From Methylacidimicrobium tartarophylax (GTDB taxonomy: Bacteria; Verrucomicrobiota; Verrucomicrobiia; Methylacidiphilales; Methylacidiphilaceae): 54,821 nucleotides of DNA. The stretch is taken from the NCBI RefSeq assembly GCF_902143375.2, contig NZ_CABFVA020000004.1, positions 1 to 54,821 of the forward strand. The letters run 5' to 3'. Both the position numbers and the translations under genes were made by a program. Position 1 is the stretch's first letter. Each line of letters opens with the position of its first letter. Below, one piece after another: positions 1-54,821 of the stretch. Under the pieces are notes generated by a model that searched no databases, was not told where the DNA came from, and saw nothing but the letters and a program-made list of their open reading frames with translations.

Positions 1-326
1 GGCTCCCCGCCGATCTCAATCGCCAGCCGCGTTGGTTCTTTTACCCACTTTTGGCTGCGAAACGGCGAAAAAGGGAGCAACTGACCAGGGAGAAGCTGAA
101 AACTATCCCTTGTAAACCAGGCCAGGAAGGCAATCGCTCGCAAAAAAGTCGTCTTTCCCGATGCATTCGGCCCAAAAATGGCGACAACCTTTGGCGCGTG
201 CTCCTCAGAATCGGCATAAATCGGAGCAAGGGAGGCATCCTCGTCCACTCCGGCTCTCGATCGCAGGTCGATGATTTGGGATGGACCAATGGAATAAAAG
301 TTTTCGATTTCCAACCGGAATATCAT
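1..326 (-). CDS. AAA15-family ATPase, N-terminal part (runs off left edge)
   Basis: Open frame from an ATG at 326 to the window edge, about 108 residues. It starts with MIFRLEIENFYSIG, the usual first strand of AAA15/RecF-like ATPases. A Walker A motif GPNASGKTTFLRAI follows at about residues 50-63, so it binds ATP. Most of the protein, including Walker B and any nuclease domain, lies outside the window. Such proteins act in DNA repair or in antiphage systems (OLD-like, PARIS, RloA), and the part visible here cannot tell which. Two GTATAC palindromes lie upstream, about 42 bases apart, and a TATACT hexamer overlaps the nearer one; these could be promoter or operator elements. Confidence 0.8.
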   Translation of the reverse strand, partial: MIFRLEIENFYSIGPSQIIDLRSRAGVDEDASLAPIYADSEEHAPKVVAIFGPNASGKTTFLRAIAFLAWFTRDSFQLLPGQLLPFSPFRSQKWVKEPTRLAIEIGGE

Positions 327-517
327 GGTTGTGCGTCGAGTATACGGTAGCTTACAACAAAATGTCGTCTATTTGGCGTGTATACAAGCAGAGTTTGCGC
401 GGCAATCGCCCAGCCGACGAGATTAGGAAATCGCGAGGGCGAGGAGATTAGGCCCGAGGAGTGCGAAAGAGCTGTTTTCTCGAAGACGGAGAGAACGCGC
501 TGACGGAGGAAAAAAGA

Positions 518-1357
518 TTACCGCCCCGGCTTCCGAGCGCGGATGAAGGCGCTGATGAATTTCCCCTCCAGGAGTGGCGCCAGGGCCTCCGCATCGAGCT
601 CTGCGGTCTTCAGCGTCTGGAGAAACTCCAGGGCATCGGAGGCGGAATAGCTTCGGGCCGGCTCGATCCGGATGTCGGTAAAACCGGCGGTGGCGAGCTT
701 CGTCCGGTATTCCGATTCCTCCAAAGCCCCGGCGATGCAACCGGTCCAGACCTCTCCGTTTTGGCGGAGTTCGACCGGAAGCGCCCCTCGGATGACGATG
801 TCCGCAAGGGCAATCCGTCCGCCCGGCTTGAGGACCCGGAAGGCTTCCGCAAGCGCTCGATCCTTGTCGGCCGAGAGATTGATGACACAATTGGACAGGA
901 TTACATCGACGAAGTGGTCGGGAAGGGGAATGTTCTCGATCTCGCCTTTCAGGAACTCGACATTGTCCAAACCGGCCTTGCGTTGGTTTTCGCGAGCGAG
1001 CTCCAACATCTCATCGGTCATGTCGAGACCATAGGCCTTTCCCTGCGGGCCGACCCGCCGTGCCGAGAGGAGAACGTCGATCCCTCCCCCGGAGCCAAGA
1101 TCCAGAACCGTTTCACCGACCTGCAACTGCGCGAGGGCAATCGGGTTGGCACATCCGAGAGAGGCGGCAAGGGCTTCCTGGGGTAACCCTACTGTTTCTC
1201 CCGCTTGGTAGAGGTTCGAGGAAATCGAGCAGCCTCCGGAAGCGGCCGCCGCCTTCCCGCAACAGCAAGCCGATGGACTTGCGTCGCGGCGGACTCGCCG
1301 AGCCTCTTCCCCATAGCGGGCTTTCACCAGATCCTGAATCGAGGATTGCTTCTCCAC
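518..1357 (-). CDS. arsM: Arsenite S-adenosylmethionine methyltransferase
   Basis: Cytoplasmic enzyme that methylates As(III) with S-adenosylmethionine as an arsenic detoxification step. The 279-residue protein has the class I methyltransferase glycine loop (VLDLGSGGGIDVL, residues 84-96). The two conserved arsenite-binding cysteines are present at about 157 (SNCVINLS) and 207 (WTGCIAGAL). An N-terminal Cys cluster (CCC at 31-33, plus Cys 43) is typical of bacterial ArsM. The start is GTG, with AGGAG eight bases upstream. No other ars gene is nearby; a dyad overlapping the promoter suggests its own control. The length matches the family. Confidence 0.93.
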   Translation of the reverse strand: MEKQSSIQDLVKARYGEEARRVRRDASPSACCCGKAAAASGGCSISSNLYQAGETVGLPQEALAASLGCANPIALAQLQVGETVLDLGSGGGIDVLLSARRVGPQGKAYGLDMTDEMLELARENQRKAGLDNVEFLKGEIENIPLPDHFVDVILSNCVINLSADKDRALAEAFRVLKPGGRIALADIVIRGALPVELRQNGEVWTGCIAGALEESEYRTKLATAGFTDIRIEPARSYSASDALEFLQTLKTAELDAEALAPLLEGKFISAFIRARKPGR

Positions 1358-1377
1358 GGCGAGGTCTCCTTGCTATT

Positions 1378-1402
1378 ATTATATTTCCAATATCCTAGAA
1401 AT
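1378..1402 (-). promoter_or_regulatory. Candidate arsM promoter with overlapping dyad operator
   Basis: On the minus strand a perfect TATAAT (1378-1383) lies about 20 bases upstream of the arsM GTG. It directly abuts an imperfect palindrome at 1383-1402 whose arms are ATTTC and GAAAT, with 14 of 20 positions symmetric. An AT-rich dyad between the -35 and -10 positions is where an ArsR-type repressor would bind. No arsR gene is in the window, so the regulator is inferred. Confidence 0.45.
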
Positions 1403-1502
1403 GTTCATTCCGTCAACAAGGAAGTGCGTTTCCTCGCGACCGGCCTCGATCGGGATGAGGACGTGGATCGTCTCGATGAGACTCGACAGGGATTCCGAAT
1501 CC

Positions 1503-2150
1503 TTAGTAAGGGAGCATCCCGCCCATCGGGCCGTACATCCCGCCCATGGGCCCATACATTCCGCCCATCCCGCCCATTCCCATGCCCATCCCGCCCATTC
1601 CCATGCCCATCCCGGAATTCGCTCCCGCCTGACCGCCTTGGTTTTCCGATGGCCGATGATCTGCCCAGAGATGGAGCCAAGTCGCGTGAATCACGGGATA
1701 ACGATAGCTCTGTTGGCCGATCATACCGGGTTCCACAGCCACGATCCGCCCGGCAACCGTAATCGGGTCTTCCTTCTGAAAGTTTGTGGGATCGAGAAAA
1801 TCGCGGCTTTCGGCGTAAAAGCGACCGGAACTCTCGATCGTCCTCTTCGGCCGATACGAACCCCATCCCTTGGCCAAAGGTCTTTCCACAATCTGGAGGA
1901 AGGAGGCGCTCTTCCGATTCTCAGCCTTCAGGATCGTTCCGCCCAGGATGACAATCTGCCCGATGTAGGCCTCCGGGTTTGCTTGGATCTCTTCGAAGGA
2001 AGGTTGGTTTTTCGCCTGTTTGCGATACCAGTTAGGAACCGACTCGCCCCGCGCGCCGAAAAGAGGGCCGAGGAAGAATGCAACCAATAAGCCGCAAGCA
2101 GTAAGGAAACCTGGAATCGATCGCCCAAGAGGGGCGGAATGAGAGAGCAT
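1503..2150 (-). CDS. Slp-like envelope protein with Gly/Met-rich tail
   Basis: 215 residues from the ATG at 2150, the first start that gives a clean export signal (hydrophobic stretch about residues 14-33). The body carries the pattern of the Slp outer-membrane (lipo)protein family: FEEIQANPEAYIGQIVILGG, then VAGRIVAVEPGM near the end of the domain. A possible lipobox LTAC lies before the hydrophobic core, so lipidation is doubtful and cleavage after FGARG is equally possible. The last 36 residues are almost only Gly and Met with a few Tyr and Pro (GMGMGMGG, then MYGPMGG twice). A second Slp-like gene without this tail lies at 49220-49729. The role in the envelope is unknown; the domain call is fairly secure. 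Confidence 0.75.
   Translation of the reverse strand: MLSHSAPLGRSIPGFLTACGLLVAFFLGPLFGARGESVPNWYRKQAKNQPSFEEIQANPEAYIGQIVILGGTILKAENRKSASFLQIVERPLAKGWGSYRPKRTIESSGRFYAESRDFLDPTNFQKEDPITVAGRIVAVEPGMIGQQSYRYPVIHATWLHLWADHRPSENQGGQAGANSGMGMGMGGMGMGMGGMGGMYGPMGGMYGPMGGMLPY
1506..1612. repeat. Short tandem repeats encoding the Gly/Met tail
   Basis: The stretch consists of near-identical units built on CCCGCCCAT and CCCATGCCCAT, including a doubled 20-base unit near 1570-1605. On the minus strand it encodes the GMG and MYGPMGG repeats of the Slp-like protein. Units stay in frame, so copy number could change by slippage without breaking the gene. Confidence 0.7.
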
Positions 2151-2356
2151 GAAAAGAGCGTCCCATAAGAGAGGCTTCTTCACAAGCCCGGCGGCCTCGA
2201 CAGACGGATCGAACTGCGGAAATCGGGCAGGCTCTGGGGCTTCCCGCAGAGCGAGATCCGAATCACGAAACCAAAAGGGCGAAGGGCACGCCACTCCTCC
2301 GCGCGATTGGGTTTGCAAGATCTCCCGGCGAGTCGCATAAGACCTTTGGTCGCCCA

Positions 2357-2374
2357 CTCCCGCCGGTGCGGGAG
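2357..2374. other. Perfect short hairpin in the slp / nucleotidyltransferase divergent region
   Basis: CTCCCGC and GCGGGAG form a 7-bp perfect stem with a CGGT tetraloop, 48 bases before the GTG of the nucleotidyltransferase gene. No T-tract follows on either strand, so it is not a standard terminator. The rest of the 271-base divergent region (2151-2421) shows no gene. Confidence 0.4.
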
Positions 2375-2421
2375 GGAGGAGCGGAGCTTCCTCGCGATCA
2401 GACCGACCATTTTCTCTGCTT

Positions 2422-3375
2422 GTGCGATCTCTTTTTTCCTTGGCTCCGACGGCCTTCGTGCTCGCCGCCGGACTTGGGACCCGCCTGCGACCTCTGACGG
2501 AGGGACGGCCCAAGCCGTTGATTCCCGTCGGTAACAAGCCGCTCATTACCTATGCGTTCGATCAGCTCATCCAGGTCGGCATCGAGGATTTCGTGGTGAA
2601 CACCCACCATGCTCCGGAAGCCTTCAGGTCGGTCTTTCCCGATGGGCGATACCGGGGCCGTGAAATTCGGTTGCGCCACGAGCCCGTCCTGCTCGATACC
2701 GCCGGCGGAGTGCGCAACGTAGGAGATCTTTTCAGGGACCGGCCCTTTCTGATCCACAACGGAGATATCCTGACCGACCTGCCGATCGAGGAGGCCGTCG
2801 AGCAGCATCTCGCAGGGGATGATCTGGCCACGCTCGTTCTCCGATCCGCCGGCCCTGCTCTTCGGGTCGGCTTCGATCCGAAGAGACGAAAGGTCATCGA
2901 CATCCACGGAAGCCTGGAAAGGGAGGATGCGCCTCGATTCCTCTATACGGGCATTGCGGTCCTCTCCCCCGGCTTTCTCCGCTGGATCCCGGTAAGCGGT
3001 CCCGTCTCGCTGATCCCCGTCTTCCTCGAGGTGATCCGCCGATCCGGAAAGATCGGGGGAATCGTCCTCGACCGGGGGCGCTGGTTCGACCTCGGGACCC
3101 GCGAAGCCTATTTGTCGGTCCACCGCGAACTAAGCCGGAATCCGGGCGAGTGGGCCCCCCTCCGCTGGGTGGACCCTACGGCTCAACTGGCTCCGGATGC
3201 TGTTCTCGAAGGTGCCACAGCAATCGGACCACGATGCCGAGTGGGGAGCGGGGCTCTTCTGCGCGACTCGGTCCTTTGGGAAGACGCGGAGGTCGCACCC
3301 GGCAGCAGCCTCGAGCGCTGCATCGTCCGCGACTCCCGTCTTGCCAAGGGGAACCTCAAGGACGCAGATGTTTAG
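2422..3375 (+). CDS. Sugar-1-phosphate nucleotidyltransferase, MurU-like
   Basis: Transfers a nucleotide to a sugar 1-phosphate. The N-terminal domain has the signature AAGLGTRLRPLTEGRPKPLIPVGNKP (about residues 15-40) and the active-site HNGDIL near 113. A C-terminal left-handed beta-helix tail of hexapeptide type (about 245-317) makes it longer than Pseudomonas MurU (about 220 residues) and closer to mannose-1-phosphate guanylyltransferases. The next gene is an AmgK-like kinase, the known partner of MurU in recycling N-acetylmuramic acid, so UDP-MurNAc formation is the best inference; GDP-mannose or another sugar nucleotide cannot be excluded. GTG start. The TAG stop is also the first three bases of repeat copy A. 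Confidence 0.82.
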   Translation: MRSLFSLAPTAFVLAAGLGTRLRPLTEGRPKPLIPVGNKPLITYAFDQLIQVGIEDFVVNTHHAPEAFRSVFPDGRYRGREIRLRHEPVLLDTAGGVRNVGDLFRDRPFLIHNGDILTDLPIEEAVEQHLAGDDLATLVLRSAGPALRVGFDPKRRKVIDIHGSLEREDAPRFLYTGIAVLSPGFLRWIPVSGPVSLIPVFLEVIRRSGKIGGIVLDRGRWFDLGTREAYLSVHRELSRNPGEWAPLRWVDPTAQLAPDAVLEGATAIGPRCRVGSGALLRDSVLWEDAEVAPGSSLERCIVRDSRLAKGNLKDADV

Positions 3376-3555
3376 CCGCCATTTCTCACAAGCTTGCTCC
3401 TGCGGCTTGCACAATGGGCTTGTCTGCTTCGTCGGGCTTGGTTTTCCATCCTTGCAGTATGTCCTCATACAACTCCGGTGGAAAACCGGCGTTGCGCTTC
3501 GATTCAAGCCCATTGGCAACGCCTCGGCTACGGGATGGATGAGAAATGGCGACTA
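3373..3555 (+). repeat. Dispersed structured repeat, copy A (183 bp)
   Basis: Lies between the nucleotidyltransferase stop codon and the kinase start codon, using the TAG stop as its first bases and ending two bases before the ATG. Its ends, TAGCCGCCATTTCTCA (3373-3388) and TGAGAAATGGCGACTA (3540-3555), pair at 15 of 16 positions but differ in sequence from the ends of copies C, D and E. Inside are the family landmarks CTCCTGCGGCTTGC, an outer stem GGTTTTCC / GGAAAACC, and an inner hairpin GTATG-TCCT-CATAC. Confidence 0.85.
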
Positions 3556-3556
3556 G

Positions 3557-4555
3557 ATGATGCTCCTCGATCAGCTCTTGGCGGAAACCGCCCGTCGCTT
3601 AGCCCTTGGACCGTTGGACCGGACCTCGATCACCAAGCTGGAAAAGGGAGGATCGGATCGGAGCTTTTACCGGATCCGCATCGAGCCGAAGCGTTCGCTG
3701 ATCCTCGTCCGCTACGGAGAGAGCCGGCCTGAAAACGCGCGGTACGGCCCCCTGGGAGAGTTTCTCCACTCCTTGGGAGTTCGCTGCCCCCGGGTCTATG
3801 GGCAGGATCCCGCGCACGGGCTCCTCTGGCTCGAGGATCTGGGAGACTCCGATCTATGGAGCTATCGCCATGCACCCTGGTCGGAATTGGGACCCCTCTA
3901 TCGTTCGGCCTTGCGGGAGATCTTCATCCTCCACGCCCGGGGCGCCGCAAGACTCGGAAGGCTATGGACGGAACCTCCGTTCACCCGGGAGCTCTATGCC
4001 TGGGAGCAAGCCTATTTTTTTACGAACTGTCTCGGGGGTTTCTTTCACCTGGAAGCGGGCACGCTTTCCCGCCTGTCGGCACTTCCGCGGCTGACCCGGA
4101 TCGCCGAGGCCCTCCCCGCCTTTCCGCGCCATCTGATCCATCGGGATTTTCAGTCGCAAAACGTTCTGATCCGAGCGGGGCACGCCTATATCATCGATTT
4201 CCAGGGGATGCGGCTCGGGCTGGCCTCCTACGATCTGGCCTCCCTCCTCTACGATCCCTACGTCGCCCTCGACGCGAAGCGGAGAGAGGAGCTCCGGAGC
4301 TATTATGGATCTTTGTGGCGAGAGGCCTCCCTAGCTCCGCCGGAAGATCTTGGAGAAGCGTTCGATTGGGCGGCGCTCCAGCGACTGATGCAGGCGCTGG
4401 GAGCCTACGGCTATCTTGGATTGGTCAAGAAAAAGGCGGAGTTCCTCCGCCACATTCCCGTTGCCTTGCGTCTCCTGGCCGAAGTGCTTCAGAGAATCCC
4501 GGGGCTCGATCCGCTCCGGGAACAGGTCGAGCTTTGCCTCGCCGCCCCGCGGTAG
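3557..4555 (+). CDS. Aminoglycoside-phosphotransferase-fold sugar kinase, AmgK-like
   Basis: 332-residue APH-fold kinase. The catalytic loop HLIHRDFQSQNVLI (near 193) and the metal-binding IIDFQGMRLG (near 212) are both intact. In Pseudomonas, AmgK phosphorylates the anomeric hydroxyl of MurNAc or GlcNAc and hands the product to MurU; the adjacent nucleotidyltransferase fits that recycling route, which bypasses de novo UDP-MurNAc synthesis and is linked to fosfomycin tolerance. The two genes are separated only by repeat copy A, whose 3' end is two bases from the start codon. No good Shine-Dalgarno sequence is visible, so translation may depend on upstream ribosomes or repeat structure. The substrate is inferred from the pairing. 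Confidence 0.82.
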   Translation: MMLLDQLLAETARRLALGPLDRTSITKLEKGGSDRSFYRIRIEPKRSLILVRYGESRPENARYGPLGEFLHSLGVRCPRVYGQDPAHGLLWLEDLGDSDLWSYRHAPWSELGPLYRSALREIFILHARGAARLGRLWTEPPFTRELYAWEQAYFFTNCLGGFFHLEAGTLSRLSALPRLTRIAEALPAFPRHLIHRDFQSQNVLIRAGHAYIIDFQGMRLGLASYDLASLLYDPYVALDAKRREELRSYYGSLWREASLAPPEDLGEAFDWAALQRLMQALGAYGYLGLVKKKAEFLRHIPVALRLLAEVLQRIPGLDPLREQVELCLAAPR

Positions 4556-4558
4556 AAT

Positions 4559-4580
4559 GTTTGTGAAACAGGCAGGCTGA
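4559..4580 (+). repeat. Solo 3' end of the structured repeat (fragment I)
   Basis: GTTTGTGAAACAGGCAGGCT closely matches the 3' terminal motif of copies C and D (TTTGTGAGACAAGCAGGCT). It begins four bases after the kinase stop codon. No internal repeat sequence accompanies it. Confidence 0.6.
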
Positions 4581-4652
4581 AGCGACCCGGCCGGAGTAGA
4601 GAATTCTTTCCAGAGCGGCGAGCAGCCGGAAGTTCGCAGGTCTCCCCCGCCC

Positions 4653-5045
4653 TTATCGATAGCACCAGACCCAAAGCTGGTCGGAAAGATCTCCCGATAC
4701 CCGGGAGTAGCGCTTTTTCTCCGCCTTCGTGAACAGGATCACCCCGTGGCCTCCATGCGCGGCGGCCACCCGTTCGACCGGACGCCAAGTCGAGCTGATG
4801 AGCCGGGTCTCGTCGATGTAGATCGCCCCCAGGATGTGGTAGCGAGCCGGCGTACCGCGAAGGTAGATCGGGATCCCGGGCTTTTCGTCGTATTCGGGAC
4901 CGATATGCTTGATGACAGGACCCTGGGCGGCGGAGCGGGGTGCCTGAATATCGTACCAGTACGCTTTGGATGCCCATGCCGAAGTGCCGAGCGCAAGCCA
5001 GATCGCCGCGATCGCAACCGCATGACTCGGTCTGAGTTGCATCAC
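4653..5045 (-). CDS. Small secreted protein of unknown function
   Basis: 130 residues, start GTG at 5045 or ATG at 5042. A clear signal peptide (AVAIAAIWLALGTSAWA) predicts export. The mature part has alternating short strands ending in LWVWCYR. Its second half follows the same pattern as the lipoprotein at 36973-37416 (RG-P-R, LG-I, a basic helix, then GVILF / AVVLM, and a final YR), suggesting a shared small alpha/beta domain. I do not recognise a named family. It stands alone between the kinase and an uncharacterised small gene. Confidence 0.6.
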   Translation of the reverse strand: MMQLRPSHAVAIAAIWLALGTSAWASKAYWYDIQAPRSAAQGPVIKHIGPEYDEKPGIPIYLRGTPARYHILGAIYIDETRLISSTWRPVERVAAAHGGHGVILFTKAEKKRYSRVSGDLSDQLWVWCYR

Positions 5046-5278
5046 TTCTTATGAAATCGTGACCGCGATGGGAGGTCAAGCTCCGAGTGGCGACGATCGC
5101 AAGCATGAGCCGATCGCTCCGGATCATGCGGAGAATCCTTCGGCGGCCCGGCAAGGACAAGGCAGTGGTCCGGCTGACGAACCCGAGGACTTGCGCACGA
5201 TTGGGAAACCGCCCATTCTTGACGAAAGATCGAAGCCCTAGGCGGATGAACCGCCCGCGGCCACCATCCACGAGCAAA

Positions 5279-5458
5279 ATGCCCTGGACGCCGGACGACG
5301 CCGAACGACATACGCACAAGGCGACCACCGTCGCCTTGAAGGAGCTCTGGGCGAAGATCGCCAATGAACGGTTGGAACGGACTGGAGACGAGGCGCGCGC
5401 CATCCGGGAAGCCAACGCGGTCGTCGCCGCGCGACACGCGGAAGGCCGCTGGTCGTAA
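5279..5458 (+). CDS. Small conserved-type helical protein, 59 residues
   Basis: Starts MPWTPDDAERHT and contains LWAKIANERLERTGDEARAIREAN. This resembles a short helical protein (MPW-x3-D, then W-x3-AN-x2-L-x3-GDE-x2-AI) seen in many Proteobacteria and on plasmids, without known function. Charged, soluble, no signal. The internal ATG at 5279 is chosen because family similarity starts there; the longer frame upstream is Arg-rich and unlike a protein. 233 bases upstream (5046-5278) carry no recognisable gene. Confidence 0.5.
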   Translation: MPWTPDDAERHTHKATTVALKELWAKIANERLERTGDEARAIREANAVVAARHAEGRWS

Positions 5459-5545
5459 CAAAGGGGCTACAGGTAGTGCGAACGGTAATCGTTCCGACGC
5501 CATTTTCCGCTTGCGGCCTCCTCGAGGCATCGTGATCGTCCCTAC

Positions 5546-5725
5546 ATGACGGCGAAGAAGCTCTACGAGCGCGACTTTTACGCTGGGACGCAGGAGACGG
5601 CTCGGCTGTTGCGCGAGAGGCGGTTCGGCGATGTGGATCTGGCTAACCTAATCGAGGAGGTAGAAACCTTGGGGCGGAGTGAGAGGATATTTATTTCACC
5701 CGCGCGCAACTCGAGCAGCGCGTGA
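5546..5725 (+). pseudogene. DUF29-family gene, truncated after about 47 residues
   Basis: An ATG at 5546 opens MTAKKLYERDFYAGTQETAR and continues LLRERRFGDVDLANLIEEVETLGRSER, the typical N-terminus of DUF29 proteins (normally about 140-150 residues). The match stops at GRSER; a short unrelated tail of 12 residues and TGA at 5725 follow. The rest of the domain is not visible in other frames downstream, which points to a deletion rather than a simple frameshift. DUF29 genes are often multicopy and of unknown function. Confidence 0.65.
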
Positions 5726-5849
5726 AGCCTCCGTCCTACCGGATGTAGGCGGCTTTCACAGCGGGTCAGGGTCTTTCGTCTCGGAGGTCTTGCGGCGGCA
5801 AGATTGGGTCCGAACGGGGTTGCGGTCGGCGGTGCCGCGCCCCGGACCC

Positions 5850-8800
5850 TTATCGGCGGGAAGAGGCGGCCCGGCGGTTCCCTTCCCGTTCTTCGAATCC
5901 CGGCGCGATCGCCTCAATGAGGGCGTTTCGGATCAGATTGCCAATCGCCTGCATGACATCGACCCTTGCGTTCGAAAGAGATCCGGAGATGCGAGTCTCG
6001 GTCGCCACCTCTCTATGGTTGTTTTTCAAAACCTTGGTGACACCGCTTACCGCCTTGAGATAGATCCAGTGGCCGAGGTCGCGCCGCCTCGCCGGGTCTT
6101 CTTCGTAAACCTCCATATCCTTGAGGAAGGGCTTCGCGTATCCGTCCATCTCCGTGCCCCGGATCTTCATCTCCGAATAGAAAGAGAAGAGGCCCGATTT
6201 CACATCGAACTTACCGTAGGCCTTGAAGAAGTCGCTCATCGCTGCCATCTGCGTCCGCTCGATGGCAATCCGAAGATCGAGATCGGGACGGTTCGTCTCC
6301 GAAAGGAATGTGCCCTGGATATCGGCATTTCCGGTGCCCATGAACTTCCCCTGGAGATCAAGGTGGGAGAGCCCTTCCGCCCGCTGATTGCTCAGATTGA
6401 TGAGCTCCCCATGCGCCCCGGAGAGGAAGAGTTCGTAAGAAGGCTTGGTCACCCGATTGGTGTAAGCGAAGACGCAATCCTCGAGCTTGATCCGGTCGAT
6501 CTTGAACTTCTGGTCGGACCGGTTGCTCTCCCGTTGTGCCGACCGGGTGACTTTGCGGAACTTCTCCTTCTCTTTTTGGGCCGTGGAGCGCAAGTGTAGG
6601 TAGTCGACGCGGAGCCCCTGGACGTTCGCGCAATGGACGACCAAGTCGCTCTTTCGGGCGGAATAGTCCAGGCTGCCGCTGGCCGAGACGATCCCCTTGC
6701 GCACCTTGAGGTTCGGATCGCGCGCCAGGAAAGGGGTCAGGGGGATGAGAGAAATCTCCTTGAGGGCGAACTTCGACGCGAGGCGGCTCTTTTCTAGCGA
6801 ATACGATCCTTCGAGGTCGACGCTTCCGGTGCCCATGAACTTCCCATCCAACTGGATGCTTGCGGGGCCGTCCGCGAACTCGTTGCTGATGTTTTGGAGG
6901 GAAATGTTCGTCTGGTCGAGGGAGAGCCGAAAGTTCGGGCGCGCCTCCTTGTCTTCATAGACAAAACAGGCGTCCTTGACCTTCGCGGACTCGATCTTGA
7001 TCTTCTTTGTGGAATTGTTGACCAGGCTCTTGGAGCTTTTCAGCACCTTGCCGACCTTTTCCTTTTCCTTCTTCGCGGTTTCGCGACGATGGACATAATC
7101 GATCTTGAGCCCTTCGATCTCGGCCTGCTGGATATCGAGATCGGAATCGCGCGGGGAATAGTCGACCTTCCCGGCAAGCGAGACGACCCCGCTGCGCACC
7201 TGAAAGTTCTGTTCCTTTTCCAAAAAAGGGGTGAAATAGCTCAAGGAGACGCGATCGAGGCTGACTGCGCTGATCAGTCGCTTCTTTTCCATCCAGTAGT
7301 CCCCGTGGATGACGATCCCCGCCTCGCCCATAAACTTCCCGTCGAGCGCGAAGTCTCCAGGACCGTCCGCGAACTGGTTGCTGACGTTCTTGAGGGAAAT
7401 GTTCGTCTGGTCGATGTAGAACCGGAAACCCGGCGTGGCCGTCCTGTCCTCGTAGGCGAAGCGGGCGCCCCGGATGTTCGCCGAATCGATTTTGAATGTT
7501 TTTTCCGCGTTGTTGGTCAGGTTCTTGGCGCTTTTCTCGACCCGGGCGGCTCGCTCCTTCTCCAGTTGGACTGTCTCCGGCAGGTGGAGATAGTCGACCT
7601 TCAGATCGTCGATGTCCGCCTGCTTGACCTCGAAATGGGAAGAGCGCGGGGCATAATCCACATTCCCCGCGAGGGAAATGGCACCGCTGCGGATCCGAAG
7701 GTTCCGGTCCTTTTCGAGATACGGGAGGAAATGGGACAGGAAGATATGCTGGAGATCGACTTCCCCCTTGAGCCGGTTCTTCTCCATCCAGTATTCCCCA
7801 TGGACAGCGATCTCCGACTGACCCATGAACTTCCCGTCCAGCCCGAAGGACCCCGCACCGTCCGCATACTGGTTGCTGATATTGCGCAGCGAGAGATTCG
7901 TATGCTCGAGCGAGAAGCGAACGTTCGGCTGGATCGTCTTGTCTTCGTATCCGAACGTGGCATCGCTGATTTCGACCTTGTGAACCCGGATCTTGGTTTC
8001 CGTCTTGTTCCGTAAGCCGGCGGCCTCCTTCATCGCCCGCTTCACCATCTCCCGTTCCGCGACGATCCTTTCGGGAAGGTTCAGGTAGTCGATCCCGATC
8101 CCCTTGAGTAGGAGCTCCTCGATGTCGAGGTTCGTCTTCCGGGGTGCGTTTTCCAGGGTGCCCTTGGCGTAGAGAAAGCCATCCTTGCGAACCAGCAGGT
8201 TCTTATCGATCAACAAGGGGTTGAAATAAATCAGATCGATATTCGTGAGTGTGAAGCGGCCTTGGAAGCCGGCAAAAGGCTTCTGCAGGAAGTTGGCCCG
8301 GCCATCCACGGCAAAGGTGCCCGAATCGAAGACCACTCCTTCGCCTTGCACAGGGGAGGGATAGGCCTGAAAAGCGTTGAGGGTGTTCCGTATGTTTTTC
8401 GCCGTGAGGTTGATCCCGTGGGCATACAGGGGTTTGTAGGGTTTGACGTTCACATAGGTGATCTCGCCGTCCCGGATCGTCAGCAGGTTGATTTTAAGGG
8501 GGTAGATCGACTGAATGGCATCCTGCCACCCCTTTTTCCCGAAGGGGATCTTGCTCTTCCTCTCCTCATTGAGGTTGTTCACGTCGATGTGAATCGCCGG
8601 ATGCTCGAATCGGAAACTGGCTACGAGCTTCCCTCTCCAGAGATCATACCAGTGGACGCTCGCATGGATCCGCTTGAGATGGGCCACCGGCGGAAAGGGA
8701 TGGCTATCCTGCATCAGGAGCAGTTCGTCCAGGTCGAGGGAAAAGGAAAGCGGATGGAAATAGGCACGGCCGACGCGGACCGTGTACTCCTTCAGGTGGC

Positions 8801-8948
8801 TGTTCATCTGGCGCTCCAAGTACGCGCGGAGGCTTTCGCTGCTGATGAAGTGAGAGAGAACGGTGACCAGGAGAAGAGGGGCCGCGAGAATCGCCCCGAT
8901 CAGAGCGAGCAGGGGAACCCGGTGCTTGTAGAGGGAGTGAAATCTCAT
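5850..8948 (-). CDS. AsmA/DUF748-like envelope protein with four 165-residue repeats
   Basis: 1032 residues with one N-terminal membrane anchor (about 10-32) followed by a long periplasmic part rich in short beta strands. This fits the DUF748/AsmA-like family, whose relatives (TamB, YhdP) form hydrophobic grooves bridging the two membranes and moving phospholipid. DGKFMG or QGKFMG occurs at residues 371, 536, 701 and 866, exactly 165 apart. Each unit contains a KIDSA-x-GARFAYED-like start, a NISLKNISNQFADG segment and a charged helix (LPETVQLEKERAARVEK type). The first helix (about 286-315) precedes unit 1. The C-terminus (about 985-1032) is basic. A lipid-transfer or outer-membrane assembly role is inference from fold. 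Confidence 0.8.
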   Translation of the reverse strand: MRFHSLYKHRVPLLALIGAILAAPLLLVTVLSHFISSESLRAYLERQMNSHLKEYTVRVGRAYFHPLSFSLDLDELLLMQDSHPFPPVAHLKRIHASVHWYDLWRGKLVASFRFEHPAIHIDVNNLNEERKSKIPFGKKGWQDAIQSIYPLKINLLTIRDGEITYVNVKPYKPLYAHGINLTAKNIRNTLNAFQAYPSPVQGEGVVFDSGTFAVDGRANFLQKPFAGFQGRFTLTNIDLIYFNPLLIDKNLLVRKDGFLYAKGTLENAPRKTNLDIEELLLKGIGIDYLNLPERIVAEREMVKRAMKEAAGLRNKTETKIRVHKVEISDATFGYEDKTIQPNVRFSLEHTNLSLRNISNQYADGAGSFGLDGKFMGQSEIAVHGEYWMEKNRLKGEVDLQHIFLSHFLPYLEKDRNLRIRSGAISLAGNVDYAPRSSHFEVKQADIDDLKVDYLHLPETVQLEKERAARVEKSAKNLTNNAEKTFKIDSANIRGARFAYEDRTATPGFRFYIDQTNISLKNVSNQFADGPGDFALDGKFMGEAGIVIHGDYWMEKKRLISAVSLDRVSLSYFTPFLEKEQNFQVRSGVVSLAGKVDYSPRDSDLDIQQAEIEGLKIDYVHRRETAKKEKEKVGKVLKSSKSLVNNSTKKIKIESAKVKDACFVYEDKEARPNFRLSLDQTNISLQNISNEFADGPASIQLDGKFMGTGSVDLEGSYSLEKSRLASKFALKEISLIPLTPFLARDPNLKVRKGIVSASGSLDYSARKSDLVVHCANVQGLRVDYLHLRSTAQKEKEKFRKVTRSAQRESNRSDQKFKIDRIKLEDCVFAYTNRVTKPSYELFLSGAHGELINLSNQRAEGLSHLDLQGKFMGTGNADIQGTFLSETNRPDLDLRIAIERTQMAAMSDFFKAYGKFDVKSGLFSFYSEMKIRGTEMDGYAKPFLKDMEVYEEDPARRRDLGHWIYLKAVSGVTKVLKNNHREVATETRISGSLSNARVDVMQAIGNLIRNALIEAIAPGFEEREGNRRAASSRR
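5996..7997 (-). repeat. Four in-frame tandem repeats of 495 bp within the DUF748-like gene
   Basis: Protein landmarks recur at exactly 165-residue spacing: K(I/F)(R/K)(V/I) at about 319, 484, 649 and 814, and GKFMG at 373, 538, 703 and 868. Units 2 and 3 are most alike; unit 4 is the most divergent. Identity is clear in protein and weaker in DNA, so the duplication is old and kept in register. Confidence 0.85.
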
Positions 8949-8969
8949 TGTCCCGCAATCTTCTCGGTT

Positions 8970-8998
8970 AAACTTCTCTTTCTACCCGTCCCTGTCAA
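8970..8998 (-). promoter_or_regulatory. Candidate sigma-70 promoter for the DUF748-like gene
   Basis: On the minus strand a perfect TTGACA (8993-8998) is separated by 17 bases from AAGTTT (8970-8975), about 20 bases before the ATG. The -35 element is perfect and the -10 element poor, so confidence is limited. It lies in the only gene-free stretch above 300 bases in the window (8949-9348), most of the rest of which is repeat copy B. Confidence 0.35.
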
Positions 8999-9134
8999 AA
9001 GCAGGAATATCCTCCTGGAGGTGAAAAGCCGCTTCGATCACCGAAGCCGCCCGGAGGCGGGCGATTCAAAAGCGGCACCCCCTCCCGCCTCCCTGTAGCG
9101 ATCCTCTACGTCTACGGGGCGTCGACCGCACCTG

Positions 9135-9302
9135 CCAAGCCTGCTTGTCTCACACGGTTCATACCCGAGGCGGGACGCTGGCTTTCCCCTGGAGTTGTAT
9201 GACGGCATACGGCGAGGAGCGATAGAAACCCAAGCCCCCCACGAAGCAGCCGGGCACATTTCGCAAGCCGCAGGAGAACGCTTGGGAGATAGGCTGCTAG
9301 GC
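9135..9302 (-). repeat. Dispersed structured repeat, copy B (degenerate, about 168 bp)
   Basis: Reads on the minus strand as the family sequence: CAAGCGTTCTCCTGCGGCTT, then the inner hairpin GTATG-CCGT-CATAC, then GTGTGAGACAAGCAGGCTTG. One terminal repeat is damaged (CAGCCTATCTCCCA), and the outer stem is weakened to GGGTTTC / GAAAGCC with a G-T pair. It lies about 45 bases downstream of the SDR stop codon, in the same orientation as that gene. Confidence 0.8.
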
Positions 9303-9348
9303 CAAGCGCACCGCCCTGCCCTTCCACGAGAGCAAAGGCTCGGAGCCC

Positions 9349-10122
9349 CTATTTCGTGGTATAACCGCCGTTGACGAGGATCTTCTGGCCGGTCATCCAC
9401 CAGCCGTCCGACACCAAGAAACGGATCCACGGAACGATATCTTGGATGTCCGTCAGGCCGGTCTTGGAAAACTTCGAGAGTGCCGCTGCGGTCCTGTGAT
9501 AAGCGACCGCCTCCGCGGCTTCCGCCGGATAGAAAAAAGGGGTGTCCATCGGACCTGGCCCGATCGCGGTCACCGAGATGCCGCGGTTTCCGAACTCCTT
9601 GGCGGCCGCTCGGGTGAAATGCTCCACCGGGGCCTTGGTACCGGCGTACGCCGAGTAGAATGGCGTGAAGGCCCCCAGCAGCGACGTCACCAGGGTGCAG
9701 ATCTTCCCGTTGTCGCTCAGATGCTTGCCGGCTTCCTTTAGGAAAAAGAAGGCAGCCTTGGCATTGACCGCGCTCATCTGGTCATACTCGGCTTCCGAGA
9801 TCTCCGTCATCGGCTTCTTGAGGACCTTACCCACCGTGTTGATGGCGATGTCGGGCCGGCCGATCGCGGAGATCGCGTCGGCGAACAGCCGCTCCATGGC
9901 CCCCGCCGTGGTCAAGTCGGCACAAAATGCGACCGCTTTGGCCCCCGCAGACTGGATCGCGGCGATGGTCTCGTCCGCGGCCTTCTTGGCAGACGCACTG
10001 TTGTAGTGGATCGCGACCGCTTTGGCTCCGTGCGCCGCAAGATCTCGCGCAATGAGGCCGCCCAGGTTTTTCGCTCCTCCGGCGATCAGGACGGTTTTTC
10101 CTTCAATCGAGTGGGTACTCAT
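9349..10122 (-). CDS. Short-chain dehydrogenase/reductase
   Basis: 257-residue NAD(P)-dependent oxidoreductase with Rossmann fold. The cofactor loop reads GGAKNLGG (15-22), a variant of TGxxxGxG. The catalytic Ser and the YxxxK pair (SAYAGTK) are present, as is the C-terminal MTGQKILVNGGYTTK typical of classical SDRs. The NNAG motif appears as NTVG. The substrate cannot be told. It is divergent from the alpha/beta hydrolase at 10301, and repeat copy B lies downstream. Confidence 0.88.
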   Translation of the reverse strand: MSTHSIEGKTVLIAGGAKNLGGLIARDLAAHGAKAVAIHYNSASAKKAADETIAAIQSAGAKAVAFCADLTTAGAMERLFADAISAIGRPDIAINTVGKVLKKPMTEISEAEYDQMSAVNAKAAFFFLKEAGKHLSDNGKICTLVTSLLGAFTPFYSAYAGTKAPVEHFTRAAAKEFGNRGISVTAIGPGPMDTPFFYPAEAAEAVAYHRTAAALSKFSKTGLTDIQDIVPWIRFLVSDGWWMTGQKILVNGGYTTK

Positions 10123-10229
10123 GGAATTGCCAGGTGCGAGCAGGCTAAAACCCTATGCAGAAAAAGAAAAGCGAATCCGGACGGATTCCCGCTCGCCCGC
10201 GAGAGCCATGTCTGGCAAGCTTCCTTAGT

Positions 10230-10262
10230 CTGCCTCTCTCCCAAGCGTTCTCCTGCGGCTTC
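10230..10262 (+). repeat. Truncated copy of the structured repeat (fragment F)
   Basis: TCTCTCCCAAGCGTTCTCCT followed by GCGGCTT is nearly identical to the 5' portion of copies B and D. Downstream only a weak trace remains (GGCTGGGTTTTGG). It sits in the divergent region between the SDR and hydrolase genes, so it is one of the few pieces not directly after a stop codon. Confidence 0.65.
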
Positions 10263-10300
10263 TTTTCGGATCGGCTGGGTTTTGGTAAGAGTCTCAAGTC

Positions 10301-11116
10301 ATGACCTTCCTTTCGCGCGATGCGACGCTCTTCTTCACTACGGTTGGCGCCGGGCCCGCGGTGGTTCTGCTCCACCCGACCCCGGTGGATCATCGCTTCT
10401 GGCTCCCGGTTGCCGAGATTCTGGCTCCTCATTTCCAGGTCGTTCTCCCCGATCTTCGCGGCCATGGGAGATCGGAGGCCGGAGCGGGACCGATCACGGT
10501 GGAGAAACTCGCGGAGGATATGTCTCATCTCCTCGACCATCTCGAAATCGACAAGGCGTTTTTCGCCGGCTGTTCGATCGGCGGTTATACTCTGTTTGCG
10601 ATTTGGCGCGCGATGCCCGCGCGTGCTTCCGGCCTGGCTTTCTGCTGCTCCCGGCCGCAGGGCGATACAGAAGCCGTACGGGCCCGGCGCCACGCGAACA
10701 TCGCCAAGATTCTCGAGGGGAGGACCGCGGAGTTCTTCGAGGAGCAGCTCCGATCCCTCATCGGGCCGACCGCCCGTCGGCGCTGGCCGGAAAAGGTCGA
10801 CACGGCCCGGACGATGATGGAGACCGTGTCCGCCGAAGCCCTGGTTGCCGTCCAGGAGGGTCTTGCGGCCCGGCCCGACTCGATCGCCACGGCCCGGACG
10901 ATCCGCGTCCCCTGCTGTGTTCTTGCCGGCGGGGAAGATCCTGCCAGCACGCCATCCGACATGCGCCTTCTGGCCGAAGAGATCCGCCAGGGCGGCGGCA
11001 GTGTGGAGTACGTCGAGATTCCCGATGCCGGCCACTTCGCCCCCTTTGAGCAGCCGGAGCGCGTGGCCCTCATTCTCCAGCGCTGGCTCGACGTGCCAGA
11101 CAAGAGCGCCAAATAG
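10301..11116 (+). CDS. Alpha/beta-fold hydrolase
   Basis: 271 residues with the classic hydrolase layout: oxyanion region LLHPTPVDHRFW, DLRGHGRSEAG, nucleophile elbow GCSIGG (about residues 90-95), acid in GGEDPAS and catalytic His in DAGHFAPFEQPE. It resembles enol-lactone hydrolases and haloperoxidase-like esterases (3-oxoadipate enol-lactonase type), but no aromatic degradation genes lie nearby. Cytoplasmic, no signal peptide. ATG at 10301; no strong ribosome site. Confidence 0.85.
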   Translation: MTFLSRDATLFFTTVGAGPAVVLLHPTPVDHRFWLPVAEILAPHFQVVLPDLRGHGRSEAGAGPITVEKLAEDMSHLLDHLEIDKAFFAGCSIGGYTLFAIWRAMPARASGLAFCCSRPQGDTEAVRARRHANIAKILEGRTAEFFEEQLRSLIGPTARRRWPEKVDTARTMMETVSAEALVAVQEGLAARPDSIATARTIRVPCCVLAGGEDPASTPSDMRLLAEEIRQGGGSVEYVEIPDAGHFAPFEQPERVALILQRWLDVPDKSAK

Positions 11117-11121
11117 GAGGG

Positions 11122-12015
11122 CTACTCGGGCTTCGCAGGATCAAGCCCCGCCTCACGGGCGGCTTCGATCCCGATAGCCGCCCAGTCGACATCCGTCTCC
11201 CCTCGAGCGGCCAGCGCCAGGAAGCGATCGCGCAAGGGTCCTGCAAACGGCATCGGGACGCGGAGAGCGTCCGCCGCCTCCATGGCAAGCCGAAGATCTT
11301 TCTGCCCCAAGGTCGCCAGGAATGCCGCGGGCCGAACGGAGCGGTTTGCGATCAGGCCCCCATAGGTCCTGTAGACGGGAGCCGAAAAGAGGGTACTCGT
11401 GAGGAGTTCAAGGTAAGCATGGCGATCGATTCCGCCCTTCTCGACAAGGGCCATGGATTCCCCTAGGGATTCGATCACCGTCGCTAAGAGGAAATTGCCG
11501 CTTAGCTTGACCAAGTTGGCCTGCTCGGGCCGTTCGCCCACGTGGAAGAGCTGCTGGCCCAGCGGCGCGAGCAGCGGCCGGAGACGGTCGAGCAGCGCGA
11601 GCTTGCCTCCCACCACCAGCACGAGCTTTCCGGCGGCGGCCGCCTCGGGGCGACCGAAAACAGGCAGGGCGAGGTACTCCTGGCGCCGCTCCCGATGCCG
11701 CTGGCCAAGCTCCTCGGATAGCGCCACGGTGATCGTGCTGCAGGAAACATGGATCGCCCCCTCCTGGAGAATCGCCAGGAGACCCGGATCGCCCAGGACG
11801 ACCGCCCGAAGCGCGGCATCGTCCGAAAGCATGGTAAAGACCACTTCCCGATCCGCGAAATCCCGAAGATCCCGGGCGACGTCCGCTCCTTGCTTTTGCA
11901 GGGGCTCGGTACGGCCGAGGCTCCGATTCCAGACCTTGAGATCTCCTCCAACGGCCAGGAGCCGCGCAGCCATCGCCGAACCCATCCGACCCAAGCCCAC
12001 AAAACCGATTCGCAT
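11122..12015 (-). CDS. NAD(P)-dependent beta-hydroxyacid dehydrogenase family protein
   Basis: 297 residues from the ATG at 12015, preceded by AAGGAG seven bases upstream. It opens with MRIGFVGLGRMGSAMAARLL, the dinucleotide-binding motif of the 3-hydroxyisobutyrate dehydrogenase / glyoxylate (succinic semialdehyde) reductase family. The catalytic Lys sits in NLVKLSGNFLLA, and the C-terminal helical domain has the expected DLRLAMEAAD. The usual CSTITVA and LPVFGRPEAAAAGKL segments are present. Most likely a small aldehyde or hydroxyacid reductase. It converges with the hydrolase, with five bases between stop codons. Confidence 0.88.
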   Translation of the reverse strand: MRIGFVGLGRMGSAMAARLLAVGGDLKVWNRSLGRTEPLQKQGADVARDLRDFADREVVFTMLSDDAALRAVVLGDPGLLAILQEGAIHVSCSTITVALSEELGQRHRERRQEYLALPVFGRPEAAAAGKLVLVVGGKLALLDRLRPLLAPLGQQLFHVGERPEQANLVKLSGNFLLATVIESLGESMALVEKGGIDRHAYLELLTSTLFSAPVYRTYGGLIANRSVRPAAFLATLGQKDLRLAMEAADALRVPMPFAGPLRDRFLALAARGETDVDWAAIGIEAAREAGLDPAKPE

Positions 12016-12197
12016 AGGATTCTCCTTCCGCCAGGGCGCGCCTTCAACCGGACGCCCCCCTCTTCGATGCCCGGTAAAACAACCGATCGAGCGCAAACTC
12101 CATGCTGCGGCAACGGACCCGGAAAAGCCAAGGATTTGCTTGCTCGGGAATGGCGACCCTTTCGCGGTTGTGCTACCCATCGAGTCCTCTGCCTTCC

Positions 12198-12761
12198 ATG
12201 AAAGGTCGCTTCCAAAAAGCCGAATTCCCGGTGGAAAAGGTCCGGTGTTACCTCGAGCCTGGACCGATCGTCCTCGTCTCCTCGGCTCTGGGCGAAGAAA
12301 GGAACATCATGACGATGGGATGGCACACGGTGATGGAGTTCACGCCTTCGCTGGTCGGCTGCGTGATCGCCGAGAGCAACCATAGCTTCCGGCTGATCCG
12401 GGAGAGCGGAGAGTGCGTGATCAACCTGCCCACCAGAGCGCTCCTGGACGAAGTCGTCGGGATCGGCAACACCACCGGAGCCGAGGTCGACAAGTTCGCC
12501 ACCTTCGGGCTCACCCCGGAGGAGAGCCGGGTCGTGAACGCCCCGAGCATCCTCGAGTGCTGTGCCTGCTTCGAGTGCCGCCTCGCCGACGACAGCCTCG
12601 TCCGGAAGTACAACTTCTTCGTCTTCGAGGTGGTGTACGCCCGAGCGGCTCGTAGGCCCAAGCATCCCGAAACCCTCCACTATACCGGAAACGGCGTCTT
12701 CATGGTTTCGGGAAAGATTCTCAGCCGGCGAGCAAAGTTCCGGCCGGAGCTGCTCGACTAG
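12198..12761 (+). CDS. Flavin reductase-like FMN-binding split-barrel protein
   Basis: 187 residues. PGPIVLVSSALGEERNIMTMGWHTVMEFTP, GCVIAESNHSFRLIRESGECVINLP and VEVV-like strands match the flavin reductase-like domain (DIM6/NTAB family), which binds FMN and often reduces flavin with NAD(P)H. Unusually rich in Cys around ILECCACFECRL, where other members have few. The start at 12198 is chosen because upstream sequence has no domain similarity. It converges with the TOPRIM-like gene, overlapping four bases. Confidence 0.82.
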   Translation: MKGRFQKAEFPVEKVRCYLEPGPIVLVSSALGEERNIMTMGWHTVMEFTPSLVGCVIAESNHSFRLIRESGECVINLPTRALLDEVVGIGNTTGAEVDKFATFGLTPEESRVVNAPSILECCACFECRLADDSLVRKYNFFVFEVVYARAARRPKHPETLHYTGNGVFMVSGKILSRRAKFRPELLD

Positions 12762-13426
12762 AGCGGCTGGTCCGCGACTTTCGGTCCGTCATCGGTTCGT
12801 TGCCGAGCTAACGGGAGAAGTCCACCCTGTTTGTGCCGTGGCAGCGCGCTACGCAGCGCATCCATGCAGTCTTTGAGCGAACCGTCCTCCTGCCCCGCCC
12901 GATAGAGATCCATCTTCTTGGCCAAATCCGCGGCAAATTCGATTCCACTCAACGGCGAGGGGCATCCCGTCGCTCGAATCGCGTCCACAAAAGCCATCTT
13001 GTAAAATGCGCGTTCGCACTTCTTTTGACCGACATTCGGCGTTTCTCCGACGACGCACCGGAAGGAATGCGCATCGGCCATGTACCAACGCTCGATGTGA
13101 GGATCCGGGCACGCTGCCACAAGCCGGTCCCTGAGCGACCGGTCGGTTCGTTGTTCAATTTCCTGCCGTTTTCTGGCGGCGCTCACACAATTTCCATCGA
13201 TCGCCACAACCAGAAGATCCGGCGGTGTATGGACAAACCCCAAAGCAAGACTCCTCTGGTAGAGCTTCAACTCTTCTAGTGCGCGCCCCTGTCCTCCGCG
13301 GGCGGATCGGATCTTTACTTCCACAGAAATGCGCTCTTCCTCCGCGATCCGGCGGATTAGCGGCGCGAGTAGCTCTTCATGAGCGCGGTCTTCCGCGAAA
13401 AGGTCGACCAGGACGAGGCTACGCAT
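12758..13426 (-). CDS. TOPRIM-like / DUF4276-type partner protein
   Basis: 222 residues. A first strand LVLVDLFAEDRAHEELLAPLI supplies an acidic residue where TOPRIM folds have VEGxxxE, and LLVVAIDGNC (near 70-80) gives a second acidic site. The middle holds PDPHIERWYMADAHSF, a pattern shared with DUF4276/RloB-type proteins. Such proteins pair with AAA15 ATPases in antiphage modules, where the TOPRIM domain is the nuclease effector. Here its ATG overlaps the ATPase stop by eight bases (ATGCGTAG), implying translational coupling. The family call is from pattern only and needs a profile search. Confidence 0.6.
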   Translation of the reverse strand: MRSLVLVDLFAEDRAHEELLAPLIRRIAEEERISVEVKIRSARGGQGRALEELKLYQRSLALGFVHTPPDLLVVAIDGNCVSAARKRQEIEQRTDRSLRDRLVAACPDPHIERWYMADAHSFRCVVGETPNVGQKKCERAFYKMAFVDAIRATGCPSPLSGIEFAADLAKKMDLYRAGQEDGSLKDCMDALRSALPRHKQGGLLPLARQRTDDGPKVADQPL

Positions 13427-14113
13427 CGATTATGCCCCGAAGCAGGAGGCTTTCAAACAACCCGTCCTCGTTCCGGGCCGCGAGTCCTTCCCGGATCTCC
13501 GGATCATCGAATAACGGACCCGTGGGATCGAAGGGGTCGAACCGAGTCTGCCTGCTCTCCCTTTTCACGTTGACGAGCTCGACCTGTCCTCTGGGCCGCT
13601 CGCGCGCTTCCTTGAGCGCCATGCCGCAGAGAAGAGGGGAATGCGTCGTCACCAGCACTTGCCTGCTTTGCTCGAAAGCCAAGGAGAAAAGGAGCTGGGC
13701 GACTAACTCCAACCGGCGAGGATGAACGCCGTTCTCCGGCTCCTCAAAGGCGATGAGAGATCCTGCCCACGGGTTGACCGCAATCGCGCAGAGCGCGAGC
13801 ACGCGGAGCGTTCCTTCGGACACGACTCGGGAGGAGTAGTCGATCCCCTCTTGGCGGATCAGGATGTCGAGCGTGCCCCGCCGTTTATCCAGATCCACCG
13901 TTAAATCTTCAATGCTTGGAATCAGCGAGCGAAGGGTGCGTCGGATCGCGTCGGGAATCGTCCGGAGCGTCGCGATGCGGGAGAGGGCTTCGATCGACTC
14001 CAGCAGATTGCTCTTGCCCGCGGCGTTCGGGCCGAAGAGGACGGTCAGTTGCGGGCAAGAAATACGAACGTCGCCAAGCGACTTAAACCTTGGACACGTA
14101 GTTCCTCAAGCAC
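13419..14113 (-). pseudogene. AAA15-family ATPase, frameshifted near its N-terminus
   Basis: A GTG at 14113 follows a strong ribosome site (GGGAGGATTCC) and encodes VLEELRVQG, then runs out of frame. One added base near 14084-14087 would restore FKSLGDVRISCPQLTVLFGP and the Walker A motif FGPNAAGKSNLLE. The rest is intact in the second frame: VSEGTLRVLALCAIA signature, Walker B LIAFEEPENGVHP, and H-loop VLVTTHSP. The joined protein would be about 231 residues, much shorter than the usual 350-400; the region between Walker A and the signature is reduced to about 70 residues. Either a decayed or phase-variable ATPase, or a sequencing error. Confidence 0.75.
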
Positions 14114-14266
14114 GGAATCCTCCCGCTCTCAAGCCAGGGGTTGCCACACCCCCCTTCCGGCACTTCCAGCCCTTTTAGCCCGGGCGGCTCAATCTAACGA
14201 TCTTTCAATATGCCTATTGCCCAGATTCATCGGGATGGCAACCCTGTCCGGCCGATTTCTCGACCC

Positions 14267-15610
14267 CTACCCTCCTCCTTCCGCCTCCTCGGGCTTGCCT
14301 TCCGAGGGGCATAGTCCGTACCGGCGCATCTTGGTGTAGAGGAGTTGGCGGTGGATGCCGAGGGCGCGCGCCGCTTCTGCGCGGTTGCCGCCGCTTCTGC
14401 CGAGCGCGCGCCGAATCAGCAGCTCCTCCAAGCGGGCGATGGCCGCGGGGAGATTCTCCTCGGGCCAGTCGAAGGAAGTGGGGCTCGCCTCTTCGGAATT
14501 GAGATCGAGATCGGAGGCCGTGATCTTTTCCCCGCGGACAAGGACAGCCGCCCTCTCCAGGACGTTCCGCAGTTCCCGCACGTTTCCTCGCCAGCGGTGC
14601 TGAATCAGCCGCGCAGCGGCGTCGGGACCGAGCCACTTGCCGGCGGGAGCCAAGAAGTGCTCGGCCAGGGGGAGAATGTCGGCGATCCGCTCCCGGAGCG
14701 GAGGCAGATGGATCGGCAGGACATGGAGCCGGTAGAAAAGGTCCTCGCGAAAGGCCCCTTCCCGAACCCGCTCAAAGAGATCGCGATTGGTGGCGGAGAT
14801 GACCCGGACATCGACGGGAACGGGTTTGCCGCCGATCGGAGTAATGACCCGCTCCTGGAGGGCGCGCAGGATCTTCGGCTGCAGCGAAAGGGGCATGTCA
14901 CCAATCTCGTCGAGGAAGAGAGTCCCCCCGTCGGCCTCCTGGAAAGCTCCCTGCCGATCGGCATGGGCGCCTGTAAAAGAGCCCCGAAGATGGCCGAAGA
15001 GCTCGCTTTCCCAAAGCTCAGCCGGAATCGCTGCGCAGTTGACGGCGACGAACGGCTTGGCACGGCGACGGCCGTGGTCGTGGATTGCTCGGGCCACCAG
15101 CTCCTTGCCCGTTCCCGTCTCCCCCTGGATGAAGACCGTCGTGCCGCTGTCGGCCACCATCCCGATGGCCTTTTGGATCTTTCGCATCGCTTCGCTGGAG
15201 CCGATGAACTCGACAGGCCGGGCTTCCGTCCGGAGGGGGCCGAGCCCGGCTTTTGCCGCCAGCATCTCGCTCAGGAGGCGGGCGAGGTCGGCACGGCCGA
15301 TGGGCTTGGTTAGATGGTCAAAGGCACCCAAGCGCATCGCTTCGATCGTGTTCGTCGCGGTGGCGTGCGCCGTCAGCACCGCGACGGGTGGGGCGCCGGC
15401 TCTTGCGCGAATGCGCTCAAGCAGTGGAAGTCCGTCCATTCCCGGCAACCGCAGGTCGAGCAGAACTCCATCGGTCGGCTCTCGGGCTAAAGCCGCCAGC
15501 GCCTCTGGACCCGAGGCGGCGGTGCGAGCTTCGTGACCGAGGCTGCGGACGGTTTCGGCGAGGACTTCGGAAAGCGCCGCATCGTCGTCAACGATCAGGA
15601 TCGTGGCCAT
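14267..15610 (-). CDS. Sigma-54-dependent response regulator, NtrC family
   Basis: 447 residues in three domains. Receiver 1-120: acidic pocket DDD at 8-10, phospho-acceptor Asp 52, Lys 102. AAA+ domain about 135-370: Walker A GETGTGKE at 163-170, GSFTGA at 210-215, Walker B TLFLDE at 230-235, arginine-finger region FREDLFYRL. C-terminal Fis-type helix-turn-helix about 405-440 (NRAEAARALGIHRQLLYTKM). It activates RNA polymerase containing sigma-54. The sigma-54 contact loop is GSFTGA rather than GAFTGA. It overlaps the 3' end of its kinase gene by 16 bases, so the two are cotranscribed. Targets unknown. Confidence 0.95.
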   Translation of the reverse strand: MATILIVDDDAALSEVLAETVRSLGHEARTAASGPEALAALAREPTDGVLLDLRLPGMDGLPLLERIRARAGAPPVAVLTAHATATNTIEAMRLGAFDHLTKPIGRADLARLLSEMLAAKAGLGPLRTEARPVEFIGSSEAMRKIQKAIGMVADSGTTVFIQGETGTGKELVARAIHDHGRRRAKPFVAVNCAAIPAELWESELFGHLRGSFTGAHADRQGAFQEADGGTLFLDEIGDMPLSLQPKILRALQERVITPIGGKPVPVDVRVISATNRDLFERVREGAFREDLFYRLHVLPIHLPPLRERIADILPLAEHFLAPAGKWLGPDAAARLIQHRWRGNVRELRNVLERAAVLVRGEKITASDLDLNSEEASPTSFDWPEENLPAAIARLEELLIRRALGRSGGNRAEAARALGIHRQLLYTKMRRYGLCPSEGKPEEAEGGG

Positions 15611-17064
15611 GGGAGAACCAGTTCGAAGGTTGTGCCGACCCCCTTGTCGAGCAGCCTTGCCGTGCCTCCGTGCGCGGAAGCGACCTCGCGGACAATCGAG
15701 AGTCCAAGCCCTGTTCCCCCCGCTCGGCCGGTGACAAACGGCTCGAAGAGCTGCTCTCGAACCCGTGTAGGCGGGCCGCTCCCCTCGTCGTGAACCGAGA
15801 AGACCAGGCCCTCGGGAGTCGGGTGAGCCCGGAGCGTGACCTCCGTCTCCCCGGGTGCTGCCTCGATCGCGTTGCGCAGGAGGTTGTCGAGAGCACGGCG
15901 GACCTGCTCCGGATCAAACCACCCTCCCTTGGCCTCGGAGCAAGAAACGAGGACGACACCATTGGCCTTCGCGAGTTCCGCGAGGGCGGAGATACACGAG
16001 GCCAGAAAGGGCTCAAGCTCCACCGCTTCGCAGCGGAGCTTCTCCTTTTCCGTTACCGAGAGAAGGCGGCGGATCAGGGCGTCGAGTCGCTCGATCTGTC
16101 CTAGGATCATCCCCAGAGCGCTATCCTTGCTCCGGCCGTCCCCGCTCAACGCGTTTTCGGCCTTGAGCCGCATGGCGGCAATCGGGTTGCGAATCTCGTG
16201 AGCGATGCCGGCGGAGACGCGTCCGATCGCTGCCAGCCGTTCGGCCGCCGCTACCTGACGGGAAAGACCGTCGGCTTTTCTTCGCGCTTCGGAGAGCCGC
16301 GCCCCCGCATCGTTGAGCGCCGAAACGATCCGGTCGAGCTCCCGCTCGCCGGTGGGATCCAGGACGGGCAAATCGGTGAGGTCGTGCGCCTGCAGAGCAT
16401 TTTCCATGCGCCCGACATGACGCGACCAGCTAAGAGTAAAACTCGTCAAGAGGCCAACGGCAACCAGGACGGTGGCAAAGAGGGTCGTTAAGCCCGCCAT
16501 CAGAAGCCGGTAGCTCCGCCCGGCGAAAGGAAAGACCCGAGTCATCGTCCACGCGGTCAAGCCAACCACCGGGCCGTGGAGAGGAGCGGCGGTGACCAGC
16601 AGGGTTTGCGAGGGGAAGGCGTACCGCTGCACGATCTGGCGATTTTGCGTAAGGGAGAGACGATTGGCCGCTTCGATCCGGGGAAGCTCGGCTTCCGGTA
16701 CATCGGTCTTTGGCCTCTCGCCCGGATAGGTCGGATAACCATAGGCCAAGGACCCCGTTCCTTTTCGCCAGATGCCGCCCTCGATACCCGGGCGGTCTTG
16801 CAAGGCATGGCGAATGAGCTCGGTCAACTCCGCGCGTAAAAGAGCCGCCGGCACCTCGGAAGCATCTCCCGGTGAGCGACCCATAACGGAGCGGTAGCCC
16901 TCGAGGATCGAATCGCAGGCCCGTCCGCTTTCGGCTTGGGCTTGCCCTGTGCGGGCGGTGGTCGATTGGAAGAAGAGAGCCACCATCAGAGCGCCCGCCG
17001 AGGCGGTAGCGACACCGAGCAAGAGCAGCAGGACGATCAGCCGTCCCCGCATGGAGCGAAACAT
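15595..17064 (-). CDS. Sensor histidine kinase, cognate to the NtrC-type regulator
   Basis: About 489 residues. Two membrane segments (about 8-32 and 185-209) enclose a periplasmic sensor region of about 150 residues with no recognised family. Then comes a linker, the H-box VSAGIAHEIRNP (His near 289), N-box RRALDNLLRNAIEAAP, and ATP-binding glycine boxes DEGSGPPT and GGTGLGLSIV. It autophosphorylates on His and passes the phosphate to the overlapping regulator. ATG 17064 is chosen; TTG 17082 and ATG 17052 are possible. The upstream lipoprotein gene is on the same strand. Confidence 0.92.
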   Translation of the reverse strand: MFRSMRGRLIVLLLLLGVATASAGALMVALFFQSTTARTGQAQAESGRACDSILEGYRSVMGRSPGDASEVPAALLRAELTELIRHALQDRPGIEGGIWRKGTGSLAYGYPTYPGERPKTDVPEAELPRIEAANRLSLTQNRQIVQRYAFPSQTLLVTAAPLHGPVVGLTAWTMTRVFPFAGRSYRLLMAGLTTLFATVLVAVGLLTSFTLSWSRHVGRMENALQAHDLTDLPVLDPTGERELDRIVSALNDAGARLSEARRKADGLSRQVAAAERLAAIGRVSAGIAHEIRNPIAAMRLKAENALSGDGRSKDSALGMILGQIERLDALIRRLLSVTEKEKLRCEAVELEPFLASCISALAELAKANGVVLVSCSEAKGGWFDPEQVRRALDNLLRNAIEAAPGETEVTLRAHPTPEGLVFSVHDEGSGPPTRVREQLFEPFVTGRAGGTGLGLSIVREVASAHGGTARLLDKGVGTTFELVLPWPRS

Positions 17065-17227
17065 AGAACCGCCCGATGGCAATTGGAATGTCCACTACTC
17101 TACCCCGGAACGGCGAAGGGAGACCAGTTCTGCTTGCGCCGCGGAGACGGCCGATGCCGGCCCCGACCAAGAGAGTTCGACGACGCCGACGATCCCAGCC
17201 GGAAGGCTTGGGAAGCGGGTCGCGCGG

Positions 17228-17380
17228 CTAACTCTTATGATCGATCGGCTGGTAGCTCGGGGCAGGCGTTTGCGAGGTCGGCTGCGGTTTGGGCTTTTCG
17301 GAGCAGGCCACGATGAGCAGAAGCGAGAGAGCAACCAGTGCTTTGCCTACGACAGAAACGGGAAAACGCGGGGTTTGCAT
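17228..17380 (-). CDS. Small lipoprotein, about 50 residues
   Basis: From ATG 17380: basic start, hydrophobic GKALVALSLLLIVAC with a lipobox-like IVAC, then a Pro/Thr/Gln-rich tail (EKPKPQPTSQTPAPSYQPID). This is the layout of a tiny lipoprotein, as in entericidin-like or adaptor peptides. It lies about 160 bases upstream of the histidine kinase on the same strand, so it may be its target or a sensor accessory. No convincing ribosome site. Confidence 0.5.
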   Translation of the reverse strand: MQTPRFPVSVVGKALVALSLLLIVACSEKPKPQPTSQTPAPSYQPIDHKS

Positions 17381-17503
17381 AACCGTAGAGAATGCCGAAT
17401 CGGACACGGCGGCACCACTCAATTCCTCAAGGAGGTGCCGCTTTATGTTTCTTGAACGAAGCATCTTGTGCGAACGGATCTGCGCTGGAAAACCGAAAAC
17501 CGG

Positions 17504-19714
17504 CTACTGCTCCTCGCGTGTCAGAACTAGGCTCCGGTAACGATCGACCCCCGCCATCCAGGCAGGAGGAATGACCGTCGTACCGCTGTACTCCAGGATG
17601 ACCGCGGGTCCTTCAATCCGGTTTCCCGGAAGAAGTCGCTCCCTCTGGTAAAAGCGGGCGGTCTGAACCCGGCCCGCAAACCAGACCGGTCGCTGGTAAA
17701 GCAGGCTTTCCTCGGGTTCTTCGGGACCCGTCACCTTCTCCGGAAAAAGGGCGGGCTTTCGGGGAATGCCGCGGGCCTGCAGACGAAGCGCGACGATCTC
17801 CGTCTTTCGACCCCAGTCGGCGTAACCGTACTTGATCTCGTGCAACCGATGGAACTGGCTGACATACTCTTCGGTGTAGGGCGTCGTGATCTCGAAGCCC
17901 TGGCCCACGTAGCGGAGATCGAGAAAGAACGAGAGCCTTCGTTCGGTCTTGGCAAAACCATCGGCGGCCAGCTCCTCTTCCGCTCGCGCCGCCAGCCGGG
18001 CGAAGCCCCGCCTCAGCTCCTCCTCCTCCGTCTGCTCCTGTGCCTGGAGCAGGGTCTCGACGTAATCCCTCACAAAATCCGAAAAGAGACCGCCGAGAGC
18101 CGAGAAAAGGCCCGGATCTCGTGGGATGAGAGCCCGTCGAATCTCCAAGGCATCCGCCAGATCGCAGGCGTGCAAACCCCCGGCACCGCCGTACGCCAGA
18201 AGAGGGAAATCGCGAGGATCCTTGCCGCTCTCCGCGCAAACGAGCTGGATGGCTCGCGCCATGCGCACGTTGACGACATCCAAGATCCCTTGAGCCCATT
18301 TCTCTGCGGCGTTCTCTTCTTCCGCTCCGCTGCCGCACAACGCAGCCAGATGCTCACGGCCAAATCTCGCGAAGAATTCCCGGGCCCGGACGGCATCCAA
18401 GCCCATTTGGCCGCCTAGCAGGCCGCCCGGCCCGATCCGTCCAAGGACCAGATGTGCGTCGGTCACGGTGATCTCCTCCCCCCTGCCGTAGCAGACCGGT
18501 CCGGGATCTGCGCCCGCGCTCTCCGGGCCCACGCGCAGGGCCCCTCCCTCATCGATACGGGCGATCGAGCCTCCACCCGCCGCAACCGTCTGAATGGGGA
18601 GAAGCGGTATGCCAACCGGATAGTCGCCGATCCTGCCGCCGCGGCTTGGCACTTCGACGTCCCCCACAAGGGTCACGTCGGTCGATGTGCCTCCCATATC
18701 GAGGGCGATGACCTGCGGGAAACCGGCAAGACGTCCCCAGGCGGCGGCGGCGACCACCCCGGCCGCCGGCCCCGAAAGCGCCGTCTGAATGGGGTAGTCG
18801 GCCGCGTACCTCGCGGAGAGAGCGCCGCCGTTCGACTGCATGACCCACAGAGAACTGGCCTGAGGCTCCTCGATCCGCGTTGTCTCCGCCAGGCTTTTTA
18901 CCCCTTGCTCGGCACGACCAAGATAGCGCCGCAGTATCGGAGCGATGTACGCATTGAGGACGGTCGTAGACGTCCGTTCGTACTCGCGATGCTCGGGAAG
19001 CACTCGGCAGGAAAGCGAGACGGGCAGACCGAGATCCTGGAGCAGCATCCCCGTCTCCTCTTCGTGCCGAGGATTGGCAAACGAGAAGAGGTAGACGACC
19101 GCAACACTCTCCACACCGGATTCCCGAAGATGGTTCTTCCTCGCCAGTACCGCCGACGGATCGAGCGGCCTCAGGATCTCCCCGCCCACCCCCACGCGCT
19201 CCGGAATGCCATGGCGCCGCTCAGACGGGACCAGCGGAGCGGGCTTCGACGGTCCCAGGGCATAAAGTTTCGGCCGATTCTGCCGGCCGATCTCCAGGAG
19301 ATCCTCAAAGCCCTCGGTGGTCAAAAGTGCGGTGCGCGCCCCTTTCTGCTCCAAAATCGCGTTGGTTCCTACCGTAGTACCGTGAACGACCTCGATCCGG
19401 CTCGGATTCCGGTCCTGCAGAAGACGCCGGATCCCCGCCAAAAGCGCCTCTTCGGGAGCGTGCGGCGTCGAAGGCAGCTTGAGACAAAAAAGTCTCCCTT
19501 GCCAGAGGGCGACGCAATCCGTAAAGGTACCGCCGGTGTCCACGGCGACGCGAAGAAGACGGCTTCCCGATCGACCCGGGGACAGAGCGGGAGCTGTTTC
19601 CATGGTGAACGCGAGGCTCTGCCGGGACTGCACCGGGAGACGCTCTCTTTCCGTTTCGCCATCTCTTGGTTTTGCCATTTGCCCGATCTTCCGGTAGAAG
19701 TTCCCGGCAAACAT
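17504..19714 (-). CDS. Hydantoinase/oxoprolinase subunit A family protein (HyuA-like)
   Basis: 736 residues. The N-terminal hydantoinase A domain has LRVAVDTGGTFTDCVALWQG, HGTTVGTNAILEQKGARTALLTTEGFEDLLEIGRQNRP and IALDMGGTSTDVTL, an actin-like ATP-binding fold. The C-terminal half has LLAYGGAGGLHACDLADAL. Members hydrolyse 5-oxoproline or N-methylhydantoin with ATP, usually as A plus B subunits. No HyuB gene is nearby, so its partner is missing or elsewhere. ATG 19714 has AAGG upstream, but the first 37 residues are not family-like; ATG 19603 is an alternative start. It is divergent from the next gene with only 18 bases between starts. Confidence 0.88.
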   Translation of the reverse strand: MFAGNFYRKIGQMAKPRDGETERERLPVQSRQSLAFTMETAPALSPGRSGSRLLRVAVDTGGTFTDCVALWQGRLFCLKLPSTPHAPEEALLAGIRRLLQDRNPSRIEVVHGTTVGTNAILEQKGARTALLTTEGFEDLLEIGRQNRPKLYALGPSKPAPLVPSERRHGIPERVGVGGEILRPLDPSAVLARKNHLRESGVESVAVVYLFSFANPRHEEETGMLLQDLGLPVSLSCRVLPEHREYERTSTTVLNAYIAPILRRYLGRAEQGVKSLAETTRIEEPQASSLWVMQSNGGALSARYAADYPIQTALSGPAAGVVAAAAWGRLAGFPQVIALDMGGTSTDVTLVGDVEVPSRGGRIGDYPVGIPLLPIQTVAAGGGSIARIDEGGALRVGPESAGADPGPVCYGRGEEITVTDAHLVLGRIGPGGLLGGQMGLDAVRAREFFARFGREHLAALCGSGAEEENAAEKWAQGILDVVNVRMARAIQLVCAESGKDPRDFPLLAYGGAGGLHACDLADALEIRRALIPRDPGLFSALGGLFSDFVRDYVETLLQAQEQTEEEELRRGFARLAARAEEELAADGFAKTERRLSFFLDLRYVGQGFEITTPYTEEYVSQFHRLHEIKYGYADWGRKTEIVALRLQARGIPRKPALFPEKVTGPEEPEESLLYQRPVWFAGRVQTARFYQRERLLPGNRIEGPAVILEYSGTTVIPPAWMAGVDRYRSLVLTREEQ

Positions 19715-19732
19715 AACAGGAAGCCTTGATTT

Positions 19733-21361
19733 ATGCCTAGCCAGGAAGCCCGTTCAGCCCCTCTCGATCCACCCGTCTCTCCGGAAGAGCTTCTCCGTTT
19801 TCTAAAGGATCCGCGCTCCTACCCCCACCACCCCGCTCGGGTCGACTTCCTCCAGACTCACGCGTCCTACGTCTTCCTCGTCCCGCCCTATGTCTACAAG
19901 GTCAAGAAGCCGGTGAACTTCGGTTTTCTCGACTACTCGACCCTCGAAAAGCGCAAACACTTCTGCGAGCAGGAAGTCGCCTTGAATCGGGAACTCTGCT
20001 CCGAGGCCTATCTGGGGGTACTCCCCATCGTCCGGGAGAACGGCGCGCTCCACTTCGAGGGAGCGGGAGAGCCGGTGGAATACGCGGTTCGCATGGCGCA
20101 GCTCCCTGGAGAGTTTTTCGCCAAGCACCTGCTTCCCCAGGGCTTGTTCGGCACGCCCGAGCTCGACCGCGTTGCCGAGCGGCTGGCTGCCTTCTACCAG
20201 GGACAGCCGCCCAAGGAATCGGTTCTGGATTGGGGCCGAGTCGAAAAGCTGCGGATCACCTCAGACGAGAACTTTACCCAGACGGAGGGGGACATTGGAA
20301 AAACCATCGACCGGGTGACCTGGGAGACGCTCCGGTTCTTTACCGAAGAGTTTTATCGGCAGCGCGCCTCCCTCTTCGAACGAAGGGTGCGCGAAGGCTG
20401 GATCAAGGACGGGCACGGAGATCTCCACCTCGAGCATATTCATATTTCGCCGCAAGGACTCTGCATCTACGATCGCATCGAGTTCAACGACCGGTTCCGC
20501 TCCGTCGATGTCGCCAGCGATGCAGCGTTTCTCGCGATGGACCTCGCTTTCCAGGACCGCTTGGATTTGGGCCGCTACTTCCTCGAACAGATGGCGCGCA
20601 GGATGAACGACCCGGAGATGCTCGAGCTGACCGACTTCTACTGCTGCCAGCGAGCCTATGTGCGCGGCAAGGTCGAATCGATGACGGCGCGAGATCCGCT
20701 GGTACCCTTCGCCGCGCAGGAGCAGTGCCGGCGGCGAGCCGGACGCTATTTCCAACTCGGGCTCCGCTATGCCACGGTTGGCTCCCGGCCGACCGCCCTG
20801 GCGGTGCTCGGACGGGTCGGCGCCGGCAAGACGACCCTGGCGGCCGGCTTGGCAAGGGAACTCGGCTGGGAACAGCTTTCTTCGGATTCCCTTCGCAAGC
20901 AGCTTGCCGGTCTGCCCGCTGGAGAACGGCCCGGTGAGGAAGTGCGCTCCTGGCTCTATTCGCCCGCGTTTTCCGAGAAAGTGTATGACGAGCTGTTCCG
21001 TCGCACCCTCGAAGCCCTCCGTACTCGTTCGGGTTGCATCATCGACGCCACCTTTTCCCGCCGCGAGGAGCGCCACAGACTCCACGAGATCTGCTCGCAA
21101 GCCGGGGCGACGCTCGTGCTCCTGGAAGCAGAGGCGGGCGAGGCCCTCCGGCGAGGCCGGCTCCAAGCTCGCGAGGAGCAGCCGGGCACGATCTCGGACG
21201 CCCGGGTGGAAAACCTGGAACTTCTCGACGGACGATTCGAGCCGCCCACGGAAGCGTTCGAGCAAACGCCCCTGCGGATTTCCTGCGAGAAGAGTCCGGA
21301 AGCCGCCGTTTCCGAGGCTCTCCACGCGTTAGCTTCCCGAAAAGCCGCCGCCCTCCTCTGA
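19733..21361 (+). CDS. Two-domain protein: APH-like kinase fold plus P-loop kinase
   Basis: 542 residues. The first about 330 residues are an aminoglycoside-phosphotransferase-like domain (COG2187 type) with KVKKPVNFGFLDYSTLEKR at the front and the catalytic DGHGDLHLEHIHI. The second (about 350-542) is a P-loop kinase with Walker A GRVGAGKTTLA and a lid with RAREEQPG-like basic residues, as in COG0645. This fusion is common in Proteobacteria and other phyla, of unknown substrate. AGGAAG nine bases upstream supports ATG 19733. Its 3' end overlaps the convergent APC permease gene by 33 bases. Confidence 0.88.
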   Translation: MPSQEARSAPLDPPVSPEELLRFLKDPRSYPHHPARVDFLQTHASYVFLVPPYVYKVKKPVNFGFLDYSTLEKRKHFCEQEVALNRELCSEAYLGVLPIVRENGALHFEGAGEPVEYAVRMAQLPGEFFAKHLLPQGLFGTPELDRVAERLAAFYQGQPPKESVLDWGRVEKLRITSDENFTQTEGDIGKTIDRVTWETLRFFTEEFYRQRASLFERRVREGWIKDGHGDLHLEHIHISPQGLCIYDRIEFNDRFRSVDVASDAAFLAMDLAFQDRLDLGRYFLEQMARRMNDPEMLELTDFYCCQRAYVRGKVESMTARDPLVPFAAQEQCRRRAGRYFQLGLRYATVGSRPTALAVLGRVGAGKTTLAAGLARELGWEQLSSDSLRKQLAGLPAGERPGEEVRSWLYSPAFSEKVYDELFRRTLEALRTRSGCIIDATFSRREERHRLHEICSQAGATLVLLEAEAGEALRRGRLQAREEQPGTISDARVENLELLDGRFEPPTEAFEQTPLRISCEKSPEAAVSEALHALASRKAAALL

Positions 21362-22825
21362 TTGGGGGCGGTTCAGCCCCGTGGAGTACCAGACTCCCTC
21401 GGGGCGGGGAAACGCATTCTCGAAATCGGTAGCTCTCCGAGTCAAGGCCGCGTGGGATGGGCGGCCCGGGCGACCCCAGAGAAGCACTAGGTAGATCAGG
21501 GCTCCCACCAACATCCAAAGCAGAAAACAGACGAACGTTTTGCGACTCAGATTGGTCATCAGGTAGCCGCAAAAGCCGATCGCGGTCAGGGCGCTCCACG
21601 GCATGACCGGCACTTGAAACGGTCGCAGCAGCCCGGGTCTCTTTTTTCGGAGCACCAAGACTCCCAAGGCAACGACCATGAACGCGGCAAGTGCCCCCAT
21701 GTTCGTGAGCTCCGCGACCGACTCGATCGGCAGGAAGCCGGCAATTCCCGCAACCAGTGACCCGATGAGAAGGATCATGCGCGCCGGCGTCCGCGAGACG
21801 GGATGCAGCTTCCCTAGAAAGCCAGGCAGCAAGCCATCCCGGCACATGGCGAAAAAGACCCGGGATTGGCCATAGAGGTTCACCAGAAGGGCGGAGGTGA
21901 TCCCGGCTATAGCGCCAACCGCCACGAAGTCAGCGGCTACCCGCTCTCCTACCTGGACCAAGGCGAAAGCGACCGGATCCTTCACATTGAGAATCCGGTA
22001 AGGAACGATTCCGGTCAGGACGACTCCCACCAGGATGTAGATCACGGTGCATACGACGAGCGATCCGAGGATTCCCAGCGGCAGGTCGCGCTGCGGATTT
22101 TTCGCCTCCTCCGCCGCGGTCGAAACCGCGTCGAATCCGACGTAGGCGAAAAAGATGAGTGCGGCTCCCGTCATGACTCCCTTCCAACCGAAAGGGAGGA
22201 GAGGATGCCAGTTTTGCGGGTTCACATGGCGGACGGCGACCAGCAAAAAAAAGCCGATTACCAGGAGCTTCACCACGACGATCCCGTGATTAAAGCGCGC
22301 ACTCTCCCGCGCCCCAAGGGCAAGAATCCCGCTCAACCCGAACGCGATCAGCGCCGCGGGAAGGTTGAGCCAACCCCCTTCGTGGGGAGCCTTGCCCAGA
22401 GCCGTCGGCAAGGAGAGGCCGACCCCGGCCAAGAGCTCCTGGAAATATCCCGACCAGCCAATCGCCACCACCCCGCCCGTCAACAGGTAGGCCAGAATCA
22501 AGTTCCATCCCGTGAGCCACCCGGCGAATTCCCCCATGCTCAAGGAGGCATACGCATAGGCGCTTCCCGCGGTCGGCACCACGGAGGCAAACTCCGCGTA
22601 GCAGAGCGCCGAGAAAACACAGGCCAACCCCGCCACCACGAAGGAGAGCCAGAGGCCCGGTCCCGCCGCGGTAGCAGCAGCGACGCCGGTGAGCACGAAA
22701 ACCCCGGCGCCGACGATCGCACCCACCCCGAGGAGCATCAAGTCGAGCGCGGAGAGCGTGCGGCAAAGCTCTACCGGAGCTCCTTGTCGTTCCGGCGATT
22801 GCCTTTCCCTTCGTTGCGATTCCAT
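21329..22825 (-). CDS. Amino acid permease, APC superfamily (cationic amino acid transporter-like)
   Basis: 498-residue inner-membrane protein with about 12 hydrophobic segments. LMLLGVGAIVGAGVFVLTGVAA at the N-terminus is the unwound first helix of APC transporters that binds the amino acid; FFAYVGFDAVSTAAEEAKNPQRDLP in TM6-7 is diagnostic for the CAT/YfnA group. Substrate probably a cationic or small neutral amino acid, by family only. ATG 22825 follows AGAGAAG; a GTG at 22852 is possible. The last residues overlap the convergent gene. Confidence 0.9.
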   Translation of the reverse strand: MESQRRERQSPERQGAPVELCRTLSALDLMLLGVGAIVGAGVFVLTGVAAATAAGPGLWLSFVVAGLACVFSALCYAEFASVVPTAGSAYAYASLSMGEFAGWLTGWNLILAYLLTGGVVAIGWSGYFQELLAGVGLSLPTALGKAPHEGGWLNLPAALIAFGLSGILALGARESARFNHGIVVVKLLVIGFFLLVAVRHVNPQNWHPLLPFGWKGVMTGAALIFFAYVGFDAVSTAAEEAKNPQRDLPLGILGSLVVCTVIYILVGVVLTGIVPYRILNVKDPVAFALVQVGERVAADFVAVGAIAGITSALLVNLYGQSRVFFAMCRDGLLPGFLGKLHPVSRTPARMILLIGSLVAGIAGFLPIESVAELTNMGALAAFMVVALGVLVLRKKRPGLLRPFQVPVMPWSALTAIGFCGYLMTNLSRKTFVCFLLWMLVGALIYLVLLWGRPGRPSHAALTRRATDFENAFPRPEGVWYSTGLNRPQSEEGGGFSGS

Positions 22826-23029
22826 CTTCTCTTTTCTCTCTTGCGGCACCAAAGCAGTCTTCGTTCCGGGAGAGGCGCTTTTTTGCTCTCTTCCAGGAAA
22901 ATCATGAACAGCGGGCGACGGTTGTCCACGATTTTATTGGCTCCGCCGGGAGAGGCCACAGACCATCCAACCTTGCGGGAAGCGGCGATCTGACGATGAT
23001 TAGAGTGGTCTTTTCCTGACACAAGGATC

Positions 23030-26000
23030 GTGAGCTTCCACCCCGCCGTCCGAGACTGGTTTGCCAAAGCAATCGGCGCTCCGACGCCGGTGCAGCAAGC
23101 GGCATGGCCCTTGATCCAGAGTGGGCGACCGGTTCTCCTCTCGTCCCCGACGGGATCGGGGAAGACTTTGGCCGCTTTTCTCGGAGCAATCGACCGGCTC
23201 GTTCGCTGCGGCCAATCCGGAAAGCTGGCGGACCAGGTCTCTGTCCTCTACGTCTCCCCGCTGCGCGCCCTCTCCTACGATGTTCACCGGAACCTGCTCG
23301 AGCCGCTCTCCGGGATCCGCCGGGAGCTCGTCGCCCGCGGCCTCGACGCTCCCGAGATCCGTATCGCGGTGCGAACCGGCGATACGCCGCCCTCCGAGCG
23401 GGCCCAAATGCTGCGCCGGCCTCCGCACCTCCTAGTCACCACTCCGGAATCGCTCTACCTGCTTCTCGGAAGTGCGGGCGGCCGCCGCCTCCTAACCACC
23501 GTCGAGGCAGTGATTGTAGACGAAATCCATGCCGTGGCCTCGGGGAAGCGAGGCGCCCATCTCTCCCTTTCCCTCGAGAGGCTCTCCGGCCTCAATCCGT
23601 CCTTTTTCCAGCGAATCGGGCTTTCCGCGACCCAGCGGCCGATTGGCGAGCTCGCCCGTTTTTTGACCGGGGTGCCGGCTCATGACGCGCCTTCCTGCTC
23701 GATCGTCGATCTCGGTTCCCGACGAAAGAGGGAGCTCGTGATCGAGCTCCCCCCCTCTCCCTTGGAACCAGTCCTTGCCGCCGAAGTTTGGGAAGAGATC
23801 TACGATCGATTGGCCGAGCTTGTCCGCTCGCGCCGAACGACTCTCGTCTTCGTGAACAGCCGGCGCCTCGCCGAGCGCGTCGCCCACCATCTGACCGGAC
23901 GACTCGGAGAAGAAAGCGTCGCCGCACATCACGGGAGCCTCAGCCGTGAGCGCCGCCTCGCCGCCGAGGAACGTCTGAAAAGCGGGCGACTCTCGGTCCT
24001 CGTGGCCACCTCTTCCTTGGAGCTCGGCATCGACGTCGGCGAGATCGACCTCGTTTGCCAACTCGGCTCGCCGCGATCCATCGGCGCCTTCCTGCAGCGG
24101 GTCGGCCGATCGGGCCACCGCCTGGGCGACGCGATTCCGGAGGGAAGACTCTTCCCGCTGAGCCAGGATGATCTCGTCGAATGCGCCGGGCTCCTTCTGG
24201 CGGTCAGGAAGGGTGTCCTCGATCGCCTCGCCATTCCCGAAGCCCCGCTCGATGTTCTCGCCCAACAGATCGTCGCGGAGGTGGCGGCCGGCCCCAAGGA
24301 GGAAGAGGCGCTCTTTCGGATGATCCGGCGGGCCTACCCGTATCGTCGGCTCCGTCGCGAGGAGTTCCTTCGGCTCGTGCAGATGCTTGCCGACGGCTAC
24401 TCCCCGAGGCGAGAACGGAGCAAGGCCTTTCTCTTCCGTGACTGCGCGCAAAAGAGAGTTCTTCCCCGAAAGGGCGCCCGACTCGCGGCGCTGCTCAACG
24501 GCGGGTCGATTCCCGACGCCGGCGATTACCCCGTCGTGGCGGACCCCGAGGGAATCACCCTGGGCACGGTAAACGAGGATTTTGCGGTCGAGAGCCTCCC
24601 GGGGGACATCTTTGCCTTGGGCAACACCTCCTGGCGGCTCCGGAAGATCGAACGGGGAGTGGTTCGCGTCGAGGATGCGCACGGAGAGGCTCCGACGATC
24701 CCGTTTTGGCTTGGCGAGCTGCCTGGCCGCAGCCGCGAGCTCTCCGAGAGCGCGGGCATGATCCGCCGCCGCGTGGACCAGTGGCTTGCGGAGGTCGAAG
24801 GAAGAGTACCAGGGGACGCGGAGGGGATCGTCGCGGGCAAGCTCCAACGCTTGGTTGGACTCTCCGAGCGTGCCGCCCGAGAGCTCTCTTCCTACCTGGC
24901 GGCAACCCGATCGGCCCTCGGCGTTGTCCCGCATCCCGGGCACGTCGGGATCGAGCGCTTTTTCGATCCCTGCGGGGCGACCCAGATCGTCATCCATTCT
25001 CCTTTCGGCAGCCGCGTGAATCGCGCCTGGGGACTCGCCCTGCGCAAGCGCTTTTGCCGCAAGTTCAACTTCGAACTCCAGGCCGCGGCAACCGAGGACG
25101 CCATCCTGCTCTCGCTCACCCATGCGCATAGCTTCCCTCTGACGGACATCCTCTCCTTCCTCCATCCGGAATCCGTCCGCTCCGTCCTGATCCAGGCTCT
25201 CCTGGCGAGCCCCATGTTCACCGTCCGCTGGCGCTGGACAACCTCGACCGCGCTCGCGGTCCCCCGGCGCCGAGGAAAAGGCAGGGTCCCTCCCCTTCTC
25301 CAACGGATGGAAGCCGAAGAACTGCTCGGCGCGATCTTTCCGGATGCGGTCGCCTGCCTGGAAAACATCAGCGGCGACCGGGAATGCCCCGATCATCCCC
25401 TGGTCGAGCAGACGCTCCGCGACTGCCTTTCGGAAGTGATGGATCTCTCCGGACTGGAAGAGGTCCTTCGCAAGTTGCAAGCGGGCGAGATCGTCGCGAC
25501 CGCGCGGGACCTCCGTGAGCCTTCCCCCGCCGCCCGCTCCATCTTGGCCGCCCACCCCTACTCGTTCCTCGATCCCGCCCCGCTCGAAGAGCGCCGGGCG
25601 CGCGCCCTGACCTACTCCGGCCACCTCCCCCCCGCCGAACTCCGGCAGCTCTCATTTGCCGATCCGATTGCCGTGCGGCGAGTGCAAGAGGAAGCCTGGC
25701 CCGACCCCGAGGATCCGGATCAGATGGAGGATGCGCTTCTTCTCCTGGGCTTTCTCACTCTTCGGGAAGGAAGGGAGGGACGGCCGAAGCAGCTTCGCGG
25801 TTCCCCGCAAAGACCGGAACGCTCCTGGGAACCTCTGCTCCAAGAACTGGTGAAGGCCGGCCGAGCCATTGCCTTCCGTTGCCGGCCGGACCGGAACGAC
25901 TTTCTTTGGAGCTCTCCTGCCTGGCTCGCCCACTGGAAAGCGCTCTTCCCGCAGGGGGAGATCGTTTTAGGAGCAAAGACTCCTCTGCCCGACGCAGCTT

Positions 26001-27334
26001 GCCTGGAGCGCGAGGATTCTCTTCGCGAACTCCTCCGCGGCCGGCTCCAAGGCCTGGGGCCTGTCTCCGCTCCGGCTCTGGGACTCCCGCTCGCGCTTTC
26101 GGGCGAACAGCTCCTCCCCGCGCTTTCCGCGCTCGAAGCGGAAGGATTTCTCTTTCGCGGCCGCTGGCTCACCGGAGAGGAAAAAGAACAGTGGTGCCCG
26201 CGCGGGTTGCTGGCCCGTATCCATCGTTACGGCCAGGAGCGCCTCCGACGCTCGATCCGACCGGCCTCCGCCTCGGACTTCCTCCGCTTTCTTTTTTCCT
26301 GGCAGAAGCTCTCCCCCGAGGAGCGCATGGCTGGACCGGAGAGCCTCGTCTCCATCCTCGCCCTGCTGGAAGGAGTCTCCGCTCCCCCGGGCAGCTGGGA
26401 GCAGGAGCTTCTCCCGGCCCGGATCGAGGGCTACGATCCAGCCTGGCTCGAACGCGCCTGCCTGGACGGCCGCTTCTTCTGGCATCGCCTGCGCCGCTCC
26501 CAAGAGGAAGGCCGGACGGCTCGCCTGACGTCTTCTTCGCCGATCGCCATCCTGCCACGAGGCAGGCTCCCTCTCTGGATGACCAGAGAACTTTCCGTCC
26601 CAGGCGAACTCTCCCACCGGGCGGAAGCGGTCCTCTCCTACCTCCGGGATCACGGCCCTTCCTTCTTTCCCGACATCCTGGAGGGATGCGGCCCACTCCG
26701 GGGAGAGGCGATTGAAGGCTTGGCGGAGCTTGCCGGAAGCGGCCTGGCCCGCTCCGACGGATTTTCCGGACTTCACCTCTTCCTCCCGGAGCGAGAGCGC
26801 CGAAAGGAGAAGCAGGCACCCGCGGGCCGCTGGTCTCTGACTCCCTCGCCACTCGCCCTCAACGAAGAGGAGCGGGCAGAGGCGATCGGCCGGGTTCTCC
26901 TGCGGCGTTACGGTCTGGTCTTTCGCAAGCTTCTGACTCGGGAGGAAGCTCTTCCTCCTTGGTGGCGGCTTCTGGCCGCCTACCGCCGCCTTGAGGCGCG
27001 CGGCGAGATTCGCGGCGGACGTTTCGTCGCCGGCTTCTCCGGAGAACAGTTCGCCCTCCCCGAGGCGGCAGCCTCTCTGTGGAAGATCCGGGAGCAACCC
27101 GGCACCGGCGGCTGGATCTCGATCTGCGGTGCAGACCCCGCGAACCTGGTCGGCATCGTCACCCCAGGCGAGAGATTGCCCGCTCTTGCCGGCAACCGCC
27201 TCCTCTACCGCGACGGCGAACTCGTTGCCGTTCTGCTCTCCGGAAAGCGCCACTTCCTGCGTCCGCTCGACTCCCACGAAGAATGGGAAGCCACCCAGCG
27301 GCTGCTGCGTCGGGCGGACGCGGAATACAGATAG
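23030..27334 (+). CDS. lhr: Lhr-type superfamily 2 DNA helicase
   Basis: 1434 residues, close to the length of full-size bacterial Lhr. Helicase motifs in order: Q-like TPVQQAAWP, Walker [10 protein letters not shown] (about 38-46), VDEIH (near 163), LSATQRP, then the second RecA domain with [31 protein letters not shown] and [11 protein letters not shown]. The Lhr core winged helix and beta-barrel follow, and a long C-terminal region (about 870-1434) matches the extended Lhr-CTD architecture. It unwinds DNA/RNA hybrids 3' to 5' and takes part in DNA repair. GTG start, AAGGA only a few bases upstream. A solo repeat end sits right after the stop. Confidence 0.95.
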
Positions 27335-27337
27335 GGA

Positions 27338-27355
27338 ACCTGCCTGTCTCACACA
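27338..27355 (-). repeat. Solo terminal motif of the structured repeat (fragment H)
   Basis: ACCTGCCTGTCTCACACA matches the terminal inverted repeat (CCTGCNTGTCTCACA). It begins four bases after the lhr stop codon. No second end or core is present nearby. Confidence 0.55.
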
Positions 27356-27379
27356 GCGGCCATCCCGCCGGAAAAGGAG

Positions 27380-27985
27380 TTACCGCGATCGACTCGAATC
27401 CTTTCTTCCGATCGCCAGGGCTTGCCGAATCCTCGGCAGCTCCAAGGAGAACTCCGGCAAAAGCGACGTCTGCAACGTATCGTCGAAGCTTTTGACCACA
27501 ACCGGCTTCTCCGGATCTTCCCCGAAGCGGTAGATGCGCACCGTCTCTTCCCGCCAGTCGAAGATCCAATATTCTCGAATCCCCGCCGCGCGATAGATCT
27601 CCACCTTGTCCACCAGGTCGATCTTCTCCGTCGAGAAAGAGAGAATTTCGACCACCAGAGCCGGGATCACCCCTTGCTGGACGTTCGCCGTCCTCTCTAC
27701 TCTGTCTAGCTGGTCGTTTGGGATATAGCAGAGATCGGGCACCACCCCTTCGCGTTCCGCATCCAGGATCTCCGGGAAGGAAAAGGCGACGTTGCGCCGC
27801 ACGATGCCGGAGGGATGGGCGGCGAGATAACTCCTGAGCTTCCACTCGATCTCTCCTGCCAAGCTGCTATTGCCCCAAGCTTCCTCCGTCATGACCAGAT
27901 TCCCGTGGATCAGCTCCCAATGTTCTCCCTCGGGAGTCGCCAGCCAGTCCTTCACCGTAGATGGGCCGAGAGTCGTCGTCGGCAT
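27380..27985 (-). CDS. Uma2-family (DUF820) putative restriction-endonuclease-fold protein
   Basis: 201 residues. HWELIHGNLVMTEE near residues 22-35, VPDLCYIPN, and the PD-(D/E)xK-like core PALVVEILSFSTEKIDLVDKVEIYRAAGIREYWIFD give the Uma2 signature. The Asp of VPD, the Glu of VVEI and the Lys of LVDKVE could form a nuclease site. Uma2 genes are abundant in cyanobacteria and some other phyla, and their function is unknown. Stand-alone; converges on lhr. Confidence 0.9.
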   Translation of the reverse strand: MPTTTLGPSTVKDWLATPEGEHWELIHGNLVMTEEAWGNSSLAGEIEWKLRSYLAAHPSGIVRRNVAFSFPEILDAEREGVVPDLCYIPNDQLDRVERTANVQQGVIPALVVEILSFSTEKIDLVDKVEIYRAAGIREYWIFDWREETVRIYRFGEDPEKPVVVKSFDDTLQTSLLPEFSLELPRIRQALAIGRKDSSRSR

Positions 27986-28072
27986 GATGGCCTCCTTGCT
28001 GCTGCCTTCACGAGGATACCGCGCCCAGGGCGCATCGCAAGCGGGCGCTCCGGCGAACCGATGCCCGCTTCG

Positions 28073-28504
28073 CTACCGGGGAGCGCCTGAGGGGCGGCGG
28101 CTCATCATCGTATATGCTTGGATGTCGCGAACCGTATCCGACCAGTAGCGCGGGAGAGAAGAGGCGACGGCAATCTCCCCAAAGGAGTTTCGGGGGAAAT
28201 CGGCTGTCATCTCGAAGCTACCGCAATAGCTGGTCGTAGGACGTCCCTCCGGCGAAAGCCCGATCGCGCTCACCGAGGTGGTCCACCTCACTGCAACACC
28301 ACACCGATAGATTCGGCTCGGAACCATTGAAAGCACGCTCACCCGAACCAGCGGGATCGCTTGGAGAGCCTCGGCAAACTGCCGCTTGTCCTGCTCGGTC
28401 ACCAGCGGGCAACTCTCCTGAGGAGCACAGGAAGCCATCGGCAGCACGGCAGCCGTTAAGAGCGCCGATCGAAGGAAAATACCCGCCATGAAGGTTGTCC
28501 GCAT
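28073..28504 (-). CDS. Putative exported lipoprotein of unknown function
   Basis: About 143 residues from ATG 28504 (28555 is possible but extends over the divergent gene's upstream region). Hydrophobic SALLTAAVLPMASC ends in a marginal lipobox MASC. The mature part is about 120 residues with four Cys and no domain I know. Located between Uma2 and a divergent SDR gene. Confidence 0.5.
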   Translation of the reverse strand: MRTTFMAGIFLRSALLTAAVLPMASCAPQESCPLVTEQDKRQFAEALQAIPLVRVSVLSMVPSRIYRCGVAVRWTTSVSAIGLSPEGRPTTSYCGSFEMTADFPRNSFGEIAVASSLPRYWSDTVRDIQAYTMMSRRPSGAPR

Positions 28505-28622
28505 CGTCTGACCAAGGGTGAGGCTACTGTGCTCCGATGCTGATTTCGATGGCAAAAAGAGTAAAGGGCTTTCTCGACAGCTTCAAAGCCGCTTTGTTAC
28601 GTTTTTGGAAACAAGGAGCCGC

Positions 28623-29372
28623 ATGAAGCCTCTATCCCGAAAGACCGCGATCGTCACCGGAGCATCGAGCGGCATCGGCCAAGCCACCGCCCTCGCTCTT
28701 GCGCGCGAAGGCGCGAACGTCGTGGCCACCGCCCGCCGCTTCGACCGCGTCGAGGATCTCAGCCGGCGGATCGAGCAGGAAGGGGGAAGCTCTCTGCCCC
28801 TACGCTGCGATGTCCGGGAGCCGAAGGAAGTAGAAAACGTTGTCGACGTGGCATGCAAGCGCTTTGGGGGCGTGGATATTCTTGTGGCGAACGCGGGCAT
28901 CATGCCGCTCTCCCTCATGCGGCATCTGCACGTTGCGGAATGGATGGCCACGGTCGACGTCAATATCAAAGGGGTTCTCAGCAGCATCGCCGCGGTTCTT
29001 CCCGTATTTCTGGAGCAGAAGAGCGGTCACATCGTCACCCTCTCCTCGGTCGCCGGAAGAAAGCTCTTTCCCGGGAGTGCGGTCTATTGCGCCTCCAAGT
29101 ATGCCGTCCGCGCTCTCTCCGAAGGGCTGCGGATGGAGCTCTCCCCCTCCGATCAGATTCGGGTCACGATCATCGAGCCCGGCGCGGTCATGACCGAGCT
29201 CCTGGGAACCATCACCGATCCAGAGGCCCTGCAAGGAATCCGGGAGAACTTCCAAGAAGGCAAGGCGCTCCGAGCCGAGGACATCGCCTCGGCGATCCTC
29301 TACGCCGTCACGCAGCCGCCGCACGTCAATGTCAACGAGATCCTGATCCGGCCCACCTTCCAGGAGCTTTAG
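28623..29372 (+). CDS. Short-chain dehydrogenase/reductase (clan CD-like)
   Basis: 249 residues. KTAIVTGASSGIGQATALAL (TGxxxGIG at residues 12-18), LVANAGIMP (NAG), catalytic SSVAGRKLFPGSAVYCASKYAV (S, YxxxK) and IIEPGAVMTELLG are all intact, so it should be an active NAD(P)-dependent reductase. It resembles the YdfG/serine-dehydrogenase-like group. AAGGAG seven bases before ATG 28623 fixes the start. The substrate is unknown. Confidence 0.92.
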   Translation: MKPLSRKTAIVTGASSGIGQATALALAREGANVVATARRFDRVEDLSRRIEQEGGSSLPLRCDVREPKEVENVVDVACKRFGGVDILVANAGIMPLSLMRHLHVAEWMATVDVNIKGVLSSIAAVLPVFLEQKSGHIVTLSSVAGRKLFPGSAVYCASKYAVRALSEGLRMELSPSDQIRVTIIEPGAVMTELLGTITDPEALQGIRENFQEGKALRAEDIASAILYAVTQPPHVNVNEILIRPTFQEL

Positions 29373-29375
29373 CGG

Positions 29376-31943
29376 TCAGGGTCCCGGAACGATCTCCACC
29401 TCGGTGGCCTGGCTGACCTGCTGGGGAACCGCAACGTCAAAGAAAAGGTTGCGGGAAATCACCGCCTGCCGCACTCCGCGCTCCAGTTCGATTCCCACCG
29501 TTTCATGCTCGAACCAGTTGTGATCGACCACTAGATCTCTTGCCACCACGGCGGCGGCCGGACCGGCTCCCGGCCTCGGCCCGACCAGGATGCGATGGCC
29601 GAAGGCCAGCCGGTTCCTGCGAAAGACCACTCCGCGCACAAGCTCGAAAGGGCTGGCAAAACGCTCTCCGATCTCCCCACCTGCCAGCAGGCCGAGCATT
29701 CCATGCTCGGGAATCGGAGGGGCGCCGGCGGAGACTTCCCCATAGCGGACCGAGACATCCAGGACGTTTTCGAGAAATTGAAGGAAGGTTCCGGAGCTTT
29801 GCCAAATGCCCGAACTCCGTCGCACCGTGTTCGCGTCGAACACCGCATCGTAGAGATCCCCCTGACCGACGAAGAGGCCGTTGGGATCCTCCGCCTCGTT
29901 GCCGAAAAAGATCCCATTCCCCTGCAGCTGGTGAAGGAGGATCTGGCTCGTCGGATCGGGAGCGACATCCCAGTCGCGATCGACCGTGAGGCGATCCGCC
30001 TGCGTCTGGGTAACGGTCCGGACTTGGCCTGCGCCCCGCCCGCTGACGATTTGCGCATCGAGCCCCGCGTAGTCGCCGGGGAGCTTGTCCACGAGAAAGA
30101 GTTCCTTCCCGGAGCTCCGGACGACCTCGGAAAGGAGAGGAGGGAGATATCCCCCGATTTCAACCCAATTGGGAATCTCCGATCCGGAGTCTGGAGCCCA
30201 TGCCAAAACGATCGACTGATCGGTGTTATCCCGTACCGGAATCCAACTCTCCGAGCCATCCGACTTCTCGATCCTCACTCCGGCACCCCGAAGCTCTCCC
30301 GGAGCCAGATGCTCGCGGCGCAGCGAGATCGTCTTTCCCTGCATCCTCTCCACCAGGAACCATCGGACAGGAAGGCCCTTTTTTCCCAGCCACATTCCAC
30401 GCAAGGGCTCGCCCCGAAAAGTCAACGCCATCCGATCGCCGCGCCCGAAGTCGCTGAAGGTATTGTGGGCAACCACAAAGAAGCGGCAGCCGTCCAGGTG
30501 GCCTCGAAGGACGCTGCCGTCAGCCACCCAGTTGTCGAGCAGAGCCAGGTAGCGCCCCCCCACGGCGGTGTGACAGAGAGCCCCCATCGGATTGGAAAAA
30601 TCATTGTCGACGATGCGGCCGTTCCGGAGATCGAGTAGGCGGTGGCGCATCCCAATGAACTCGCAGCCGGAGATTTCCACGTTTCGAACGCCTCCCAAAA
30701 AGAGGGAGAGTTCTTCGTCCTCTCGTCCCGCCAGGCCCCATCGTCCCAGGGCCCACTGCGGATCCTTCTGGGGCTCCCGGCCAGGAGAGCCGGCGAACGG
30801 AAGATAATCGATCCGCATATTTCGCAAAAAGAGATCCCGGGTCTCCCAAGGAGCGGTGGCCCCCCTCTTTCGAAGTGCGGTGGGAATCTCCGCTTCCGCT
30901 AGATCAGCCGGAAGGAGACGATCGGCGAGAACCGAAAGGTCGAGCAGCACCCTTCGTGCGTTGCGCACCAAAAGCGAGAGCCCTTCGATCGCATATTGGC
31001 CGTTGCCGTAGAGCACGGCGGGAAGAAACTCGCTTGGCGAGAGAGGAGCGCTCTGCGGCCATTTCAACCAGGTGAAGTCCTTCCCGTCTCCTTCCAGCAA
31101 GGTCTTGGCCGGAAGGAAAAAGGCTTCCCGGACCGCATAGGTGCCCGCCGGCAGGTAGACGATGCCCCCACCCGCCTTTTCGGCTGCGGCCAAGGCCTTG
31201 CGCAGCGCGGCGGAATCGTCGGACACGCCGTCTCCTTTGGCTCCAAACTCGCGCACGTCGAAGAGGGTCGAAGGCCAGCTCTCCGCCGCTTTGACGACGA
31301 GCGTCGCCCCACCCCCCCAACCCCATTCCCCTCCGTGGCCATTATGGACCCAGATCTCATAAGTTCCGGCGGGAAGCTCCTCGGGCAGACGGACCGAGAG
31401 GCGATACCGCTCCGCGTGCAGAGGCACGACCGCAGTCGACTTGCCGGTCCGGCTCTCCCGGAGCAAGAGACGCGCCTTCTCCGCGTCCTCCTCCTCGAGA
31501 ACGAAGTTCCGTCCGAAGATCTCGATCTCGCTCCCGGCGGTCGCCTCGTTTTCCACTAAGCCCGGGAGCAACCGTTTCGGCTGGCTCCACTCGGGCTTCG
31601 GGCGATTGAGGAGGATCTTTTCCCCCTCCACTTCCACGGCAAACAGACCTGGCGCAAAGGCTCCCGGAATGGCGACCTTGATCGCGGCGGAGGAGGCCTG
31701 CTGCACAGGCACGGAGACCGCCATCGAAGGAGTCGGAGGAAACCCGCTCCTCGGCTCCTTGGGCTCTCCGTCCTCCAAGGGCCAGGTCGCGATCGACCGA
31801 ATCCCTCCCAGATCCCCTCCGTAGAGAAGCGCCATCTCCCTCGGAAAGATCGGCTCCGAAACCCAGAAGATCTTCGCCGCGCGGGCCGAATCGCCCAAAC
31901 AGAGAAAAAAGAGAGCAAGCGCCAGAGAGCCAAGCCGGGCCAT
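29376..31943 (-). CDS. Secreted pectate-lyase-fold (right-handed beta-helix) protein
   Basis: 855 residues with a signal peptide (ALALFFLCLGDSARA). Residues about 25-130 look like one Ig-like domain. About 135-220 resemble an IPT/TIG-like domain (GSEIEIFGRNFVLEEED, then AGTYEIWVHNGHG). From 228 the Pectate_lyase_3 entry FDVREFGAKGDGVSDDSAALRKAL appears, the mark of GH28/GH55-related beta-helix proteins, followed by repeated short strands (ISGCEFIG, IVDNDFSN, VVAHNTFSDF, VDHNWFEHE). This fits extracellular or periplasmic polysaccharide binding or cleavage. The stop codon lies four bases from the convergent SDR stop. Confidence 0.82.
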   Translation of the reverse strand: MARLGSLALALFFLCLGDSARAAKIFWVSEPIFPREMALLYGGDLGGIRSIATWPLEDGEPKEPRSGFPPTPSMAVSVPVQQASSAAIKVAIPGAFAPGLFAVEVEGEKILLNRPKPEWSQPKRLLPGLVENEATAGSEIEIFGRNFVLEEEDAEKARLLLRESRTGKSTAVVPLHAERYRLSVRLPEELPAGTYEIWVHNGHGGEWGWGGGATLVVKAAESWPSTLFDVREFGAKGDGVSDDSAALRKALAAAEKAGGGIVYLPAGTYAVREAFFLPAKTLLEGDGKDFTWLKWPQSAPLSPSEFLPAVLYGNGQYAIEGLSLLVRNARRVLLDLSVLADRLLPADLAEAEIPTALRKRGATAPWETRDLFLRNMRIDYLPFAGSPGREPQKDPQWALGRWGLAGREDEELSLFLGGVRNVEISGCEFIGMRHRLLDLRNGRIVDNDFSNPMGALCHTAVGGRYLALLDNWVADGSVLRGHLDGCRFFVVAHNTFSDFGRGDRMALTFRGEPLRGMWLGKKGLPVRWFLVERMQGKTISLRREHLAPGELRGAGVRIEKSDGSESWIPVRDNTDQSIVLAWAPDSGSEIPNWVEIGGYLPPLLSEVVRSSGKELFLVDKLPGDYAGLDAQIVSGRGAGQVRTVTQTQADRLTVDRDWDVAPDPTSQILLHQLQGNGIFFGNEAEDPNGLFVGQGDLYDAVFDANTVRRSSGIWQSSGTFLQFLENVLDVSVRYGEVSAGAPPIPEHGMLGLLAGGEIGERFASPFELVRGVVFRRNRLAFGHRILVGPRPGAGPAAAVVARDLVVDHNWFEHETVGIELERGVRQAVISRNLFFDVAVPQQVSQATEVEIVPGP

Positions 31944-32076
31944 TCTGCCTGCCAGACTGCCTCAAGCGGCACCGTGCAGCAAGTGGTTCCCGTTCGGGCT
32001 CTGCTTCGAAGAGTTGCAATTCGTCCGTCCTGCGGACAAAAAGAGAATGCGTCTCTTTGGCACCGGACTTGTTTTG

Positions 32077-32895
32077 ATGGCAGACAACGACTCTTCTCCC
32101 TTCGCCATCCAGACGCACGATCTCACCCGCCGCTTCGGCCTTTATTGCGCCGTCGATCACCTCTCCCTGCAGGTCCGGGCCGGGGCCATCTTCGCCCTTC
32201 TCGGCCCAAACGGTTCGGGAAAGACAACGACCGTACGCATGCTCACAAGCCTGCTTCCCCCTTCATCGGGAACGGCATCAATCGACGGCCACGACGTCGT
32301 CCGGGACCCGACTGCCGTCCGCGCCCGCATCGGCTATGTCCCCCAAATGCTCTCCGCCGATCCCGATTTGACCGGCTATGAGAACCTCTGGATCGGCGCC
32401 AAGCTCTACCGGATCCCCCGCTCGGAGCGGCGCGGACGGATCGAGGAAGCCCTGGATTTCATGGGGATCGAGCAGGCCGGTGAACTTGTTCGCCACTATT
32501 CCGGCGGGATGACCCGCCGCCTCGAGATCGCGCAATCGCTCGTTAGCCGCCCCAGGGTGCTCTTCCTGGACGAGCCGACGGCGGGACTCGATCCCGCTGC
32601 CCGTCGAACGCTCTGGTGCCACTTACGGGAGCTTCGGCAGCAGTGGAAGATGACGATTTTTCTCACCACCCATTACATGGAAGAGGCAAGCGAGCTCTGT
32701 GAGACCGTCGGCTTTCTCCGATCGGGAAGACTCGTAAATCTCGGCTCTCCCGAGGAGCTCTGTTCTGCGCAAGGCGGACGAAGGAGCCTGGAAGAGGTCT
32801 TTCTGGAGATCGCGGGCGAGCCCCACCCCTCCTCAGGCAACCGGTATGCGGAGGTGCGCCGCACCCGAAAGGCGATCCGCAGACATGGCGGCTAA
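32077..32895 (+). CDS. ABC transporter ATP-binding protein (DrrA/NodI-type)
   Basis: About 272 residues. Walker A LLGPNGSGKTTTVRM, Q-loop YVPQMLSADPDLTGYENL, signature HYSGGMTRRLEIAQSL, Walker B RVLFLDEPTAGLDP and H-loop LTTHYMEEASELC are complete. This subfamily powers ABC-2 exporters for drugs, polysaccharides or lipids. The permease gene overlaps its 3' end by 11 bases. The start is uncertain (ATG 32077, ATG 32047 or 32014; none has a good ribosome site). The C-terminus is basic (RRTRKAIRRHGG). Confidence 0.92.
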   Translation: MADNDSSPFAIQTHDLTRRFGLYCAVDHLSLQVRAGAIFALLGPNGSGKTTTVRMLTSLLPPSSGTASIDGHDVVRDPTAVRARIGYVPQMLSADPDLTGYENLWIGAKLYRIPRSERRGRIEEALDFMGIEQAGELVRHYSGGMTRRLEIAQSLVSRPRVLFLDEPTAGLDPAARRTLWCHLRELRQQWKMTIFLTTHYMEEASELCETVGFLRSGRLVNLGSPEELCSAQGGRRSLEEVFLEIAGEPHPSSGNRYAEVRRTRKAIRRHGG

Positions 32896-33679
32896 CCACG
32901 GCGCTGAGCTACTCGCTTCCTGGGATCAGACCTCGGCGATCGCCGAAGCGGAGCTCCGAAAGCTTCGCCACGATCCGATCGAGCTCTTTACCCGGATCGT
33001 CCAACCGCTCCTCTGGCTCCTGATCTTCGGCAAAGTCATGGACCGGATCCGCGCGATTCCCACCGGCGGCCTTCCCTACCTTGATTTTTTGGCACCCGGC
33101 ATCCTCGCCCAGAGCGCCCTCTTTATCTCGATCTTTTATGGCCTCTCCGCGATCTGGGAGAGGGATTCAGGAGTGCTCACCCGCTACCTGGTGAGTCCTG
33201 CACCCCGCTGGACTCTCGTGCTGGGGAAGGCGCTCGGGGGAGGGGTCCGCAGCCTCTCGCAAGCGATCGTGATCTTCGGCCTGGCGGCGGCCCTGGGAGT
33301 CCAGATCCGCTGGCAGCCGGGCGCGATTCTCGCGATCCTGGCCTTCACGCTTCTTGGTTCCGCGCTCTTCTCCACCCTATCTCTGATCGTCGCCTGCCTC
33401 GTCAAGACGAGGGAACGGCTCATGGGCATCGGCCAGCTCCTGACCATGCCCCTTTTCTTCGCCAGCAATGCGATCTATCCCCTCCACCTCATGCCCGGCT
33501 GGCTCCGCGTCCTCTCCCACATCAACCCCTTGACCTACCTGGTCGATGCCCTGCGCACCCTTATGCTCGCCCAGGCGCACAGCGCAGTCGGCTTGGCAAC
33601 CGACCTAGCGGTGCTGACCCTCACCCTGACTCTGCTGATCCTCCTTGCCGCGAAGCTCTATCCCCGGATCTTGGTCTAA
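32885..33679 (+). CDS. ABC-2 type exporter permease
   Basis: 264 residues with six hydrophobic segments. The core motif is ERDSGVLTRYLVSPAPRWTLVLGKALGGGVRS, and the later FASNAIYPLHLMPGWLRVLSHINPLTYLVDALR is the ABC-2 signature of NodJ/DrrB-like permeases. Works with the ATPase encoded immediately upstream, overlapping by 11 bases (ATGGCGGCTAA). Inner membrane. Cargo unknown; the two following genes suggest no specific cargo. Confidence 0.92.
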   Translation: MAANHGAELLASWDQTSAIAEAELRKLRHDPIELFTRIVQPLLWLLIFGKVMDRIRAIPTGGLPYLDFLAPGILAQSALFISIFYGLSAIWERDSGVLTRYLVSPAPRWTLVLGKALGGGVRSLSQAIVIFGLAAALGVQIRWQPGAILAILAFTLLGSALFSTLSLIVACLVKTRERLMGIGQLLTMPLFFASNAIYPLHLMPGWLRVLSHINPLTYLVDALRTLMLAQAHSAVGLATDLAVLTLTLTLLILLAAKLYPRILV

Positions 33680-33758
33680 ACTGCCCGGGAAGTAATCGAC
33701 CCTTTTTCTGATTTTCCGGCTCGCAACTTGCCCGCGCTTGCCTTTCGATCTTCTCCGT

Positions 33759-34166
33759 ATGCTCACCCACGACCTCTGCTCCCGTTCCGCCTCCCCGCAT
33801 CCCGCGCTCCATCCAAAGCCGTCCGGTTGGCGCAAAGCGGCATGCATTCTCCTTTTTGCCGCACCTCTCTTTATCTCTTTCGGCTGCAGCGCGGAACAGG
33901 AAGCGGCCACGGCCGAGGACCGAATCGCCGAGTACCGGCGCCATCCTTCGGAAAGGACGAAGCAGGCGGCCGCGCAAGCCTTGGCCAACTTCGACGAAGC
34001 GCTCCGCCGTCGGGAGAAGGAGACCCTGAAGGGCAACCAGTCGCCCAAGCAGGCGGCCGAGCTTGCCAAGCTCGAGCTCAAGCGCGCTCAGCTCGGCATC
34101 GACTTCACAAAAGCAAAGGTCGACGCGTTTGCCAACGGGATGCAAAAGGCTTTCGAGGATAGATAG
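33759..34166 (+). CDS. Putative lipoprotein with charged helical body
   Basis: About 135 residues. A hydrophobic export segment ACILLFAAPLFISFGC ends in a Cys with a weak lipobox (SFGC). The rest is highly charged and helical (AEDRIAEYRRHPSERTKQAAAQALANFDEALRRREKET). No family recognised. It lies between the ABC-2 permease and the FAD oxidoreductase on the same strand, with the oxidoreductase starting one base after its stop, so it is probably in the same operon. Confidence 0.6.
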   Translation: MLTHDLCSRSASPHPALHPKPSGWRKAACILLFAAPLFISFGCSAEQEAATAEDRIAEYRRHPSERTKQAAAQALANFDEALRRREKETLKGNQSPKQAAELAKLELKRAQLGIDFTKAKVDAFANGMQKAFEDR

Positions 34167-35327
34167 GTGATGGCCAAAGGAGTCGACTTCCTGGTCGTCG
34201 GCGGAGGAATCGCCGGCTTGACCACCGCGTTTCACCTTGCCGAGAAGGGCTGTTCGGTCGTTCTCCTGGAACGGGAGAGTCAGCCGGCCTTCCACTCCAC
34301 CGGACGCTCGGCCGTCTTCTTTCGGGGAAGCCATGGGAGAGCACCCGTCCGCGCTCTCTGCCGAGCCAGTCGGCCATTCTTCGAGCATCCGCCGGAGACT
34401 CTTTCGGAGCGCAAGCTCGCCGCTCCCCGGGATGCCCTCTTCCTCGCTTCCGCGGTCGATCTCCCTGCCTTGGCTTCCTTCTTGGAAGGCATGAACGCCC
34501 ATGGCACCGTGGTGGAATTCCTTACACCGGAGGAGGCCTGTGCGCAGGTGCCCGTCCTACGGCCCGCATTCGTCGGAGGAGCCGCGCGGGAGACGGGGGG
34601 AATGGATATCGATCTTCCCGCTCTCCTTCGGGCCTTGCAGGAAGGGCTCGTGCGGCAAGATGGATGCATCCGTCTCAATGCGGACGCGCAGGAGATAGCG
34701 AGGAGTGGCTCCCTTTGGCGGGTTCGGACTCCGGCCGGCGACTTTGCAGCCCCGTTCCTCGTCAATGCGACGGGAGCTTGGTGTGACGAGGTTGCTCGCG
34801 CGGCGGGGGCGGCACCGATCGGGATCGTGCCGAAACGGAGAACGGTGATGACTTTTCGACCCGATGCCCAAACCGATATCGCACGATGGCCGATGGTTCT
34901 CGAGGTAAGAGAACGGTTCTATTTCCGGCCCTGGGGAGAAGAGATCCTCGCTTCCCCCGCCGACCAGACCCCGGTTCCGCCCTGCGACGTTCAGCCCCAG
35001 GAAACCGACTGCCGAATCCTCCTCCAACGGTTGGCCGAGGCCACGACCCTTCGGCTCGATTCGGATTTTCTCCTCCGCCGGTGGGCAGGGCTCCGTTCCT
35101 TCGTTCCGGACGAATCCCCGGTCATCGGCTGGGATCCCGATCTCCCCGGCTTCTTTTGGGTGGCCGCGCTCGGGGGGTTCGGAATCGAGACCTCCCCGGC
35201 GGTCGGAGCGATCGCGGCCGCACTCCTGACCGGCGCCCCGTTCCCTCCGCGTGTCGCCGCCGAAGGCGTTTCCGAAAGGGACTTCACTCCCAAACGGATC
35301 CGAATCCAACGGAACGATCCGCAATAA
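34167..35327 (+). CDS. FAD-dependent oxidoreductase, DAO/glycine oxidase family
   Basis: 386 residues. The N-terminal dinucleotide-binding motif FLVVGGGIAGLTTAFHLAEKGCSVVLLERE (about 8-37) binds FAD. The DAO fold continues with TGRSAVFFRG, VNATGAWCDEVARAAG and, at the C-terminus, WAGLRSFVPDESPVIGWDPDLPGFFWVAALGGFGIETSPAVG, the family's FAD-pyrophosphate loop. It likely oxidises a D-amino acid, glycine or sarcosine-like amine. Starts GTG 34167 or ATG 34170; GAGG lies a few bases upstream inside the previous gene. Confidence 0.92.
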   Translation: MMAKGVDFLVVGGGIAGLTTAFHLAEKGCSVVLLERESQPAFHSTGRSAVFFRGSHGRAPVRALCRASRPFFEHPPETLSERKLAAPRDALFLASAVDLPALASFLEGMNAHGTVVEFLTPEEACAQVPVLRPAFVGGAARETGGMDIDLPALLRALQEGLVRQDGCIRLNADAQEIARSGSLWRVRTPAGDFAAPFLVNATGAWCDEVARAAGAAPIGIVPKRRTVMTFRPDAQTDIARWPMVLEVRERFYFRPWGEEILASPADQTPVPPCDVQPQETDCRILLQRLAEATTLRLDSDFLLRRWAGLRSFVPDESPVIGWDPDLPGFFWVAALGGFGIETSPAVGAIAAALLTGAPFPPRVAAEGVSERDFTPKRIRIQRNDPQ

Positions 35328-35390
35328 GGCACTCTCGCGACCACGCCTTCGATGCCGTTCTTCAGGAAGCGTGGCAGGGAGCTAGACTCA

Positions 35391-35552
35391 CTACCAGTCG
35401 CCGGAGGAAAAGACGCCGAACCGGTTTGTCAGAACGAACCAGAAGGTCAGGACCATGATGAGGAGCGCCAGAATGATGAAGACCAAGATCGGGCGAAAAT
35501 TTGTATCGTTTTCGTCTCCTTCCGAAAACGGCCATTTGGGATTTCCGACCAT
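35391..35552 (-). CDS. Small single-span membrane protein, 53 residues
   Basis: From ATG 35552: a polar N-terminus with WPFSEGDENDTNF, one strong transmembrane helix (PILVFIILALLIMVLTFWFVL) and a short tail. The upstream extension of the frame has no membrane or protein-like character, so the inner start is preferred. Such small proteins can be subunits of larger complexes; none is encoded here. Function unknown. The 268 bases to the next gene (35553-35820) hold no supported gene. Confidence 0.5.
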   Translation of the reverse strand: MVGNPKWPFSEGDENDTNFRPILVFIILALLIMVLTFWFVLTNRFGVFSSGDW

Positions 35553-35820
35553 TGGACATAGCATAGCAGCAGTTCCGCAGTTACAAACAGAGGAATTGCC
35601 AATGCCCGAAAGATCACCGATCCGCATACCAAGGACCTGACGATCGCCATCCGGCCGGTTTCCGGACACCGCCCGCGCCGGGTCGGTCTCCTGCTCGCGA
35701 AGGTCGATCTGCACCGCCACCCTTTTGAGCCTATAGGTCGCACTTGGTGAGCTATGCGGCTAGAGCCCCAGATCAAGTTTGCCGGAACCGAGCGGCTTGT
35801 GCGATTTTGCAGGAGAGTCC

Positions 35821-36339
35821 ATGAACAACGGTGCAAGAGCAGCAGCCGCTCTGATGGCGCTCGCCGGTTGGGTTTTGCTCTCGGCGGCAACGGTGGGTAT
35901 TTTCTCGGTCGGTGCATCTCTTTGGCTTTTGCTGGGTCACGCCGGTTTAGCGGACGTCGTGCGGGCACTTCCCTGGCGGAATGGCGCATGGGCTCTTGCA
36001 GCCGGAGCGGCATGGCTCTTTTTGCGCAAGCAGCGCCTGCGGGTCGAAAAAAGGATTTCGGCTGAGCAGGAGACGTGGAATCGAGAGGCAACGGTTGAGC
36101 GCATGCGAAACGGCCGCATCTATCAATGGTTCCTTATCGCCGTTACCTGCGCCATCGTGTTGACGGCTTGGAGCCTCCACGATCTGCTGGCTTCCCATCG
36201 CGAGCAATTCAACGAGATCTTGCTCTGGCTTCTTGGGGCTCAAGTCTTCTTGACCCTGGGAACCTTCGCGTTTTTCACCTACGGCGTCGATATCCGCCGG
36301 CCCTTCGGCCGTAAGATGGGCCCACGCCGAAACGAATAG
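35821..36339 (+). CDS. Integral membrane protein of unknown function, about four helices
   Basis: 172 residues from ATG 35821, with AGGAG a few bases upstream. Hydrophobic segments lie at about 9-35, 52-66, 100-120 and 132-152. A basic, Glu-rich cytoplasmic loop follows the second segment (RKQRLRVEKRISAEQETWNREATVERMRNGR), and the protein ends with the basic RRPFGRKMGPRRNE. No recognised family. Same strand as the holin-like gene. Confidence 0.65.
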   Translation: MNNGARAAAALMALAGWVLLSAATVGIFSVGASLWLLLGHAGLADVVRALPWRNGAWALAAGAAWLFLRKQRLRVEKRISAEQETWNREATVERMRNGRIYQWFLIAVTCAIVLTAWSLHDLLASHREQFNEILLWLLGAQVFLTLGTFAFFTYGVDIRRPFGRKMGPRRNE

Positions 36340-36469
36340 GGAACGAACAAACGTCTGGCAGAGTGGAAGGGCCTCTCGATCGGCTTCTCGATTTTGCTCC
36401 TGCCCGGCGGGGCCGCATTCTTGTTTTTGTTCTTGTCAACCACCAAGCCGGCGGAGAAAAGAGATCCGG

Positions 36470-36808
36470 ATGGGCGCCATCTTGATCCGCTGGGCGATCC
36501 TCGCCATCGCCATCTTCGTCGCCGCCCACCTCAAGTTCATCGGGATTCGCTACGAAAGCGTGCCCGCACTCCTGGTCGCGGCGCTCGTCCTCGGTATCAT
36601 CAACGCGCTGCTCAAGCCGATCTTCGTCACTCTCTCCTTTCCCCTTATCCTTCTGACCTTCGGTCTCTTCCTGGTCTTGATCAACGCGCTACTGCTCTAC
36701 TGGACAGGGAAACTCGTCTCGGGCTTCATCGTCCCCACCTTCGGCTCGGCGATCGGTGGGGCTCTCGTGATCAGCCTCGTCCGGCTGGCACTGGAAGGCT
36801 GGCTCTAG
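36470..36808 (+). CDS. Phage-holin-family (YvlD-like) four-helix membrane protein
   Basis: 112 residues, four membrane helices. ILIRWAILAIAIFVAAHLKFIGIRYES and ALVLGIINALLKPIFVTLSFPLILLTFGLFLVLINALLLYWTGKLVSGF match the Phage_holin_4_2 / YvlD family, which despite its name is a widespread chromosomal membrane protein of unknown role. GAGAAAAGAG lies upstream of the ATG. The TAG stop is the first three bases of a solo repeat end. Confidence 0.85.
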   Translation: MGAILIRWAILAIAIFVAAHLKFIGIRYESVPALLVAALVLGIINALLKPIFVTLSFPLILLTFGLFLVLINALLLYWTGKLVSGFIVPTFGSAIGGALVISLVRLALEGWL

Positions 36809-36826
36809 CCGCCCTTTCTCACCAGC
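36806..36826 (+). repeat. Solo 5' end of the structured repeat, copy-A type (fragment G)
   Basis: TAGCCGCCCTTTCTCACCAG matches the 5' end of copy A (TAGCCGCCATTTCTCACAAG) at 18 of 20 positions. As in copy A, it starts on the stop codon of the upstream gene. No clear core or partner end follows. Confidence 0.6.
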
Positions 36827-36841
36827 GCGAGCTTTCTCGCG
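36826..36841. other. Perfect GC-rich hairpin after the holin-like gene
   Basis: CGCGAG and CTCGCG form a 6-bp stem with a CTTT loop, 18 bases after the stop. A run of T is missing, so simple intrinsic termination is doubtful, but it may end the transcript together with the adjacent repeat fragment. Confidence 0.35.
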
Positions 36842-36972
36842 GGAGAGGTGCAGCCCCGAGTCGCTTGCGAGGAGTTTCGGCAGGGAAGAGATCCTTGTGA
36901 GGTAGGATTGAGCAGGATTTCCATTCAATTGTCCCCTTCCCAAAGGGTGCTCCGCCCCGAAAGATCGGAGCC

Positions 36973-37416
36973 TTACCGGAGCCTCTTCTGGACCCGTTCC
37001 CCCGCCGCTATTGCCGGCCGTCGGTAGAGGACGAGCAGCGCCTCTCGGTTCACCTCCCAATCGGGCAAGACGAACTCCTCCAGCGCATCACCCACCCACT
37101 GAGTCTGCTTCTGCATAAGGACGACGGCATCGGCATGGCGCTTTTTCGCCTGCTTGACGAGCCCTCGGAGGGTTCCACCCCCTCCGATTGGTCCCTTGCC
37201 TCGGGTCTCCACGATTGTCCCCAAGACCCAGGCCGACCGGTCGGGGCCGCCCCGCGTCCAGACGTCCATGCCATCCACCACCCGCTTGGTTCCGGGCTTC
37301 GCGGGGAGCAGCACCCCCTGGCCCTCCGAAGGCAGATAGCCGACATTGGCGCAGCCGGCCAACAATCCAGCGAGCAAAACGCCGCCCCATCGCCCCCAAG
37401 CAGCCGCTCTTCGCAT
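36973..37416 (-). CDS. Lipoprotein of unknown function
   Basis: 147 residues from ATG 37416, preceded by TGGAAAGA. A clean lipoprotein signal: GGVLLAGLLAGC with lipobox LAGC. The mature domain has RGGPDRSAWVLGTIVETRGK, then KQAKKRHADAVVLMQKQT and a final LLVLYRR; this resembles the second half of the secreted protein at 4653-5045. It is the last gene of the pyrH-frr-DJ-1 run on this strand. Confidence 0.75.
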   Translation of the reverse strand: MRRAAAWGRWGGVLLAGLLAGCANVGYLPSEGQGVLLPAKPGTKRVVDGMDVWTRGGPDRSAWVLGTIVETRGKGPIGGGGTLRGLVKQAKKRHADAVVLMQKQTQWVGDALEEFVLPDWEVNREALLVLYRRPAIAAGERVQKRLR

Positions 37417-37433
37417 TCTTTCCACGATCGCCC

Positions 37434-38015
37434 TCAGGGAATCATCCGAGTTCCCAGAAGCTCGAGAAACCGGGCCAGCCATTCCGGATGGGCCGGCCAG
37501 GCAGGGGCGGTGACGAGGTTCCCGTCGACCAGCGCTCCCGTAGGGGGCATCTCGACAAACGATCCTCCCGCCGCGCTCACCTCTGGTCCCACCGCAGGAT
37601 ACGCCGTAGCGCGCCGTCCCGTCAGACCTCCGGCGGCCGCAAGCAGTTGGGCCCCGTGGCAAATGGCGGCAATCGGCTTACCGCTCTTGAGGAAATGACG
37701 AACCAGATCGAGGACCGCAGAGTTAAGCCGCAGGTATTCGGGAGCCCTCCCGCCGGGGATCACCAAGGCATCGTAATGCGAGGGAAGGATCTCCTCGAAG
37801 GAGGCGGTCAGGGTGAAGCGGTGACCCGGCTTTTCGGAATAGGTCTGATCGCCTTCGAAATCGTGGACCGCGGTCTTGACGCTTTCCCCCGCCCGCTTTC
37901 CGGGACAGACCGCCTCCACCTGGTGGCCGACCATCCGCAAAGCCTGGAAGGGGACCATCGCCTCATAGTCCTCGACGAAATCGCCGACCAGAAGCAGGAT
38001 CTTTTTCGCGCTCAT
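37434..38015 (-). CDS. DJ-1/PfpI family protein
   Basis: 193 residues. [27 protein letters not shown] carries the nucleophilic Cys in the elbow of the DJ-1/PfpI fold, and [15 protein letters not shown] is the oxyanion loop. Members act as cysteine proteases, glyoxalases or protein deglycases; the His next to the Cys fits the PfpI/YhbO group. ATG 38015 lies 14 bases after the frr stop, so it is in the pyrH-frr operon. Likely a stress protein. Confidence 0.92.
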
Positions 38016-38029
38016 CGCGCCGATATTTT

Positions 38030-38593
38030 CTACACCTTGAGGAGTTCGCCTTCCTTTACCTGGAGCAGACGGTCCACCTCGCCGCTGAATCGGTCGGTCA
38101 GCTTTTGGACCTCCTTTTCCGCCCGGGTGAGATCGTCCTCGCTGACATCCGACTCCTTTTGGAAGGCCTTCGCTTCCTCGAGTCCATGCCGGCGCACGCC
38201 CCGCAGCGCCACGCGCCCCTCTTCCGCGATCTTGCGCACGACCCGAATCAACTCGTGGCGGCGCTCTTCGGAAAGCGGAGGGACAGGCAAGCGAATCAGC
38301 TTGCCGTCCACGATGGGATTGATCCCGATCTTCGCCTCCTCCAGCGCCTTTCTTACCGCATCTACGACGGTTGGATCCCAAGGTTGCACCAGAAGTAGAT
38401 GTGCGTCGGGTACGGTGATGGCGGCCAACTCCCGAAGGCGCATCGGCGAGCCATAGGCCTCGACCGAGATATTCGCAACGAGCTCCGGAGAAGCTTTGCC
38501 CGAGCGAACCGAGGCAAACTCTTCCCGGAGATGCTCGATGGCTTTCTCCATGCGTTCTTCGGTGCGGAAAAGGATCTCGTCGAAGCTGCTCAT
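38030..38593 (-). CDS. frr: Ribosome recycling factor
   Basis: 187 residues, the normal length. [50 protein letters not shown] and the C-terminal three-helix region with [25 protein letters not shown] identify RRF, which with EF-G splits the post-termination ribosome. It follows pyrH by 62 bases, the usual bacterial order, although rpsB and tsf are not upstream here. Confidence 0.98.
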
Positions 38594-38655
38594 GTCCTGC
38601 CTTTCTATTTCATTCTGAGCGGAAAGAACTCCTGCTGCAACAAGAGAACGAGGGA

Positions 38656-39390
38656 CTAACCGCAGACCCGGGTACCGATCGGCTCCCCGAAGACGGCAGC
38701 GCGAAGGTTGCCCGGCGTAAAGACGTTGAAGACCACGATCGGGATGTTGTTGTCCAAGCAGAGCGTGAAGGCGGTCGAATCCATGACGGAGAGCCGCTTT
38801 TGAATCGCATCGAGGTAGCTAAGCTGGGTGAACCGCTTGGCATCGGGATTGATCTTGGGATCGCTGTCGTAGATTCCGTCAACCTTCGTTCCCTTCAGGA
38901 TCACCTCCGCCTCGATCTCGCTCGCCCGCAGAGCCGCCGTCGTATCCGTCGAGAAGAAGGGATTGCCGGTGCCGCCCACGAAGATCACAATTCTCCCTTT
39001 TTCCAAATGGCGAATCGCCCTCCTTCGAATGAAGGGCTCGGCCACGTTTCTCACCTCAACGGCTGTCTGTACGCGGGTGGGGATCCCGATGCTTTCGAGG
39101 GCTCCCTGGAGAGCGAGGCCGTCGATGATCGTCGCCAGCATCCCCATGTAATCGGCAGTCGGCCGATCGAGTCCGCTCTTCATGCCCGTCGCTCCCCTCC
39201 AGATATTCCCTCCGCCGATCACGATCGCAATCTGGATTCCGGAGCCGTAGACCTCCGCCACCTGGCGGGCGATCTTCTGAGTGACCTCCATCGAAAGAGG
39301 ACCGTCGGGGCCGGCGAGGACCTCTCCACTCAGTTTCAAAAGAACTCGCCGATACACCGGGGGTCGTTGGGTATCCGGGAGCGGTTCCAT
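38656..39390 (-). CDS. pyrH: UMP kinase
   Basis: 244 residues from ATG 39390. [52 protein letters not shown] and [39 protein letters not shown] are the amino-acid-kinase motifs of bacterial PyrH, which makes UDP from UMP. Start of the pyrH-frr-DJ-1-lipoprotein run. A TTGACA upstream (39426-39431) has no good -10 partner. Confidence 0.98.
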
Positions 39391-39485
39391 GAAGGTTAGG
39401 GCACCTTCCCTTCTCTTGTCTCGCTTGTCAATGCTTCCCTGTTTTCGTCCCCCTTCGTGGTCCGTCCGCCGTTCGGGTTCGCGCC

Positions 39486-40256
39486 CTACCGAACCGCAGG
39501 CTTCTTCCCGGACCCACGATACCGGAAGTCGACCGATTCTCGGATCACCCTTTCCCGCAGCCACCCGAAGGGAATGTGGACGGCATAACGATAGCGCACC
39601 TCTTTCGGACCCCAGTCGCCGTTGGGAAGCCGCTGGGATTCCCAACGGAACTCGAGCTCATAGAGCCGCGCGAAAAACCAGGCTACGGAGACGGGATGGC
39701 CGAGAAAACCCTCGTTTTGCAAGAGAGAGTAGTCTTCCTTCGAAGCCCAGAGGTGGCCCCAGACCGCGTTGACGACCTTTTCCTCGCGATTCCGGTAAGG
39801 CATGTTGGGCCTCGGGGTGAATCGAATCTTGTAGCAATCGACCCCGTTGACCCGTTCGCTGCCGTCCAGGGAATAGTAGTAATGGTCGATCACGTTGAGC
39901 ACCTCGAAGGGCTCCTCCTGCGCAGCCTTGGCGGTCTCTCCTTCCGGACCCTTCTCAGGGCGGGAGCCGTAATCCGGCGGTCGGTCGGCGTAGACCGCTT
40001 GGCGCTGCTTGCTTTCGGAAACGATGCGACGCTCTGCGTCGAGCTTCTCTCGAATGATGATCAGATCGTAGTCAAATTGCCGGCGGCGCTCCGCCAGCCG
40101 CTTGTCCTGCTCGGCTAAACGGCGGACGATCCGGTAGGCCTCCTCCGACGGATCGGCCCAGGCCGCTCCCCACCCGAGCCAGAGCCCGAGGAGCCAGCCG
40201 CCCAAAACCCAGACGCTCCGCGAGAGAAACAAGAGACGCAAGATTCGTTTTGTCAT
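39486..40256 (-). CDS. Exported protein, possibly outer-membrane lipoprotein-sorting-like
   Basis: 256 residues from ATG 40256, with a signal peptide ([17 protein letters not shown]). A coiled-coil-like charged stretch ([31 protein letters not shown]) is followed by a beta-rich domain: [25 protein letters not shown], then [16 protein letters not shown] and [32 protein letters not shown]. That pattern, a half-barrel with a processed-lipid-binding look, resembles LolA/LolB-like sorting proteins. Function is inferred only from the fold pattern. Confidence 0.65.
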
Positions 40257-40477
40257 GGAACACGACGCCTTCCGTCCCTTACCGATTGGATAGCCCGACC
40301 CCGCCGTGAGGCAGACGCCGGTTCGGAGCCGCTCTGAGCTCGAGTCGTTGCCGATCCGGCCTTCGGATGCGTGGAAAGAAAAGAAAAGGGAACATACCGG
40401 CTCCATAGAAAGCCAAGCCGCCTCCAGCGCGACAAGAGGATTTTCTTGGCGGGGGGAACCGAGCAATATTTTAGGCC

Positions 40478-41260
40478 ATGGAGACCAGGGGAATGGGCAA
40501 CCTGGGACCGCCAAGGAGTGCCGCCGCCCAGCGCCTCTTCCCCCGACGGCGAGGGAATCGTCCCCGGCAGAGGTGGCGCTGCGGCAACCCGGAATTAGGC
40601 TCCTTTTTTCTCGGAGCCGACGGGCTTTGGATGCTCGCGCTCTCAGTCTTCGTCGGGCTGGCCTCCGCCACGCTCAGCTTCTGGCTGGTCTTCGGTCACG
40701 TTCTTCGCATCGCCAGGCGAACTCCCTCTTCGATCGATTCTCCATTTCGGATCGTCGTGTTGGGCTCTTGCCTGGATGCCGACGGCGGGCCGACGCCGAC
40801 CTATCGCTGTCGGCTCGATCGGGCGCTCCGCCTCTATCGGCAAGCCCCCTCGGCCAAGATTGTTCTTCTCGGGGGAACCACCCTCGAAGGAGGGCCCTCG
40901 GAGGCGATGGCGGGCTCGCGGTATCTTTTGGCCCACGGCCTGCCGGAGAGATCCCTGATCCTCGAGGAGAACTCCCGCCACACCTTGGAAAATCTTCACT
41001 TCTACCGCTCCACCCTCGCCTCGACCGACGGCCGACCCGATGCTCTGGTCACCAGCCGCTTTCATCTCGCCCGAAGCACACTCCTGGCTTCCGGGCTCCG
41101 AATCCCGCACGCGCCGTGCGCCGCCGAAGATTGCTGGGCGGCATCCCCGCAGGAGATCCTGCGGCTCTTCGTGGAGGCGTTTTTCGTGCACTGGTATCTG
41201 GTCGGCCGAACCTATGCCCGCTGGACCCGCAACGAGCGCATGCTCGACCGAATCCGCTAA
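40478..41260 (+). CDS. YdcF/SanA-like (DUF218) membrane-anchored protein
   Basis: About 260 residues; one membrane helix (about 52-73) and a DUF218 domain: FRIVVLGSCLDADGGPTPTYRCRLDRALRLYRQAP, then KIVLLGGTTLEGGPSEAMAGSRYLLAHGLPERSLILEENSRHTLENLHF and VTSRFHLARSTLLASGLRI. The family (YdcF, SanA, ElyC) is linked to envelope integrity and undecaprenyl-phosphate use. The start is uncertain: ATG 40478, or ATG 40631 at the membrane helix. It is directly followed by the deacetylase gene (14 bases). Confidence 0.88.
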   Translation: METRGMGNLGPPRSAAAQRLFPRRRGNRPRQRWRCGNPELGSFFLGADGLWMLALSVFVGLASATLSFWLVFGHVLRIARRTPSSIDSPFRIVVLGSCLDADGGPTPTYRCRLDRALRLYRQAPSAKIVLLGGTTLEGGPSEAMAGSRYLLAHGLPERSLILEENSRHTLENLHFYRSTLASTDGRPDALVTSRFHLARSTLLASGLRIPHAPCAAEDCWAASPQEILRLFVEAFFVHWYLVGRTYARWTRNERMLDRIR

Positions 41261-41274
41261 ACGGCATAGAAGCG

Positions 41275-42264
41275 ATGATTCGCCCACCTGTCGCTTCCCC
41301 AGATCGAGCTTCGGCTGCCGGCCGGAATCCCCGGCGCTGGCGGCCATCCCCGGCCATCCGCGTCTCCCTCTGGCTGCACGTCACTCTCCTGGCGGCGCTT
41401 CCCCTCGTCCCCGGATTCTGGGTCTGGCTCCTGGCCCTCTTCCTCGCCGACCACCTTCTCCTCGGGTTCTCCGGCCTCTGGCCGAAAAGTAGGCTGCTGG
41501 GCCCGAACCTCGTCCGCCTGCCGAAGTCCCCCGCGCGGAACGGTCTTGTGGTCCTCACCTTCGACGACGGACCTGATCCCGAGATCACGCCGGCGATCCT
41601 CGATCTTTTGGACACCTGGGGGGCCAAGGCGAGCTTCTTCTGCGTGGGACAGCGGGCGGAGCGGCACGCCGGACTCGTCCGGGAAATCGTCCGGCGCGGC
41701 CACAGCGTGGAAAACCACAGCTTGCGCCATTCGAACTTCTTTGCCTGCTACTCCCTGGGCGCCCTGCAGCGCGAGATCCAACGAGCACAGTCGGTGCTCG
41801 GCGCGCTTGCCGGCACGGCTCCCCGGTTTTTCCGCGCTCCCATGGGTTTTCGCAATCCCTTTCTCGATCCCGCTCTCGCATGGGCGGGCCTTCGTTACGT
41901 TTCCTGGACCCGGAGAGGCTTCGACACAGCCTGCCGAACCCCCGCAACCGTCCTCCGCCGCCTGATCCGGAACCTGGCCGAAGGCGACATCCTCCTCCTG
42001 CACGACGGACACAGCGCGCACACACCCCAGGGTGATCCCGTGAGCCTCAAGGTCCTCTCGGTGCTCCTCCCGCTCCTCGAGGCCCGAGGTCTTCGCGCGG
42101 TTTCGCTCCCGATGGCGATGTCGGATGAGTCCCAAAGCAGCAGGGGAGTCCGCGCCGGAGAAGCCGGGGCAGAGCCCCGCAAAGGAGGCGGAGATGCATC
42201 CGGGCCAGCAAGAAGTTGTCCCGGACATAGCGGAATTGGGAGACCCCTCCCTCCTGCCGAGTAA
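41275..42264 (+). CDS. Polysaccharide deacetylase (NodB homology) family protein
   Basis: 329 residues. N-terminal membrane segments (about 28-65), then the NodB domain: VVLTFDDGPDPEITPAILDLLD with catalytic Asp pair, metal-binding HSLRHSNFF, RAPMGFRNP, and the C-terminal ILLLHDGHS. It removes acetyl groups from an envelope polysaccharide or glycolipid, probably facing the periplasm. The last about 60 residues are low-complexity and overlap the convergent GT2 gene by 218 bases, so the true end may be earlier in function. Same run as YdcF. Confidence 0.92.
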   Translation: MIRPPVASPDRASAAGRNPRRWRPSPAIRVSLWLHVTLLAALPLVPGFWVWLLALFLADHLLLGFSGLWPKSRLLGPNLVRLPKSPARNGLVVLTFDDGPDPEITPAILDLLDTWGAKASFFCVGQRAERHAGLVREIVRRGHSVENHSLRHSNFFACYSLGALQREIQRAQSVLGALAGTAPRFFRAPMGFRNPFLDPALAWAGLRYVSWTRRGFDTACRTPATVLRRLIRNLAEGDILLLHDGHSAHTPQGDPVSLKVLSVLLPLLEARGLRAVSLPMAMSDESQSSRGVRAGEAGAEPRKGGGDASGPARSCPGHSGIGRPLPPAE

Positions 42265-42886
42265 AATAGCGGACCGGCACCGGAAGTTGGATCGGGGGCA
42301 CCCCTCGCCAATAAAGGCGGACGACTGCTTCGGGATCGAAGTCGAACCTCCGCATCGTGCGGCACGACTCCATGATCTCCAGCAAGGGTGCGATCGGATA
42401 GACCCGAAAGCCGAAGAGCACGTCGCCCACACCCCCGCCCACCGTCTGGACCCCCGCGAGCCAGTTGGAGATCTTCCGCCCGCCGACTCTCGCGGGAGGA
42501 GCGCTCCGATCGAAGATCGGCAGACCGAGCACCATGGCATCGGGAGAAGCGGCGGACGCCGCCAGAAACTGCGGAATGGCGGAAGCGGGGTGCTGCCCGT
42601 CCGCATCCATCGTCAAGGCGTGGGTAAACCCCGACCTCGTCGCCTCCCGCAGGCCCCGGAGGATGGCCGCGCCTTTGCCTTGATTACGGGAGAGGGAGAA
42701 GACCCGGAACCCGGGATCGGCTTCCGCCCGCTGGCGAAGCCGCCCCTCGGATCCATCGTTGCTCCCGTCGATGACGACCCAGACCGGCTGCCAGAATCGG
42801 CGGGCCTCCTCCACCGTCTCCAAGAGCTTCGCTCCCGTATTGTAGCTCGGGATCAACACAAGCGCGCGCGGCTTCTGTCTGCTCAT
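42047..42886 (-). CDS. Family 2 glycosyltransferase
   Basis: 279 residues. RALVLIPSYNTGAKLLETVEEA, VVIDGSNDGSEG, LSRNQGKGAAILRGLREA and the metal-binding DADGQHP (near residues 93-99) make a GT2 catalytic domain of dolichyl-phosphate-mannose-synthase type. A hydrophobic C-terminal helix may attach it to the membrane. The start codon overlaps the acyltransferase stop by four bases (ATGA type), so the two are translationally coupled. The acyltransferase-GT2 pairing also occurs in aryl polyene and similar lipid clusters. Confidence 0.9.
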   Translation of the reverse strand: MSRQKPRALVLIPSYNTGAKLLETVEEARRFWQPVWVVIDGSNDGSEGRLRQRAEADPGFRVFSLSRNQGKGAAILRGLREATRSGFTHALTMDADGQHPASAIPQFLAASAASPDAMVLGLPIFDRSAPPARVGGRKISNWLAGVQTVGGGVGDVLFGFRVYPIAPLLEIMESCRTMRRFDFDPEAVVRLYWRGVPPIQLPVPVRYFTRQEGGVSQFRYVRDNFLLARMHLRLLCGALPRLLRRGLPCCFGTHPTSPSGAKPREDLGPRGAGGAPRGP

Positions 42887-43839
42887 CGCACGGAAATCGA
42901 CGGGTTCCGCGTAAGCTCCTGCCGGTAGTAGCGCTCAAGCTCTTCGACAAATTCATGGGGCTCTCCCTGAGCAAGAAAGCGCCGTCCGAGGCGGGCTCGA
43001 TAGACCAGAGGAAACTCCGGCTTACGGAAAAGCGGCCACCCTTTTGCGAGGTAGGGAACGCTTCCCTCCAAAAAGACCGTCTGCACGGGGATTCCCGTCG
43101 CTCGGGCGATGACGGCAACTCCTCCCTTAAAAGAGCTGACCGGCTGCGTGGTCGTCCGAGTCCCCTCCGGGAAGATCAGAATCTGTTCCCCTCGACGAAT
43201 CGCCTCTTTCGCCTCCCTCACGAGCAAGAGCGGGGAATCGCTCCGGAGATACCGGGCGAGCCGGAGGCATCCGCCTAGGAAAGGATTTCCCCAGAGCGCC
43301 GCCTTGGCGAGGCAGACGACCCTCGGAAGCCGGGAGATCACCAACACGGCGTCAAGCAGGGCCGGGTGGTTGGCGGCAATCAGCAGTGGCCCCTCGTTTC
43401 GAAGCTGGTCCAGAGCGGTGAGATCGCAACGAAAGAGACCGAGAAACCGCATATGGGAAAGGAACAACCGAAAACCCACCATGATCAGGAATTGGCCAAC
43501 GCGCGCTCCGATCCTCGGCGGAAGCAGGAGGCTCAGCAGACCGGCGACGACACTCCAAAAGAGGCTGGCTACCCAGAAAAATCCGACGCCCCAGTAGAAG
43601 CGCACGCACTCAGCAACCCGCGTGAGACAATCCCACGCCTCCTGCCCGGCACCCACATCCGCCTGACAGCAACCAGGCAAAAGCCGAACTGCCGGAGCCG
43701 CAGCACCTTTTTCCCGTCCCTTTCCCTTATCCAGAACGAAAGCAACTGTAATGCGCCCCATCATCCGGCGTAAAGAACCGAAACGGCTCCTCTCGCAGGC
43801 CAAGGAAGGTACCTCTGGTTGAGAGGCCGACGAGTTCAT
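42883..43839 (-). CDS. 1-acyl-glycerol-3-phosphate-acyltransferase-like (PlsC domain)
   Basis: Up to 318 residues. The PlsC signature NHPALLDAVLVISR (NHx4D) and the substrate-binding FPEGTRTTTQPVSSFKGG are complete; two membrane helices precede them. The first about 75 residues look unlike the family, so the true start may be a GTG near 43608 (VRFYWGVGFFW). It lies between the LpxL-like gene (77 bases upstream) and GT2, so it may acylate the same glycolipid rather than general phospholipid. Confidence 0.88.
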   Translation of the reverse strand: MNSSASQPEVPSLACERSRFGSLRRMMGRITVAFVLDKGKGREKGAAAPAVRLLPGCCQADVGAGQEAWDCLTRVAECVRFYWGVGFFWVASLFWSVVAGLLSLLLPPRIGARVGQFLIMVGFRLFLSHMRFLGLFRCDLTALDQLRNEGPLLIAANHPALLDAVLVISRLPRVVCLAKAALWGNPFLGGCLRLARYLRSDSPLLLVREAKEAIRRGEQILIFPEGTRTTTQPVSSFKGGVAVIARATGIPVQTVFLEGSVPYLAKGWPLFRKPEFPLVYRARLGRRFLAQGEPHEFVEELERYYRQELTRNPSISVR

Positions 43840-43916
43840 GAAAGGCGGGTGGGAGCGGATTCAACACAGGTACGGACGGCAGGTCAAGGAGACACTAACC
43901 TGAATGGCAGACTCCT

Positions 43917-44924
43917 TCAGCCCGGAATCCCGCCTCCTTCCAGCGGAACGAACTGGTACCATTGGCTCCAATGGGCCGCGATTTCGGGAACCAGCAGATC
44001 GAAGACCTGCCGGCTCGCGGCTGCCAAGGCCTCCTCCCTGGACCCTTGGTCCGAGAAAAAGAGCGGCGGGCTGCACCAGACTCGATAACGCCGGTTGGGC
44101 TTTTCGGTTACCGTCACCACGAAGACCGGAACTGCCTCGAGCATCGCCAGATAGAGGATTCCCGTGGAGACCGGCAAGCGGCCATGGGGAAGACGGACGG
44201 AGACCCGGCTAGTCGGAGAGGGCCGATCAACCAGAGCCGCGACAAATTTCCCTTGCGAGAGCTTCTTGCGAACCGCCAGAAACGAAAAAGCGTCTTCTCC
44301 GACCTCCAGCGTCTCGACCCCCCAGCGGCGGCGGTATGCCGATCGCCACAGAGAGAGGTTCGGGTCCGGTTCGGGGAAGGTGAGAATCACCGTTGAGAAA
44401 CCGAAGCTTGAGAGCAGCGCGCCTCCGAGCTCAAAGAGTCCGAGGTGGCCCGTCAGGAGGAGCGCCCCCTTCCCCTGGCGGTGTGCGAAGGCAAGCCCCT
44501 CGTAGCCGATCCGCTCCTCGATGAGCCCCCGGGCACAGGCGACGGATCGGCTACCAAGATAGAAATAGTCGCCGATCGCCTTGCCGAAGTTTCCATAGAC
44601 GTTTCGGGAGTCCGCTGCCCGGACGGGCCGATCGAGAATCAGTCGTAAATTCCGGGCAACGACCGCGGCGTGCGCGCGGCGAAAGAAGGCGAAAGCCAGG
44701 GCCGATCCCGCGCCGATCCCGCGCACCACCCCTCTCGGTAGGAAGCGCGCCGCCAGAACGCCGAGCGCAAACCAGGACGAACGGTAGAGGGGACGGGAGA
44801 CGGCCGCTCCCCGGGGGGCGGAGGTGTCTGGCCTGCGTGTCTCACCCGCGTTCTCCTGCAGCTTGGGCAATGGACTTGTCTGCTTCGCTGGAACTTGGTT
44901 TTCCCCCTCGCAGGTTGTCGTCAT
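43917..44924 (-). CDS. Lipid A acyltransferase-like (LpxL/HtrB family)
   Basis: 335 residues as drawn. RSSWFALGVLAARFLPRGVVRGIGAG (N-terminal anchor), LLTGHLGLFELGGALLSSFG (HX4E, here HLGLFE) and VALVDRPSPTSRVSVRL match LpxL/HtrB acyltransferases, which transfer acyl chains to lipid A in the inner membrane. No ATG, GTG or TTG exists between the conserved anchor and repeat copy C, so the start codon (ATG 44924, or TTG near 44864) lies inside the repeat. The first about 35 residues are therefore repeat-derived. Confidence 0.85.
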   Translation of the reverse strand: MTTTCEGENQVPAKQTSPLPKLQENAGETRRPDTSAPRGAAVSRPLYRSSWFALGVLAARFLPRGVVRGIGAGSALAFAFFRRAHAAVVARNLRLILDRPVRAADSRNVYGNFGKAIGDYFYLGSRSVACARGLIEERIGYEGLAFAHRQGKGALLLTGHLGLFELGGALLSSFGFSTVILTFPEPDPNLSLWRSAYRRRWGVETLEVGEDAFSFLAVRKKLSQGKFVAALVDRPSPTSRVSVRLPHGRLPVSTGILYLAMLEAVPVFVVTVTEKPNRRYRVWCSPPLFFSDQGSREEALAAASRQVFDLLVPEIAAHWSQWYQFVPLEGGGIPG

Positions 44925-45011
44925 ACCACGCCGGGGGAAAACCTGCTCCCCGCCTTGCCTCCAGGACCATGCGCCGCGCCTCGGATAGGAACTTTGTGAG
45001 ACGCGCAGGCT
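44830..45011 (+). repeat. Dispersed structured repeat, copy C (182 bp)
   Basis: Ends GGCCTGCGTGTCTCAC and GTGAGACGCGCAGGC pair with one G-T step. Internal outer stem GGTTTTCCCC / GGGGAAAACC is perfect (10 bp); the inner hairpin is GTTGT / CATAC type. It starts 25 bases downstream of the uvrB stop and overlaps the 5' end of the LpxL-like reading frame, for which it provides the start codon. Confidence 0.85.
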
Positions 45012-45036
45012 GCCATCGCTTTACCCGTCCAATGGC

Positions 45037-47154
45037 TCAATCGGCCGGATCGGCCTCCATGGAGCGGCTTGGCCAACCTGTTTTCCGTTTGGGGAGTGCG
45101 GGCCTCTTCCTCCCTTTAAGCTTCCGAGCGCTCGCGTGCCCTCCCGATCCCGAAGGCCGGGGACCGGCGACTCCGGCTCTCCGTTGGAGCTCCTCGATCT
45201 GATCCCGAAGGAGAGCCGCTTTTTCATAGTTGAGCGCACCTGCCGCCTCCACCATCTCCCGTTGCAAATCCCGCAACGTCTCCTCCAGATCGAACTTCCC
45301 TTCCTCCCCATGCAACCTCTCCACCGCCTGCGCCTCGGCCCGCAGCACCCCCCGCAGACTCTCTTGGATCCCTCGCTGCACCCCGCGGGGCGTAATCCCG
45401 TGAGCCTGATTGTAGGCAATCTGCTTGCTCCTCCGGTATTGGGTCACCTCCAGGAGCTTTCGAATCGCCGGGGTCTCCCGTTCGGCGTAAAGCAGCACGG
45501 TCCCGTGAAGATGGCGTGCGGCTCGCCCGGCGATCTGGATCAGCGACTTCTCCGACCGGAGGTAGCCCTCCTTGTCGGCGTCCAGGATGGCGACCAGGGA
45601 GACTTCGGGCAGATCGAGGCCTTCCCGAAGCAGGTTGATTCCGACCAGAACATCGAAGTCCCCCGCTCGGAGCCCGCGCAGGATCTCTACCCGCTCGATC
45701 GCGTCGAGTTCCGAATGGAGATAGCGGACGCGCAAGCCCAACTCGCGCAGGTAATCGGCTAGATCCTCCGCCGTCTGCTTGGTCAAAGTCAGCACAAGAG
45801 ACCGTTCTTTCTGCGACTCCCGCTTGCGGATCTCCTCCATCACATCGTCGATCTGCCCTTTGAGCGGGCGAACCTCGGCGACGGGATCCAAGAGCCCGGT
45901 GGGCCGGATGATCTGCTCCACCGCCTCTCCGCCGCAAAGCCCGAGCTCGTAGTCGCCGGGTGTCGCCGAAACATAGAGCGTCTGGCCGACCAGCGAGCGG
46001 AATTCGGCAAAGTTGAGCGGCCGATTGTCGAGCGCCGAGGGAAGACGAAACCCATGCTCGACCAGGACCCGCTTGCGGGCGATATCCCCCGCGTACATCC
46101 CCTGGATCTGCGAGATCGTGACATGCGATTCATCGATCACGGTAAGAAAATCCTTCGGAAAGAAATCGAGAAGCGTGTAAGGACGCGAGCCGGGCTCCCG
46201 GCCGCTCAAATGCCGAGAGTAGTTCTCGATTCCGCTACAGAAGCCAAGCTCCTCGAGGAGTTCGAGATCGTAGGTCGTCCGCAGCCGCAGACGCTGGGCT
46301 TCCAGCAGCTTTCCCTGTCCTTCGAGCTCCGTTACGCGCTCTTCGAGCTCCTGCCGGATGGAAGCGACCGCTCTTTTCGTCTTATCGTATGGCGTCACGA
46401 AGTGGCGAGCCGGGAAGATCATCTCTTTCTCCAACCGGGTCAGCACATTTCCGGTCAGAAGCTGAAATTCGCTGATCCGGTCGATCTGATCCCCGACAAA
46501 CTCGATCCGCAACCCCTCTTCGGCCGAGCGGTGGCAGACCTCGACCACATCGCCGCGAACCCGGAACCGGCCTCGAGCCAGCGCCACGTCGTTCCGCTCG
46601 TATTGCATTTCGACCAGGCGCGCCAGCAGCTCCTCTCGCCTCAGGTCCATTCCGACCCGCAAGGCAAAGGCGAGCCCCTCGTAGTCCTCCGGAGACCCCA
46701 ACCCGTAGATACAGGAGACGCTCGCCACGACGATGACATCCCGCCGGGAAAGCAGGGAGATGGTCGCCGAGAGCCGCAGCCGCTCGATCTCCTCGTTCAC
46801 GCTCGAATCCTTTTCGATGTAGGTGTCGCTGCTGGGGATGTAGGCCTCGGGCTGGTAGTAGTCGAAGTAGGAGACGAAATACTCGACGGCGGCCTCAGGA
46901 AAGAACTGCTTGAGCTCGCTATATAGCTGGGCGGCCAGCGTCTTGTTGTGGGAAATGACCAGGACGGGGCGACCCAGCCGCGCGAGGACGCTGGCAACGG
47001 TAAAGGTCTTCCCCGACCCGGTCACGCCGAGAAGTACCGTGTGCGGCTCTCCCTCCTGCACCCGGCGCACGATCGTCTCGATGGCTTGCGGCTGATCCCC
47101 GCACGGAGCGTACGGCGCCCGGAGATCAAAGATACCCGATTCTTCCGCTCTCAT
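45037..47154 (-). CDS. uvrB: UvrABC system subunit B
   Basis: 705 residues from ATG 47154. Helicase motifs LLGVTGSGKTFTVASV (Walker A), VIDESHVTISQIQGMY (DEAD-like box), SLVLTLTKQTAEDLADYL, GINLLREGLDLPEVSLVAILDADKEGYLRS and IQIAGRAARH; the beta-hairpin YFVSYFDYYQPEAYIPSSDTYIEKDSSVNEEIERLRLSAT that clamps damaged DNA; and the UVR motif near the C-terminus. A further basic tail follows. Core of nucleotide excision repair with UvrA and UvrC, which are elsewhere. ATGA overlap with the upstream phosphoribosyltransferase gene. Confidence 0.98.
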   Translation of the reverse strand: MRAEESGIFDLRAPYAPCGDQPQAIETIVRRVQEGEPHTVLLGVTGSGKTFTVASVLARLGRPVLVISHNKTLAAQLYSELKQFFPEAAVEYFVSYFDYYQPEAYIPSSDTYIEKDSSVNEEIERLRLSATISLLSRRDVIVVASVSCIYGLGSPEDYEGLAFALRVGMDLRREELLARLVEMQYERNDVALARGRFRVRGDVVEVCHRSAEEGLRIEFVGDQIDRISEFQLLTGNVLTRLEKEMIFPARHFVTPYDKTKRAVASIRQELEERVTELEGQGKLLEAQRLRLRTTYDLELLEELGFCSGIENYSRHLSGREPGSRPYTLLDFFPKDFLTVIDESHVTISQIQGMYAGDIARKRVLVEHGFRLPSALDNRPLNFAEFRSLVGQTLYVSATPGDYELGLCGGEAVEQIIRPTGLLDPVAEVRPLKGQIDDVMEEIRKRESQKERSLVLTLTKQTAEDLADYLRELGLRVRYLHSELDAIERVEILRGLRAGDFDVLVGINLLREGLDLPEVSLVAILDADKEGYLRSEKSLIQIAGRAARHLHGTVLLYAERETPAIRKLLEVTQYRRSKQIAYNQAHGITPRGVQRGIQESLRGVLRAEAQAVERLHGEEGKFDLEETLRDLQREMVEAAGALNYEKAALLRDQIEELQRRAGVAGPRPSGSGGHASARKLKGRKRPALPKRKTGWPSRSMEADPAD

Positions 47155-47864
47155 TGATCCGCGGCCGCCCCATCGCCCGGCCATTCCTTGCGCCTGTTCT
47201 CCCTCTCTTTTTTCCGCGCAGCCGCTGCTTCGTGCAGGAGTGCGCAGACCTCCTCGTCTCCGAGCTGGGGAAACTCCTTGTACCACTGGCCCACGCCGAA
47301 GAAGGATTCCGGGGTGAGGAGGACGATCCACTCGTCGACCAACTCGGCCATCTCCTCGGCTACCGAGGGAGGTGCCACAGGGACAGCGGCCAGGATCGCT
47401 GCAGGCTCAAGCTTCCGGGCTGTCTCCACCGCCGCCCGCATCGTCGCTCCTGTAGCGATGCCGTCATCGACAAAGATCGCGATTTTCCCGCGGAGCGAAA
47501 GCGCAGGCATCCCCTTGCGAAACAGGGCCTCGCGCCTCCGTAATTCCCGTTCTTCCCTGGCGGCAACCGCCTCGATCGTCCTTTCATCGATTCCCAAGCT
47601 GGCGACCACGGAGCGGTTGATTACCCTCCCACCTCCGGTAGCGATCGCACCCATGGCCAGTTCTTCCTGCCCCGGAACTCCCAGCTTGCGAACCGTGAAG
47701 ACGTCGAGAGGAAGGTGCAGGATTTTGGCAATCTCCGCGCCCACGGCGACTCCGCCGCGGGGGAGCGCCAAGAGGATGACATCCTTCCTGCCGCCATACT
47801 CGAGCAGCTCCTCGGCCAGAAGCCTCCCGGCTTCCTTCCGATTCTGAAATCGCTCGTCCTTCAT
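47151..47864 (-). CDS. Phosphoribosyltransferase-domain protein
   Basis: 237 residues. PRGGVAVGAEIAKIL near residue 35 and the PRPP loop IFVDDGIATGATMRAAVE near 129 define the type I phosphoribosyltransferase fold of the COG1926 group, as found beside stress proteins and dienelactone hydrolases. True substrates are unknown. Stop overlaps the uvrB start by four bases, so they are coupled. ATG at 47864. Confidence 0.9.
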   Translation of the reverse strand: MKDERFQNRKEAGRLLAEELLEYGGRKDVILLALPRGGVAVGAEIAKILHLPLDVFTVRKLGVPGQEELAMGAIATGGGRVINRSVVASLGIDERTIEAVAAREERELRRREALFRKGMPALSLRGKIAIFVDDGIATGATMRAAVETARKLEPAAILAAVPVAPPSVAEEMAELVDEWIVLLTPESFFGVGQWYKEFPQLGDEEVCALLHEAAAARKKERENRRKEWPGDGAAADQ

Positions 47865-48019
47865 TGCCCTTCGTTCGCCTCAGCTTCCCATCGGCATCCC
47901 ACCCTGCAAGAAGAAAGAGCCTCCTCTCGGGGGGGGGAATCTTCGCCTGCGGACTTTCCGCTTGTGCTTTGCCGTTCCTTACGGTAGATGGATTTCTTTT
48001 TAACACTCTTCACCAGCGG

Positions 48020-49186
48020 ATGACAGCAACGACTTCTCCTACCGCCAAACCCTATACGCGTGCCAATCCCTTTCCCGCTCGAATCTCGGAAAATCGAGCG
48101 TTGACCCTACAGGGTTCGGAAAAAGAGACGCGGCATCTCGTCGTTGACCTCCGCGGCAGCGGTCTCTCTTATCAAGTGGGAGATTCCCTGGGAGTTTTCG
48201 CCCGCAACCCGCCGGAGCTCATTGGCGAACTGCTCCAAGCTCTCGGGCTCTCGGGCGAGGAGACGGTCTCTCTCCAAGGGCAGACGTCCTCGTTGCGCGA
48301 GATTCTCGCAAGCCAATTCGTCCTCAACCGGGTGACCAAGAAGTTTGCCCGCGCTCTCGCGGAAAAGCTTCCTCCCGGTCCAAGCCGCGATTCGCTCCAA
48401 GCCCTCTGTCAAAACGAAGCCGAACTCGACGCCTATCTCCACGGCAAGGATTATATCGATCTTCTTCGCAGCCATCCCGGCGCCTCCTTCGGACCGGAGG
48501 AGCTGATCGGCCTGCTCGGCCGCTCTCTTCCCCGGCTCTATTCGGTCGCTTCGGCTCCCGCCGTCTACCCCGAAGAGATTCACCTGACGGTCGCGGTGGT
48601 CCGCTTTCAGACTCACGGTCGGGAAAAGCTCGGGCTCGCCTCCGGCCATCTCGCTCGCATCGAACCCTCCCAACCCCACGCACTGCCGGTCTATGTTCAG
48701 CCCGCCAAGCACTTCCGGCTCCCGGAAGACCCGACAGCCTCCTTGATTCTGGTGGGTCCCGGCACGGGCGTGGCTCCCTTTCGCGCCTTTCTCCAGCAGC
48801 GGGCGGCGCTGGGCCACACGGGGAGGAACTGGCTCTTTTTCGGCGAGCAGCACCGGGCAACCGATTTTTTCTACGAGGAGGAGTTCCTTGAGCTTCATCG
48901 CAAGGGCGTCCTCTCCCGCCTCGATACGGCGTTTTCTCGGGATCAAGCTCAGAAGATCTACGTGCAGCATCGGATGACCGAACAGGGCGAGGCGCTCTGG
49001 GCTTGGCTTCAGGAGGGAGCGCACCTCTACGTTTGCGGGGATGCCCACCGAATGGCCAAGGATGTCCATCAGGCGCTCATCGATATCGCCCACCGCTTCG
49101 GCGGCCTGAATCTAGAAGAAGCGGCTCATTACGTGAACGTGACCCTCCTGAAGGAGCAGAAACGCTATCACAAGGACGTCTATTAA
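48020..49186 (+). CDS. CysJ-like FAD/NADPH reductase lacking the flavodoxin domain
   Basis: 388 residues. FAD-binding RLYSVASAP and GLASGHLA, NADPH-binding LILVGPGTGVAPFRAFLQQR, LFFGEQHRATDFFYEEE and VYVCGDAHRMAKDVHQAL, ending in EQKRYHKDVY, the usual CPR-family aromatic terminus. This is the ferredoxin-NADP reductase half of sulfite reductase flavoprotein; the N-terminal FMN flavodoxin domain is absent. It would need a separate electron carrier. No CysI hemoprotein lies nearby. ATG 48020. Confidence 0.9.
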   Translation: MTATTSPTAKPYTRANPFPARISENRALTLQGSEKETRHLVVDLRGSGLSYQVGDSLGVFARNPPELIGELLQALGLSGEETVSLQGQTSSLREILASQFVLNRVTKKFARALAEKLPPGPSRDSLQALCQNEAELDAYLHGKDYIDLLRSHPGASFGPEELIGLLGRSLPRLYSVASAPAVYPEEIHLTVAVVRFQTHGREKLGLASGHLARIEPSQPHALPVYVQPAKHFRLPEDPTASLILVGPGTGVAPFRAFLQQRAALGHTGRNWLFFGEQHRATDFFYEEEFLELHRKGVLSRLDTAFSRDQAQKIYVQHRMTEQGEALWAWLQEGAHLYVCGDAHRMAKDVHQALIDIAHRFGGLNLEEAAHYVNVTLLKEQKRYHKDVY

Positions 49187-49219
49187 CGCCGTCCTTCTCT
49201 AGCCTTCCCAGGAAGAGCA

Positions 49220-49729
49220 TCACCACCAGGTGCCTGGATCCCAGCCCGCTCCCAGATTGCCCTCCTGGTAGGGACCGGGAGAGTAGAACGGCTCTTGCCC
49301 GAAGCGGCGCGGCCAGAGATAGACCTCTTTCGCGACCACCAACGGCTGGCCTTTGATCAGCCCCGCAAACTTCCCCCAGACAGTGACGACCCGACCCCAC
49401 GGGTAGGCGCTCGCAGCGACCTTTTCGCGGATCTCCGCCACAAAATGCCCTCGGCTTTTTGCGTCGCTGCGGGGACGGTCTCTTTCGTCCAACGGTAAGC
49501 CGTCGATTTCGATCCAGGTCCGATCGCGGAGGCTCTCGACCCGAACGACTCTTCCCCCCAGGAGCGCCGGCTTCCCCCGATAAGCTTCCGGATGGGAGCG
49601 AAGGGCGGCAACGGGAGCCTGATTCGCCGTCGCGGTCCGGACCGACTCCGGAACCGGACTGCAGCCCTGGAAAAGAAGGAGAACCATCGCTGCGAATTCC
49701 CCCCACCTCTCCCCTCCTTTCCTCCTCAT
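49220..49729 (-). CDS. Slp-like outer-membrane lipoprotein
   Basis: 169 residues. Lipoprotein signal FAAMVLLLFQGC with lipobox FQGC. Then the Slp pattern seen in the 1503 gene: ALRSHPEAYRGKPALLGGRVVRVESLRDRTWIEIDGLPLD, and later VTVWGKFAGLIKGQPLVVAKEVYLWP. It lacks the Gly/Met tail. Divergent from the TonB-like gene; the shared upstream region carries phased direct repeats. Confidence 0.85.
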   Translation of the reverse strand: MRRKGGERWGEFAAMVLLLFQGCSPVPESVRTATANQAPVAALRSHPEAYRGKPALLGGRVVRVESLRDRTWIEIDGLPLDERDRPRSDAKSRGHFVAEIREKVAASAYPWGRVVTVWGKFAGLIKGQPLVVAKEVYLWPRRFGQEPFYSPGPYQEGNLGAGWDPGTWW

Positions 49730-49806
49730 ACGCCTCCGTTTCGGATCAATCTCCCGGAGGATCGGCGAGGGCACAAGCTCAAATCCCGCCCCAAAAGGAG
49801 CTTCGT

Positions 49807-49845
49807 TTTTGACCTTCTTTTGACACGCGCCCTTCCGGTTTTGAC
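49807..49845. promoter_or_regulatory. Three helically phased TTTTGAC direct repeats
   Basis: TTTTGAC occurs at 49807-49813, 49818-49824 and 49839-49845; starts are 11 and 21 bases apart, one and two helical turns. It lies between the divergent slp-like and tonB-like genes. Evenly phased direct repeats are typical binding sites of dimeric response regulators (Pho-box style). The protein is unknown. Confidence 0.4.
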
Positions 49846-49874
49846 TCTCGTCCGTCGCCGAGAGGGACGAGAGT
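49844..49874. other. 10-bp perfect inverted repeat upstream of the tonB-like gene
   Basis: ACTCTCGTCC and GGACGAGAGT pair perfectly around an 11-base loop. No T-run follows, so it is more likely an operator or an mRNA leader hairpin than a terminator. The first arm overlaps the last TTTTGAC repeat. Confidence 0.45.
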
Positions 49875-49978
49875 GGAATAGCACGGAAGATGCGGCTCCT
49901 TCGATCAGGCCGTTCGACTCCGCTGAATCTGCGTTTTCTGGCATGATTTCTGCTTTATCAAAATCAGGAAAGAGATCC

Positions 49979-50650
49979 ATGACAACGGCACTTCTTGAAA
50001 GACGGGCAACGCGGCTCGAAGCAAAGAGAAGCCAGGAGATCCAGCCTGCGGCCGACCAGTCTGCCGGATGGGGTTTTTGGCCTGCGATCGCTCTGGCCAT
50101 CCTCTTTCACGCGGGAGTGGCCTGTCTGATCCTGCCCGGAGTTCCAGGGAGCCCCGTGCCGGCGATCGCGCCGCTCTCCCTGCAATCCTCGCCGAACTCC
50201 TCGAACGTCGAACTCATGGACGAAATCCCCGTGCCCCCAAGCGCGGGTACTCCACTGCCGGAGGAACGCAAGGCCGAAGAGCCATCCGTCCTGCCGACGC
50301 CCGTGCCCCCCATTCCAAAGAAGCCGCTGGTTGCCCGGCAGGCGAGCCGCTCCCACGCCGCTCGTCCCACTCAGACGCCGCACAACCGGCCTCCGGCGCT
50401 CGGCGGCGGGCTTGTCCTCTCAGAACCCCCTTACCCCTATGAGGCCCGGTGCCAGAGGCTCGAAGGCAAGGTGACCTTGCAGGTCTTCGTGCAAGAGGGT
50501 CATGTCATCTGGGTCGAAGTTCTTGCGAGTTCCGGGCATCATCTCTTGGATGGGAGTGCCAAGCAGTGGGCGCTCCATCACTGGCGCTTTCCCGGAATCG
50601 CGTCCGGTTCCTTCACCGAAGCGGTGACCTTCAGCCTGGACGGAGTCTAA
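49979..50650 (+). CDS. TonB-like energy-transducing protein
   Basis: 223 residues from ATG 49979 with GGAAAGAG upstream. One membrane helix (about 32-56), a Pro-rich periplasmic linker (VPPSAGTPLPEER, TPVPPIPKK) and a C-terminal TonB domain: PPYPYEARCQRLEGKVTLQVFVQEGHVIWVEVLASSGHHLLDGSAKQWALHHWRF. It would carry energy from ExbB/ExbD to an outer-membrane receptor, none of which is encoded here. The stop TAA is immediately followed by repeat copy D. Confidence 0.9.
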   Translation: MTTALLERRATRLEAKRSQEIQPAADQSAGWGFWPAIALAILFHAGVACLILPGVPGSPVPAIAPLSLQSSPNSSNVELMDEIPVPPSAGTPLPEERKAEEPSVLPTPVPPIPKKPLVARQASRSHAARPTQTPHNRPPALGGGLVLSEPPYPYEARCQRLEGKVTLQVFVQEGHVIWVEVLASSGHHLLDGSAKQWALHHWRFPGIASGSFTEAVTFSLDGV

Positions 50651-50771
50651 CCTGCATATCTCTCAAGCGTTCTCCTGCGGCTTGCAAAACGGACCTAGCT
50701 GCTTCATTGCGCCTTGCATTCAGGCCCATCCGCCGCGCCTCGGGTACAAACTTTGTGAGACAAGCAGGCTA
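50649..50771 (+). repeat. Dispersed structured repeat, copy D (internal deletion, 123 bp)
   Basis: Starts on the tonB-like stop codon. Contains CAAGCGTTCTCCTGCGGCTT at the 5' side and ACTTTGTGAGACAAGCAGGC at the 3' side. The whole central hairpin is missing; compared with copy E the deletion runs between two CGCCTTG words, leaving one. Ends are imperfectly paired (CCTGCATATCTCTCA). Confidence 0.85.
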
Positions 50772-50901
50772 AGCCGCCATCCCTCGCGAATGGCAACGGC
50801 CTCCTAGGCAGCCGCCTACCAGCCCTGACAAAGCTCTCCTAATCCGAATGGGCTGCTCCGGAACGGCGGGCTGCGCCACTCGCGTGTCGCCGACCTGCGG
50901 A

Positions 50902-51132
50902 TCAGCTATAGTCCTGCTGCGAGATCGAGCTTGCCGGGCGTGCCCCGAGCAGCCGCGCCTGCGTAACCACGCGAGCCGGGTCCGAATCGAAGCGGTAGCC
51001 ATGGCAGTTGGGGCAGAACACCGCCTTTTCCCGCACGATCGACTCGCAGCCTTCGCAGACCTTGTACTCGGTCGGGGCTTTCAGGATTTCCGCCGCCCTC
51101 TTCGCTCGTTCTTCCAGTTCGGATTCGGTCAC
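50902..51132 (-). CDS. Small zinc-ribbon protein
   Basis: 76 residues. A helical N-terminus (TESELEERAKRAAEILKAP) and a four-cysteine zinc ribbon VCEGCESIVREKAVFCPNCHGYRF, then a polar tail. Probably a small nucleic-acid- or protein-binding factor. Divergent from the SOD-like gene. 251 bases to the tonB-like gene hold repeat copy D and no gene. Confidence 0.75.
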   Translation of the reverse strand: MTESELEERAKRAAEILKAPTEYKVCEGCESIVREKAVFCPNCHGYRFDSDPARVVTQARLLGARPASSISQQDYS

Positions 51133-51235
51133 CGCCGATATATTACGACTCCCGCGCCACTCTTCAACCGCAAGCCTCGTCTTCCCCGATCATTCAAACC
51201 CTTGCCAAGGGAAGAGGTTGAGGTAAAAGAAAACC

Positions 51236-51838
51236 ATGGCGTCAACCATAGCCGATCGCACGGATCTATTTCGAAAAAAGCTCCTAGGAAAGACAGGGAA
51301 GATTTCCGAGAAAGCGTTGGAGATGCATCTTGGCCTCTATGCCATCCAGGTCCGCCGGGCCAACGAGCTCCTGCCGGCGCTCCAGGGGAAGGAGCTTCCC
51401 GGAGACGACCGGATCGCGGGCTCCCTTTTCCGGGCCAATCGGCTCGATTTCTCCTATTGTCTCTCCTCGGCAAAGAGCCACGAGCTCTACTTTGCGACTC
51501 TTGGCGGAGCCGGTGGCGAGCCGCAAGGAATCCTTCGCACCTGGATCGATCGGGACTTCGGTTCCCTCGACCGCTTCCTACGCGACCTGCGTACGACGGC
51601 TTTGGCGTCGGACTCGTGGGCCTGGACCTGCCTTGACCACGCAAGCGGTCGGCTTTTCAACCTTCTCGGCGATCCCCGAGGTGCTGTCCCCTTCTGGGGT
51701 GGAACACCTCTCCTGGCGATCGACATGGAAGACCATGCCTTTCTTCTCGATTTCAACCTGGATCGGGCGGCTTACCTCGATTCGCTGCTCGGCCAGATCG
51801 ACTGGGAAGTGGTCGCCTCGGCGCTCCCTCTACTCTGA
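51236..51838 (+). CDS. Fe/Mn superoxide dismutase family protein with altered second shell
   Basis: 200 residues. Alignment by eye to E. coli FeSOD keeps all four metal ligands: His 31 (EMH), His 82 (KSH), Asp 163 and His 167 (DMEDH). Also retained are GGEP, SWAW and the end LGQIDWEVV. But key neighbours differ: DVWEH is DMEDH (Trp to Glu), His 30 is Tyr 35, gateway Tyr 34 is Val 39, and Gln 69 is Ser 78. A metal-binding member with changed or lost dismutase activity is likely. Next to a metal ABC transporter, with which it converges and overlaps by 67 bases. Confidence 0.82.
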   Translation: MASTIADRTDLFRKKLLGKTGKISEKALEMHLGLYAIQVRRANELLPALQGKELPGDDRIAGSLFRANRLDFSYCLSSAKSHELYFATLGGAGGEPQGILRTWIDRDFGSLDRFLRDLRTTALASDSWAWTCLDHASGRLFNLLGDPRGAVPFWGGTPLLAIDMEDHAFLLDFNLDRAAYLDSLLGQIDWEVVASALPLL

Positions 51839-52686
51839 GACCGGCGCCTGTGCCCGAGTAGAGGTTGCAAGCCAAGGGCGATCAGCAGAAGGGCCAGTTG
51901 GGTCAGCACAATGGTGGGTCCCGTAGGCAGATCGAGATAGAAGGAGAGGATCACCCCGCCCACCGAGCCGAGAAATCCGCCGATCCCTGCGAAAACAAGC
52001 AGGAGACGGAGATTGGGGGCGACCAGCCGGGCCGCCGCCGCCGGGACCACCAAAAGGGCACTCACCAGCAGGGCTCCCAGCAATTTCAAGGCGATGGCCA
52101 CCACCGCGGCTACCAGGAGCACCAGGATCCGGTTGAGTCGGCGCACCGGGATCCCATCCGCCAAGGCGAGATCCTCGTCCAAAAGGATCAAGAGAAACTC
52201 CCGCAACCTCCTCCCCAAGACGATTACAGCACTCATGGTCACCGCCCCAAGCACCGCCACGTCTCCCCAAGAGTTCGCATTGATGTCTCCGAAGAGCGTC
52301 TCCTCTAAAAAGCCGTATCGGCCTAACTTGCCCAGAACCAGCACCCCGAAAGCAACGCTTCCCGTGAAGCAGAATGCCATCACGGTATCAGGGCGCCACC
52401 GGGCGCTTTCGAAGAGCGAGGCCATCAGCCAAGCAGCGCCCAGGCACCAGAGGATCAGCAGGCCGGAAGGAAGCCCGGGAGGAAGAGCGAAACCGAACCA
52501 GAACTCGACCGCGCCCTCGGCGAGCAACCCCAGGGCGACCCCGGTGATTGCCGTATGGGCGAGCGCGTCGCTGAAGAAAGCCATGCCCCGCGCCGTAAGA
52601 AAGACGCCCAAGAATCCGCAAACCGGGCCGGCAAGCGCGGCGGCGGACAACGCCCGTCGCAAAAAATCATAGGAGAGAAAGTCCAA
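51772..52686 (-). CDS. Metal ABC transporter permease (ZnuB/MntB family)
   Basis: 304 residues, about eight to nine membrane helices. FLGVFLTARGMAFFSDALAHTAITGVALG, LFGDINANSWGDV and LLVSALLVVPAAAARLVAPN are ABC-3 family motifs. Works with the ATPase and binding protein encoded upstream. TTG start with GGGGGTAG upstream. It is separated from the ATPase gene by 288 bases containing repeat copy E, so expression may be uncoupled from it. Confidence 0.93.
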   Translation of the reverse strand: MDFLSYDFLRRALSAAALAGPVCGFLGVFLTARGMAFFSDALAHTAITGVALGLLAEGAVEFWFGFALPPGLPSGLLILWCLGAAWLMASLFESARWRPDTVMAFCFTGSVAFGVLVLGKLGRYGFLEETLFGDINANSWGDVAVLGAVTMSAVIVLGRRLREFLLILLDEDLALADGIPVRRLNRILVLLVAAVVAIALKLLGALLVSALLVVPAAAARLVAPNLRLLLVFAGIGGFLGSVGGVILSFYLDLPTGPTIVLTQLALLLIALGLQPLLGHRRRSQSRGSAEATTSQSIWPSSESR

Positions 52687-52776
52687 GATCTACCCCCTGC
52701 TCTAGCGAGTCCGCGCCCGCCCGGCAAGACTCTCTCCTCCTTTTCCTACCTATTCCCTCTCCGGCTCGTCGACATC

Positions 52777-52961
52777 TAGCCAGCATGTCTCACAAAGTTC
52801 GTACCCGAGGCGTGGCGGATGGGCCTGGATGCAAGGCGGGCCGCAAGTTTTCCCCCAAAGCTGTATGACGACATACTGCGCGGAGGGAAAACCAAGGCGC
52901 AACGAAGCAGACAGGTCCATTTCGCGAGCCGCAGGAGAATGTTTGTGAGACATGCTGGCTA
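52777..52961 (-). repeat. Dispersed structured repeat, copy E (185 bp, perfect terminal inverted repeats)
   Basis: TAGCCAGCATGTCTCACAAA at 52777-52796 is repeated as its exact reverse complement at 52942-52961 (20 of 20). On the minus strand the core reads CATTCTCCTGCGGCTCGCGA, then a stem GTTTTCCC / GGGGAAAAC and inner hairpin GTATG-TCGT-CATAC. It sits 13 bases after the ATPase stop codon, in the ATPase-permease gap of the metal transporter. Confidence 0.9.
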
Positions 52962-52974
52962 GGATTGCCCTCCT

Positions 52975-53745
52975 TCAACCGGGATGGGGAAAGCGCTGAT
53001 AAGCGGCCGCTAGCTGGTCTTCGCGCATCACTTCCTTTGGCGGGCCGCTGGCGAGAATCCTCCGGTTGAGGAAATAGACCCAGTCCGAAATGTGATGGAC
53101 CAGGTGAAGATCGTGAGAAACCAGAAGAATCCCAAGCCCATCGCGATCCCGGAGCCGATGCAGGAGCGCATCGAATGCGGCCGCACCCAAGAGATCCACA
53201 CCCGTTGCCGGTTCGTCCAGGAGGAGGAGTTGCGGCCTCTTCGCCAGGGCGGCAGCAAGGAAGACCCGCTGCCTCTCCCCTCCGGAGAGCTCCCCGAGCC
53301 GCCGATCGAGCAAGCTCGTGACCCCCAGTTCCTCCAGGCTCTCGACCCGCTCCTGTTTCGCCCAGCCGGGCCGAAAAAAAGGGCGCCCCAGGCGCAGGGA
53401 GAGGAATTCGGCCACGGTAACCGGCAGGAGGCGGTCGAAGGAGAGCCTTTGCGGCAGATAGCTCATCCGAAGGCCAAAAGCCTTTTCCACTCTTCCCTGG
53501 CGCAGCGGCAGGATGCCAGCCAGGCAGCGGAGCAGAGTCGTCTTCCCCGCTCCATTGGGTCCGATCAGAGAGACGACCTCCCGGCCAAAGACTTCGAGAG
53601 AGACCTCTTCAAAGGCAGCCTCGTCTCCATAGCCCGCCGCAATCCCCTCTGTCCGCAAAAGGAAGGGCCGGCTCGCCGCCCGCCGTATCGCAACGTCGGC
53701 CGCATCGCTCCTCCCCTCCGATCCTTGCTCGCTCCCCGGACCCAT
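52975..53745 (-). CDS. Metal ABC transporter ATP-binding protein (ZnuC/MntA family)
   Basis: 256 residues from ATG 53745, preceded by AGGGGGAAA. Walker A LIGPNGAGKTTLLRCL, Q-loop YLPQRLSFD, signature LGELSGGERQRVFLAAAL, Walker B LLLLDEPATGVD and H-loop LVSHDLHLVHHISDWVYFL. It drives import by the ABC-3 permease. Starts seven bases after the binding-protein stop, so these two are one unit. Confidence 0.95.
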   Translation of the reverse strand: MGPGSEQGSEGRSDAADVAIRRAASRPFLLRTEGIAAGYGDEAAFEEVSLEVFGREVVSLIGPNGAGKTTLLRCLAGILPLRQGRVEKAFGLRMSYLPQRLSFDRLLPVTVAEFLSLRLGRPFFRPGWAKQERVESLEELGVTSLLDRRLGELSGGERQRVFLAAALAKRPQLLLLDEPATGVDLLGAAAFDALLHRLRDRDGLGILLVSHDLHLVHHISDWVYFLNRRILASGPPKEVMREDQLAAAYQRFPHPG

Positions 53746-53752
53746 TTTCCCC

Positions 53753-54700
53753 CTAAGGATGAGCCGACGAATCTCCTTGAAATGCACCCACAAGGGCCTG
53801 CCGATTAGCTTCCGCCACGCGCTCATAGAGATCGGCCCGCAAGGCGCCGCTCTCCATCGAATCCAGCAGCACGATCGGAACTCCGCTGTCGCGCGAGATG
53901 CTCCGGAGTTCGGAACTGACGTGATTGACCTCGCTAAAGAGGGCCCGCACCCGGTTTCGAACGATCGAGTCGAGCACCCAGGCCACAAGCTTGGGGGAGA
54001 GCCCCGCGTGTCCCCTCGTCTCCAGGATCGCCACCCTTTGAATCCCATATCGCTCCGCCAAATAGGCAAACGCATCGTGATCGGACACCATCTTCTTGTC
54101 GGGCAAGGGATCGAGCGAATGACGATAACGCTCGTCGAGCCGGAGCAGCTCTTCCACCAAGAGCTTTCCGCGCGCTCGGTAATTGGAAGCTTTCGCCGTA
54201 TCTCGACGGCAGAGTTCGCGAACGATATTTTCCACCTCGACGACAGCCAAAACGGGATCGAGCCAGACATGCGGATTCGGAGGCATTTCTCCCGCCCGAC
54301 TCCCACCGGTAGGAGAACCAGGCGAAACCCACTGAGGCAGCGGAGTAATCCCCGCGCTCGCGTCCAGAAGCTTCTCCCGGTCGACCTCGGCTAGCGCCTT
54401 TTCCAAGAAGAACTCGAGTCCCAAGCCGTTGCGGATGATCAAGTCGGCTTGAGCAATCCGGCGCGCATCCCCAGGACTCAAGACATAATCATGAGGGTCG
54501 GCGTTTTGCGGCAGGAGATTCGCAAGCTCCACCGTCTCCCCGGCAATGCTCTTCACGAAGGAGTAGAGGGGAGCGATCGTGGTGAGTACCCGAAAAGGAT
54601 GGGCGGGCCGAAGGGAATCAGCTAGCCCGACGGAGCTCGCTGCCCACCACGTCAGGAGCACGCAGAAGCCGGCCCCCAGTATTCGATATCGATTCCGCAT
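53753..54700 (-). CDS. Metal ABC transporter substrate-binding protein (ZnuA/MntC family)
   Basis: 315 residues from ATG 54700; signal peptide (FCVLLTWWAASSVGLA). Cluster A-I metal ligands are visible: DPHDYVLSPGD (first His), NPHVWLDP (second), SDHDAFAYLAERYG (third) and a late Asp in LLDSMESG. The flexible His-rich loop of typical zinc-specific ZnuA is replaced by the short, His-free SPGSPTGGSRAGEMPP. Manganese or iron is therefore as likely as zinc. First gene of the transporter; no clear Zur/MntR box was recognised upstream. Confidence 0.93.
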   Translation of the reverse strand: MRNRYRILGAGFCVLLTWWAASSVGLADSLRPAHPFRVLTTIAPLYSFVKSIAGETVELANLLPQNADPHDYVLSPGDARRIAQADLIIRNGLGLEFFLEKALAEVDREKLLDASAGITPLPQWVSPGSPTGGSRAGEMPPNPHVWLDPVLAVVEVENIVRELCRRDTAKASNYRARGKLLVEELLRLDERYRHSLDPLPDKKMVSDHDAFAYLAERYGIQRVAILETRGHAGLSPKLVAWVLDSIVRNRVRALFSEVNHVSSELRSISRDSGVPIVLLDSMESGALRADLYERVAEANRQALVGAFQGDSSAHP

Positions 54701-54751
54701 CCTCACTGTTCGAAGAATCGCAACCTCTCCAAGGGATTCCAATCGAAACTC

Positions 54752-54796
54752 AAAAAAAGTGGGGCCCCTCTCGCGATGAGCTGGGCCCCTTTTTTT
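54752..54796. terminator. Bidirectional intrinsic terminator
   Basis: A run of seven A precedes GTGGGGCCC, and GGGCCCC followed by a run of seven T closes a strong GC stem; CTC and GAG extend it inside the loop. A-tract on one side and T-tract on the other make it work in both directions. It ends whatever gene arrives from the right and insulates the metal transporter promoter. Confidence 0.85.
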
Positions 54797-54821
54797 CCAC
54801 CGTTACCCGCAGAGGCGGGCC

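Follow-up and report, generated by a model that had tools for sequence, protein, structure and literature searches.

REP elements are 20-40 bp long and have no target duplication, and Correia/NEMIS of Neisseria is an example of a MITE. IS1247 of Paracoccus, an insertion sequence of the IS1380 family, is 1672 bp in size, with inverted repeats given as IR 16/13 and a 5-bp duplication (PMC3281130). IS1380 has served as an outgroup for piggyBac, whose duplication is TTAA and, more rarely, TTAG, CTAA, or TCAA (PMC10813416). Paired changes can arise during replication when the template is switched from one arm of an inverted repeat to the other, a source described in PMC8794818.

The repeat described here occurs in five copies (A to E) in a 54,821-nucleotide window (the whole stretch of DNA that was analysed) from Methylacidimicrobium tartarophylax 4AC, and it almost certainly constitutes a MITE family, as it is short and non-coding, has inverted ends, target duplications, and empty sites, and comprises many copies falling into subfamilies. 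MITEs had been named among the nearest concepts when the sequence was read on its own. Taken as a whole, the data make it very probable that this is a MITE family of Methylacidimicrobium mobilized in trans by an IS1380-type transposase, inserting at YTAR and having arms that correct each other. The family members and related sequences of the window are as follows.

3372-3556, plus strand: copy A, full MITE, with target duplication TTAG (3372-3375) and CTAG (3553-3556); model match; the site is occupied in G003 but empty in both G001 and G005.
9136-9301 (model 9136-9300), minus strand: copy B, MITE without about 27 bp in the 3' half; model match.
44828-45012 (model 44828-45013), plus strand: copy C, full MITE, with the target duplication decayed to CTGG and CTGC (the empty G002 site is CTAC-like); model match.
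50647-50772, plus strand: copy D, short-form MITE of 126 bp including its CTAA/CTAA duplications; model match.
52776-52962, minus strand: copy E, full MITE, with target duplications CTAG (52776-52779) and CTAG (52959-52962); model match; element-free site in G002.
10225-10261, plus strand: relic of a MITE left end from the repeat search; weak model match at 10243-10261 only.
4547-4578, plus strand: possible relic of a MITE right end from the repeat search (family D3); no model match.
36804-36930, plus strand: relic of about 126 bp from one end of an IS1380-family element, preceded by CTAG; window search.

The five copies lie where the sequence-only reading had placed them. All are matched by a covariance model (E from 1e-34 to 3e-67), repeats at the same sites are seen in a separate repeat search of the window, and the terminal-end pattern gives six window matches against a chance expectation of 0.02. 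The model was trained on 28 copies with copies A, B, C, and E among them, so that the independent support comes from the repeat detection and the end-pattern count. The earlier list named these five copies correctly but overlooked the two end fragments and the relic at 36804-36930. Moreover, the first 4 bp of each end (CTAG, TTAG, or CTAA), which had been counted as element sequence, are the target duplication. The ends of copy E are perfect inverted repeats, as had been stated, but not of 20 bp: they measure 21 bp with the CTAG duplication and 17 bp without it. Copy B, described as near-full, is present but shortened in its 3' half. The 5500-5692 segment of the window, considered as another repeat or MITE, appears to be a multicopy protein-coding stretch, with several copies in G003 and, in 4AC, three more that have diverged to 77-83%.

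Full copies are about 177 bp long (185-187 bp counting both target duplications), and a short form is about 118 bp long (about 126 bp with the duplications); both are non-coding and carry no transposase gene. Copy D, also taken for a near-full copy, belongs to the short form, and its interpretation as a truncated copy was abandoned: 4AC holds a minimum of seven more copies, each 125-128 bp long, hence copy D is an amplified variant and not a broken copy. The terminal inverted repeats of about 17 bp read CCTGCATGTCTCACAA, CCGCCATTTCTCACAA, or CGGCCATTTCTCACAA in 4AC and AP8, the AP8 copies starting with CGGCCATTTCTCACAAGC and ending with its inverse. The inner GTATG/CATAC hairpin and the GGTTTTCC/GGAAAACC stem reported earlier are found in most copies.

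The 4AC genome is a draft of 2,327,085 bp in 137 contigs, the largest of 140,500 bp, and contains 59 loci matched by the model end to end (E of about 1e-13 or better) and 13 partial matches at contig ends. The former estimate of hundreds of copies per genome is thus several fold too high for these 2.33 Mb. The partial matches, considered as ends of a larger autonomous element, are instead assembly breaks within the repeat. At least 13 contig ends of 4AC lie inside the MITE (C75, C78, C80, C94, C97, C115, C123, C133, and others), and the repeat accounts for at least 13 of the breaks among the 137 contigs of this short-read assembly. In the complete genome of M. thermophilum AP8 (G006; 2,300,970 bp) the model gives 83 matches at E < 0.01, a figure in which quasi-palindromic copies may be counted once on each strand, and 46 copies were extracted. 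Median nearest-neighbour identity is 0.994 in AP8 versus 0.927 in 4AC; the AP8 copies are young. The genome-wide search, which had been proposed together with the repeat, found the family multi-copy and present in all the genus relatives searched (7/7 Methylacidimicrobium genomes), with 0/33 in other genomes of the order; the family is restricted to the genus Methylacidimicrobium.

The AP8 copies are flanked by exact 4-bp duplications, mostly CTAG, but also TTAA, TTAG, CTAA, TTGA, TGAA, and CTAT, and those of young copies are of the YTAR type. As some of these repeats are non-palindromic (TTGA/TTGA, CTAA/CTAA, TTAG/TTAG, TGAA/TGAA, CTAT/CTAT), the duplication is of 4 bp and not of TA. The 4AC flanks (TA..TA) had suggested an IS630-type element with TA duplication, a reading contradicted by the AP8 repeats. 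PF13358 was not found in the 4AC or AP8 genomes. The one DDE_3 transposase among the genus genomes searched belongs to an IS630-family element in G003 (L081, contig C12) with ends near TATAGTCTCACGCAA; this PF13358 element was rejected as a partner, its ends being different from those of the MITE.

Element-free sites in sister species confirm the insertions, clearly for copies A and E and less sharply for C and D. The copy A site consists of a single TTAG in G001 and G005, and the joined flanks of copy E align without a break to G002, where the site reads CGAG. Copies C and D are absent in G002 and others, the joined flanks being matched in looser alignments. G003 carries copy A with its interior partly missing; the stretch of N at that place could be a gap in the assembly.

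In two cases the duplication has restored a stop codon. The left TAG of copy A serves as stop codon to the upstream ORF 2422-3375 (in the sister species devoid of copy A, the next ATG lies closely after the site), and the left TAA of copy D does so for ORF 49592-50650, which codes for a TonB_C domain. Since YTAR contains TAG or TAA, many of the targets offered by this GC-rich genome would be stop codons, and as the duplication retains the stop, insertions at such places would do little harm and could last. In AP8, 36 of the 46 copies lie on a tetranucleotide closing an open frame 90 or more codons in length, compared with 50 of 90 background YTAR sites, the latter being taken from the 4AC window, i.e., from a species other than AP8; the frames were counted as open frames, unchecked as real genes. 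This excess is modest, and only 12 of 30 copies in 4AC lie on such a tetranucleotide. Stop-codon targeting as a special mechanism was therefore rejected; target composition and the removal of harmful insertions are enough to explain the placement.

An exact 4-bp target duplication indicates a DDE transposase, and one with near-matching ends, sought as had been recommended, is present in the genus in the form of an IS1380-family element. In AP8 this element is 1,710 bp (1.71 kb) long, with the ends CCCCCATTTCTCACCA and CCCCGATTTCTCACCA and the variants CCGCCATTTCTCACCA and CCGCCATATCTCACCA, and its 462-aa open frame is an IS1380 transposase (NF033539, E 2.7e-118; PF13701, E 1.6e-152). The AP8 copies are 97-99% identical to each other, that in G001 shows 85% DNA identity, and the element is also found in G003 and 4AC; the MITE-rich genomes AP8, G003, and 4AC carry this lineage at 94-100% protein identity. 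Depending on the MITE subfamily, 12-15 of the 16 bases of the IS end CCNCCATWTCTCACCA match the MITE ends. The element makes 4-bp duplications (CTAG, TTAG, TTAA, and ATAG), of which the first three are common to it and the MITE and ATAG is confined to the IS, with CTAT, TTGA, and TGAA confined to the MITE. These near-matching ends and the like target duplication make the IS1380-family element the best candidate for the mover, and, judging from sequence comparison, it is very probably the source of the transposase.

Beyond the ends, the MITE interior and the IS have nothing in common except chance words, and the MITE was thus rejected as a simple deletion derivative of the IS. The window contains no transposase gene by either an IS1380 query or a PF01609 scan, as had been noted, but it does hold the relic at 36804-36930, where the probable partner is likely to have once been present as well. 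The single assembled full-length IS of 4AC (C52) has CTAG on both sides and carries a frameshifted transposase gene, so that any present-day movement of the MITE in 4AC is hypothetical. In G005 the four best IS1380 transposase copies all end at residue 369, with the C-terminal remainder about 2-4 kb off (e.g., G005:C1:1579282-1580370 and 1584184-1584465), and the IS seems to have been invaded by something at one place before it spread.

The frameshift in 4AC also leaves some room for a different mover, either an IS1182-family element or a DDE element absent from the assemblies. AP8 has IS1182-family copies with CTAG at both ends (L186, about 1049-2627; L187, about 1115-2693) that lie back to back with MITEs. 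Their ends, CAGCCTGTCGGACTT, are unlike those of the MITE, in contrast to the matching IS1380 ends, and on these grounds IS1182 was rejected as the partner; movement by any other transposase is unlikely. MITEs of AP8 stand back to back with copies of both IS1182 and IS1380, having CTAG in common, and so form tandem chains.

Slightly less probable still is that the repeat is a structured RNA (a terminator or a processing or regulatory hairpin), spread by transposition and kept for a host function, with its fold under selection. The element does fold on itself as claimed earlier, copy E doing so over its entire length, with z of -10 on one strand and -10.8 on the other, and the copies sit at gene ends. 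When 52 copies are aligned, both partners have changed in 18 of 65 hairpin pairs, more than in any of 500 shuffles or any slid control, and the cells so changed number 111 against 34.5 in the shuffles; the structure tested is the fold of copy E, itself a row of the alignment, and the copies form few subfamilies, so that most of the changed cells repeat few events, with subfamily relatedness retained in the shuffles. Changes on both sides are also found in the internal stems, which could mean selection on the folded form. However, the private single changes comprise 11 transitions that keep a G-U pair, 15 transitions that break the pair, and 27 pair-breaking transversions, i.e., they show no preference for pairing, the pair-breaking ones being no less frequent than the pair-keeping ones. 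Moreover, several of the both-sides changes are transversions, which have no G-U step, copy A has persisted in G003 with part of its interior missing, there is no Rfam match, and the orthologous sites are largely without copies. Covariation was for these reasons, subfamily structure and the private changes above all, rejected as proof of RNA function. As pairing is not spared by the private changes, a switch of template from arm to arm is tentatively favoured over RNA selection as the origin of the both-sides changes. The concerted arm-to-arm changes offer a data set with which structural selection on RNA could be told apart from mutation by template switching, a recognized pitfall in taking covariation as a sign of RNA function.

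We thus propose that the IS1380-family transposase would recognize the MITE ends in trans, and that the MITE would be inserted into staggered cuts at YTAR, the repair of which would yield the 4-bp repeat. Copies would then drift, and their long fold-back shape would be maintained mainly by template switching in replication, one arm correcting the other. The full combination, an IS1380-tied MITE that is all hairpin, whose arms undergo concerted evolution through template switching, and which enters stop-restoring YTAR sites and two-base intergenic gaps harmlessly, is put forward tentatively, as a picture somewhat more apt to need revision than to stand in every part. In the open-licence full-text literature searched, there was no earlier MITE in Methylacidimicrobium, no IS1380-linked MITE, and no description of a family with this layout, in agreement with the sequence-only reading, which knew of no named one. 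The reading was therefore not refuted on the terms set out with it: the copies are many, the relatives in the genus carry them, and no described IS-derived MITE turned up in that literature. The repeat adds a new family to an already known kind of element, with no evidence of a host function. It defines a non-autonomous element and its probable IS1380-family partner in verrucomicrobial methanotrophs, and provides a natural set of sequenced insertions for the study of IS1380 target choice.

Among the known systems, REP/BIME palindromes, which owe their spread to a RAYT (Y1) transposase and had also been named as a near concept, resemble the repeat in being palindromic, dispersed, and mostly extragenic (intergenic), but unlike the small REPs it has 17-bp terminal inverted repeats, exact 4-bp target duplications where none are expected, and empty sites in which the tetranucleotide stands once, which makes this origin extremely improbable. 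The likeness to piggyBac, a eukaryotic system unlike the bacterial MITE, concerns target sites alone, its TTAA-like 4-bp duplications having rarer variants that resemble those of the MITE, and is a lead. The IS1380 family is closer, with near-matching terminal repeats, a short direct repeat of 4-5 bp, and a DDE transposase of the family found in the MITE's own genus; unlike IS1380 elements, the repeat has no transposase gene, and its unrelated interior folds back over the whole length. MITEAba12 of Acinetobacter (PMC6382973) is like the repeat in its small size, non-coding nature, inverted ends, and target duplication, and MITEs in general share its high copy number and mostly intergenic location. 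What sets the Methylacidimicrobium family apart from other MITEs is its putative IS1380 partner, its 4-bp YTAR duplication, and the formation of one hairpin by nearly its entire length.
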